Shown: positions 1-37,906, counted from the stretch's first letter. The stretch is 37,906 bases of DNA from Sphaerochaetaceae bacterium (GCA_024699225.1 JAILPZ010000028.1:1-37906); one strand, 5' to 3'. Program-made: numbers and translations. The notes: generated by a model from the sequence alone, not told the origin.

Positions 1-59
1 GTTTCAGAAAACTGGCAAGCGAAGGCCAGATTCCTGGCGTAACCAAATCTAGTTGGTAA
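1..59 (+). CDS. rpsN: 30S ribosomal protein S14, C-terminal end only (partial)
   Basis: Reading from base 3 gives an 18-residue tail [18 protein letters not shown] followed by TAA at 57-59. This matches the C-terminus of the short, zinc-binding (type Z) S14, and the first two bases (GT) fit the last Cys codon of its zinc site. S14 binds 16S rRNA in the head of the 30S subunit. The gene begins outside the window. Its position immediately before rpsH is the standard spc-operon order, which supports the call despite the short fragment. Confidence 0.85.
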
Positions 60-70
60 GGAGAAGCAAA

Positions 71-469
71 ATGGCAGTAAGTGATCCTGTTGCTGATATG
101 CTGACTAAGATTAGAAATGCTAGTCAGGCAAAGCATGAAAAGGTTGATGTTTCCAACTCAAAACTCAAGCTCCAGATCGTTAAGATCCTGAAGAACGAGG
201 GTTTTGTTAAGAATTTCAAGAAAGTTACAAAGGACGGCGCAACATATCTGCGTGTTTTCCTCAAGTACGACGAAGAGCAGAAGCCTGTCATTCACGGTAT
301 TGAAAGAATTTCAACTCCGGGCAGACGTGTTTATTCCGGTTACAGGGAAATGCCCCGTGTTTATAACGGATATGGCGTTGTTATCGTTTCCACCTCTTGC
401 GGTGTTATTACAGGCAAGAAGGCTTCTGAGCAGCTGGTCGGCGGTGAGCTGATTTGCTCTATTTGGTAA
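71..469 (+). CDS. rpsH: 30S ribosomal protein S8
   Basis: A 132-residue protein beginning [17 protein letters not shown], the characteristic S8 N-terminus, and ending in the conserved GELICSIW-type tail. S8 binds helix 21 of 16S rRNA and in E. coli also represses spc-operon translation. An upstream in-frame alternative start at 53 exists, but the ATG at 71 has an AAGGAG Shine-Dalgarno at 58-63 and gives the family's normal length, so it is preferred. It follows rpsN by 11 nt and precedes rplF by 14 nt, with rplF's own GAGGAG site in the gap. Confidence 0.97.
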
Positions 470-483
470 TCTGAGGAGGAACT

Positions 484-1023
484 ATGTCACGTATAGGTAA
501 ATTACCAATTGATCTGCCTAAGACGGTCAAAGCTTCTGTCAAGGACGGCGTTGTTTACGTTGAAGGACCAAAGGGCAAGCTTTCACAGGCAGTTGTTGCA
601 GGTACAGCAGTCGAAGTAAAGGAAACTCAGGTTGTTGTTACAAGAGCTAATGATGAGAAGGCAGTTAAGGCTGCACACGGTCTCATGAGACAGCTTGTCC
701 GTAACATGATCGTAGGCGTTTCCGACGGTTACAAGACTGTTCTGACAATCATTGGTGTCGGTTATAAGGCTGAGGTTAAGGGAAATATTCTTCTTCTCTC
801 ACTTGGCTACACAAACGACATTGAGTATGTCATTCCGGAGGGAATCAAAATTTCCTGCGAGACTCCGACCAAGGTTATTGTTGAAGGAATTGACAAGCAG
901 CTTGTCGGACAGACAGCAGCTGAAATCCGCAGTCTCAGAAAGCCTGAACCTTACAAGGGCAAGGGTGTCAGATATGAGAACGAATATGTACGTTCTAAGA
1001 GCGGTAAGGCCGGTAGGGCTTAA
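484..1023 (+). CDS. rplF: 50S ribosomal protein L6
   Basis: A 179-residue protein with the L6 start MSRIGKLPIDLP and the C-terminal signature RKPEPYKGKGVRYENE near residues 152-167. L6 binds 23S rRNA near the sarcin-ricin loop and the factor-binding site. It has two tandem repeats of the same fold, which fit the full length seen here. A GAGGAG Shine-Dalgarno (473-478) precedes the ATG. It sits in the standard position between rpsH and rplR. Confidence 0.97.
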   Translation: MSRIGKLPIDLPKTVKASVKDGVVYVEGPKGKLSQAVVAGTAVEVKETQVVVTRANDEKAVKAAHGLMRQLVRNMIVGVSDGYKTVLTIIGVGYKAEVKGNILLLSLGYTNDIEYVIPEGIKISCETPTKVIVEGIDKQLVGQTAAEIRSLRKPEPYKGKGVRYENEYVRSKSGKAGRA

Positions 1024-1036
1024 GGGGATTTGAGAT

Positions 1037-1396
1037 ATGAACAGAATTGCAGATAAAAACAGAAAGTATGCTAGAAGAAAGGTCCATATCAGAAAGTCCA
1101 TTTCCGGAACTGCTGCAAGACCAAGAATGACTGTTTTCAGAAGTAATCTTCACATGTATGTCCAGGTTATTGATGATACAACAGGTACAACACTTGTAAG
1201 TGCAGGAACAACCGAGAAGGAGCTTTCAGCACTTAAGAACAACACTGAAGGTGCAGCAAAGCTCGGCGAAGTAGTCGGAAAGAGATGCGTCGACAAGGGT
1301 GTTCAGACAGTTGTTTTCGACAGAAACGGCTATCTTTATCATGGTGTTGTCAAGGCTATCGCTGACGGCGCAAGAAAAGCCGGCGTGAAGTTCTAA
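1037..1396 (+). CDS. rplR: 50S ribosomal protein L18
   Basis: A 119-residue protein with a basic N-terminus ([14 protein letters not shown]) and the L18 core [20 protein letters not shown], ending [11 protein letters not shown]18 binds 5S rRNA and helps attach it to the large subunit. Length and order (rplF-rplR-rpsE) match the family. A GGGGATTTGAG stretch supplies the ribosome binding site upstream of the ATG. Confidence 0.97.
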
Positions 1397-1407
1397 GGTG
1401 GTTGGAT

Positions 1408-1929
1408 ATGGAAAAAAATAGAGATAGAAGAGATAGAGAGCAGAGACGCGAATCTGAGTTCCTTGAGAAACTCATTAAGCTCAATCGTGTTTCCAAGACA
1501 GTTAAGGGCGGACGCCGCATGTCTTTCTCAGCTCTTGTTGTTGTAGGTGACCAGAAGGGTAAGGTTGGTTACGGAATGGGCAAGGCCAACGACGTAACAG
1601 ATGCTATCCGCAAGGCTACAGAGGCAGCAAGAAAAGCTATGTTTACCGTTAACCTCAAGGGAACAACAATTCCTCACGAGATTATCGGAAACTTCAAGAG
1701 TGCCAGCGTTGTTCTGAGACCGGCTGTTCCCGGTACCGGAGTTATTGCAGGTGGCGCAGTTCGTGCCGTTTGTGATGCATGTGGTATTAAGGACATCCAG
1801 TCAAAGTCTCTCGGATCAAAGAACACAATCAATACTGTCAAGGCTACATTTGACGGTCTTGAGAACCTGTTCTCGGCTAAGAAGGTTGCTTCTGACAGAG
1901 GCAAGGGCATTAAGGATTTGTGGGGGTAA
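1408..1929 (+). CDS. rpsE: 30S ribosomal protein S5
   Basis: A 173-residue protein. After a charged N-terminal extension it carries the S5 double-stranded RNA-binding-like domain (LNRVSKTVKGGRRMSFSALVVVGD, about residues 26-49) and the C-terminal S5 domain (AGGAVRAVCDACGIKDI). S5 contributes to decoding accuracy and mRNA entry. A TTG at 1402 is in frame, but the ATG at 1408 is well spaced from AAGGTGG (1395-1401) and is preferred. rpmD follows after 3 nt. Confidence 0.96.
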   Translation: MEKNRDRRDREQRRESEFLEKLIKLNRVSKTVKGGRRMSFSALVVVGDQKGKVGYGMGKANDVTDAIRKATEAARKAMFTVNLKGTTIPHEIIGNFKSASVVLRPAVPGTGVIAGGAVRAVCDACGIKDIQSKSLGSKNTINTVKATFDGLENLFSAKKVASDRGKGIKDLWG

Positions 1930-1932
1930 TAA

Positions 1933-2130
1933 ATGGCTAAGAAAAAAGCAGCTAAGGTTCGTATTGAACTGGTTAAAAGTCTTGCCGGATGCCTTCCCAA
2001 TCAGAGGGCAACAGTAAAGGCTCTTGGTCTCGGTAAGATCAACAGCTATGTTGTTAAGGATGCAACTCCTGTCACAATGGGCATGATCCGTGTTGTCGAG
2101 CACATGGTTAAGGTTACAGAGGAGAAATAA
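1933..2130 (+). CDS. rpmD: 50S ribosomal protein L30
   Basis: A 65-residue protein with the L30 pattern: VRIELVKSLAGCLPNQRATVKALGL, then a core ending in TPVTMGMIRVVEHMVKV. L30 is a small peripheral protein of the large subunit that is absent from some bacteria. The ATG comes 3 nt after rpsE, inside a tightly packed operon. The stop lies one base before rplO's ATG. Confidence 0.95.
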   Translation: MAKKKAAKVRIELVKSLAGCLPNQRATVKALGLGKINSYVVKDATPVTMGMIRVVEHMVKVTEEK

Positions 2131-2131
2131 A

Positions 2132-2563
2132 ATGGCACAGTTGCACGCACCATGCGGTGCTAACACCAAAAAGACAATAGTAGGTCGCGGAGCATCTTCC
2201 AAGGGCAGAACCTGCGGTAGAGGTGCTAACGGACAGAACTCACGTTCAGGTGGCGGTGTACGTCCCGGATTTGAAGGCGGTCAGATGCCTCTTTACAGGC
2301 GTGTTGCCAGAAGAGGTTTCTCAAACTACCCCTTCAAGAAGGAGTATGCTGTAGTTTCTCTGGATGCTATCAACGAGGCTTTCAAGGATGGAGAGACAGT
2401 TAATCTTCAGGCTCTGAAGGATCTCTGCCTTGTTAAGGGCGTTGATACCGATGCAAAGATTCTGGCTAACGGCGAACTTAAAAAGAAAGTCACAGTCGAA
2501 GGATTGAAGGTTTCCGCAGCAGCTGCTGAGAAGATCAAGGCAGCAGGCGGAGAGGTAAAATAA
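2132..2563 (+). CDS. rplO: 50S ribosomal protein L15
   Basis: A 143-residue protein. Its N-terminal glycine/arginine-rich stretch (RGASSKGRTCGRGANGQNSR and GGQMPLYRRVARRGF) is the L15 signature, followed by a C-terminal alpha/beta domain with an Ala-rich end. L15 is a late-assembly 23S rRNA-binding protein. An upstream in-frame ATG at 2090 would overlap rpmD by 41 nt. The ATG at 2132 follows GAGGAG at 2119-2124 and gives the normal start MAQLHAP, so it is chosen. secY follows, as is typical. Confidence 0.96.
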   Translation: MAQLHAPCGANTKKTIVGRGASSKGRTCGRGANGQNSRSGGGVRPGFEGGQMPLYRRVARRGFSNYPFKKEYAVVSLDAINEAFKDGETVNLQALKDLCLVKGVDTDAKILANGELKKKVTVEGLKVSAAAAEKIKAAGGEVK

Positions 2564-2578
2564 ACAAAGGACTAACCT

Positions 2579-3910
2579 ATGTCAAACACCCTTTCCGATG
2601 CGTTCAAAATTGAAGAGCTGAAAAAGAAAATCCTTTTCACAGTACTGATTCTTGCAATCACAAGAATCGGTACTGTCATACCTGTACCGGGCATTGATCC
2701 GGTAGTATTAAAGGATTACTTCCTTTCTCAGAGTGCTTCTTCAAATATTGGACTCACAGAATATCTCAACTTTTTCTCTGGTGGAGCATTCTCCAACTTC
2801 TCACTCTTTACATTGGGTGTAATGCCTTACATCTCAATGCAGATTATCATTCAGCTTCTTATGCTGGTTATTCCCAAACTCAAGGAATGGGGCCAGGACG
2901 CTGAAGGTAGAAAGAAGATTCAGAAGGTCACCAGATACGGAACAATTGTAGTGTGTCTGCTGCAGTCATTTGTTGTTACAGTTTATGCCAGAAGCATTCA
3001 GAGCTATGGCTACAACGTAATTACAATCAATCTGCTGCCGTTCACATTAATTTCAATGCTTACAGTAACAACAGGTACCATGTGTCTTGTCTGGCTGGGT
3101 GAGAAGATTACTCAGAAAGGTATAGGAAACGGTATCTCCCTGCTGATCTTTGCAGGTATTGTTGCCAGATTCCCGTCAGCAGTTACCGTCCTGGTTGAGG
3201 GTATTGCTGCAGGTACAATCAACTGGATTTCAACAGTAGTTGTAGTTGTAATGTTTATACTGGTTGTTGCCCTCGTAGTCTGCGAGCAGGAAGGCGAAAG
3301 AAAGATTCCGGTTAACTATGCTAAGCGTGTTGTCGGCAGAAAGATGTACGGTGCTCAGAGCTCCTACATTCCTTTCAAGATCAACCCCAGCGGAGTTATC
3401 CCTGTTATCTTTGCTTCAGCTGTCCTATCATTCCCTCTGCAGATTGCAGGTACACTCGGATCAAACGTAAGATGGCTGCAGAATCTTGCAGACTGGCTTA
3501 ACCCTCAAGGTGCCCCTTATATCATCATTTACACCATCTTGATTATAGCCTTTGCGTTCTTCTATACCCAGGTTTCCCTTAATCCGGTTGAAATGGCCAA
3601 ACAGATCAGGGACAACGGAGGAAGTGTTCCGGGAGTCAGAAGCGAGAAGCTTGAAGAGTACCTCACAAAGGTTCTCAACAGAATAGTTCTTCCCGGTTCT
3701 CTCTTCCTGGCATTCATTGCACTTATTCCGACGATTGTTCAGCTCATCTTCGGCTTCCCGTCTTCCGTGGCAATGCTTTTCGGCGGAACCTCACTCATCA
3801 TCCTTGTCGGTTGTGAACTCGATATGATGAAGCAGGTCGAAAGTGTAATGAAGATGCACCACCATGACGGATTCATGGGCGTTAAGAAGATCAAATCCAA
3901 GAATTTGTAA
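2579..3910 (+). CDS. secY: Protein translocase subunit SecY
   Basis: A 443-residue, ten-span membrane protein forming the channel of the Sec translocon with SecE and SecG. Visible family features are the plug-proximal segment TRIGTVIPVPGID (residues 25-37), the cytoplasmic loop with QEGERKIPVNYAKR (about 236-249) used for ribosome/SecA docking, and SGVIPVIFASAVLSFP. It lies between rplO and rpmJ. No adk, map or infA separates secY from rpmJ, unlike in many Firmicutes. Confidence 0.97.
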   Translation: MSNTLSDAFKIEELKKKILFTVLILAITRIGTVIPVPGIDPVVLKDYFLSQSASSNIGLTEYLNFFSGGAFSNFSLFTLGVMPYISMQIIIQLLMLVIPKLKEWGQDAEGRKKIQKVTRYGTIVVCLLQSFVVTVYARSIQSYGYNVITINLLPFTLISMLTVTTGTMCLVWLGEKITQKGIGNGISLLIFAGIVARFPSAVTVLVEGIAAGTINWISTVVVVVMFILVVALVVCEQEGERKIPVNYAKRVVGRKMYGAQSSYIPFKINPSGVIPVIFASAVLSFPLQIAGTLGSNVRWLQNLADWLNPQGAPYIIIYTILIIAFAFFYTQVSLNPVEMAKQIRDNGGSVPGVRSEKLEEYLTKVLNRIVLPGSLFLAFIALIPTIVQLIFGFPSSVAMLFGGTSLIILVGCELDMMKQVESVMKMHHHDGFMGVKKIKSKNL

Positions 3911-3923
3911 TTAGGAGCTGATT

Positions 3924-4037
3924 ATGAAAGTAAGAGCAAGTGTTAAACCTATGTGTGATAAATGCAAGGTTATCAGAAGAGCTGGAGTTGTTCGCATAGT
4001 CTGCGACAATCCTAAGCACAAACAGAGACAGAAATAA
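3924..4037 (+). CDS. rpmJ: 50S ribosomal protein L36 (zinc-binding form)
   Basis: A 37-residue protein: [20 protein letters not shown], then [17 protein letters not shown]. The zinc ligands Cys11, Cys14, Cys27 and His32 are all present, so this is the C+ type. L36 is the smallest large-subunit protein and organises 23S rRNA near helix 97. A TTAGGAG ribosome binding site precedes the ATG, and the gene sits at its usual place between secY and rpsM. Confidence 0.96.
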
Positions 4038-4052
4038 TTCAGGAGGCCTTTA

Positions 4053-4421
4053 ATGGCAAGAATTGCAGGTGTAGATTTACCTAACAAAGCTACAAAGATT
4101 GCTTTGACATACATCTATGGAATCGGAAGAACTTCAGCTGAGGAAATCTGTAAGAAGTGTAATGTTGATCCGGATGTCCGCATCAACACACTGGACGCAG
4201 ATGTTCTTGCAGAACTCCGTAAGGTTATTGAAAATGACTATGTCGTAGAAGGAAGACTTCGCACACAGACACAGCTTAACATCAAGAGACTTATGGATAT
4301 TGGATGCTATCGTGGCCTCAGACACAGAAAGGGCCTTCCGGTACGCGGTCAGAGAACAAAGACCAATGCCCGCACACGCAAGGGTAAGAAAAAGACCATT
4401 GCGGGTAAGAAGAAGGCATAA
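4053..4421 (+). CDS. rpsM: 30S ribosomal protein S13
   Basis: A 122-residue protein starting [20 protein letters not shown], with the helix-two-turn-helix region and the basic C-terminal tail [20 protein letters not shown] that reaches toward the P-site tRNA. S13 lies in the 30S head and contacts the large subunit (bridge B1). Shine-Dalgarno AGGAGG is at 4042-4047. It is the first alpha-operon gene after rpmJ. Confidence 0.97.
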
Positions 4422-4436
4422 GGAGATTAGATCAGT

Positions 4437-4820
4437 ATGGCAAACGCAAAACGTAAAGTTAAAGTCAAGAAGACTGTATTTGAAGGCAATGTCTATATTC
4501 AGGCTACCTTCAACAATACAATTGTTACAATTACCGATCTGAACGGCAATGCACTTTCCTGGTCAAGCGCAGGCGGACTCGGTTTCCGCGGTGCAAAGAA
4601 GTCAACTCCGTATGCTGCACAGACAACATGTGAAACAGCTGCGAAGAAGGCTCTCGACTACGGTCTCAGCGAAGTTCATGTCTTCGTAAAGGGCCCGGGT
4701 CAGGGACGTGAGTCTGCTATCCGTGCTCTCGGAACTCTCGGTCTTAAGGTTAAATCCATTCGTGACGTAACACCTATTCCTCACAATGGATGCAGACCAA
4801 GAAAGACCAGAAGAATATGA
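4437..4820 (+). CDS. rpsK: 30S ribosomal protein S11
   Basis: A 127-residue protein with the S11 core [21 protein letters not shown] and the C-terminal signature [19 protein letters not shown]11 forms part of the platform and contacts mRNA upstream of the E site. It lies 15 nt after rpsM, and the gap contains an AAGGAG site. Confidence 0.97.
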
Positions 4821-4837
4821 TTAGGAGATAGTAGAAC

Positions 4838-5479
4838 ATGGCTAGATATACAGGACCAAAATGTAGATATTGCAGAGCAGAGAGAGCCAAGCTCTTTCTC
4901 AAGGGTGCCAGATGTATGTCTGCAAAATGCCCCATGAATAATCCGGCAGAATGCGGACTTCCCGGCAAGAGCCCTAAAGCACGTGCAAAGAAGCCGACAG
5001 ACTACGCTCTGATGCTTCGCGCAAAGCAGAAGCTTAAGAGAATTTACTGCATGCTCGAGAAGCAGTTCAAACTCACATTTGAAGATGCTTCAAGAATGCC
5101 GGGTAAGACAGGTGACAACCTTATTGCCCTCCTTGAGCGCAGACTGGACAATGTCGTTTTCAGAATGCATTTCGCTTGCAGCCGTTCACAGGCTTCACAG
5201 CTTGTTGGACATGGCCACATCTTTGTCAACGGAAAGCGCGTTGACGTACCGTCTTACAGAGTTAAGCCGGGTGACGAGATTGAAGTTGCTGCAAACAGCA
5301 AGAACATGCTCGTTATCAAGGAAAACCTTCTTGAAGTCGGAAAGAGTGGCGTAATGCCTTGGCTCACAGTTGATCCGGATAACATGAAGGGTCAGTTTGT
5401 AGCTGTTCCCAAGAGGGAAGAGGTCAAGGAGCTTGAGGGAGTCAACGAGCAGCTGGTCGTTGAATTGTATTCAAGATAA
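4838..5479 (+). CDS. rpsD: 30S ribosomal protein S4 (zinc-binding form)
   Basis: A 213-residue primary 16S rRNA-binding protein that nucleates 30S assembly. The N-terminus carries Cys9, Cys12, Cys26 and Cys31, the C+ zinc site. The S4 RNA-binding domain follows (RRLDNVVFRMHFACSRSQAS, about residues 107-126, then HGHIFVNGKRVDVPSYRVKPGD). In E. coli S4 represses alpha-operon translation; whether this copy does so is unknown. The gene order rpsK-rpsD-rpoA is standard. Confidence 0.97.
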   Translation: MARYTGPKCRYCRAERAKLFLKGARCMSAKCPMNNPAECGLPGKSPKARAKKPTDYALMLRAKQKLKRIYCMLEKQFKLTFEDASRMPGKTGDNLIALLERRLDNVVFRMHFACSRSQASQLVGHGHIFVNGKRVDVPSYRVKPGDEIEVAANSKNMLVIKENLLEVGKSGVMPWLTVDPDNMKGQFVAVPKREEVKELEGVNEQLVVELYSR

Positions 5480-5489
5480 TCACGGTAAG

Positions 5490-5505
5490 GCCGGGTAAAA
5501 CCGGC
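5490..5505 (+). promoter_or_regulatory. Small GC-rich hairpin between rpsD and rpoA
   Basis: GCCGG (5490-5494), loop GTAAAA, CCGGC (5501-5505). There is no T-run, so it is not a terminator. It lies 9 nt before rpoA's AAGGAG ribosome binding site. This is the longest gap in the ribosomal operon (45 nt), and the hairpin might tune rpoA translation or act as a processing site. The function is a guess. Confidence 0.3.
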
Positions 5506-5524
5506 AAATTGCCAAGGAGTGAAA

Positions 5525-6586
5525 ATGGCACGCAAAAACCTTATGAAGGGTTTTAAGATCCCTAAACCGACTTCAATGGAGCATACAAAGCTTGAAGAGA
5601 ATCACGACATGTTCGTTGCTTATCCCTTTGAGCGCGGTTTCGGTACAACTATCGGTAACACACTGAGAAGAGTTCTTCTCTCATCAATTCAGGGTTACGC
5701 AATTGCAGCTGTATGGTTCCGCTACAAGGATGAATCCGGAGAACACATCATCAATAACGAATTTGAGGCTATCCCGGGCGTAAAGCAGGATATCTGCGAG
5801 ATTATAGCCAGACTGAAGAAACTCAGATTCAGACTTCCCGAAGAACTCGAGTCAACAACAGTTGATATTGACGTAAAGGGCCCTGGCGTTCTTACCGGTG
5901 GTGCATTCGAAAAGGATAGAGTTGAAGTTGTTAACAAGGATCTTGAGATTTTTGACATGATGGAAGATACAGATGTCACTATCACTGTGCAGATTGACTT
6001 CAACAGAGGTTACGTACCGTCAGACGTTATTCAGGAAATGATTGACAAGGAAGATGACAAGAATCCGGGAATCCTTCCGGTAGACGCTATCTTCTCACCT
6101 GTCACAAGAGTCAAGTACGCTATTGAGCCGACAAGAGTCGGTCAGAGAAACGACTATGACAAGCTTGTCCTTGAAGTCTGGACAGACGGAACTATCTCTC
6201 CTGAAGATGCTCTTGCAGAAGCTGCAAAGATTGCTAAGGATCACTTCTCAATCTTTATCAACTTCGATGAGAGCATGGTTTCCTCAACTGATGAGGTTGA
6301 TGAGGAGCAGAAGCGCATTGATGAGATTCTCAACAAGTCTGTTGAGGAACTTGAGCTTACAGTAAGATCAAGCAACTGTCTCAAGAATGCAAATATCCGC
6401 ACACTCAGAGATCTGACAAAGATGACAGAGGAAGAGATTGCAAAGACAAGAAACTTTGGCAAGAAGTCTCTGTCAGAGATTAAAGACAAGCTTAAGGAAT
6501 GGAATCTTGGGCTTGGAATGACTGATTACACTGTCCTGAGAACTGCAAGAGTTCCGGACAATAAGGAAGAGAACAATGAGGCATAA
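5525..6586 (+). CDS. rpoA: DNA-directed RNA polymerase subunit alpha
   Basis: A 353-residue protein. The alpha-NTD contains the dimerisation/assembly signature [21 protein letters not shown] (about residues 32-52). The alpha-CTD (about 265-325: [20 protein letters not shown], then [13 protein letters not shown]) has the helix-hairpin-helix that binds UP elements and activators. A GTG at 5519 is in frame but lies inside the AAGGAG Shine-Dalgarno (5514-5519). The ATG at 5525 is correctly spaced and chosen. Its 3' end overlaps rplQ by 11 nt. Confidence 0.97.
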
Positions 6587-6977
6587 GTACGGTTTCAATG
6601 CTCTTAGCAGAAATTCAGCAGAGCGCAAGGCTCTCAAGAGAAATCTTGTAACAAGCCTTTTCCGCTTTGAGAGAATCGAGACAACCAAGGCTAAGGCCAA
6701 GGAAGTCCAGCGCCTTGCTGAAAAGATGATCACAAGAGCCAAGGTTGACAGCGTTCATAACCGCAGACTCACATCTGCAGTCCTTTTTGATGAAGCAGTT
6801 GTCAACAAACTGTTCACTGAGATTGCTCCGCTTTACGCTGACGTTCACGGTGGATACACACACATTATCAAGACATCAAGTCGTCTTGGAGATGCTGCAG
6901 ACATGGCTATTCTTGAGCTGACAAAGAAGGTCGAGAAGAAGGAAGCCAAGGCTGCAAAGAAAGAAGAGAAAAAGTAA
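6576..6977 (+). CDS. rplQ: 50S ribosomal protein L17
   Basis: A 133-residue protein with the L17 N-terminus [20 protein letters not shown] and core [26 protein letters not shown], followed by a lysine/glutamate-rich tail ([17 protein letters not shown]). L17 sits near the polypeptide exit tunnel. The start codon lies inside the end of rpoA (11-nt overlap), indicating translational coupling. It is the last gene before the operon terminator. Confidence 0.97.
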
Positions 6978-6998
6978 TTCTTCTTTCCAAAGGAAGTG

Positions 6999-7024
6999 CC
7001 GGAGCCTAGCTCCGGTATTTTTTT
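6999..7024 (+). terminator. Intrinsic terminator of the spc/alpha operon
   Basis: A perfect 7-bp stem CCGGAGC / GCTCCGG with a 3-nt loop CTA (6999-7015) is followed by TATTTTTTT. It begins 22 nt after the rplQ stop. Read on the opposite strand the stem lacks a good T-run, so it probably does not terminate the convergent DUF4143 gene efficiently. Confidence 0.92.
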
Positions 7025-7026
7025 GC

Positions 7027-8340
7027 TCAAAAATCAGATATCAAACAGAATACGGCATACAGCGGAATAGATTTGATATTGTTCTCAAAGCCGAAGTTCT
7101 TCTCTGATATCCGGATTGAGTACTCCGGCTTGAACAGGCGCACATATTCATTAAGGCTGTCTGACTTTGTGTTTAATCCGCTTTTAACTTCAACTGGAAT
7201 GATCTTTCCCTTCTGCATTAAAAGAAAGTCAACTTCCTTTGTTCCTTTTTCGTTCCGCCAGAAATGAAGTTTAAAGCCTGAGCCGACAAGTTGAGTGCAG
7301 ACATAGTTTTCAGTCATTCCTCCCTTGAAATCAGTGAGTTCTTCTTCCATAAAGAAAATATCTTCTGGGAGGATTTTCTTTTGAGAAGCAAGAAGACCCA
7401 TGTCGGAAAGATAGACTTTAAAGTCATCTATATCACGATAGTTTTCAAGAGGCTTCATTATTTGCTCGGCATGATAGACCCTGTGTATGAGGTTTGCAGA
7501 CACAAGCCATTCAATTGCGTTTTCATATTCAGCGGCCCTTGCTCCTTTCTTGAGCAGTTTGTATTGAAACCGCGTGTTCTTTTTGGAAAGCTGCACTGAA
7601 ATGGTTTCATATGTCAGTCTTGTTTTCTTTATCTCGTTGGCACTTTCCTGATACTCACTCATATCATCAAGATAATCCATTGAGATGGTATCTAAAATAT
7701 GACGCACCTGTACATAATCCTTTGTGTTAACAAAACGATCAACTGCTTCAGGCATGCCTCCTATTATGAGGTACTGACGATACAACTTATTTGCTTCTTC
7801 ATGCAGTGCGCAAGGCATGGGCGAGTTGGTTTCAAAACAATTGTGTATGCGTGAAACAAGATCTTCTTTACCCAAGGCAAGAAGAAATTCTTCCATATCC
7901 ATAGGAAACATGGTGTATCTATCCACTTTCCCGACAGGGAAGGCACTTTTGGTGCGGTTGACTGCTACACCAAGAAGGCTTCCTGCGGAAATAACATGGT
8001 ATTCCGGAGCTTCTTCGTAAAAATATTTCAGAGAAGTCAAAGCTCTTTCACAAAGCTGAATCTCATCAAAGACAATGAGAGTCCTTCCCTTTGTTATGGT
8101 CTGTCCACATATGTGCGAGAGGATAGGGATTAGATAGGAAGGAGTAATATTCTCATCAAAGGTTGCGTCAAGCGATGAGTCTGTCTGGAAGTTGAAATAT
8201 GCAACGTTGTCATAGTTCTCTTTACCGAACTGAAGCACAGCATATGTTTTACCGACCTGCCTTGCTCCTTGAATTATAAGCGGTTTGCGGTATTTATCTT
8301 CTTTCCAGCTCTTTAAGAAATCAAAAACTTTACGGTACAT
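7027..8340 (-). CDS. AAA family ATPase with C-terminal DUF4143 domain
   Basis: A 437-residue protein. Residues 25-32 form a Walker A motif (GARQVGKT), LIVFDEIQ near 82-90 is Walker B, and the C-terminal DUF4143 region ends with EVDFLL...IPVEVKSG (about 366-388), resembling a PD-(D/E)XK nuclease-like core. These proteins are widespread, multicopy and strain-variable in anaerobes and spirochaetes; their role is unproven and nucleic-acid or defence functions are often suggested. The ATG at 8340 is preferred over an in-frame GTG at 8358 because GGGAGG (8347-8352) is 6 nt upstream. It is convergent with the ribosomal operon and looks like an accessory insertion. Confidence 0.9.
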   Translation of the reverse strand: MYRKVFDFLKSWKEDKYRKPLIIQGARQVGKTYAVLQFGKENYDNVAYFNFQTDSSLDATFDENITPSYLIPILSHICGQTITKGRTLIVFDEIQLCERALTSLKYFYEEAPEYHVISAGSLLGVAVNRTKSAFPVGKVDRYTMFPMDMEEFLLALGKEDLVSRIHNCFETNSPMPCALHEEANKLYRQYLIIGGMPEAVDRFVNTKDYVQVRHILDTISMDYLDDMSEYQESANEIKKTRLTYETISVQLSKKNTRFQYKLLKKGARAAEYENAIEWLVSANLIHRVYHAEQIMKPLENYRDIDDFKVYLSDMGLLASQKKILPEDIFFMEEELTDFKGGMTENYVCTQLVGSGFKLHFWRNEKGTKEVDFLLMQKGKIIPVEVKSGLNTKSDSLNEYVRLFKPEYSIRISEKNFGFENNIKSIPLYAVFCLISDF

Positions 8341-8373
8341 GGCAAACCTCCCAAACACAATTCTTTAAACTAA

Positions 8374-8400
8374 GTATAGCATAAAAAGAAAATAATGCAA
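8374..8400 (-). promoter_or_regulatory. Putative sigma-70-type promoter for the DUF4143 ATPase
   Basis: On the reverse strand, TTGCAT (8395-8400) and TATACT (8374-8379) are separated by 15 nt. TG one base before the -10 makes it an extended -10 (TGCTATACT). Predicted start is near 8367, giving a leader of about 27 nt that contains the GGGAGG ribosome binding site. Confidence 0.5.
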
Positions 8401-8561
8401 ATTTAATAGCAATAACAACACTAAATTCCAACATAAATCAGGAAAAATCAACACTATTTTCTCATTAGCAATAATTAGTGAGAGTTGTAAAGCGTTATTA
8501 TGTATATTGCTTTGCAGTCAGTTGACTTATCGTCATCTTATAAGTGTCGAGGAGGCAGGTT
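8401..8561. other. AT-rich gap with inverted repeats upstream of the toxin-antitoxin remnant
   Basis: No gene seen. ACTTAT (8525-8530) and ATAAGT (8540-8545) form a 6-bp inverted repeat just before an AGGAGG site and the antitoxin remnant's ATG, as expected of a leftover autoregulatory operator. A weaker repeat CTCATTA...TAGTGAG lies near 8461-8482. No convincing promoter spacing was found. Confidence 0.4.
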
Positions 8562-8714
8562 ATGATCAACTTCCGTATGGATCCTGAACTCAAGAACAGG
8601 ATGGATGCCATATGCAGGGAAATGGGAATGACAAGCACAATGGTATAATTGAAAGAAGCTATAGAAGCCCTTAATGCCGGCAAAGGGACAGAGCACGAAT
8701 TGATCGAGGTTTGA
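8562..8714 (+). pseudogene. Decayed RelB/DinJ-type antitoxin
   Basis: The ATG at 8562, after a good AGGAGG site, opens MINFRMDPELKNRMDAICRE, the ribbon-helix-helix N-terminus of RelB/DinJ antitoxins. It stops after 28 residues at TAA 8646-8648. In the same frame immediately after that stop comes LKEAIEALNAGKGTEHELIE, then V and TGA, the usual antitoxin C-terminal tail. The gene therefore has an in-frame stop and a missing middle section. A Shine-Dalgarno and operator-like repeat survive upstream, suggesting fairly recent loss. Confidence 0.75.
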
Positions 8715-8716
8715 AT

Positions 8717-8800
8717 GCTCTTGTGTGGTTTGACAAGACGTGGAACGAATATCTGTAATGACCGAAAACAAATACCATTGAGAGGAACAGAAGAATAAAC
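8717..8800 (+). pseudogene. Remnant of a YoeB/Txe-like toxin
   Basis: Directly after the antitoxin remnant, the frame starting at 8717 reads ALVWFDKTWNEYL then TAA. This resembles the YoeB/Txe toxin N-terminus (pattern hhW-x-x-x-aW-x-x-Yl). Short matches continue in shifted frames (TENKYH near 8760; ERNRRINS further on), consistent with small indels. YoeB-type toxins are ribosome-dependent mRNA endonucleases; this copy cannot be functional. The end coordinate is approximate. Confidence 0.55.
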
Positions 8801-8819
8801 TCTGGTGTTCAATGCTACA

Positions 8820-9092
8820 TTACTCGAGAGACCTGAGTATTTCTATTGCATTATCAATTTTTTCTTTGTTTGTTCTTAATCTTACGTCGTTTTCGTCTTC
8901 ATCCGGATTTAGGAGAAGTCTAGAAACAGGAACATTGAAAGCATTCGCTATTTTCTCGATAGTTTCAAGCGAAGGTGTTTTCTTATAGGTTTCAATATCG
9001 CCTATCATGCCAGGAGACAAAGAAGCTTCTTCTGCAAGTTTCATCTGAGACCATGAACGTTTTGAACGTAAGCATTTAATGTTATCAATAAC
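8820..9092 (-). pseudogene. XRE-family (Cro/CI) transcriptional regulator, 5'-truncated
   Basis: The reverse strand encodes a helix-turn-helix: IKCLRSKRSWSQMKLAEEAS, then SPGMIGDIETYKKTPSLETI and FNVPVSRLL, ending with a short charged tail. The open frame runs back only to a TAG just upstream of 9092, with no ATG, GTG or TTG before the first helix. An ATG at 9044 would delete helix 1 and has no Shine-Dalgarno. The missing start coincides with the boundary to an unrelated BspA-like fragment, so a rearrangement probably removed the 5' end. A functional short form cannot be excluded. Confidence 0.7.
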
Positions 9093-9201
9093 CTACAACG
9101 GAACAATAGCTCAGTGGAACAATGTGACTATAGGTTCATATTGGAAATCCAGGGATCCTGCAACGAGTGTTCAGTGCACGGATGGAAGCGTTTCTGTTTG
9201 A
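9085..9201 (+). pseudogene. C-terminal fragment of a BspA-like leucine-rich-repeat surface protein
   Basis: The frame at 9085-9201 reads SITYNGTIAQWNNVTIGSYW, then KSRDPATSVQCTDGSVSV and TGA. The pattern I-x-Y-N-G-T-x-x-Q-W ... C-T-D-G is the recurring end segment of BspA-like LRR_5 surface proteins, which are abundant in treponemes and gut Firmicutes. No start codon or upstream repeats are present, so this is a stranded 3' end. It overlaps the truncated end of the opposite-strand regulator by about 8 nt. Confidence 0.6.
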
Positions 9202-9280
9202 TCTACGTAAATTGATAATGGAGATGTCTCTTCTGATTGATTGTTTGATTGGTTTCGTTGTCTCTTTTTTTCTTTATATT

Positions 9281-9311
9281 CAGAGGGTCGGGTTTCCGGG
9301 CCTCTGATTTT
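9281..9311 (+). terminator. Weak intrinsic terminator after the BspA-like fragment
   Basis: CAGAGG (9281-9286) pairs with CCTCTG (9301-9306). An inner CGG/CCG adds to the stem, and ATTTTG follows. The T-run is short. It lies 80 nt after the fragment's stop and just before the next gene's promoter, consistent with being the original terminator of the lost surface-protein gene. Confidence 0.35.
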
Positions 9312-9318
9312 GTCTGCA

Positions 9319-9347
9319 TTGTTAATTTTCAGTTCTTGGTATATGCT
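9319..9347 (+). promoter_or_regulatory. Putative promoter of the GerMN gene (leaderless arrangement)
   Basis: TTGTTA (9319-9324), 17-nt spacer, TATGCT (9342-9347). Only six bases (TTGGTT) separate the -10 from the ATG at 9354, so transcription would start at or next to the A of the ATG. No Shine-Dalgarno is visible upstream. Confidence 0.45.
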
Positions 9348-9353
9348 TTGGTT

Positions 9354-9917
9354 ATGATTGAAGATCTGCAGGATGAATTTTCAGCCTACTCAAAACCAAA
9401 GAAGCAGGCCTCACCTAAAACAGTACTCTTTGCCCTTGTTTTCATACTCTGGCTTATTTTCTCTGCAGTCTATATTTTTATTTCTCTTCCAAAAATGAGA
9501 AGCGCTCTTGCAGAAACAGATGCAATAAACATAATTAAGAACGCAAAATCCTACAGAATCTCAGCTGAATCAAGCCCGTACACACTGTACTTTGTAAACC
9601 CGTCCAACGGAGCTGTCATGCCGTTTGAGGCAAATGTTCTGTACTCGGGCTCCGACAGGTTCCATGATGCAATTGAAGGTCTTCTCAAGGGTCCTACAGA
9701 CTCAGCTCTATCTGAAGGCTACCTAAGTTATATTGCCCCCGGAACAAAGCTTTTGGGACTGACTGTTTCATCAGGCTATGCCTTTGTTGATCTTTCAACA
9801 GAATTTGCCTCATCTTCAAACATGGAGATGGCCAGAAAGCAGATACTTATGACTCTTTCAAATCTGGATGAGAGCATAAAAGAGCTTGTAGTTCTTGTAA
9901 ACGGAACAGAAATATAA
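9354..9917 (+). CDS. Membrane-anchored GerMN domain protein
   Basis: A 187-residue protein with a short cytoplasmic N-terminus, one transmembrane helix (about residues 22-44, VLFALVFILWLIFSAVYIFI) and an external GerMN domain. The domain core is FHDAIEGLLKGPTDSALSEGYLSYIAPGTKL (about 102-132) followed by GYAFVDLSTEF. GerMN domains occur in the spore protein GerM and in lipoproteins such as LpqB, and probably bind cell-wall or membrane ligands; this organism need not sporulate. The longer frame from 9249 has no ribosome binding site and an implausible hydrophobic start, so the ATG at 9354 is preferred. It heads a four-gene run ending in rubrerythrin. Confidence 0.8.
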   Translation: MIEDLQDEFSAYSKPKKQASPKTVLFALVFILWLIFSAVYIFISLPKMRSALAETDAINIIKNAKSYRISAESSPYTLYFVNPSNGAVMPFEANVLYSGSDRFHDAIEGLLKGPTDSALSEGYLSYIAPGTKLLGLTVSSGYAFVDLSTEFASSSNMEMARKQILMTLSNLDESIKELVVLVNGTEI

Positions 9918-9926
9918 AAGGAAAAC

Positions 9927-10337
9927 ATGAAAAACAGAAAACTTAACATAACTCTCTTCATTATTGTTGTTGCCCTTATCTGGGCCCAGTCAATTATACC
10001 TCCTTCAACATCAACCAACGAGAGTTCATGGATTACGAGCCACTTAATTAACCCGGTCCTTAACTTCCTGGGCTTTGAAAGTCTGTCGGTTTATATTGTC
10101 AGAAAAATTGCACATGTAACGGAGTTTGCAGTCCTGGGTCTGGTTACAAGCACTCTTTTCAGAAAGAAGTGGAAAAACTACGCCTATGCAATCCTTATCT
10201 GCTTTATAGTGGCCTTTATTGATGAGAGCATTCAGATGTTCTCAGGAAGAGCAGCTGCAATACTGGATGTCTGGATAGACCTCAGCGGAGCTGTTGCCGG
10301 CTCTGCCTTAGGCTTTATTCTCAAGAGGAGAAAGTGA
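9927..10337 (+). CDS. VanZ-like integral membrane protein
   Basis: A 136-residue protein with about four transmembrane segments. It shows the VanZ family landmarks RKIAHVTEFAVLGL (about 64-77) and IVAFIDESIQMFSGRAA (about 94-110, the DE-x-x-Q motif), then DVWIDLSGAVAGSALGF. VanZ confers low-level teicoplanin resistance in enterococci, but most relatives have no known role. The ATG follows AAGGAAAAC closely. Its TGA overlaps the next gene's ATG by one base. Confidence 0.85.
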   Translation: MKNRKLNITLFIIVVALIWAQSIIPPSTSTNESSWITSHLINPVLNFLGFESLSVYIVRKIAHVTEFAVLGLVTSTLFRKKWKNYAYAILICFIVAFIDESIQMFSGRAAAILDVWIDLSGAVAGSALGFILKRRK

Positions 10338-10963
10338 TGGAGGTTCTGGACTATTGTCACTCCATAGCAGGATCATATGTAAAAACTTTTACCGATCCTT
10401 TTGACTCTCTTGCCTCTCTTTCTTCATTTATCCTGAAAACAGGAGAAAGGTTGCCTGATTCTTACAGGAAGGTAAAAGAAAATGTATGGATTCATGAAAG
10501 TGCTTCAGTTGCAGAGTCCTCTTCCATAAACGGGCCCTGCATAATAGATGAGGGCGCAGAAATCAGGCACTGTGCCTTTATAAGAGGCTGTGCGGTAATA
10601 GGAAAGAACGCTGTTGTCGGAAACAGTACTGAGGTTAAAAACTCAATTATTTTTGACGGTGTGGAAATACCTCACTTTAACTATGTTGGAGACTCCATTC
10701 TCGGCTACAAGTCTCATTTTGGGGCCGGAGTTGTAACTGCCAATGTAAGACTTGATAAAAAGAATGCTTCTGAGAGCTCCTATAAAAGGGGTGCTCTTGT
10801 TGGCGATTATGCCCAGGTAGGGTGCAACAGCGTCCTGTCTCCGGGCGTAAGAATTGGAAGAAATGCGATGGTTTATCCTCTGACTCTTGTCAGGGAGGAT
10901 GTTCCGTCAGATTATATACTTAAAAACAACGGAACGGGGGTTCCGGTTATAAAAGGAGAATAA
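10337..10963 (+). CDS. Left-handed beta-helix (hexapeptide) protein, GlmU C-terminal-like
   Basis: A 208-residue protein. From about residue 50 it carries hexapeptide-type turns ([40 protein letters not shown], then [20 protein letters not shown]), the fold of GlmU/LpxA-type acyltransferases and of sugar-nucleotide pyrophosphorylase C-termini. No nucleotidyltransferase domain precedes it. The substrate cannot be read from the sequence. The ATG at 10337 follows AGGAG (10326-10330) and is coupled to the VanZ-like stop (TGATG); a GTG at 10334 is the alternative. Confidence 0.75.
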
Positions 10964-10964
10964 G

Positions 10965-11501
10965 ATGAAAGATTTAAAGGGTTCAAAGACTGAAGCCAAC
11001 CTCATGGCAGCATTTGCCGGTGAGTCACAGGCCAGAAACAAGTACTCCTACTATGCATCAAAGGCAAAGAAGGATGGTTATGAACAGATAGCAGCTCTTT
11101 TTGAAGAGACAGCAAACAACGAGAAAGAACATGCCAAGATGTGGTTCAAGCTCTTCCATGGAATTGGAGATACTGCAGCAAATCTCGCAGATGCAGCAGC
11201 AGGTGAGAACTACGAGTGGACAGATATGTACAAGCAGTTTGCAAAAGAAGCAAGAGAAGAGGGCTTTGATGAGATTGCTGACCAGTTTGAAGGCGTAGCA
11301 GCAATTGAGAAGGCTCATGAGGAAAGATACAGAAAGCTTCTTGCAAACATTGAGGAAGGAGTAGTATTCAGCAAGGATGGAGATAAGGTATGGGTCTGCC
11401 GCAACTGCGGACACATTCATATTGGAAAGGAAGCTCCTGAGAAGTGTCCTGTCTGTGCTCATCCGAAAGCATATTTCGAGCTCAGATGTGAAAATTACTG
11501 A
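10965..11501 (+). CDS. rbr: Rubrerythrin
   Basis: A 178-residue peroxide-reducing diiron protein of anaerobes. The N-terminal ferritin-like four-helix domain carries Glu20, the E-K-E-H motif at 53-56 and I-E-K-A-H at 114-118. A C-terminal rubredoxin domain holds Fe in Cys145, Cys148, Cys161 and Cys164. It reduces hydrogen peroxide with electrons from a rubredoxin or NADH:rubredoxin route. A GGAG site precedes the ATG, 1 nt after the previous gene, and a terminator follows. Its presence supports an anaerobic lifestyle. Confidence 0.95.
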
Positions 11502-11524
11502 TAATTGTTTTATTTAAGCTCATG

Positions 11525-11560
11525 TCCGTCGGGTAAAGTAAACCCCGGCGGATTTTTTTT
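11525..11560 (+). terminator. Intrinsic terminator after rubrerythrin
   Basis: TCCGTCGGGT (11525-11534) pairs with ACCCCGGCGGA (11541-11551), allowing one G-T pair and one bulged base, followed by eight T residues (11553-11560). It starts 24 nt after the stop codon. Confidence 0.88.
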
Positions 11561-11569
11561 GCCTGAAAA

Positions 11570-11634
11570 GTTTATAAAGTAAACGAATTTGAATTTTTCT
11601 TGCGCAAATGGTTTACATCAAGCGCTTTCACGCA
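11570..11634. repeat. 65-bp intergenic element, copy A (upstream of dnaE)
   Basis: The left part GTTTATAAAGTAAAC (11570-11584) is an inverted repeat (GTTTA-5-TAAAC). After 26 nt comes a 24-bp right part beginning GTTTACATCAAGCGCTTTCA (11611-11634). A copy with the same 41-nt offset lies at 21326-21390 before ligA, with 14/15 and 20/24 identities in the two blocks. Flanking GCCTGAA (11561-11567) and TTCAGGC (11643-11649) form an outer inverted repeat here. The reverse complement of the right block contains TGAAAGCGCTTGA, resembling LacI-family operators. Confidence 0.65.
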
Positions 11635-11669
11635 CTTGTACCTTCAGGCAAAAAACTTTCCGGGCCTCT

Positions 11670-11697
11670 TTGTTTTCACGCCTCTGATGAGTATAAT
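11670..11697 (+). promoter_or_regulatory. Putative dnaE promoter (leaderless arrangement)
   Basis: TTGTTT (11670-11675), 16-nt spacer, consensus TATAAT (11692-11697). Six bases (TAATGT) then separate the -10 from the ATG at 11704, which would make the A of the ATG the first transcribed base. No Shine-Dalgarno is present. Confidence 0.65.
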
Positions 11698-11703
11698 TAA
11701 TGT

Positions 11704-14700
11704 ATGACCGAATTTGTACATCTTCACAACCATACAGACTTCTCGCTCCTTGACGGTGCAGCACCAATTAAAAAGTATATTGCCAAGGCAAAAGAATACG
11801 GAATGAATGCTCTTGCCATAACAGATCATGGAAACATGTTTGGCGTTATGGACTTCTATACAGCATGTAAGGCTGCAGGAATCCAGAGCATTATTGGCTG
11901 TGAGTTCTACATAAGTCCCACAAGCAGAAAGGACAAGGATCCGAACAACAAGTACTACCATCTGATACTTCTTGCATGCAACAACAAGGGCTACCACAAC
12001 CTGATGGAGCTTAACAGCATAGGATGGACAGAAGGTCTTTACTATTCAAAGCCGCGTATAGACAAGGAGAGCCTTTTTGAGCATCAGGAAGGCCTTATCT
12101 GCTGTTCTGCATGTCTTGCAGGAGAGGTGCCGCAGAAGCTGCTTTCTGCAAATCCGGATTCAGCATACGAGGTGGCCAGAGAGTACAAAGAGGTCTTTGG
12201 AGACCGCTATTACATTGAAATTCAGAACCACGGAATAGAGGAAGAGATAACGGTTCTTCCAAAGCTTGTTGAGCTTGCAAGAACACTTGATATTCCCCTT
12301 GTGGCCACAAATGACATTCACTACATAAACAAGGATGATGCAAAGGCCCATGAGATACTTCTCTGCATAGGAACCGGTGCAAGACTCTCAGATGCAAATC
12401 ACATGAAGTTTGAAACTGAAGAGTTCTACATGAAAAGCGGCGACGAGATGGCAGAGCTCTTTAAGGACTATCCGGATGCAATTGAGAACACGGTGAAAAT
12501 AGCAGAGCGCTGTAAGTTTGACCTTGAGCTCCCCGGTCCTCTTCTTCCTGAGGTTGTGGTTCCGCCAGAGTACAAAGACACTGAAGACTTTATTACTCAG
12601 CTTGCATGGACCGGCCTTGAAAGAAGATATCCCGGATACAAGGAAAATGAAGAGCAGAGGGAAGTTCTTGAAAAGAGACTGAGCTACGAGCTTGGCGTAA
12701 TAATTAAAATGCACTTTGACTCCTACTTCCTGATTGTCCGTGACTACATAAGATGGGCCAAGGACCACAACATTCCGGTAGGTGCCGGAAGAGGAAGCGG
12801 AGCCGGAAGTCTTGTAGCCTACTGTATTGATATTACAAACGTTGACCCGATAAGCCACGATCTGCTGTTTGAGAGATTTCTCAACCCGGACAGAATAAGC
12901 CTCCCTGATTTTGACGTTGACTTTTGCTTCGAGGGAAGACAGGAAGTTATTAACTACGTAACTGAAAAGTACGGAAAGGACAGGGTTGGACAGATAGCCA
13001 CATTCGGAACACTCAAGGCAAAGGCCGTTGTAAAAGACGTAGCGAGAGTCCTTGATATTCCTTTTGATGAGTCAAACCAGATTACAAAGCTCATTCCGGA
13101 TGTAATTCAGATAGGAGAGGAAACAAAGAAGGTAAGCCTCCCGCTGGCTTTGGAGCATATTCCTGAGCTTAAGGCATACAGGGACCGAGGCGGAGTATAT
13201 GAAGAGCTCTTTGATGCCTCAATAAGGCTTGAGAACCTCTCACGCCATGTAAGTACGCACGCCTGCGGTGTTGTTATAGGAAGAACCCCTCTTAAGGACT
13301 ATGTGCCGCTGTGTATGGACCAGAAGACAGGTGCCATATCAACACAGTACACCATGACATATCTTGAGGACTGCGGTCTGGTAAAGATGGACTTCCTGGG
13401 TCTTAAGACACTGACTCTTATCAGAAACACACAGAGGATGATAAGAAAGCGGGAACCTGATTTTGATATAGAGAAAATACCTGAGAATGATAAGGCAACC
13501 TTTGCCATGATGAGCCAGGGAAAGAGTACCATGGTCTTCCAGTTTGAAAGTCCGGGCATGCAGAAGAACCTTAAGCTTCTGGCCCCTGAAAGATTTGAAG
13601 AGCTTGACGCCATGACCAGCCTGTACCGTCCGGGCCCCATGCAGTTCATTCCGAAATATATTGACTCCAAACACGGCAGACAGCCTATTGTCTACCCCGA
13701 TCCTTCACTTAAGGAGCTTCTGGAACCGACTTACGGTGTTATAGTCTACCAGGAACAGGTTATGAAGGTAGCCCAGATTTATGCTGGCTTCACACTCGGA
13801 CAGGCAGATATCCTGAGAAAGATCATGGGTAAGAAAAAGAAGAACCTTCTGCCTGAACAGGAGAAAAAGTTTATAGAAGGCGCTGTAAAGAACGGACACA
13901 CGGAGCAGGAAGCAAAGGATATCTTTGATATGCTTGCCCCGTTTGCAGGCTATGGTTTTAACAAGAGCCACAGTGTCTGCTACACAGTTTTAAGTTACAG
14001 AACAGCCTATCTTAAGTGCCACTATCCTGCAGAGTTCTACGCTGCAAACCTTACAAACGAGATTTCAAGCGGAGACAAGTTCAAGGAGTATCTGGACTAC
14101 GTAAAGGGCGAGGGAATCAACATTCTCAGCCCGGATATAAACAAGTCGGATATGTACTTTACAGTAGACGGAAACAATATTGTCTACGGCCTTGCAGGTA
14201 TAAAGGGCATGGGAAGTGCAACAGTAGAACTGATTCTTGAGGAACGCCAGGCCAACGGTCCGTATAAGGACTTTCTGGACTTTGTACGCCGTTCGGACAA
14301 CAGGGTTCTGGGTTCAGCTACCATGGAAGGCCTCATTCAGAGCGGAGCCTTTGACAGGTTCGGCTACAACAGACCAACACTTATTGCAAACTATGTGGAT
14401 GCAATTGCCTCTGTTATGGAAGACCGTGAGAGTGCCTCAGTAGGACAGAATTTCCTCTTTGGAGCAGAAGAGGAGGCCATGTCCAGCTTCAAGATGAAAA
14501 CTACAAATGACTACGAGTTCATACAGAAGCTTGAGACTGAGAGAAAGTATCTGGGCCTCTATTTAAGCGGACATCCGCTTGATGTTTACAAGAGCAACTG
14601 GCAGGAGTGCGTAAGACTGGATCTTTCCAAACCTGAGAGAATAAAACCAGGCGTGAAGTACGATTTTATAGGAATGATTTCTGACTTCAGAAGCATAACA

Positions 14701-15174
14701 ACCAAGAGCGGTTCCCACATGGGATATGTGACTATAGAAGACTACAACGGACATTTGGAAATAACATTCTTCCCCAAGCAGTGGTCGCTGTATGAGGCGG
14801 TTATAGAGCATGGAAAGGTATATGGATTCAGGGGAAGCTTCAAGGAGTACAACGGCAGGATGAGTTTCTCATGTGACGCACTTATTGCGGACCCGTCCTC
14901 CATGAAGCCTTCAAAGCCGGTCAGAACCTATGTTGGCCTTGATGAGACTGAGGGTGACAGAAACGCAGTAATAGAGCTGAGAAACATATGCAAAAAGTAT
15001 CCGGGTTCTGCAGTTCTGGAATTTCATATCTACAAGGGTACGGACGACGAGGGGAAATACTCTTCCGTCCCGAGAAAGGTCCAGGCAGACCCAAGGTTCT
15101 GCGTAGACGGTTCCGTTGCACTGGCACAGGAGCTTGAAAGCTGTACGGCTGTACATTATGTCTATTCTGAATGA
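11704..15174 (+). CDS. dnaE: DNA polymerase III subunit alpha
   Basis: A 1156-residue replicative polymerase catalytic subunit, close to the E. coli length. The N-terminal PHP domain shows HLHNHTDFSLLDGA (about 6-19) and AITDHGNMFG. The palm carries GAGRGSGAGSLVAY (about 361-374) and the catalytic PDFDVDF (about 401-407). The fingers include RPGPMQFIPKYI and GYGFNKSHSVCY. A C-terminal OB-fold (YVTIEDYNGHLEITFF...VYGFRGSFKEYNGRMSF) completes the usual order. The start at 11704 matches a classic DnaE N-terminus. The 3' end overlaps recG by 17 nt. Confidence 0.98.
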   Translation: MTEFVHLHNHTDFSLLDGAAPIKKYIAKAKEYGMNALAITDHGNMFGVMDFYTACKAAGIQSIIGCEFYISPTSRKDKDPNNKYYHLILLACNNKGYHNLMELNSIGWTEGLYYSKPRIDKESLFEHQEGLICCSACLAGEVPQKLLSANPDSAYEVAREYKEVFGDRYYIEIQNHGIEEEITVLPKLVELARTLDIPLVATNDIHYINKDDAKAHEILLCIGTGARLSDANHMKFETEEFYMKSGDEMAELFKDYPDAIENTVKIAERCKFDLELPGPLLPEVVVPPEYKDTEDFITQLAWTGLERRYPGYKENEEQREVLEKRLSYELGVIIKMHFDSYFLIVRDYIRWAKDHNIPVGAGRGSGAGSLVAYCIDITNVDPISHDLLFERFLNPDRISLPDFDVDFCFEGRQEVINYVTEKYGKDRVGQIATFGTLKAKAVVKDVARVLDIPFDESNQITKLIPDVIQIGEETKKVSLPLALEHIPELKAYRDRGGVYEELFDASIRLENLSRHVSTHACGVVIGRTPLKDYVPLCMDQKTGAISTQYTMTYLEDCGLVKMDFLGLKTLTLIRNTQRMIRKREPDFDIEKIPENDKATFAMMSQGKSTMVFQFESPGMQKNLKLLAPERFEELDAMTSLYRPGPMQFIPKYIDSKHGRQPIVYPDPSLKELLEPTYGVIVYQEQVMKVAQIYAGFTLGQADILRKIMGKKKKNLLPEQEKKFIEGAVKNGHTEQEAKDIFDMLAPFAGYGFNKSHSVCYTVLSYRTAYLKCHYPAEFYAANLTNEISSGDKFKEYLDYVKGEGINILSPDINKSDMYFTVDGNNIVYGLAGIKGMGSATVELILEERQANGPYKDFLDFVRRSDNRVLGSATMEGLIQSGAFDRFGYNRPTLIANYVDAIASVMEDRESASVGQNFLFGAEEEAMSSFKMKTTNDYEFIQKLETERKYLGLYLSGHPLDVYKSNWQECVRLDLSKPERIKPGVKYDFIGMISDFRSITTKSGSHMGYVTIEDYNGHLEITFFPKQWSLYEAVIEHGKVYGFRGSFKEYNGRMSFSCDALIADPSSMKPSKPVRTYVGLDETEGDRNAVIELRNICKKYPGSAVLEFHIYKGTDDEGKYSSVPRKVQADPRFCVDGSVALAQELESCTAVHYVYSE

Positions 15175-17245
15175 CCTGAGAAACATACCTGTCTCGCACG
15201 TTGCCGGAAACGGCAAGAAGACACTGGCCTCTTACTTTGCCCTGGGGGTTGAGAGTATTTATGACCTTATAAATCTCAGACCCCGCGGCTATGAGGACAG
15301 AACAAGGCGTGTCTGCATAGGGCATCAGGTTCCTGACGGACCGTGGACAAATACAATAGTTCAGGTGCAGGGCAAGAGCTTTTTTGGCAAGGGCCTTAAG
15401 AACGTAAAAGTTACCGTTAAGGATACTGAAAGCGGAGTCAGGGGAGAGCTTCTGGGCTTTAACAGGCCGTATCTGGACAAGACTGTAGTAACAGGTGCCT
15501 TTTACAAGCTTTACGCCTTCCAGATGCCGCAGGCTTTCAGAATGCCGCAGTTCTCAAAGTTTGAATTAACTGCTCTTCCTGATTCATTTGCACTTACTGA
15601 AAATGCAGAAAAGTCTATATCGGGCGGCCTTAAGCCCGTCTATCCTTTAAGCGGAAATCTTACCCAGAACATGGTTAGAAAGCACATGGGCCTGGCCTTC
15701 TCTGATATCCCTGTTCTGGAAAATGACCTGCCTGAGTCTCTCTACGGCAAGTACAAGCTCATTTCCCTTGATAAGGCATACAGGGCACTTCATGCCCCTA
15801 AAAGCGCAGAAGATGTGAGACAGGCTCTGCGTACACTTGGATTCTCTGAGATTTTTTACATGCAGCTTCTGGCCATGAGACGCTCTTCTTCCGACGGAAG
15901 TATCACAAGGCGCTCTGTTACACCGCAGATTTATGAAGCTGAGAAGAAGCTTCTTGAGAGCCTTCCCTTTGAACTTACTGAAGACCAGAAGAAGGTGCTG
16001 CAGGAAATTAGAAAAGACATGAGCGGGGAGAGGAGCATGAACCGCCTCCTGCAGGGAGATGTCGGAAGCGGTAAGACACTGGTGGCTCTGGTTGCAGCAG
16101 TGCATTGCGCAGCCGAAGGGTCTCAGGTTGCCTTCATGGCGCCGACTGAGCTTCTGGCCCGTCAGCACGCTATAAATGCATCCAGGCTGCTTGCTCCGCT
16201 GGGTGTGAATGTGGCATATCTGGACGGTACGGTTACAGGAAAGGCGAGGGCGCTTTTGCTGAAGAATCTCAGGGAGCACAATATTGATCTGGTAATAGGC
16301 ACGCATGCGCTTTTTTCAAAGGATGTTGAGTATGCAAAGCTGGGTTTTGTGATAGTGGACGAGCAGCACCGCTTTGGTGTTGAACAGCGTCGCGCCCTCT
16401 TTGCAAAGGGCCAGAATCCGGATGTGCTCATGATGACTGCAACCCCCATTCCCAGAACCCTTGCGCTTACAATCTACGGGGATCTGAATGTTTCAACCAT
16501 AAAGACCATGCCGGGCGGAAGGCTGCCCGTTAAGACCTATATTGCACCGCCTGAGAAGCGTCAGGCCATGTATGACTCGGTGCATGTGGAGCTTCAGAGG
16601 GGGCACCAGGCCTACTTTGTCTATCCGAGAATAGGAGACGGTGAAGAGGAGGAAGAGAGCTCACTTAAGGATGTAGTTTCCATGTACTCCTACCTCTCTG
16701 AGCGCTACAGTTCGTTCCATGGGGCTTTGATTCACAGCCACCTTCCGGATGATGAGAAGATAAAGATTCTTGAAGACTTTAACAGCGGTAAGATAAGTTT
16801 CCTTGTTTCAACAAGCGTTGTTGAGGTTGGAATTGACGTTCCCAATGCAACATGCATGGTGATAGAGCACGCAGATTTCTTTGGCCTTTCCGCACTTCAC
16901 CAGCTTAGAGGCCGTGTAGGACGAGGAAAGCTTCAGTCCTGGTGCTTTCTTGCCCCGGGGGACAATGTCTCAAAGGACGGCATGAAGCGTCTTGAGGTAT
17001 TAAAGAGTACAAACGACGGTTTTGTAATAGCGGAACAGGATCTTCTTATAAGGGGTCCCGGAGAAATCTCAGGTCTGAGACAGAGTGGATTTACCAACCT
17101 TAAGTTTGTCTCCCTGGACAAGGATTTGAATATGATAGCTGCTGCCAGAGACGAGGTTTCACAGATTCTGGCAACTGACAGCGGACTTCTTGAAGCAGAC
17201 CATGCAGTGCTTAGAAGAGCATTGTTGGAATTACAGTCATTCTGA
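15158..17245 (+). CDS. recG: ATP-dependent DNA helicase RecG
   Basis: A 695-residue branch-migration helicase that remodels stalled forks and Holliday junctions. The N-terminal wedge/OB region (residues about 1-200) is followed by SF2 motor domains. These include QGDVGSGKTLVAL (Walker A, about 297-309), APTELLARQHA, a DEQH box at about 400 (VDEQHRFGVEQR), TATPIPRTLALTI, and motif VI in ALHQLRGRVGRG. The chosen ATG lies inside the end of dnaE. A longer in-frame start at 15116 has no better support. No clear Shine-Dalgarno is seen, so translation is probably coupled to dnaE. Confidence 0.96.
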   Translation: MSILNDLRNIPVSHVAGNGKKTLASYFALGVESIYDLINLRPRGYEDRTRRVCIGHQVPDGPWTNTIVQVQGKSFFGKGLKNVKVTVKDTESGVRGELLGFNRPYLDKTVVTGAFYKLYAFQMPQAFRMPQFSKFELTALPDSFALTENAEKSISGGLKPVYPLSGNLTQNMVRKHMGLAFSDIPVLENDLPESLYGKYKLISLDKAYRALHAPKSAEDVRQALRTLGFSEIFYMQLLAMRRSSSDGSITRRSVTPQIYEAEKKLLESLPFELTEDQKKVLQEIRKDMSGERSMNRLLQGDVGSGKTLVALVAAVHCAAEGSQVAFMAPTELLARQHAINASRLLAPLGVNVAYLDGTVTGKARALLLKNLREHNIDLVIGTHALFSKDVEYAKLGFVIVDEQHRFGVEQRRALFAKGQNPDVLMMTATPIPRTLALTIYGDLNVSTIKTMPGGRLPVKTYIAPPEKRQAMYDSVHVELQRGHQAYFVYPRIGDGEEEEESSLKDVVSMYSYLSERYSSFHGALIHSHLPDDEKIKILEDFNSGKISFLVSTSVVEVGIDVPNATCMVIEHADFFGLSALHQLRGRVGRGKLQSWCFLAPGDNVSKDGMKRLEVLKSTNDGFVIAEQDLLIRGPGEISGLRQSGFTNLKFVSLDKDLNMIAAARDEVSQILATDSGLLEADHAVLRRALLELQSF

Positions 17246-17251
17246 TATAAT
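17222..17251 (+). promoter_or_regulatory. Putative promoter of the molybdenum-hydroxylase-like operon
   Basis: TTGTTG (17222-17227), 18-nt spacer, TATAAT (17246-17251). TG one base before makes it an extended -10 (TGATATAAT). It overlaps the end of recG. The ATG at 17260 is only 8 nt past the -10, so the leader would be 0-3 nt long. Confidence 0.6.
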
Positions 17252-17259
17252 ATTGAGTC

Positions 17260-19302
17260 ATGACGGACCTCTCTCAAGTTTTTACAAACGCAACCTCATT
17301 TAAGGTAGGAGTACTGTACTGTGCAACACGTACAGGACACTTTACTGAAATAAAGAGGGGAGAAGATAATTCAATTACAGTAATTGATTCTTCTGATTTT
17401 GATGAAGAGGTCACCGTTATAGACGATTCATGTCCTGTCTTCCCTAAAGAAGAGGCAGATTATCCCGGACAGCCCCTGCTTGCCGTATTTGGGGACGATC
17501 ATGAGAGTGTAGATTTATACTGCAAGAAAATCCAAGTTGCATTTGACTCAGAGGCTTCTCAGAAAAAACAGGATGAACTGGAAGAGACAGATACCAGCCT
17601 TATCTGGAGCTACGGAGATGCAGACAGTTATTTCTCTGAAAATCCGGACCAGAAATTTCACCATATAAAAAGCACCTTCAATATAGACAGTTACAAGAGC
17701 CCGTCCCTCAGTGACAGAAGAACATATGCCTTCATGGACGGAGATACCCTGAGAATTAAAGTTGCTACCCAGTGGCCGCTTATGATAAAGCGTGAAGTGG
17801 CCAGGGCCATGAATATGGACCCGAAGAAGGTTATAGTCCACACCCAGGAATACTATGCTCCGAATGACCAGCTTTTAAATACTCCGCTTTTCTCTGCCAT
17901 AATTGCAGCAAAGGCCTCTGTAAAGACCTCATCTGCTGTTGTTCTTACAAACGAGATGGCTTCCTGCCAGCCTGCAGTAAAGGCCTATCTTGAGTCTGTG
18001 GTGGATGAGCAGGGAAATCCTCTGGCATTTCTTGCAGATGCAATTATAAATGCAGGTGCCTTTGCTTCATTCAGGTCAGAGCTCTGTCTGGGTCTCTTTG
18101 CCGGTATGGTTCCGCCTTATGATATTAAGGCCATGAAGGCAAGGATAAGGGTTTTCAGAAGCCACAGACCACCAGCCAACATATTCTCAGATGCAGGATA
18201 CTCCCTCGGCCTGAGTCTTCTTGAATCTCACTATGGCAAGGTTGCAAAACTTACCGGTACTTCTCCTGATGTGTGGAGGCTCAGACACCTTGAAAGGACT
18301 GCGCTTCACGACTGCGTAAAGGATTCAACAAGATTTGATTCCCTGGAGAAAACCATAGAAGATGCAGTTAAGGACAGCTGGTTCTCACGTCAGTATGCAG
18401 TTAACAACCAGGATGGAATTAAGCACAGCAGAATAAATCCTTTTATAGATTACTCGCGCGGTATAGGACTTGCCTGCGGAGAGGGAAACCAGGGCTTCTC
18501 CTACTGCTTCAAGCTTCTTAAAGACAGCAGTATTACAGTTACAATGGAGAAGGACAGGAGTGTAACAATCAGATGCGGGGTTGCACCCAACTCAATTATG
18601 CTGCACACCTGGTCCACAATAGTTTCCAAGGTTCTTAACGTAGACCCGTCAGTTGTTCTGTTTGAGGATATAAACGCAGAAGGAATAGTTGATATAGGTC
18701 CGAGTGCACTTTCAAGAGACATAAGGTATGTATCAAGCTGGATCCTTCAGGCAAGTAAAAAGATAAAAGAGAGACTTGATGCCGGAGAGGAACTTCCGGT
18801 TACGGTACAGACTTCAGCTCCCATGCCGGAGAGGCACATAAATACTGATCCTCTTGAAGTGAGAAACGGCTCAGTATTTGATGAGTCTGAATGGAAGGGT
18901 GCAGTTACAGGAACGGATGCAGCAGGCAGTGCTGTTGTGGCTCTTTCAATAGACCCCGTACTCCTTACTCCTAGAATTGACAGAGTCTGGATTTCTCTTG
19001 CAATGGGCAGAATTATAAACAGGCCGCGCTTTTTGAGAAACGTAAGGCAGACGGCTGCCAATATAATATCTGAAATCTGTCCGTCGGCAGATCTTTCATG
19101 CAGAATAGAGCTTGACCTTTCAGAGAAGTCTGACGGGCCGCTTGGCTCAGCTACATCTCTGGTAAGAGGTCTTGTTTCCTCCGCACTTCTCAGTGCACTC
19201 AGCCAGGCCCTTTCCGCATCCGTTACAAATATTCCGGTTACTGCAGAATACATAGCCTCAATTCTTGAGTCTTCAGACAAGGAGGAGCAGAATGCTGATT
19301 AA
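17260..19302 (+). CDS. Xanthine dehydrogenase-family large (molybdopterin-binding) subunit, degenerate
   Basis: A 680-residue protein that aligns by eye along the whole Mo-subunit fold. It has the N-terminal hammerhead-like segment (YCATRTGHF ... YPGQPLLAVFGDD), a central region (VFRSHRPPANIF...SLLESHYGKVAKLTG), the late segment (SALSRDIRYVSSWILQASKK) and the C-terminal LPxT/E-like end (NIPVTAEYIASIL). The usual active-site signatures look lost. RGFG-like text is SDAG, the GQG-x-x-T loop is VAPNSIMLHT, and the GvGE carrying the catalytic Glu is GPLGSAT. It is also shorter than typical (about 750-800). It may have another function, or lack molybdenum catalysis. The next two genes supply Fe-S and FAD subunits. 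Confidence 0.75.
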   Translation: MTDLSQVFTNATSFKVGVLYCATRTGHFTEIKRGEDNSITVIDSSDFDEEVTVIDDSCPVFPKEEADYPGQPLLAVFGDDHESVDLYCKKIQVAFDSEASQKKQDELEETDTSLIWSYGDADSYFSENPDQKFHHIKSTFNIDSYKSPSLSDRRTYAFMDGDTLRIKVATQWPLMIKREVARAMNMDPKKVIVHTQEYYAPNDQLLNTPLFSAIIAAKASVKTSSAVVLTNEMASCQPAVKAYLESVVDEQGNPLAFLADAIINAGAFASFRSELCLGLFAGMVPPYDIKAMKARIRVFRSHRPPANIFSDAGYSLGLSLLESHYGKVAKLTGTSPDVWRLRHLERTALHDCVKDSTRFDSLEKTIEDAVKDSWFSRQYAVNNQDGIKHSRINPFIDYSRGIGLACGEGNQGFSYCFKLLKDSSITVTMEKDRSVTIRCGVAPNSIMLHTWSTIVSKVLNVDPSVVLFEDINAEGIVDIGPSALSRDIRYVSSWILQASKKIKERLDAGEELPVTVQTSAPMPERHINTDPLEVRNGSVFDESEWKGAVTGTDAAGSAVVALSIDPVLLTPRIDRVWISLAMGRIINRPRFLRNVRQTAANIISEICPSADLSCRIELDLSEKSDGPLGSATSLVRGLVSSALLSALSQALSASVTNIPVTAEYIASILESSDKEEQNAD

Positions 19303-19792
19303 ATGCACTATTGACGGCGTAGGGCAGCTTCTGAATGTAAGTGCCGACAAGCCGCTCAGCAAGATACTTCAGGAAAAAATAGAAGACTTTCCGACAAACA
19401 GTGCCTGTCACGGTGCCATGTGCGGAAACTGTGCAGTTCTGCTCAACGGAGAGTGTGTTCTCTCCTGCCTGGTTCCGGCCTACAGACTGAATAATGCAGT
19501 AATACTGACTATCGAAGGGTTCAGAAGAACAAGACCCTGTCATGATATAGAGAGAGCCTACACTGAAACAGGAATAAGACCTTGTGAGCAGTGCTACGCA
19601 TCCAAGACACTCATGATTGAGGGTGTGCTGAACCGCATGGATATAAACAACACCAGAAACAATGTTCTGGATAAAGCCCTTATTGCCAGAGAAATGGGAA
19701 TGAACAGCTGCCGCTGCCTTGAAATGAGGCAGATAGAGACAGTTATAAGGGTGGCTTTGAAGAACAGGAGGAACAGAATTGCCAAGAAATGA
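19292..19792 (+). CDS. 2Fe-2S subunit of a xanthine dehydrogenase-type enzyme
   Basis: A 166-residue electron-transfer subunit with both expected clusters. Plant-ferredoxin-type ligands are Cys39, Cys44, Cys47 and Cys59 (C-x4-C-x2-C-x11-C). The helical second domain has Cys98, Cys101, Cys140 and Cys142 (C-x2-C ... C-R-C). It would carry electrons between the Mo centre and FAD. The ATG at 19292 is chosen over 19265 because GGAGGAG (19281-19287) lies just upstream. It overlaps the large-subunit gene by 11 nt, so the two are cotranslated. Confidence 0.88.
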   Translation: MLIKCTIDGVGQLLNVSADKPLSKILQEKIEDFPTNSACHGAMCGNCAVLLNGECVLSCLVPAYRLNNAVILTIEGFRRTRPCHDIERAYTETGIRPCEQCYASKTLMIEGVLNRMDINNTRNNVLDKALIAREMGMNSCRCLEMRQIETVIRVALKNRRNRIAKK

Positions 19793-20678
19793 CATGGTTT
19801 CAGTCCATTCTCCCAAAACCACCGTTGAACTGATAAATACGGTTGCAAAGAATAAAAACGCCGTTATCTTCGGTGGCGGAACCTATCTCATGTCCAGGGA
19901 CGACTACTACCCCAATGTAAAGGGCAGGGATATTATCCTCACTTCTACCGTGCCTGAACTTTCAAGAGTCTACCACAGCGAAAAGTATATTGAAGCCGGC
20001 TGTGCCGTAACCCTTGAGACGCTGCTGAGTACCGGAAGCTACATAATCAGCCAGCCTCTGGATAACGCCCTCAGGGCTCTTGGCTCATCAACCATCCGCT
20101 CTCAGATGACCATGGGCGGAGCCTTCTGCACCGACAAAATCCGCTTTGCACTCCCGTGTTATCTCTCGGCCATAGGAGCTGAAGTTGAATTCAGGTTCTA
20201 CTCACTGCACGGTCGCGCCAAGAGAGTCACATCCACCTCAAGATGGCTTTCCATCTCCAAGCTGTACGGCAACAACGGAGAATACGTCCTGGAGGACAAT
20301 GCAGTCATGACCCGTGTCCGCATTCCGTCCCAGGAGGGGCTGAGGCAGTTCTACAGAACCCTCGGTTCACCCATGCACGAGAGCCGCAGTTCAGTCATTT
20401 TTGCCCTCACTTTCAACGACAGCAAAGGCTCCATTTCAGACGCCTCGCTGCGCATAGTCCTGCCTGTTGCAGGCTTCTTTGCAAGTGCCGATTTTGACTC
20501 CATGCTTTCGGGTCTCCCGCTCCCCATGACCACAGCCCAGATCAACAGACTTGGTTCTGAGCTTGCCGGCAAACTCAAATCATCATTTCCAAAGGTAACC
20601 AACATTCAGATTGAAAGATCAAGGCGTCTTCTTCAGACAATCCTCTTTGACCTGAATACAGGCTACCTTCAGTTCTAA
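19779..20678 (+). CDS. FAD-binding subunit of a xanthine dehydrogenase-type enzyme (TTG start)
   Basis: A 299-residue protein of the CoxM/XdhB FAD_binding_5 type. FGGGTYLMS (about 31-39) matches the pyrophosphate-binding GG-x-T loop, and TIRSQMTMGGAF (about 105-116) matches the second FAD motif. A C-terminal CO-dehydrogenase flavoprotein-like domain follows. The TTG at 19779 is favoured because AGGAGG (19766-19771) sits 7 nt upstream. The first ATG, at 19794, is 22 nt away. It overlaps the 2Fe-2S gene by 14 nt. Unlike the large subunit, its cofactor motifs are intact. Confidence 0.87.
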   Translation: MPRNDMVSVHSPKTTVELINTVAKNKNAVIFGGGTYLMSRDDYYPNVKGRDIILTSTVPELSRVYHSEKYIEAGCAVTLETLLSTGSYIISQPLDNALRALGSSTIRSQMTMGGAFCTDKIRFALPCYLSAIGAEVEFRFYSLHGRAKRVTSTSRWLSISKLYGNNGEYVLEDNAVMTRVRIPSQEGLRQFYRTLGSPMHESRSSVIFALTFNDSKGSISDASLRIVLPVAGFFASADFDSMLSGLPLPMTTAQINRLGSELAGKLKSSFPKVTNIQIERSRRLLQTILFDLNTGYLQF

Positions 20679-20692
20679 GGGAGTAATCAGTC

Positions 20693-21250
20693 ATGCTGAA
20701 AATGAGAATTACGGGAGGAAAATACTGCAACCGCAGGGTAATAATACCCGAAGGCGATATGGAAATCCGTCCTGCAATGGACCGCATGCGTGAATCCCTT
20801 TTCAGTATCCTGGGTCCTCTGGACGGCTACAGTTTCTGCGACCTTTTCTCAGGCAGTGCCTGTGTGGGTCTGGAAGCAGCTTCCCGCGGTGCCTCTGTGG
20901 TTCACTGTGTGGAGATGGACAGAAAAAAGCGCTCAGTTATGGAGCAGAACATAAGTTTTGCAAAAGACGAGTGTGATATAAAGCTTTTCTTCTCAGATGT
21001 TCTTGTCTATATTCCTGCCTGCAAAACAAAGTATGATATAGTTTATGCAGACCCTCCGTTTCCCATGGAGAACAAGACAAAGATTGCCTATCTTGTAAAT
21101 AAAAAGCACCTTGTTGTTCCCGGCGGTCTCTTTGTAGTCCACATTCCCGTAACTGAGGAGAGCCAGTGGGATGAAAAGATTGGAGATCTGGTTCTCACTG
21201 ACACCCGCAAGTACGGGCGCAACATGATTAAGTTCTACAGAATGGCTTAA
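20693..21250 (+). CDS. rsmD: 16S rRNA (guanine(966)-N2)-methyltransferase RsmD
   Basis: A 185-residue class I methyltransferase that modifies G966 of 16S rRNA. Family landmarks are MRITGGKYCNRRV at the start, RPAMDRMRESLFSIL (about 26-40), the SAM-binding motif CDLFSGSACVGLEAASRGA (about 49-67) and the catalytic ADPPF (about 121-125). GGGAG (20679-20683) supports the ATG at 20693; the family's usual first Met corresponds to the third codon after it (20702). It follows the FAD subunit by 14 nt and may be cotranscribed with it. Confidence 0.93.
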   Translation: MLKMRITGGKYCNRRVIIPEGDMEIRPAMDRMRESLFSILGPLDGYSFCDLFSGSACVGLEAASRGASVVHCVEMDRKKRSVMEQNISFAKDECDIKLFFSDVLVYIPACKTKYDIVYADPPFPMENKTKIAYLVNKKHLVVPGGLFVVHIPVTEESQWDEKIGDLVLTDTRKYGRNMIKFYRMA

Positions 21251-21325
21251 GACAGCACTTTGCATCCGGCCACCCTGTGCTGAAATTTCTGAAATAAACT
21301 TTTTATTAAAAAATTTTCTGGCAGG

Positions 21326-21390
21326 GTTTATAAAATAAACTTTTTCTGAAATTTTTTACGCTGAAAGTTTACATGCAGCGCTCTCATGCA
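21326..21390. repeat. 65-bp intergenic element, copy B (upstream of ligA)
   Basis: GTTTATAAAATAAAC (21326-21340) and a right block (21367-21390) beginning GTTTACATGCAGCGCTCTCA, spaced exactly as in copy A at 11570-11634. The middle is also related if one base is shifted. Copy B sits 182 nt before the ligA ATG; copy A sits 70 nt before the dnaE ATG. Confidence 0.65.
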
Positions 21391-21410
21391 CTCTCATGCA
21401 CTCTCATTCA
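21381..21410. repeat. Threefold tandem decamer CTCTCATGCA
   Basis: CTCTCATGCA twice (21381-21390 and 21391-21400), then CTCTCATTCA (21401-21410). It begins inside the end of the 65-bp element, suggesting slippage of that end. Copy A upstream of dnaE has a single unit. Confidence 0.85.
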
Positions 21411-21500
21411 CTGAGAAATTGTCTAGATTCTTAAAATTTTGAAAAAAATCGTTCACAAGTTCACTATTTCTGAAAAAAAATTTCATTTCCAGACAATTTT

Positions 21501-21519
21501 GCCTGCAGTACTCGCAGGC
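21501..21519. other. Perfect short hairpin in the ligA upstream gap
   Basis: GCCTGC, 7-nt loop AGTACTC, GCAGGC. No T-run follows, so termination is unlikely. A second hairpin CCATTATT/AATAATGG lies at 21527-21551 and overlaps the proposed ligA -35 (21537-21542). Confidence 0.6.
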
Positions 21520-21536
21520 TGCACTGCCATTATTCA

Positions 21537-23671
<2,135 letters not shown>

Positions 23672-23682
23672 GAGAGTTGCGT

Positions 23683-24039
23683 ATGAAGCTGAAGACAAAA
23701 ATCTATCTTGAAGACGAAAACGGGAAATTTATGGGAATAGGTGTTCTGTGGCTTTTGCAGAGCATATTGAAGCTCGGCTCACTGAGGGCTGCAGCGGCAG
23801 AGATAGGTATTTCCTACTCAAAGGCCTATACCATGATTGAGAACCTTGAAGGGGCCCTGGGCCACCCCGTTATAGAGAGAAAGCGCGGAGGAAAGGACAG
23901 AGTTGGAGCTTCTCTTACTCCCTTTGCCGTTTCCTTTATGGATATTTATGACTCTTTTCAGAAAGAGTGCAAAACACTTATGGAAAAGCCTTTTGAGCGT
24001 TTTTCCTCTCTCTATGAGAAGCTGGAGAAAGAAAAATGA
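23683..24039 (+). CDS. ModE-like winged-helix DNA-binding protein (no molybdate domain)
   Basis: A 118-residue protein matching the N-terminal domain of ModE, the molybdate-responsive regulator. LLQSILKLGSLRAAAAEIGI forms the helix-turn-helix, followed by SKAYTMIENLE and RKRGGKDRVGASLTPFA. The molybdate-binding TOBE domains of full ModE are absent. GAGAGAG (23668-23676) supports ATG 23683; TTG 23677 is an alternative. It lies between ligA and pfkA with a 4-nt overlap (ATGA) to the latter. A Mo-related target is possible given the nearby hydroxylase-like operon, but is not shown. Confidence 0.85.
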   Translation: MKLKTKIYLEDENGKFMGIGVLWLLQSILKLGSLRAAAAEIGISYSKAYTMIENLEGALGHPVIERKRGGKDRVGASLTPFAVSFMDIYDSFQKECKTLMEKPFERFSSLYEKLEKEK

Positions 24040-25355
24040 GTATGAATCATGATTTTGAGATTGAAAGACTTGGAGATGCCAAAATCCAGTCTCCGATTAT
24101 TATGAATATGGGCAAGGACGGATTTGCAGACTATGTTGAAGATGATGACAGGATAGTCTTTGATCTGGAAACAAAGGTCGTTGACGGAAAGAGGGTTTCG
24201 GTTACTGAAGATACTCTTGAAGTTGCAGGACCGAGAAGGGAAATCTACTTCAATCCGGCCCATGTTCATGCCGCTATAGCCACATGCGGAGGCATATGCC
24301 CCGGTCTTAACAATGTAATAAGGGCAGTTGTACGCTGTCTGTGGTACAGCTACGGGGTGCGCCGTATTTCAGGTGTTCCTTACGGCTATCAGGGCCTTCT
24401 GCCTGAAAGCAAGTGGCCGTTTATTGAGCTTAATCCTGATGTTGTAGATGATATTCAGGAAAAGGGCGGAACCATCCTGGGTTCTGCAAGAGGTGGCGGA
24501 GAACGCACCTCTGATATGGTGGACACACTTGAGAGAATGAATATAAACATCCTCTTTACAGTCGGCGGAGACGGAACGCTCAGGGGAGCTTTGGCCATAG
24601 CTGAGGAGATTAAAAAGCGTGGTCTTAAAATATCGGTTGTAGGTATTCCGAAAACCATAGATAACGATCTGGCCTTTATTCAGACCTCATTTGGTTTTGA
24701 TACTGCAGTCTCACTTGCCGTTCCGGTTATACGCGGAGCCCACGTAGAGGCCAGAAATGCCATAAACGGAATAGGTCTTGTAAAGGTTATGGGAAGAAGC
24801 AGCGGCTTTATAGCAGCCCATGCCTCCCTAGCCCAGAGTGATGTAAACTTCTGTCTCATCCCCGAAAGTCCCTTTGACCTTGAAGGTCCTAACGGCCTTT
24901 TGAGCCACCTGAAAAAGCGCCTTGAAAACAGGGGTCATGCTGTAATTCTCGTAGCTGAGGGAGCCGGTCAGGATATAGTCCCTGCCTCAGGTAAAAAGGA
25001 TGCAAGCGGAAATGTTAAATTTACCGATATAGGGGTTTTCTTAAAAGGAAAAATAGAGGATTATTTTAAGGCTGAGAAAATGCAGGTCAATGTAAAATAT
25101 ATTGACCCGTCATATACAATAAGAAGCGCACCTGCAGACAGCTACGACAGTATTTACTGTGCAAGACTCGGCGCAAACGCCGTTCATGCAGGTATGACCG
25201 GCAAGACGGGCCTTCTTGTAAGTATGATCAACAACTGCTTCATACATATGCCTATAAAAGAGGCAGTGTCAAAGCGAAACACCATAAATACGGAAAGCGC
25301 ACTGTGGCGTGACGTTCTTGAGAACACAAGACAGAGCGAATCCATGAAGAACTGA
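24036..25355 (+). CDS. pfkA: 6-phosphofructokinase, plant/trypanosome-like group
   Basis: A 439-residue glycolytic enzyme converting fructose 6-phosphate to the 1,6-bisphosphate. It has an N-terminal extension of about 80 residues before ATCGGICPGLNNVIRAVVR. The phosphoryl-donor loop is GGDGTLRGA (about 176-184) and the catalytic segment is PKTIDNDLAF (about 205-214). The Gly in GGDG suggests ATP use, since pyrophosphate enzymes usually have Asp there; the Lys before TIDND is shared with both PPi and plant/trypanosome ATP types. Donor assignment is an inference. GGAG lies upstream of the start. Confidence 0.9.
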   Translation: MSMNHDFEIERLGDAKIQSPIIMNMGKDGFADYVEDDDRIVFDLETKVVDGKRVSVTEDTLEVAGPRREIYFNPAHVHAAIATCGGICPGLNNVIRAVVRCLWYSYGVRRISGVPYGYQGLLPESKWPFIELNPDVVDDIQEKGGTILGSARGGGERTSDMVDTLERMNINILFTVGGDGTLRGALAIAEEIKKRGLKISVVGIPKTIDNDLAFIQTSFGFDTAVSLAVPVIRGAHVEARNAINGIGLVKVMGRSSGFIAAHASLAQSDVNFCLIPESPFDLEGPNGLLSHLKKRLENRGHAVILVAEGAGQDIVPASGKKDASGNVKFTDIGVFLKGKIEDYFKAEKMQVNVKYIDPSYTIRSAPADSYDSIYCARLGANAVHAGMTGKTGLLVSMINNCFIHMPIKEAVSKRNTINTESALWRDVLENTRQSESMKN

Positions 25356-25367
25356 ATGAGGTTATAA

Positions 25368-27188
25368 ATGAAGGGACGCAGAAAGAAGATTATTAATCTT
25401 GTTCTTCTAGATTATCTGATTATTGCAGTTGCAAATATTGTCGGGTTCTGGCTGGTAAGAGGGGTTATCAGAGAAGAGGATGTATACAAGATTCTCATCT
25501 TTTCTCTTATTTACCTGCTGTTTCTCATGATATCTGAATTTTACAGAATCAGAATAGAGAACAGTTCAATAGAACTTGTGCACAAGGTTGCCTTCTCCAT
25601 GGTACCTGCTGTTGTGCTGGCTTTTTTCTTCTCGGGTATAAAGCTTGGTTTTCACTCCTATTTTACAAGAGGAATTGCAGTAGGCGGAGTGTTCTCCTGC
25701 GTTGGAGTTATAGGTGCCAGGGCAGTGTACAGAATGCTTAAAGCCAGAACATCCCTGGAAAAAGCATCTGACCGTCCGCTGGCCCTGGTCTACGGGGCCG
25801 GAGAACTCGGCTGCGCCATGGCAAGACTTTCAAATAAGGGAAAGTTTGAATACAAGATAGCCGCCTTTATTGATGATGATGAAAAAATTCAGGGATCCAT
25901 TGAGTTTGATGTTCCCGTTATTGGAACGGTTAATGATCTTCACACTATTTTCCAGAGCAGAAAGTTCAGCGTTCTGCTGATTGCAGTTACAGGTATTTCC
26001 TCAGAGAAGGTTCACAAGGCTGCCAAAGAGGCCAGGGATGCCGGTGTGGACGTAAAGATAGTTCCGGCTCTGTTTGAGACCCGAGGAAGGGCAGATGTTT
26101 CTGTCAGAGATATTGACTACGCCGACCTTCTCGGAAGAAAGCTTTACTCCATAGACAAGGAGCCTCTGTTTGACATGATTGACAGCAAGACAATCCTTGT
26201 CACCGGAGCCGGCGGTTCAATCGGATCTGAAATCTGTAAACAGGTTATGGACTACAATCCGAAGCGCCTTATTCTTCTTGATATAGATGAGACCGAGCTT
26301 CACGATCTGGCTCTGAGACTTCTCAACTATGAGAAAGAGTGGTCTGAAAAGGTTGTTCCTGTTGTCTGTGATATACGTAACGCAGAGAAGGTTGAAAGAA
26401 TTTTCAAAGAGTACAAACCGGACCTTGTTTTCCACGCCGCTGCATACAAGCATGTCCCGCTTATGGAGAAGTTCCCTGAGGAAGCTGTCATAACAAATGT
26501 CTGCGGAAGCTACAACGTCTTTACGGCAGCAAGGTCAGCAAAGGTTTCCCGCGTAGTTGTCATTTCAACTGACAAGGCTGTAAACCCGACAAACGTAATG
26601 GGCTGTACAAAGAGAATAGTTGAAATGATGGCCTCAGTTCTCAACAGTAAGGAAACTGAGTTCTGCTGCGTAAGATTCGGAAACGTAATAGGTTCAAGAG
26701 GCTCCATGCTTCCTCTGTTCCTGGAGGAGATTAAGGCCGGACGCCCCATTACTGTTACCGACAGAAGGATTATCAGATACTTTATGGCCATCCCTGAGGC
26801 CGTATCCCTTGTTTTCAGAGCTGCAAGTATAGCAAAGGGCGGCGAGGTAATGGTCCTGGACATGGGTGAGCCTGTTAAGATTTACGACTTTGCCCAGCGT
26901 CTTATAGATGTTTTCGGAGACGGAAGATCTTCAATCAAGGTTGTGGGTTTAAGACCGGGTGAGAAACTTTATGAGGAGCTTCTTGTTGATAAGGACAACA
27001 CCATCCCGACAGAGGCTGACAAGATTTTCAAGGCCAGGATTGTCGCGGTATCTGAGTTCACGGAAAAGAGCCTGAAAGAATTTACAGACAGTCTTAAGAC
27101 AATTAAGCCGCAGGAGGTAGATCCTCTTCTGAGAAAACTGGTCCCGGAATATGACCACCACCTTAATAAAAACGGGGAAAGCAACTGA
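25368..27188 (+). CDS. Membrane UDP-sugar 4,6-dehydratase-type protein (CapD/PglF/WbpM-like)
   Basis: A 606-residue protein. Four N-terminal transmembrane helices (about residues 8-125) are followed by a first Rossmann-like region (LVYGAGELGCAM, about 140-151). A dehydratase domain then shows TGAGGSIGSEICKQV (about 280-294), HAAAYKHVPLMEKFPEEAV, STDKAVNPTNVMGCTKR (about 401-417) and RFGNVIGSRGSMLPLF. Such enzymes convert UDP-GlcNAc to a 4-keto-6-deoxy sugar for glycans. The Tyr of the classical YxxxK is Met, as is usual in this subgroup. It lies 12 nt after pfkA; no glycan cluster is nearby. Confidence 0.92.
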   Translation: MKGRRKKIINLVLLDYLIIAVANIVGFWLVRGVIREEDVYKILIFSLIYLLFLMISEFYRIRIENSSIELVHKVAFSMVPAVVLAFFFSGIKLGFHSYFTRGIAVGGVFSCVGVIGARAVYRMLKARTSLEKASDRPLALVYGAGELGCAMARLSNKGKFEYKIAAFIDDDEKIQGSIEFDVPVIGTVNDLHTIFQSRKFSVLLIAVTGISSEKVHKAAKEARDAGVDVKIVPALFETRGRADVSVRDIDYADLLGRKLYSIDKEPLFDMIDSKTILVTGAGGSIGSEICKQVMDYNPKRLILLDIDETELHDLALRLLNYEKEWSEKVVPVVCDIRNAEKVERIFKEYKPDLVFHAAAYKHVPLMEKFPEEAVITNVCGSYNVFTAARSAKVSRVVVISTDKAVNPTNVMGCTKRIVEMMASVLNSKETEFCCVRFGNVIGSRGSMLPLFLEEIKAGRPITVTDRRIIRYFMAIPEAVSLVFRAASIAKGGEVMVLDMGEPVKIYDFAQRLIDVFGDGRSSIKVVGLRPGEKLYEELLVDKDNTIPTEADKIFKARIVAVSEFTEKSLKEFTDSLKTIKPQEVDPLLRKLVPEYDHHLNKNGESN

Positions 27189-27199
27189 ATTAGAAACTT

Positions 27200-27231
27200 T
27201 TCAACATAAAGGGCCTGACTTATGTTACAAT
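27200..27231 (+). promoter_or_regulatory. Putative argR promoter
   Basis: Extended -10 TGTTACAAT (TACAAT at 27226-27231) with a -35-like TCAACA (27201-27206) at 19 nt. ATGTT (27222-27226) and AACAT (27234-27238) form an inverted repeat across the -10, which could be an operator. It does not resemble the usual ARG box. The predicted leader is about 31 nt. Confidence 0.45.
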
Positions 27232-27268
27232 CCAACATGGTGCCTACAGGCCAGCAGAGGGGAAAACA

Positions 27269-27736
27269 GTGAAACAGAGACATGACAGATTGGAAACGCT
27301 TAAGAGCCTAATCAGAAAGAATAAGATTGACAGCCAGGATGCCCTGCTGCAGATGCTCAAGGTAGAGGGCTTTGATGTAACTCAGGCAACTCTTTCAAGA
27401 GACCTTAAGATGCTTAAGGTTGGAAAAATCTCCGACGGATGGAACGGATACTACTATTCACTTCCGGAGAATGAGCTGGTTGCAGAGAGTGAGAAGAGTT
27501 ACATTCAGGACGTAAGGCGAGGAATTGTCTCAATCGAGTTTTCAGGAAACATGGGTGTTATAAAGACAAGGGCAGGACATGCAAACAGCGTGTGCGTTGC
27601 TCTTGATGTTCTGGGCCTTCCGGAGATTCTGGGAACAGTAGCCGGAGACGATACAATTTTTGTTATTCTCCGTGAGGGAATGACAAAGGAAGACTTGCAG
27701 CAGGATTTTAGGGAAAGAATTCCGGAAATAGACTGA
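27269..27736 (+). CDS. argR: Arginine repressor-type transcriptional regulator ArgR
   Basis: A 155-residue protein with the winged-helix DNA-binding domain (DVTQATLSRDLKMLKVGKI, about residues 36-54) and the C-terminal oligomerisation/arginine-binding domain (AGHANSVCVALDVLGLPEILG, then GTVAGDDTIFV at about 123-133 with the Asp pair that binds arginine). The GTG start follows GAGGGG (27257-27262). No arginine biosynthesis or catabolism gene is in the window, so its targets lie elsewhere. A terminator follows, placed directly against the next gene. Confidence 0.94.
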   Translation: MKQRHDRLETLKSLIRKNKIDSQDALLQMLKVEGFDVTQATLSRDLKMLKVGKISDGWNGYYYSLPENELVAESEKSYIQDVRRGIVSIEFSGNMGVIKTRAGHANSVCVALDVLGLPEILGTVAGDDTIFVILREGMTKEDLQQDFRERIPEID

Positions 27737-27743
27737 TTTGGTC

Positions 27744-27772
27744 TTAACACTTTATGCTAATATGAATAAAAT
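27744..27772 (+). promoter_or_regulatory. Putative promoter between argR and its terminator
   Basis: TTAACA (27744-27749), 17-nt spacer, TAAAAT (27767-27772). Predicted start is near 27779, within the left arm of the terminator hairpin at 27776-27797. Transcripts would start inside a hairpin and read straight to the MATE start codon. Confidence 0.5.
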
Positions 27773-27775
27773 CAG

Positions 27776-27803
27776 AACGGACTTGAAGGAGTCCGTTTTT
27801 TTT
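27776..27803 (+). terminator. argR terminator whose T-run touches the MATE ATG
   Basis: AACGGACT (27776-27783) and AGTCCGTT (27790-27797) form an 8-bp perfect stem with loop TGAAGG, followed by an eight-T run (27796-27803). The ATG of the exporter starts at 27804, the very next base. Confidence 0.85.
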
Positions 27804-29180
27804 ATGGCGACAATTGCATTACTGAAGAAAAAAGAAACAGACATGACCAGCGGAAGCATCTTTAACCATATAGTTGCTTTTGCTATTCCTCTTCTGCTTG
27901 GTAACCTCTTCCAGCAGCTCTACAACACTGTAGACACATGGGTTGTAGGAAACTATGTAGGAAAGGTTGCGTTTTCTGCAGTAGGGCAGCTCAGTCCTGT
28001 TACAAACACGGTAATAGGTTTCTTCTCGGGTTTCTCAAGCGGTGCAAGTGTAGTTATTTCCAGATACTTCGGAGCCCACGATACGGAAAATGTCTCAAGG
28101 GCTGTTCACACCTATGTAAAAGCCACTCTGATTCTCTGTGTCTTCTTTACAGTGCTTGGAACACTTATTGTTCCCCTTATGATAAATGTTTTAAATTCTT
28201 CTGCAGAGATTGCAGCCGAGCAGAAAATATACCTGAGAATTTATTTTGCAGGCGTCTCTTCCCTTATGCTGTACAACATGGGCTCTGCAATCCTCAGGGC
28301 AATCGGAAACTCTACATTTCCGTTTATTTTCCTTGTTGTATCCACGGTTGTAAACATAATTTTAGACCTTGTTTTTGTACTTGGATTCGGCATGGGGACA
28401 CAGGGTGTTGCCATAGCAACAGTTATGGCCCAGACCATTTCTGCAATCCTGGTAGTCAGTGTTCTTCTTAGAACTGATACCGTTGTAAAGGTCCATATTG
28501 ATAAGCTGAATATTAATACAAAGATACTTCTGGAAGAGGTGAGGATAGGTTTTCCCAGTGCAATCCAGATGTCCATTACCGCCTTCTCAAATGTGTTTGT
28601 ATACAGTTACATAAACTTCTTCAACACAGATGTTACAAGCGGATGGACGGCGTACAACAAGATTGACCAGCTGTTCTTCCTCCCCATGCAGAGTATCTCA
28701 CTGGCAACTACAACATTTGTAGGCCAGAACCTTGGAGCAAATGATATAGGAAGGGCAATAAGGGGCGTAAAAACAGCCCTGTTTATGGCCTGGGGTGCAA
28801 CACTCTGTCTTATCACTCCGGTTATGATCTTTGCTCCACATATTGTCTCCCTGTTTATAGACAACAGTGAAAGCGGAGTTATTTATTACGGAACCATGTT
28901 TTTAAGAATGAACGGACCGTTCTTCCTTGCAGCCTGCGTTAACCAGGTTATGGGTGCAGCCCTCAGGGGATGCGGAAAGAGCGAGGTGCCCATGGCAACC
29001 ATGCTGTTCTCCTTTGTTCTTTTCAGACAGGTTTACCTTTTTGTTGTAACGCGCTATATTTCCAATACACCACAGACGGTAGGAATATCATTCCCCGTGG
29101 GCTGGACAGTTTGCAGCCTGATTATAGGAATCTTCTACCTGGTGGTATTCCCGAAAGAAAAGAGGGAAAAGGATAAATAA
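27804..29180 (+). CDS. MATE family efflux transporter
   Basis: A 458-residue, 12-span cation-coupled exporter. MATE features are IPLLLGNLFQQLYNTVDTWVVGNYVG (about residues 28-53), ILRAIGNSTFPF in the N-half, and VNQVMGAALRGCGKSEVPM (about 374-392) in the C-half, with FVGQNLGAND in between. Candidate starts are ATG 27804 and ATG 27843 (MTSGSIFNH). The second also leaves the first transmembrane helix intact. Neither has a strong Shine-Dalgarno. Substrate is unknown. The stop is 3 nt before the antiporter gene. Confidence 0.93.
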   Translation: MATIALLKKKETDMTSGSIFNHIVAFAIPLLLGNLFQQLYNTVDTWVVGNYVGKVAFSAVGQLSPVTNTVIGFFSGFSSGASVVISRYFGAHDTENVSRAVHTYVKATLILCVFFTVLGTLIVPLMINVLNSSAEIAAEQKIYLRIYFAGVSSLMLYNMGSAILRAIGNSTFPFIFLVVSTVVNIILDLVFVLGFGMGTQGVAIATVMAQTISAILVVSVLLRTDTVVKVHIDKLNINTKILLEEVRIGFPSAIQMSITAFSNVFVYSYINFFNTDVTSGWTAYNKIDQLFFLPMQSISLATTTFVGQNLGANDIGRAIRGVKTALFMAWGATLCLITPVMIFAPHIVSLFIDNSESGVIYYGTMFLRMNGPFFLAACVNQVMGAALRGCGKSEVPMATMLFSFVLFRQVYLFVVTRYISNTPQTVGISFPVGWTVCSLIIGIFYLVVFPKEKREKDK

Positions 29181-29183
29181 TAA

Positions 29184-30488
29184 ATGACATTGACATTGAT
29201 TCACATTGCCTTTGCCTTAGCCGCGGGTCTTCTTATGACTCGTGTGTTTAAAGCTATGCATTTCAACTTTCCGGATGTAACTGTGTATCTTATAACCGGA
29301 CTTCTTATCGGACCTTTCGGACTTGGAAGATTCGGAGTCCCCGGAGTTGGTTTCTCAAGTATGGATGCCGTTAAGGCTCTTGAGATTGTTTCAACGGTAG
29401 CCCTTGGCTTTATTGCATTCTCAATCGGAAATGAGTTTAAGCTTTCACAGCTTAAGGGAATTGGAAAGCAGGCAACGATAATTGGAATACTGCAGGCAGT
29501 AGCTGCAACCGTGATTGTGGATATGGTTCTGGTGACGGTAGCTGTTTTGAGTGCTCAGAGGCTCTCTACCCCGGCAGCCATAACGCTTGGTGCAATTGCT
29601 GCTGCCACGGCCCCTGCTGCAACTCTTATGGTTGTCAGGCAGTACAAGGCTCAGGGTAAGCTTACAAGCCTCCTGCTGCCGATTGTTGCCCTTGACGACG
29701 CTGTGGGTCTGGTTATTTTTGCAGTGAGCTTTGGTGTGGCCCAGGCCCTTCTTGCAGGTTCTGTGAGCGTTGTGGCCCTGGTGATTAATCCGCTGATTGA
29801 AATCTGTGCCTCAATTGTCCTGGGTGCTGTTCTGGGCTGGGTTCTTACAAAACTTGAAGAGCTCTTCTTCTCAAATACAAACCGTCTGAGTCTGACCATT
29901 GCCTTTGTTTTTGTGACAATTGCGTTCAGCCAGCTTTCATTTAAGGTTGGAGCTGTAACTGTTTCATTCTCATCACTACTGGTGTGTATGATGCTTGGTA
30001 CCGTTCTGTGTAACCTCTGTCCCCGTTCCGGTGATATTATGCACCGTGCAGACGGTTGGACTGCCCCTATAAACGTTCTTTTCTTTGTTCTAAGCGGAGC
30101 AGAGCTGGATCTTACTGTTATTTCAAATCCCTTTGTTGTAGGTGTTGGTGTACTCTACATTATTGCAAGATCTGCCGGTAAGTATTTTGGAGCCAGATAC
30201 AGTGCAGCCCTTACGGGGTGTGATGAGAAAACAAGCAAATACCTCGGCTATACACTTCTGCCTCAGGCAGGTGTTGCCCTTGGTATGAGTGCACAGGCTG
30301 TGGCCCTTGGCGGAGTTGAAGGGACTCTTGTCAGAAATATTATTCTGTTCTCGGTTCTGATCTACGAACTTGCAGGTCCTTCCATCACAAGATGGGCCCT
30401 TACCCAGACCGGCGATATTGTCAGTGTGCCAAAGGAAAAAACAAGTCACGCAAGATTCAATACACCGAAAGAACACAGAAAAAAATGA
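29184..30488 (+). CDS. Cation:proton antiporter, CPA2/Kef-type
   Basis: A 434-residue membrane protein with 11-13 predicted spans. Features of the Na+/H+ exchanger fold are the N-terminal ITGLLIGPFGLGRFG (about 37-51), ATAPAATLMVVRQYKAQGKL (about 137-156) and the Asp-Asp pair in IVALDDAVGLVIF (about 168-180) that binds the transported ion. No cytoplasmic regulatory (RCK/TrkA) domain follows; it ends with a short basic tail. It is likely cotranscribed with the MATE gene. Confidence 0.88.
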   Translation: MTLTLIHIAFALAAGLLMTRVFKAMHFNFPDVTVYLITGLLIGPFGLGRFGVPGVGFSSMDAVKALEIVSTVALGFIAFSIGNEFKLSQLKGIGKQATIIGILQAVAATVIVDMVLVTVAVLSAQRLSTPAAITLGAIAAATAPAATLMVVRQYKAQGKLTSLLLPIVALDDAVGLVIFAVSFGVAQALLAGSVSVVALVINPLIEICASIVLGAVLGWVLTKLEELFFSNTNRLSLTIAFVFVTIAFSQLSFKVGAVTVSFSSLLVCMMLGTVLCNLCPRSGDIMHRADGWTAPINVLFFVLSGAELDLTVISNPFVVGVGVLYIIARSAGKYFGARYSAALTGCDEKTSKYLGYTLLPQAGVALGMSAQAVALGGVEGTLVRNIILFSVLIYELAGPSITRWALTQTGDIVSVPKEKTSHARFNTPKEHRKK

Positions 30489-30498
30489 TATATCTTTT

Positions 30499-30517
30499 GT
30501 TATAAAGAGGGTATATT
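30499..30517 (+). promoter_or_regulatory. Putative pgi promoter(s)
   Basis: Two overlapping possibilities. TATATT (30512-30517) lies 6 nt before the ATG at 30524, the same arrangement as dnaE and ligA. An extended -10 TGTTATAAA (30499-30507, TATAAA at 30501-30506) would instead start transcription near 30513. No good -35 is seen for either. GAGGG (30507-30511) is 12 nt from the ATG, rather far for a ribosome binding site. Confidence 0.4.
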
Positions 30518-30523
30518 TGAAGT

Positions 30524-32104
30524 ATGACATACACTAACTTAGACAAGACAAAGGCTTTCGGGTTTCTTAAGTCCCTTACACCATTTGACGTAAGAAACAT
30601 CACAGGTGACAGAATTAAGAAATACACAGTTAAAGAAGCCGGTTCTCTTTCTTTTAACTATGCTGCTCTTCCTCTTGATGAGAAGATTATAGATAAGCTT
30701 CAGGCTCTCGCAGATGAGCAGGAACTTATTGAAAAATATAAGGACCTCCTTGGCGGAGCTGTTGCAAATCCGGGAGAAAAGAGATTTGTACTTCACCACC
30801 TCACACGCGGCAGAGTCCTTGCAGATAAGGAAGTCTGGGCTGACGGAGTTGAGAAGGGCGCCTTCTATGCAAAGGAGCTTGAGAGAATCAAGACCTTCTC
30901 CGAAGCGGTAAGAAAGGGAGAAGTGAAGGGCTCAACAGGAAAGGCTTTTGAGCATGTTGTACAGATCGGTATTGGCGGAAGTGACCTGGGTCCCAGGGCT
31001 CTCTGCTATGCCTTAAACCTTATTCCGCTTGAGAACGGAGAAAGGAAGATGGATGCCCGCTTTATCAGTAACGTTGACCCTGATGATGCATGCGGCGTAC
31101 TTTCAGGCCTGGACCTGGAAACAACACTGTTTATTCTTGTCTCCAAGAGCGGTACAACACTTGAAACACTTACAAACAGAGACCTTGTATTCAAGGTAAT
31201 GAAGGCTGCAGGTATTACAGCTCCTGAAAAGCACATGGTGGCTGTTACTTCAAATTCAAGTCCGCTTGCAAGCACACCGGGCCTTCAGGCTGTCTTCTTC
31301 ATGGATGACTATATTGGCGGAAGATACTCCGCAACCAGCGCAGTTGGCGGAGTTATTCTTTCACTTACATACGGTTTCAGCGTATTTAAGGCTATTCTGG
31401 ATGGTGCACACGAGGAAGATAAATGTGCTCTTGAACCGAATATCAGAAAGAACGGTGTTCTTCTGGATGCCATGGCCGGTGTATATCTGAGAAACGCACT
31501 CGGCTATCCGTACAGTGCTGTTCTTCCTTACTCTCAGGCCCTCAACCGCCTTCCGGCTCACTTCCAGCAGCTTGATATGGAATCCAACGGAAAGCACGTA
31601 AACAGGAACGGAGAGAAGATTGACTACCATACAGGTCCGGTAATCTTCGGTGAACCGGGTACAAACGGACAGCACAGCTTCTACCAGCTGCTCCACCAGG
31701 GCACAGATGTAGTTCCCATGCAGTTCATTGGCTTTAAGCATTCACAGGGCAACCTTGATGCTGAAGTTGCAGGTTCTACAAGCCAGCAGAAGCTTAATGC
31801 AAACCTTGTGGCCCAGATAGTTGCATTTGCATGCGGAAAGCAGGATCTGGAGAATGCAAACAAGGACTTTGAAGGCGGAAGATATTCTTCACTTCTCAGT
31901 GCTGACCGTCTTACTCCGTTTGCCCTCGGTGCAATCCTTGCCCACTTTGAAAACAAGGTCATGTTCCAGGGCTTTGCATGGAATATAAACAGTTTTGACC
32001 AGGAAGGCGTCCAGCTTGGAAAGATTCTGGCAGGAAAGGTATTAAAAGGCTGCGAGGGAGATGAAAAACTTGAAGCCTACGCACGCATTATGGGTTTAAA
32101 ATAA
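30524..32104 (+). CDS. pgi: Glucose-6-phosphate isomerase
   Basis: A 526-residue glycolytic enzyme interconverting glucose 6-phosphate and fructose 6-phosphate. Motifs in order: VQIGIGGSDLGPRAL (about 146-160), VSKSGTTLETLTN (about 205-217), DYIGGRYSATSAVGG (about 261-275), QLDMESNGKHVN with the catalytic Glu, and GTNGQHSFYQLLHQGT (about 378-393). Length and order are typical of the bacterial enzyme. With pfkA in the window it supports a sugar-fermenting lifestyle. It is followed by the palindromic element rather than a classical terminator. Confidence 0.96.
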   Translation: MTYTNLDKTKAFGFLKSLTPFDVRNITGDRIKKYTVKEAGSLSFNYAALPLDEKIIDKLQALADEQELIEKYKDLLGGAVANPGEKRFVLHHLTRGRVLADKEVWADGVEKGAFYAKELERIKTFSEAVRKGEVKGSTGKAFEHVVQIGIGGSDLGPRALCYALNLIPLENGERKMDARFISNVDPDDACGVLSGLDLETTLFILVSKSGTTLETLTNRDLVFKVMKAAGITAPEKHMVAVTSNSSPLASTPGLQAVFFMDDYIGGRYSATSAVGGVILSLTYGFSVFKAILDGAHEEDKCALEPNIRKNGVLLDAMAGVYLRNALGYPYSAVLPYSQALNRLPAHFQQLDMESNGKHVNRNGEKIDYHTGPVIFGEPGTNGQHSFYQLLHQGTDVVPMQFIGFKHSQGNLDAEVAGSTSQQKLNANLVAQIVAFACGKQDLENANKDFEGGRYSSLLSADRLTPFALGAILAHFENKVMFQGFAWNINSFDQEGVQLGKILAGKVLKGCEGDEKLEAYARIMGLK

Positions 32105-32112
32105 GCAATAAT

Positions 32113-32252
32113 GGTCTGCTTCACAAGCTTGAATTTGGCTTGAATTTTAGTTGAAGTCAGTAAAAAATGAGATTTTTTATTATTATACTGATTTAATCAG
32201 TAAAATTTTAAAAAAATCTGAAAAATACTGACTTCAGATCTGGCAGCAGACC
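32113..32252. repeat. 140-bp palindromic intergenic element (MITE-like)
   Basis: Terminal inverted repeats GGTCTGCT (32113-32120) and AGCAGACC (32245-32252) enclose an 85-bp imperfect palindrome. Its outer arms TGAAGTCAGTA (32152-32162) and TACTGACTTCA (32226-32236) are perfect. Its centre CTGATTTAATCAG (32188-32200) has the same exact midpoint, 32194. In between, 7-bp and 3-bp blocks also pair symmetrically. It could be a nonautonomous mobile element or a transcription boundary; TATACT at 32184-32189 could be a -10 for lemA. Confidence 0.7.
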
Positions 32253-32277
32253 TGAAAAAGCTTTTGGGAGATAAAAA

Positions 32278-32832
32278 ATGACACTGTTAATTGTTCTTGC
32301 AGTTATAGTTCTACTTCTTTTAATTGTAGCTTCAAAGTACAACGGCTTTGTAAAGCTTAAAAACCAGGCTGAAGAAGCCTATGCTCAGATAGATGCTCAT
32401 TTAAAGCAGCGCTACGACCTGGTTCCAAATCTTGTTGAAACCGTAAAGGGTTACACCAAGCATGAGGAAAAGACTCTTACAGCAGTAATTGAGGCCAGAA
32501 ACAAGGCCATGAGTGCCCAGAGCGTTGAAGATAAGGATAAGGCGGATAATGCTTTTGCCGGAACGCTCAAGAGCCTCTTTGCTTTAAGTGAGGCCTATCC
32601 TGAACTTAAGGCAAACAAGAGCTTTACAGACCTTCAGGCAAAGCTTTCAGAGCTTGAGAAGGAAATTCTTCAGAGCAGAAAGTACTACAACGCTGTTGTT
32701 AAGACTTTCAACACATCTATTGAAACCTTCCCGAACAACCTTATCAGCTCATTCTTCGGCGGAAAGTTCAAAAAGCTTTCTTACCTTGAAGTAGCTGAAG
32801 CTGAAAAGCAGAACGTCAAGGTTCAGTTCTGA
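32278..32832 (+). CDS. LemA family protein
   Basis: A 184-residue membrane-anchored protein. An N-terminal transmembrane helix (about residues 2-18) is followed by the LemA signature YNGFVKLKNQAEEAYAQIDAHLKQRYDLVPNLVETVKGY (about 21-59) and a long coiled helical domain (REYYN-like SRKYYNAVVKTFNT near 136-149). LemA proteins have no firm function; several form a unit with DUF2207 or TPM proteins in envelope maintenance. GGGAG (32266-32270) precedes the ATG. The DUF2207 gene starts 2 nt after its stop. Confidence 0.92.
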   Translation: MTLLIVLAVIVLLLLIVASKYNGFVKLKNQAEEAYAQIDAHLKQRYDLVPNLVETVKGYTKHEEKTLTAVIEARNKAMSAQSVEDKDKADNAFAGTLKSLFALSEAYPELKANKSFTDLQAKLSELEKEILQSRKYYNAVVKTFNTSIETFPNNLISSFFGGKFKKLSYLEVAEAEKQNVKVQF

Positions 32833-32834
32833 AG

Positions 32835-34715
32835 ATGAAAAAAACAAGACTTCTCTGCACGGTCCTTCTTTTATTCTGTGCCGTATCTTTAATCTCTGCA
32901 TCCGAATCAATCTTTGATGTTAAGGAGGCAGAGATTAATGTTTCTGTGGGCAAAAATGCCGTTCATACAATAGAGGAGAACTACCTTTTCTATTACAACG
33001 TTCCTTCACACGGATTCTACCGTGATATTCCCACAGACTATTCACAGTGGAAGGTCAGGGCGAGAGTCAAAAACATCCAGTGTTCAGACCCCTTTTCAGT
33101 GGAAACTGACGGCTCTTATGTCTCACTTAAAATAGGGGAGTCAGACACTGTTATAAGAGGCTACAAGGAGTACAGTCTTTCCTACACATACGACCTTGGA
33201 GCAGACGGTAACGAGGGCTATGACGAGTTCTATCTGAACCTCATAGGTTCATCCTGGGATTCTCCGTTTGAAAAGGTCAGTTTCACGGTAACTGTTCCGT
33301 ACACCGGAAGCGACATGAGAGTCTGCCTTACAGACGGCTCCTACGGCTCACAGTCATACAGCGGAAGCTTTGAAACCTATAAATCGGGTAATAATACCAT
33401 CATTAAGGGTACAACTGAGAACCTCAGGCCGGGCGAGAGCCTTACCGTACGCATAGAACTTCCGGACTCATGGTATGTGGGAGCAAGAGAGGTTAAGGAC
33501 AACCGTGCGCAGGCCTCCCTTATTGTTTGTGCCGTAAGTGTGCTTGTAACACTTTTAGCTGCACTTCTATGGACTAAGTTCGGCAGGGATAAAACCCCTA
33601 TTATCACAGCACGCTTTGAAGCTCCCGACAATTTCACGCCTCTTGCAACAGGTTATGTTGCAGACGGGACGGTGGATGATAAGGATATAACATCCATGAT
33701 CTACTACTGGGCCGACAAGGGGTATCTGAGAATAGAGGAGAAAAAGAAAGACAAGTTTGAGTTTGTAAGGATGGTAACAGAGCTTCCCCAGTCCTGCCTC
33801 TACTATGAAAGGCGCCTCTTCAGTGCTCTATTTCGCAAGGCAGATGAGGAAGGAAGGGTAACGCTTAAGGACCTGCAGAGGTCAAACTTCTTCCAGGACA
33901 TGCAGAATGCCAGGGAGGATGTTACAAGATTCTTTACAAAAGAAAACAGGCTCACCGACATGAAGTCTGAGATTATGCAGATAGTCTTCTCTCTTGCCTC
34001 ATTCCTTCCGGGTTTTCTGGCAGTTGTTGCCGTCTCTCAGTACGAGTTTGTCTCCGAGGGTGTTTTCATTCTTGCTTTCGGAGCCTTTATTACTCCGCTT
34101 GTCATGCTTCTTCTTTTCTACCGGCTTTTTAAAAAGTGGTATTTAAGAAAGACAAACCTTCCCATTGAGATTTTCATAATTGCTCTCACGGCATCCATAA
34201 TAGTAATAAGGTATGCCATTACATCTGTGTTCTATGAAAACTGTCCTCTGTATTTCCCTCTTGTCACTGTTTTATCAACAGTTGTCACTGCCTTCTTCTC
34301 TTCAATTATGTTACGAAGAAGTGAGTACGGACAGAAGGTGTTTGAAGAGATTCTCGGATACAGGGAGTTTATAGACAAGGTTGAGACAGACAAGCTTAAG
34401 ACCATGATTGAGAGTGATCCGGATCTTTACTACCACGTTCTCTCCTACGCCATAGTCTTTGGTCTGGAGAATAAGTGGAGTAAGAAGTTCTCATCCTTAA
34501 ATACTGCACAGCCTTCCTGGTATACAGGAATCAGTCCTGTGGACGTTATGCTTTACTCGGCCATGAGTTCACGCCTTAACAACGCAATACGTCTGAATGC
34601 CATGTCTTCCGCCCAGTTCCGTTCAGGCGGCATACCTAAGATGGGTGGAGGCGGTTTCCACAGCGGAGGCTTCTCCGGAGGCGGCTTTGGAGGAGGCGGC
34701 GGCCATGCATGGTGA
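32835..34715 (+). CDS. DUF2207 membrane protein with Gly-rich tail
   Basis: A 626-residue protein: signal peptide (residues 1-about 23, MKKTRLLCTVLLLFCAVSLI), a beta-rich external DUF2207 domain (FYRDIPTDYSQWK; SYTYDLGADGNEGYDEFYLNL), a transmembrane helix near 233-252, a cytoplasmic winged-helix-like part (ITSMIYYWADKGYLRIEEKK), more transmembrane helices around 385-500, and the typical Gly-rich terminus (GGGGFHSGGFSGGGFGGGGG). Function is unknown. It is regularly paired with LemA, as here. The tail's codons overlap the next gene's start by 11 nt. Confidence 0.9.
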   Translation: MKKTRLLCTVLLLFCAVSLISASESIFDVKEAEINVSVGKNAVHTIEENYLFYYNVPSHGFYRDIPTDYSQWKVRARVKNIQCSDPFSVETDGSYVSLKIGESDTVIRGYKEYSLSYTYDLGADGNEGYDEFYLNLIGSSWDSPFEKVSFTVTVPYTGSDMRVCLTDGSYGSQSYSGSFETYKSGNNTIIKGTTENLRPGESLTVRIELPDSWYVGAREVKDNRAQASLIVCAVSVLVTLLAALLWTKFGRDKTPIITARFEAPDNFTPLATGYVADGTVDDKDITSMIYYWADKGYLRIEEKKKDKFEFVRMVTELPQSCLYYERRLFSALFRKADEEGRVTLKDLQRSNFFQDMQNAREDVTRFFTKENRLTDMKSEIMQIVFSLASFLPGFLAVVAVSQYEFVSEGVFILAFGAFITPLVMLLLFYRLFKKWYLRKTNLPIEIFIIALTASIIVIRYAITSVFYENCPLYFPLVTVLSTVVTAFFSSIMLRRSEYGQKVFEEILGYREFIDKVETDKLKTMIESDPDLYYHVLSYAIVFGLENKWSKKFSSLNTAQPSWYTGISPVDVMLYSAMSSRLNNAIRLNAMSSAQFRSGGIPKMGGGGFHSGGFSGGGFGGGGGHAW

Positions 34716-35355
34716 TGGGAAAGCTATCCTTTATTCAGTAATTCTTATCTTCTCCTGTGTTGCAGTTGCAGCAGTGATTATCAAAACAAAGGCCTTCGGG
34801 TCCCTTACATCAGAAGTTGCAAGAAAGATTGTCCACATAGGGGTCTGCAACTGGTACTTCATCTGGCGCTACAGCTTTGAATCAGATGTACTTGCCATCC
34901 TGGGCCTTCTTACAGCTGCAGTTGCAAATACTGTTGTAACTGTAAAAAGCGGGAACAAGAGATGGGGTTTAACCTATTACCCGCTTTCAATTGTTTTTAT
35001 CATCATCTGCACAGCCTACCTTAAAACAGGAACATATGTTTCTGCAGGTGTGGCCATCCTGGGCATGGGATACGGAGACGGTCTTGCAGCACTTTTCGGA
35101 AGGCTGTGCACAGAAAAGAACTATAAAAAACTCTCCAAAAATATGCCGCATTCACAGGGAAAGTCCCTAGGCGGCTCTCTTGCCTTCCTTGTCACAGTGA
35201 CAGTCATTTCCATGGCATTCGGCTTCCCATTCCACCTTGCTGTCCTGATAGCTTTAGCCGGTGCACTCTGTGAAGCATATACACCATACGGGCTGGACAA
35301 CTTCACTGTTCCCGGAGTTCTCTTTATAATAAGTACGCTCCTGGAGAGAATATGA
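34705..35355 (+). CDS. Prenyl-alcohol kinase-like membrane protein (VTE5/dolichol-kinase family)
   Basis: A 216-residue protein with about six transmembrane helices of the CTP-transferase/dolichol kinase superfamily (COG0170). Motifs: EVARKIVHIGVCNW (about 34-47), GMGYGDGLAALFGR (about 119-132), HSQGKSLGGSLAF (about 149-161) and EAYTPYGLDNFTVP (about 191-204). The plant VTE5 phytol kinase and archaeal geranylgeraniol kinase belong here; cytidylyltransferases (CdsA) are more distant. The ATG at 34705 lies in the end of the DUF2207 gene behind GGAGGAGG-like bases. The stop overlaps the next ATG (ATGA). Confidence 0.75.
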   Translation: MHGDGKAILYSVILIFSCVAVAAVIIKTKAFGSLTSEVARKIVHIGVCNWYFIWRYSFESDVLAILGLLTAAVANTVVTVKSGNKRWGLTYYPLSIVFIIICTAYLKTGTYVSAGVAILGMGYGDGLAALFGRLCTEKNYKKLSKNMPHSQGKSLGGSLAFLVTVTVISMAFGFPFHLAVLIALAGALCEAYTPYGLDNFTVPGVLFIISTLLERI

Positions 35356-36194
35356 ATATTTTAAAACTGGCGGATTCCTATCTGTTTTCCATAAACACAG
35401 GCCTTCTTTTTGCCCTTATGAATGTCTTTATGGCTGCAGTTGCAGTTACGGCATTTAAGAAAAAGCATCTGAGTGCAAGCGGTGCAATAGCTGCCCATAT
35501 ATCAGGTGTTGTGGTTCTTTATTCTCTTAAACTTGAGGGCTTTATCCTGTTTTTCTTCTTCTATGCCACATGCAATATTGTCGGAAAAGTCTGTCGCAGC
35601 AAAACAAAAAAGGACAACTTTGAGAAGAAGGGAAGCTGCAGGGATGCAGTTCAGGTCTGTGCCAACGGCCTTATGGCTGTTCTTGCCTCTCTCATCTATC
35701 TTGTAACAGGAAGAACAACAGCTCTGATTATATTCGGTGCGGCTCTTGCAGAAGCTACAAGTGACACTTTGGCCGGAGAGATAGGAAGGCTCAGCAGTAC
35801 AGATCCTGTTTCAATCTGGACGCGCAGAAAGGTGGAGAAGGGTATGAGCGGAGGCGTTACACCTCTCGGAATCTTCGGAGGCTTTCTGGGCTCTGCTGCA
35901 ATAGCGGGCATCTGGTACTTCTTCTTCCCCGTGGCAAACGGCATTTTCTACGCTCTGATTATCTGCTTAAGCGGTCTTGCAGGCTGTATTAACGACAGCC
36001 TTCTCGGAGCTACTGCACAGGCTCTGTATCTGGACAGGGAAAACAAAACATACACAGAAAAGGATAAGGATAAAGACGGAAAATCCCTTGAACTCATAAG
36101 AGGGGTCAGGTGGCTGGACAACGATATGGTTAACCTATCATCCAACGTCTTCTCCACCATCCTTGCCCTTGCACTTTCACAGATTATAGTCTGA
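35352..36194 (+). CDS. DUF92 membrane protein (VTE6 phytyl-phosphate kinase-like)
   Basis: A 280-residue protein with about six transmembrane helices and the DUF92/TMEM19 signatures: KKHLSASGAIAAHISG (about 37-52), RDAVQVCANGLMAV (about 97-110), AEATSDTLAGEIGRLS (about 136-151), SGGVTPLGIFGGFLGSA (about 173-189), NDSLLGATAQALYLD and WLDNDMVNLSSN near the end. Plant and cyanobacterial VTE6, a CTP-dependent prenyl-phosphate kinase, is the characterised relative. Next to a VTE5-like gene with a 4-nt overlap, it could complete a two-step conversion of prenyl alcohol to prenyl diphosphate. Confidence 0.85.
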   Translation: MNILKLADSYLFSINTGLLFALMNVFMAAVAVTAFKKKHLSASGAIAAHISGVVVLYSLKLEGFILFFFFYATCNIVGKVCRSKTKKDNFEKKGSCRDAVQVCANGLMAVLASLIYLVTGRTTALIIFGAALAEATSDTLAGEIGRLSSTDPVSIWTRRKVEKGMSGGVTPLGIFGGFLGSAAIAGIWYFFFPVANGIFYALIICLSGLAGCINDSLLGATAQALYLDRENKTYTEKDKDKDGKSLELIRGVRWLDNDMVNLSSNVFSTILALALSQIIV

Positions 36195-36215
36195 AAAAGA
36201 CCACAAAAACTTCCA

Positions 36216-36244
36216 TTGTTTATTTAAAAATATAATGGTATAAT
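36216..36244 (+). promoter_or_regulatory. Strong putative promoter of the selenium gene cluster
   Basis: TTGTTT (36216-36221), 17-nt spacer, TATAAT (36239-36244) in an extended -10 context (TGGTATAAT). A second TATAAT lies at 36231-36236 without a good -35. The leader is about 27 nt and contains GGGAG (36266-36270), 7 nt before the yedE ATG. Confidence 0.75.
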
Positions 36245-36277
36245 CTTCCGTAGAACATTAGATATGGGAGATTCAAA

Positions 36278-37339
36278 ATGTCTAAGGAAAAAAGAAATCT
36301 CATTATAGCCGGAGTGCTTATCGGAGCTGTTTCTGTAGCACTCGTCGCTCTGGGAAACCCAAAGAACATGGGCTTTTGTATTGCCTGTTTTATCAGGGAT
36401 ATAGCCGGTGCTACAAAACTTCACAGTGCAGCTGTTGTACAGTATGTAAGACCTGAGATTATCGGTCTTGTTCTTGGAGCCTGGATTATCAGCATGGCCA
36501 CAGGCGAGTTTAAGAGCCGTGGCGGTTCAAGCCCCATGCTTCGCTTTATAATCGGAGCATTTGTCATGATAGGAGCCCTGGTCTTCCTCGGCTGTCCGTT
36601 CCGCATGATTCTGCGTCTTGCAGGCGGAGACTTAAATGCCCTTGTAGCTCTCTTTGGCTTCATAGCCGGAATTGCCTGCGGCTGTTTCTTCCTTTCCCGT
36701 GGCTTCTCGCTCGGAAGATACTACAAACAGAACAGCCTTGAAGGTCACGCACTTCCTGCAGTAAACATCCTTCTTCTTGTACTTCTTATTGCAGTACCTT
36801 CAGTCTTTGCCTTCTCAGAGAAGGGACCGGGTTCCATGCATGCAGCTATCCTCATCTCTCTTGCAGCAGGCCTTATCGTAGGTATTCTTGCCCAGAAGAC
36901 AAGACTCTGTATGGTGGGCGGAATAAGGGATATTATCCTGGTTAAGGACTACACACTGATCTTCGGATTTATCTTTATCTTTGTAGCCGCCCTTATCGGA
37001 AACCTCATTACAGGCAACTTCAAGCTCGGTTTTGAAGGCCAGCCGGTAGCCCAGACAGCTCATCTGTGGAACTTCCTGGGTATGTTTATAGTAGGTCTCG
37101 GCTCATCCATGCTCGGCGGCTGTCCTTTAAGACAGCTGATTCTTGCCGGGGAGGGCAACTCAGACAGTGCAGTTGCAGTTCTGGGCATGTTCACCGGCGC
37201 AGCTGTAGCCCACAACTTCAAGCTTGTCGGTAACGCAACAGAAAACGGACCTAACACATACGGCAAGGTTGCTGTTATAGCAATTATCATTATCCTGCTT
37301 GCAATCGCAGCAGTCAGAACATTCAAAGAGGAAAAATAA
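36278..37339 (+). CDS. yedE: YedE/YeeE-type selenium-associated membrane transporter
   Basis: A 353-residue protein with about ten transmembrane helices and two repeats of the YeeE/YedE core. The cysteine-bearing motifs are VFLGCPFRMILRLAGGDLNAL (about 104-124) and MLGGCPLRQLILAGEGNSDSA (about 277-297). YedE-type proteins are thought to move sulfur or selenium compounds; the selenium subtype lies next to TusA/YedF and selD, as here. The start follows GGGAG. It heads a four-gene cluster, with the TusA-like ATG right after its stop. Length and neighbours favour the selenium role over thiosulfate uptake. Confidence 0.88.
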   Translation: MSKEKRNLIIAGVLIGAVSVALVALGNPKNMGFCIACFIRDIAGATKLHSAAVVQYVRPEIIGLVLGAWIISMATGEFKSRGGSSPMLRFIIGAFVMIGALVFLGCPFRMILRLAGGDLNALVALFGFIAGIACGCFFLSRGFSLGRYYKQNSLEGHALPAVNILLLVLLIAVPSVFAFSEKGPGSMHAAILISLAAGLIVGILAQKTRLCMVGGIRDIILVKDYTLIFGFIFIFVAALIGNLITGNFKLGFEGQPVAQTAHLWNFLGMFIVGLGSSMLGGCPLRQLILAGEGNSDSAVAVLGMFTGAAVAHNFKLVGNATENGPNTYGKVAVIAIIIILLAIAAVRTFKEEK

Positions 37340-37546
37340 ATGAAAGAAATAGATTGCTTTGGCTTAAGCTGCCCCATCCCTGTAGTCAACACCAAGAAAG
37401 CCCTTAAGGACAACCCGGACACCCTTTCTGTCCTGGTGGACAATGTCGCAGCAAAGGAAAATGTATCCCGCTTCGGCAGGGCTATGAGTTATAATGTCTC
37501 TGTTACGGAGATAGAGGGCGGATGGAAAATAGAACTGAAAAAATAA
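37340..37546 (+). CDS. TusA/YedF-like sulfur/selenium carrier protein
   Basis: A 68-residue protein with the TusA fold. Its N-terminal CFGLSCPIPVVNTKKAL contains Cys6 and the C-P-x-P motif with Cys11, the persulfide/perselenide carrier residue. It corresponds to the N-terminal half of YedF, a selenium-associated protein. The ATG overlaps nothing upstream and begins immediately after the yedE stop. Its 3' end overlaps the DUF3343 gene by 25 nt. Confidence 0.88.
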   Translation: MKEIDCFGLSCPIPVVNTKKALKDNPDTLSVLVDNVAAKENVSRFGRAMSYNVSVTEIEGGWKIELKK

Positions 37547-37779
37547 CGGTTGCTACTTTTTTCAATCACTATGGTGCCATGAAAATGAAAAAGGCACTCG
37601 GGCCGGATGCAGTACTGCGTCCGGTTCCGCGTCTTTTATCCTCTTCCTGCGGAACTTGCGTCTTTGTAAACGGCAAAGATGATGCACTTAAAGAAATTCT
37701 TGATAACGCAGATGAGAATCTTGAGGCCGTCTACACAAAGGACAGTGAAAAATACACAAATATCTGGAAGGTTAACTGA
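37522..37779 (+). CDS. DUF3343 putative Se/S carrier-like protein
   Basis: An 85-residue protein with the DUF3343 features FFNHYGAMKMKKAL (about 13-26), RPVPRLLSSSCGTCVFV (about 33-49) with Cys43 and Cys46, and a C-terminal YTKDSEKYTNIWKV. The family is small, unstudied and found near selenium genes in anaerobes, so a carrier role is inferred. GAGGGCGG directly upstream serves as ribosome binding site. It overlaps the TusA-like gene by 25 nt and selD by 1 nt. Confidence 0.85.
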   Translation: MENRTEKITVATFFNHYGAMKMKKALGPDAVLRPVPRLLSSSCGTCVFVNGKDDALKEILDNADENLEAVYTKDSEKYTNIWKVN

Positions 37780-37906
37780 TGTCTTCAGCTGTATATGACG
37801 AAAACGGAAAAATAAAACTTACATCCATGGTTAAAACCAGCGGCTGTGCTGCAAAGCTTCCGCCCGAGAAGCTTCACATGGTAATAGACAACCTCCCGCT
37901 GATGAG
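37779..37906 (+). CDS. selD: Selenophosphate synthase SelD, N-terminal part (partial)
   Basis: The first 42 residues are MSSAVYDENGKIKLTSMVKT, then SGCAAKLPPEKLHMVIDNLPLM, matching the SelD N-terminus. The catalytic Cys23 is followed by Lys26 (E. coli Cys17 and Lys20). The codon at that position is TGT, so this is the Cys form, not the selenocysteine form known in some bacteria. SelD makes selenophosphate from selenide and ATP for selenocysteine, 2-selenouridine or selenium-dependent molybdenum enzymes. The gene continues past the window. TGATG couples it to DUF3343. Confidence 0.9.
   Translation, partial: MSSAVYDENGKIKLTSMVKTSGCAAKLPPEKLHMVIDNLPLM

Follow-up and report, generated by a model that had tools for sequence, protein, structure and literature searches.

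A xanthine dehydrogenase-type gene trio of the class Spirochaetia whose large subunit lacks most molybdopterin and active-site elements

Introduction

What is the task of a gene trio with the architecture of a xanthine dehydrogenase operon when its large subunit appears to lack the molybdopterin site? This question is raised by three overlapping genes at positions 17260-20678 of the window, the whole stretch of 37,906 nucleotides analyzed here. Its source was confirmed as a member of the Sphaerochaetaceae, with Sphaerochaeta halotolerans and Bullifex porci among the named relatives. A first-pass annotation had interpreted the trio as a complex that retains its electron-transfer parts but may have a different catalytic centre, bind no molybdopterin or act as a scaffold. 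Retained electron-transfer parts, a missing molybdopterin site and a possible scaffold role are upheld by the predicted fold, profile alignment and about 145 distinct orthologues; several of the losses and the extent of the locus had been overlooked.

Organization of the Locus

The three genes lie on the plus strand in the order large-FeS-FAD. The first (17260-19302) encodes the 680-residue large subunit, assigned by Pfam, profile alignments, AF2 modeling and Foldseek to the xanthine dehydrogenase fold, with the molybdopterin motifs missing. The second (19292-19792, ATG at 19292) encodes the 166-residue 2Fe-2S subunit with eight Cys ligands, and the third (19779-20678) the FAD subunit, 299 residues long from a TTG start at 19779 (alternative ATG at 19794) and carrying FGGGT and TMGGA motifs. 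The open reading frames are as first annotated, with overlaps of 11 nt (large/FeS) and 14 nt (FeS/FAD). An AGGAGG sequence is found upstream of the FeS start (19280-19285) and another upstream of the FAD TTG (19766-19771).

The extended -10 element reported earlier, TGATATAAT, is present on the plus strand at 17243-17251 (read directly), 8 nt before the large-subunit ATG and overlapping the recG stop codon. It escaped a generic promoter scan because there is no -35. Three of four genus members have the element unaltered, and the remaining one differs by a single change (TATACT); the large-subunit transcript would start nearly leaderless.

Pfam identified MoCoBD_1 (9.7e-16), MoCoBD_2 (7.8e-9) and FAD_binding_5 (1.2e-15) in the trio, together with Fer2_3, which is at its cut-off, and Fer2_2, which is under it. 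No NCBIfam equivalog was reached: the best score of the large subunit was 36 bits, against a cut-off of 790.

The Large Subunit

The xanthine dehydrogenase fold attributed to the large subunit is borne out by the AF2 model (pLDDT 91.1, pTM 0.91). The best 50 PDB matches listed by Foldseek for this model all belong to the molybdenum hydroxylase family (E = 1.8e-39 for 1rm6), with TMq values of 0.77-0.79 for 1rm6 and 1jro, the Rhodobacter capsulatus XdhB chain 1jro_B reaching 0.79. Against 17 canonical paralogues, drawn from related genomes, the profile-profile alignment stays colinear for 628 columns (E = 2e-36, probability 99.9, identity 14%), and a profile of 75 orthologues retrieves mammalian aldehyde and xanthine oxidases from the PDB at 2e-31. 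Phmmer searches of the PDB with the single large and FAD proteins found nothing.

The roles of the family motifs in pterin binding and catalysis are established from xanthine oxidase structures. In the window protein, the GGxFGGK site reads YYAPNDQLLNTP, and YYAPNDQLLNTPL (residues 198-210, 17851-17889) stands there in the profile alignments. SDAG (residues 310-313, 18187-18198) stands at the RGFG site, and GVAPNSIMLHTW (residues 440-451, 18577-18612) at the GQG stretch, the GQG site itself reading VAPNSIMLHT. The place of the GxGE motif, with its catalytic Glu, is taken by GPLGSATS (residues 626-633, 19135-19158), and the Gln1194-type segment (GQVxGGxxxG) before it is deleted. The by-eye readings SDAG, VAPNSIMLHT and GPLGSAT thus hold up when the protein is aligned by profile with canonical enzymes and with PDB chains; the replacement of GGxFGGK and the Gln1194-type deletion are additions to that inventory. 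No pterin loop or catalytic Glu turned up elsewhere in the chain, and only the equivalent of the active-site Gln of the STQ motif survives in the colinear alignment, as Q171 within TQWP (residues 170-173, 17767-17778; all plus strand). We take this residue to be the counterpart of bovine Gln767.

The same losses are found at the motif columns of the spirochaete orthologues: GQG..T is absent from all 144 distinct large subunits, and RGFG never occurs at its site. GxGE is kept, as GIGE or GLGE, in 13 of the 144, all distant orthologues and not noted in the first-pass annotation; hence, among the catalytic elements, this motif may have disappeared last. Because filtering for lack of GGxFGGK had been applied to the set of 144-147 orthologues, the absence of GGxFGGK cannot be counted from it; syntenic orthologues independently show it missing, likewise the other motif columns. 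As judged from alignments and the model, the large subunit is a protein that keeps the xanthine dehydrogenase fold and from which most pterin and active-site elements are gone.

The loop that replaces GGxFGGK is itself conserved, with D203 in 75/75 and P209 in 72/75 orthologues. Such conservation might mean that another catalytic centre, or a ligand, now occupies the former pocket, for instance near D203, which is invariant, and the near-invariant G313/Y314 region. However, neither a new Cys/His cluster nor a known cofactor motif was seen in the conserved columns, and a docking surface would show equal conservation. We consider a new centre improbable.

The FeS and FAD Subunits

The small subunits of the window are as complete as first described. 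The FeS protein has all eight ligands (C39, C44, C47, C59, C98, C101, C140 and C142), and the FAD protein carries both flavin motifs, FGGGTYLM and TMGGA. All eight Cys are kept in 134 of 147 distinct FeS orthologues, and both flavin motifs in most FAD orthologues.

Losses in other lineages had gone unnoticed in the first-pass annotation. Six families (f1, G024; f2, G037; f24, G109; f27, G062; f12, G047; f19, Borrelia-like) have lost the N-terminal Fe-S cluster. In G109, the four C-terminal ligands are kept, G024 and G062 have lost both clusters while keeping the trio, and the Borrelia-like genomes have lost both flavin motifs in addition to the N-terminal Fe-S ligands. Every cofactor site is hence lost somewhere with the trio kept, as would be expected if the whole complex were structural or regulatory everywhere, the flavin and Fe-S clusters serving folding or redox sensing instead of electron transfer. 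A purely structural role needs neither the eight Cys nor the flavin motifs, however, and their retention in most orthologues makes this alternative unlikely, though the most serious of those weighed here.

Distribution and Descent

A homologue is present in 55 of 61 relatives of the window genome, and 260 of 297 genomes of the class Spirochaetia give a profile match. The profile E-value by itself was rejected as an orthologue test: scores of as much as 431 bits are reached by canonical proteins of the XdhA type, and therefore only matches with E<1e-133 were counted. By this threshold, at least 186 of the 297 genomes have an unambiguous copy (carrier list compiled by hand). Candidate family members outside the class were also rejected, as the matches inspected from a search of the phylum (L271-L273, L275) were all canonical. 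In a tree of 30 family members and 17 canonical proteins, whose root is uncertain, as are some long branches, a single branch with support 100/99 divides the two groups.

About 60 loci share the arrangement large-FeS-FAD with all three genes on the same strand. In most of them, ligA lies to one side of the trio, and dnaE, a YggT-like gene and recG lie to the opposite side; the genus of the window differs, with the order dnaE-recG-trio-rsmD-ligA. In about 20 loci (L105, L108 and similar), the same-strand upstream genes include a DegT-type aminotransferase, a FlaA1-type polysaccharide protein and a NusG/LoaP-like factor, all named by eye.

All three genes are under purifying selection, with dN/dS values of 0.04-0.15, several of the pairs being saturated at synonymous sites; the least saturated pair (L086/L093) gives 0.084, 0.147 and 0.042. 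A decaying pseudogene locus of one lineage would explain the missing motifs and nothing beyond. Against open frames, this selection, about 145 distinct orthologues and a conserved gene order, it is hardly credible, and a local pseudogene or artefact is refuted by the selection and the conservation. In the class Spirochaetia, the trio is ancient and has been passed on by vertical descent, and almost every spirochaete sampled keeps it; this class-wide extent and the synteny were missed by the first-pass annotation, as were the presumed orthologues already named in Borrelia.

Supply of Molybdenum Cofactor

MoaC or MoeA is present in 69 of the 186 unambiguous carriers, and both are missing from 117. 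Neither the genome of the window organism, 81% complete, nor G002 of the same genus (96%) yielded MoaA, MoaC or MoeA. MoeA was absent from all 37 family genomes first sampled, in which MoaA and MoaC were found in G009 and G013 only. Five Sphaerochaetaceae (G009, G013, G274, G278 and G307) have a partial pathway in which MoeA is missing and MoaC is present, as is MoaA wherever it was tested.

Canonical molybdenum hydroxylases persist in many trio-bearing genomes without Moco synthesis; therefore, missing Moco genes alone are no proof of a molybdenum-free complex. Hydroxylases with intact motifs are kept, for instance, by Sphaerochaetaceae lacking MoaA, MoaC and MoeA, such as the window's own genome (G000, contig C31, L123 6905-15574) and the one-contig genome G005 (L054). 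One of the hydroxylases on C31 is of the selenium-dependent type (TIGR03313 above cut-off), which fits a putative selenium transporter of the YedE family at 36278-37339 of the window (TIGR04112, 501 bits against a cut-off of 200). Between ligA and pfk, at 23677-24039, the window also encodes a ModE-repressor-like HTH protein (TIGR00637, below cut-off); 30 loci have a homologue in the vicinity of ligA, though most of these genomes have no Moco synthesis.

The persistence of canonical enzymes, the retained STQ Gln and the GxGE motif of some orthologues would be compatible with an unusual hydroxylase that still binds salvaged molybdopterin. However, three pterin and active-site loops are replaced and one segment is deleted throughout. 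In addition, genome G024 (one contig, 99% complete) has the trio, and no other MoCoBD_2 protein, MoaA, MoaC or MoeA was found in it. Salvage is thus very unlikely.

Presumed Orthologues in Borrelia and Treponema

Two Borrelia-like genomes (main contigs of 0.91 and 0.94 Mb) carry the trio 2 kb downstream of ligA, with about 2 kb between ligA and the large subunit (L260 and L261). The matches are clear for the FeS (4e-24, 5e-22) and FAD (3e-22, 7e-22) proteins and weak for the large subunit (2e-5, 5e-9). From their place and the ligA neighbourhood, these trios would correspond to bb0554-0556 of Borrelia burgdorferi. In G109, a single contig of 1.14 Mb of family f24, the trio lies at about 87 kb, a position that fits TP0079-TP0081 of Treponema pallidum, its putative counterpart.

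Going by the title of Phelan 2023, the genes of B. burgdorferi named xanthine dehydrogenase reportedly matter in ticks and mice. The three adjacent genes bb0554-bb0556 have been described as having limited homology to CO dehydrogenase subunits and were recovered in both the TBHP and H2O2 transposon screens (PMC5333916), and bb0554 and bb0555 are listed in a tick screen (PMC6516651). TPASS_0079 and TPASS_0081 are listed as xanthine dehydrogenase (PMC4403809). In the literature searched, which excluded the text of Phelan 2023, no paper joined molybdenum hydroxylase and pseudoenzyme.

Proposed Role

On balance, the trio is probably a molybdenum-free relic of a xanthine dehydrogenase-type operon that was repurposed early in Spirochaetia, as a scaffold combined, in most lineages, with a redox module. 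An operon for a molybdenum subunit, an Fe-S subunit and an FAD subunit would have been taken over early in the class for another task. The large subunit would keep its fold and most likely its subunit contacts; with no molybdopterin pocket built, it would most likely serve as a scaffold or docking subunit and catalyse nothing itself. The flavin/two-cluster module, intact in the window organism and in most relatives, would there shuttle electrons between a soluble donor and a partner; a surviving redox module is proposed because ligand conservation in 134 of 147 FeS orthologues is hard to explain otherwise. In lineages without Fe-S or flavin ligands, only the scaffold role would remain, which suggests that part of the role needs no cofactor. 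The literature on the presumed Borrelia orthologues would place this role under peroxide stress. Sequence and model show the fold, the missing pterin elements, the conservation, the synteny, the selection and the lost cofactor ligands; assembly of the complex, redox activity, scaffold role and partner are inferred.

The molybdenum-free relic is favoured by the four replaced motifs and the deleted segment in a colinear alignment with confirmed fold, by G024 and the 117 of 186 carriers without MoaC and MoeA, by the single branch with conserved order, neighbours and purifying selection, and by the peroxide phenotypes in B. burgdorferi. It is weakened by the kept STQ Gln, by GxGE in 13 of 144 large subunits and by the canonical enzymes in genomes without Moco synthesis, which make an outside Moco supply possible. 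Moreover, ligands kept in most lineages and lost in others mean that two roles must be assumed.

A trio usually labelled an enzyme thus probably does another job. The chances are about even that it represents a core, vertically inherited pseudo-xanthine dehydrogenase of the Spirochaetia, with an indispensable function exerted without molybdenum and, in some lineages, without Fe-S or flavin, and mistaken for xanthine dehydrogenase in Borrelia and Treponema. As regards catalysis, the name given to bb0554-0556 looks wrong. The agents of syphilis and Lyme disease, both major human pathogens, apparently have this gene set under the annotation xanthine dehydrogenase, and this chemistry is very probably absent from it. 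If true, purine oxidation would no longer be the focus, and a non-catalytic or flavin/Fe-S part in stress tolerance would take its place. As a natural series, the family is also exceptionally clear: the metal site of a multi-cofactor enzyme is lost in all members seen, the other sites are lost separately and the complex is kept. The presumed Borrelia orthologues are already known as genes with a phenotype; the class-wide extent, the pterin motifs missing throughout and the separate losses of other cofactor sites appear to be new.

Comparison with Known Systems

The best-scoring canonical relatives of the family profile are the XdhA-type proteins. The canonical trio on contig C31 of the window's own genome (L123 6905-10511) has the same order large-FeS-FAD and the same folds as the window trio but, unlike it, has all motifs intact (GGAFGGK, RGFG, GQG, GQVNG and GMGE). 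The whole-chain fold of the window large subunit is common to R. capsulatus XdhB (1jro), Thauera 4-hydroxybenzoyl-CoA reductase (1rm6) and the mammalian XOR and AOX; at 14-16% identity, the pterin and catalytic elements of these enzymes are missing from the window protein.

Orphan molybdoproteins resemble the family in being XO-family proteins of organisms without a full Moco pathway (PMC6147048). No marking sequence feature was found for those orphans, whereas the spirochaete family is visibly without a pterin site; the main text of that paper does not mention "spirochaet".

The T. pallidum-like trio of G109 has, in comparison with the window trio, lost the N-terminal Fe-S ligands, and GxGE is lost in both. 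The Borrelia-like trio is more diverged from that of the window: the large-subunit match is weak, and neither flavin motif remains, nor do the N-terminal Fe-S ligands. B. burgdorferi bb0554-bb0556 (xdhACB, "putative xanthine dehydrogenase") are likewise three adjacent genes, the presumed counterpart of the Borrelia-like trio; they are named as an enzyme in the literature, whereas the Borrelia-like trio analyzed here shows no sign of a molybdenum site.
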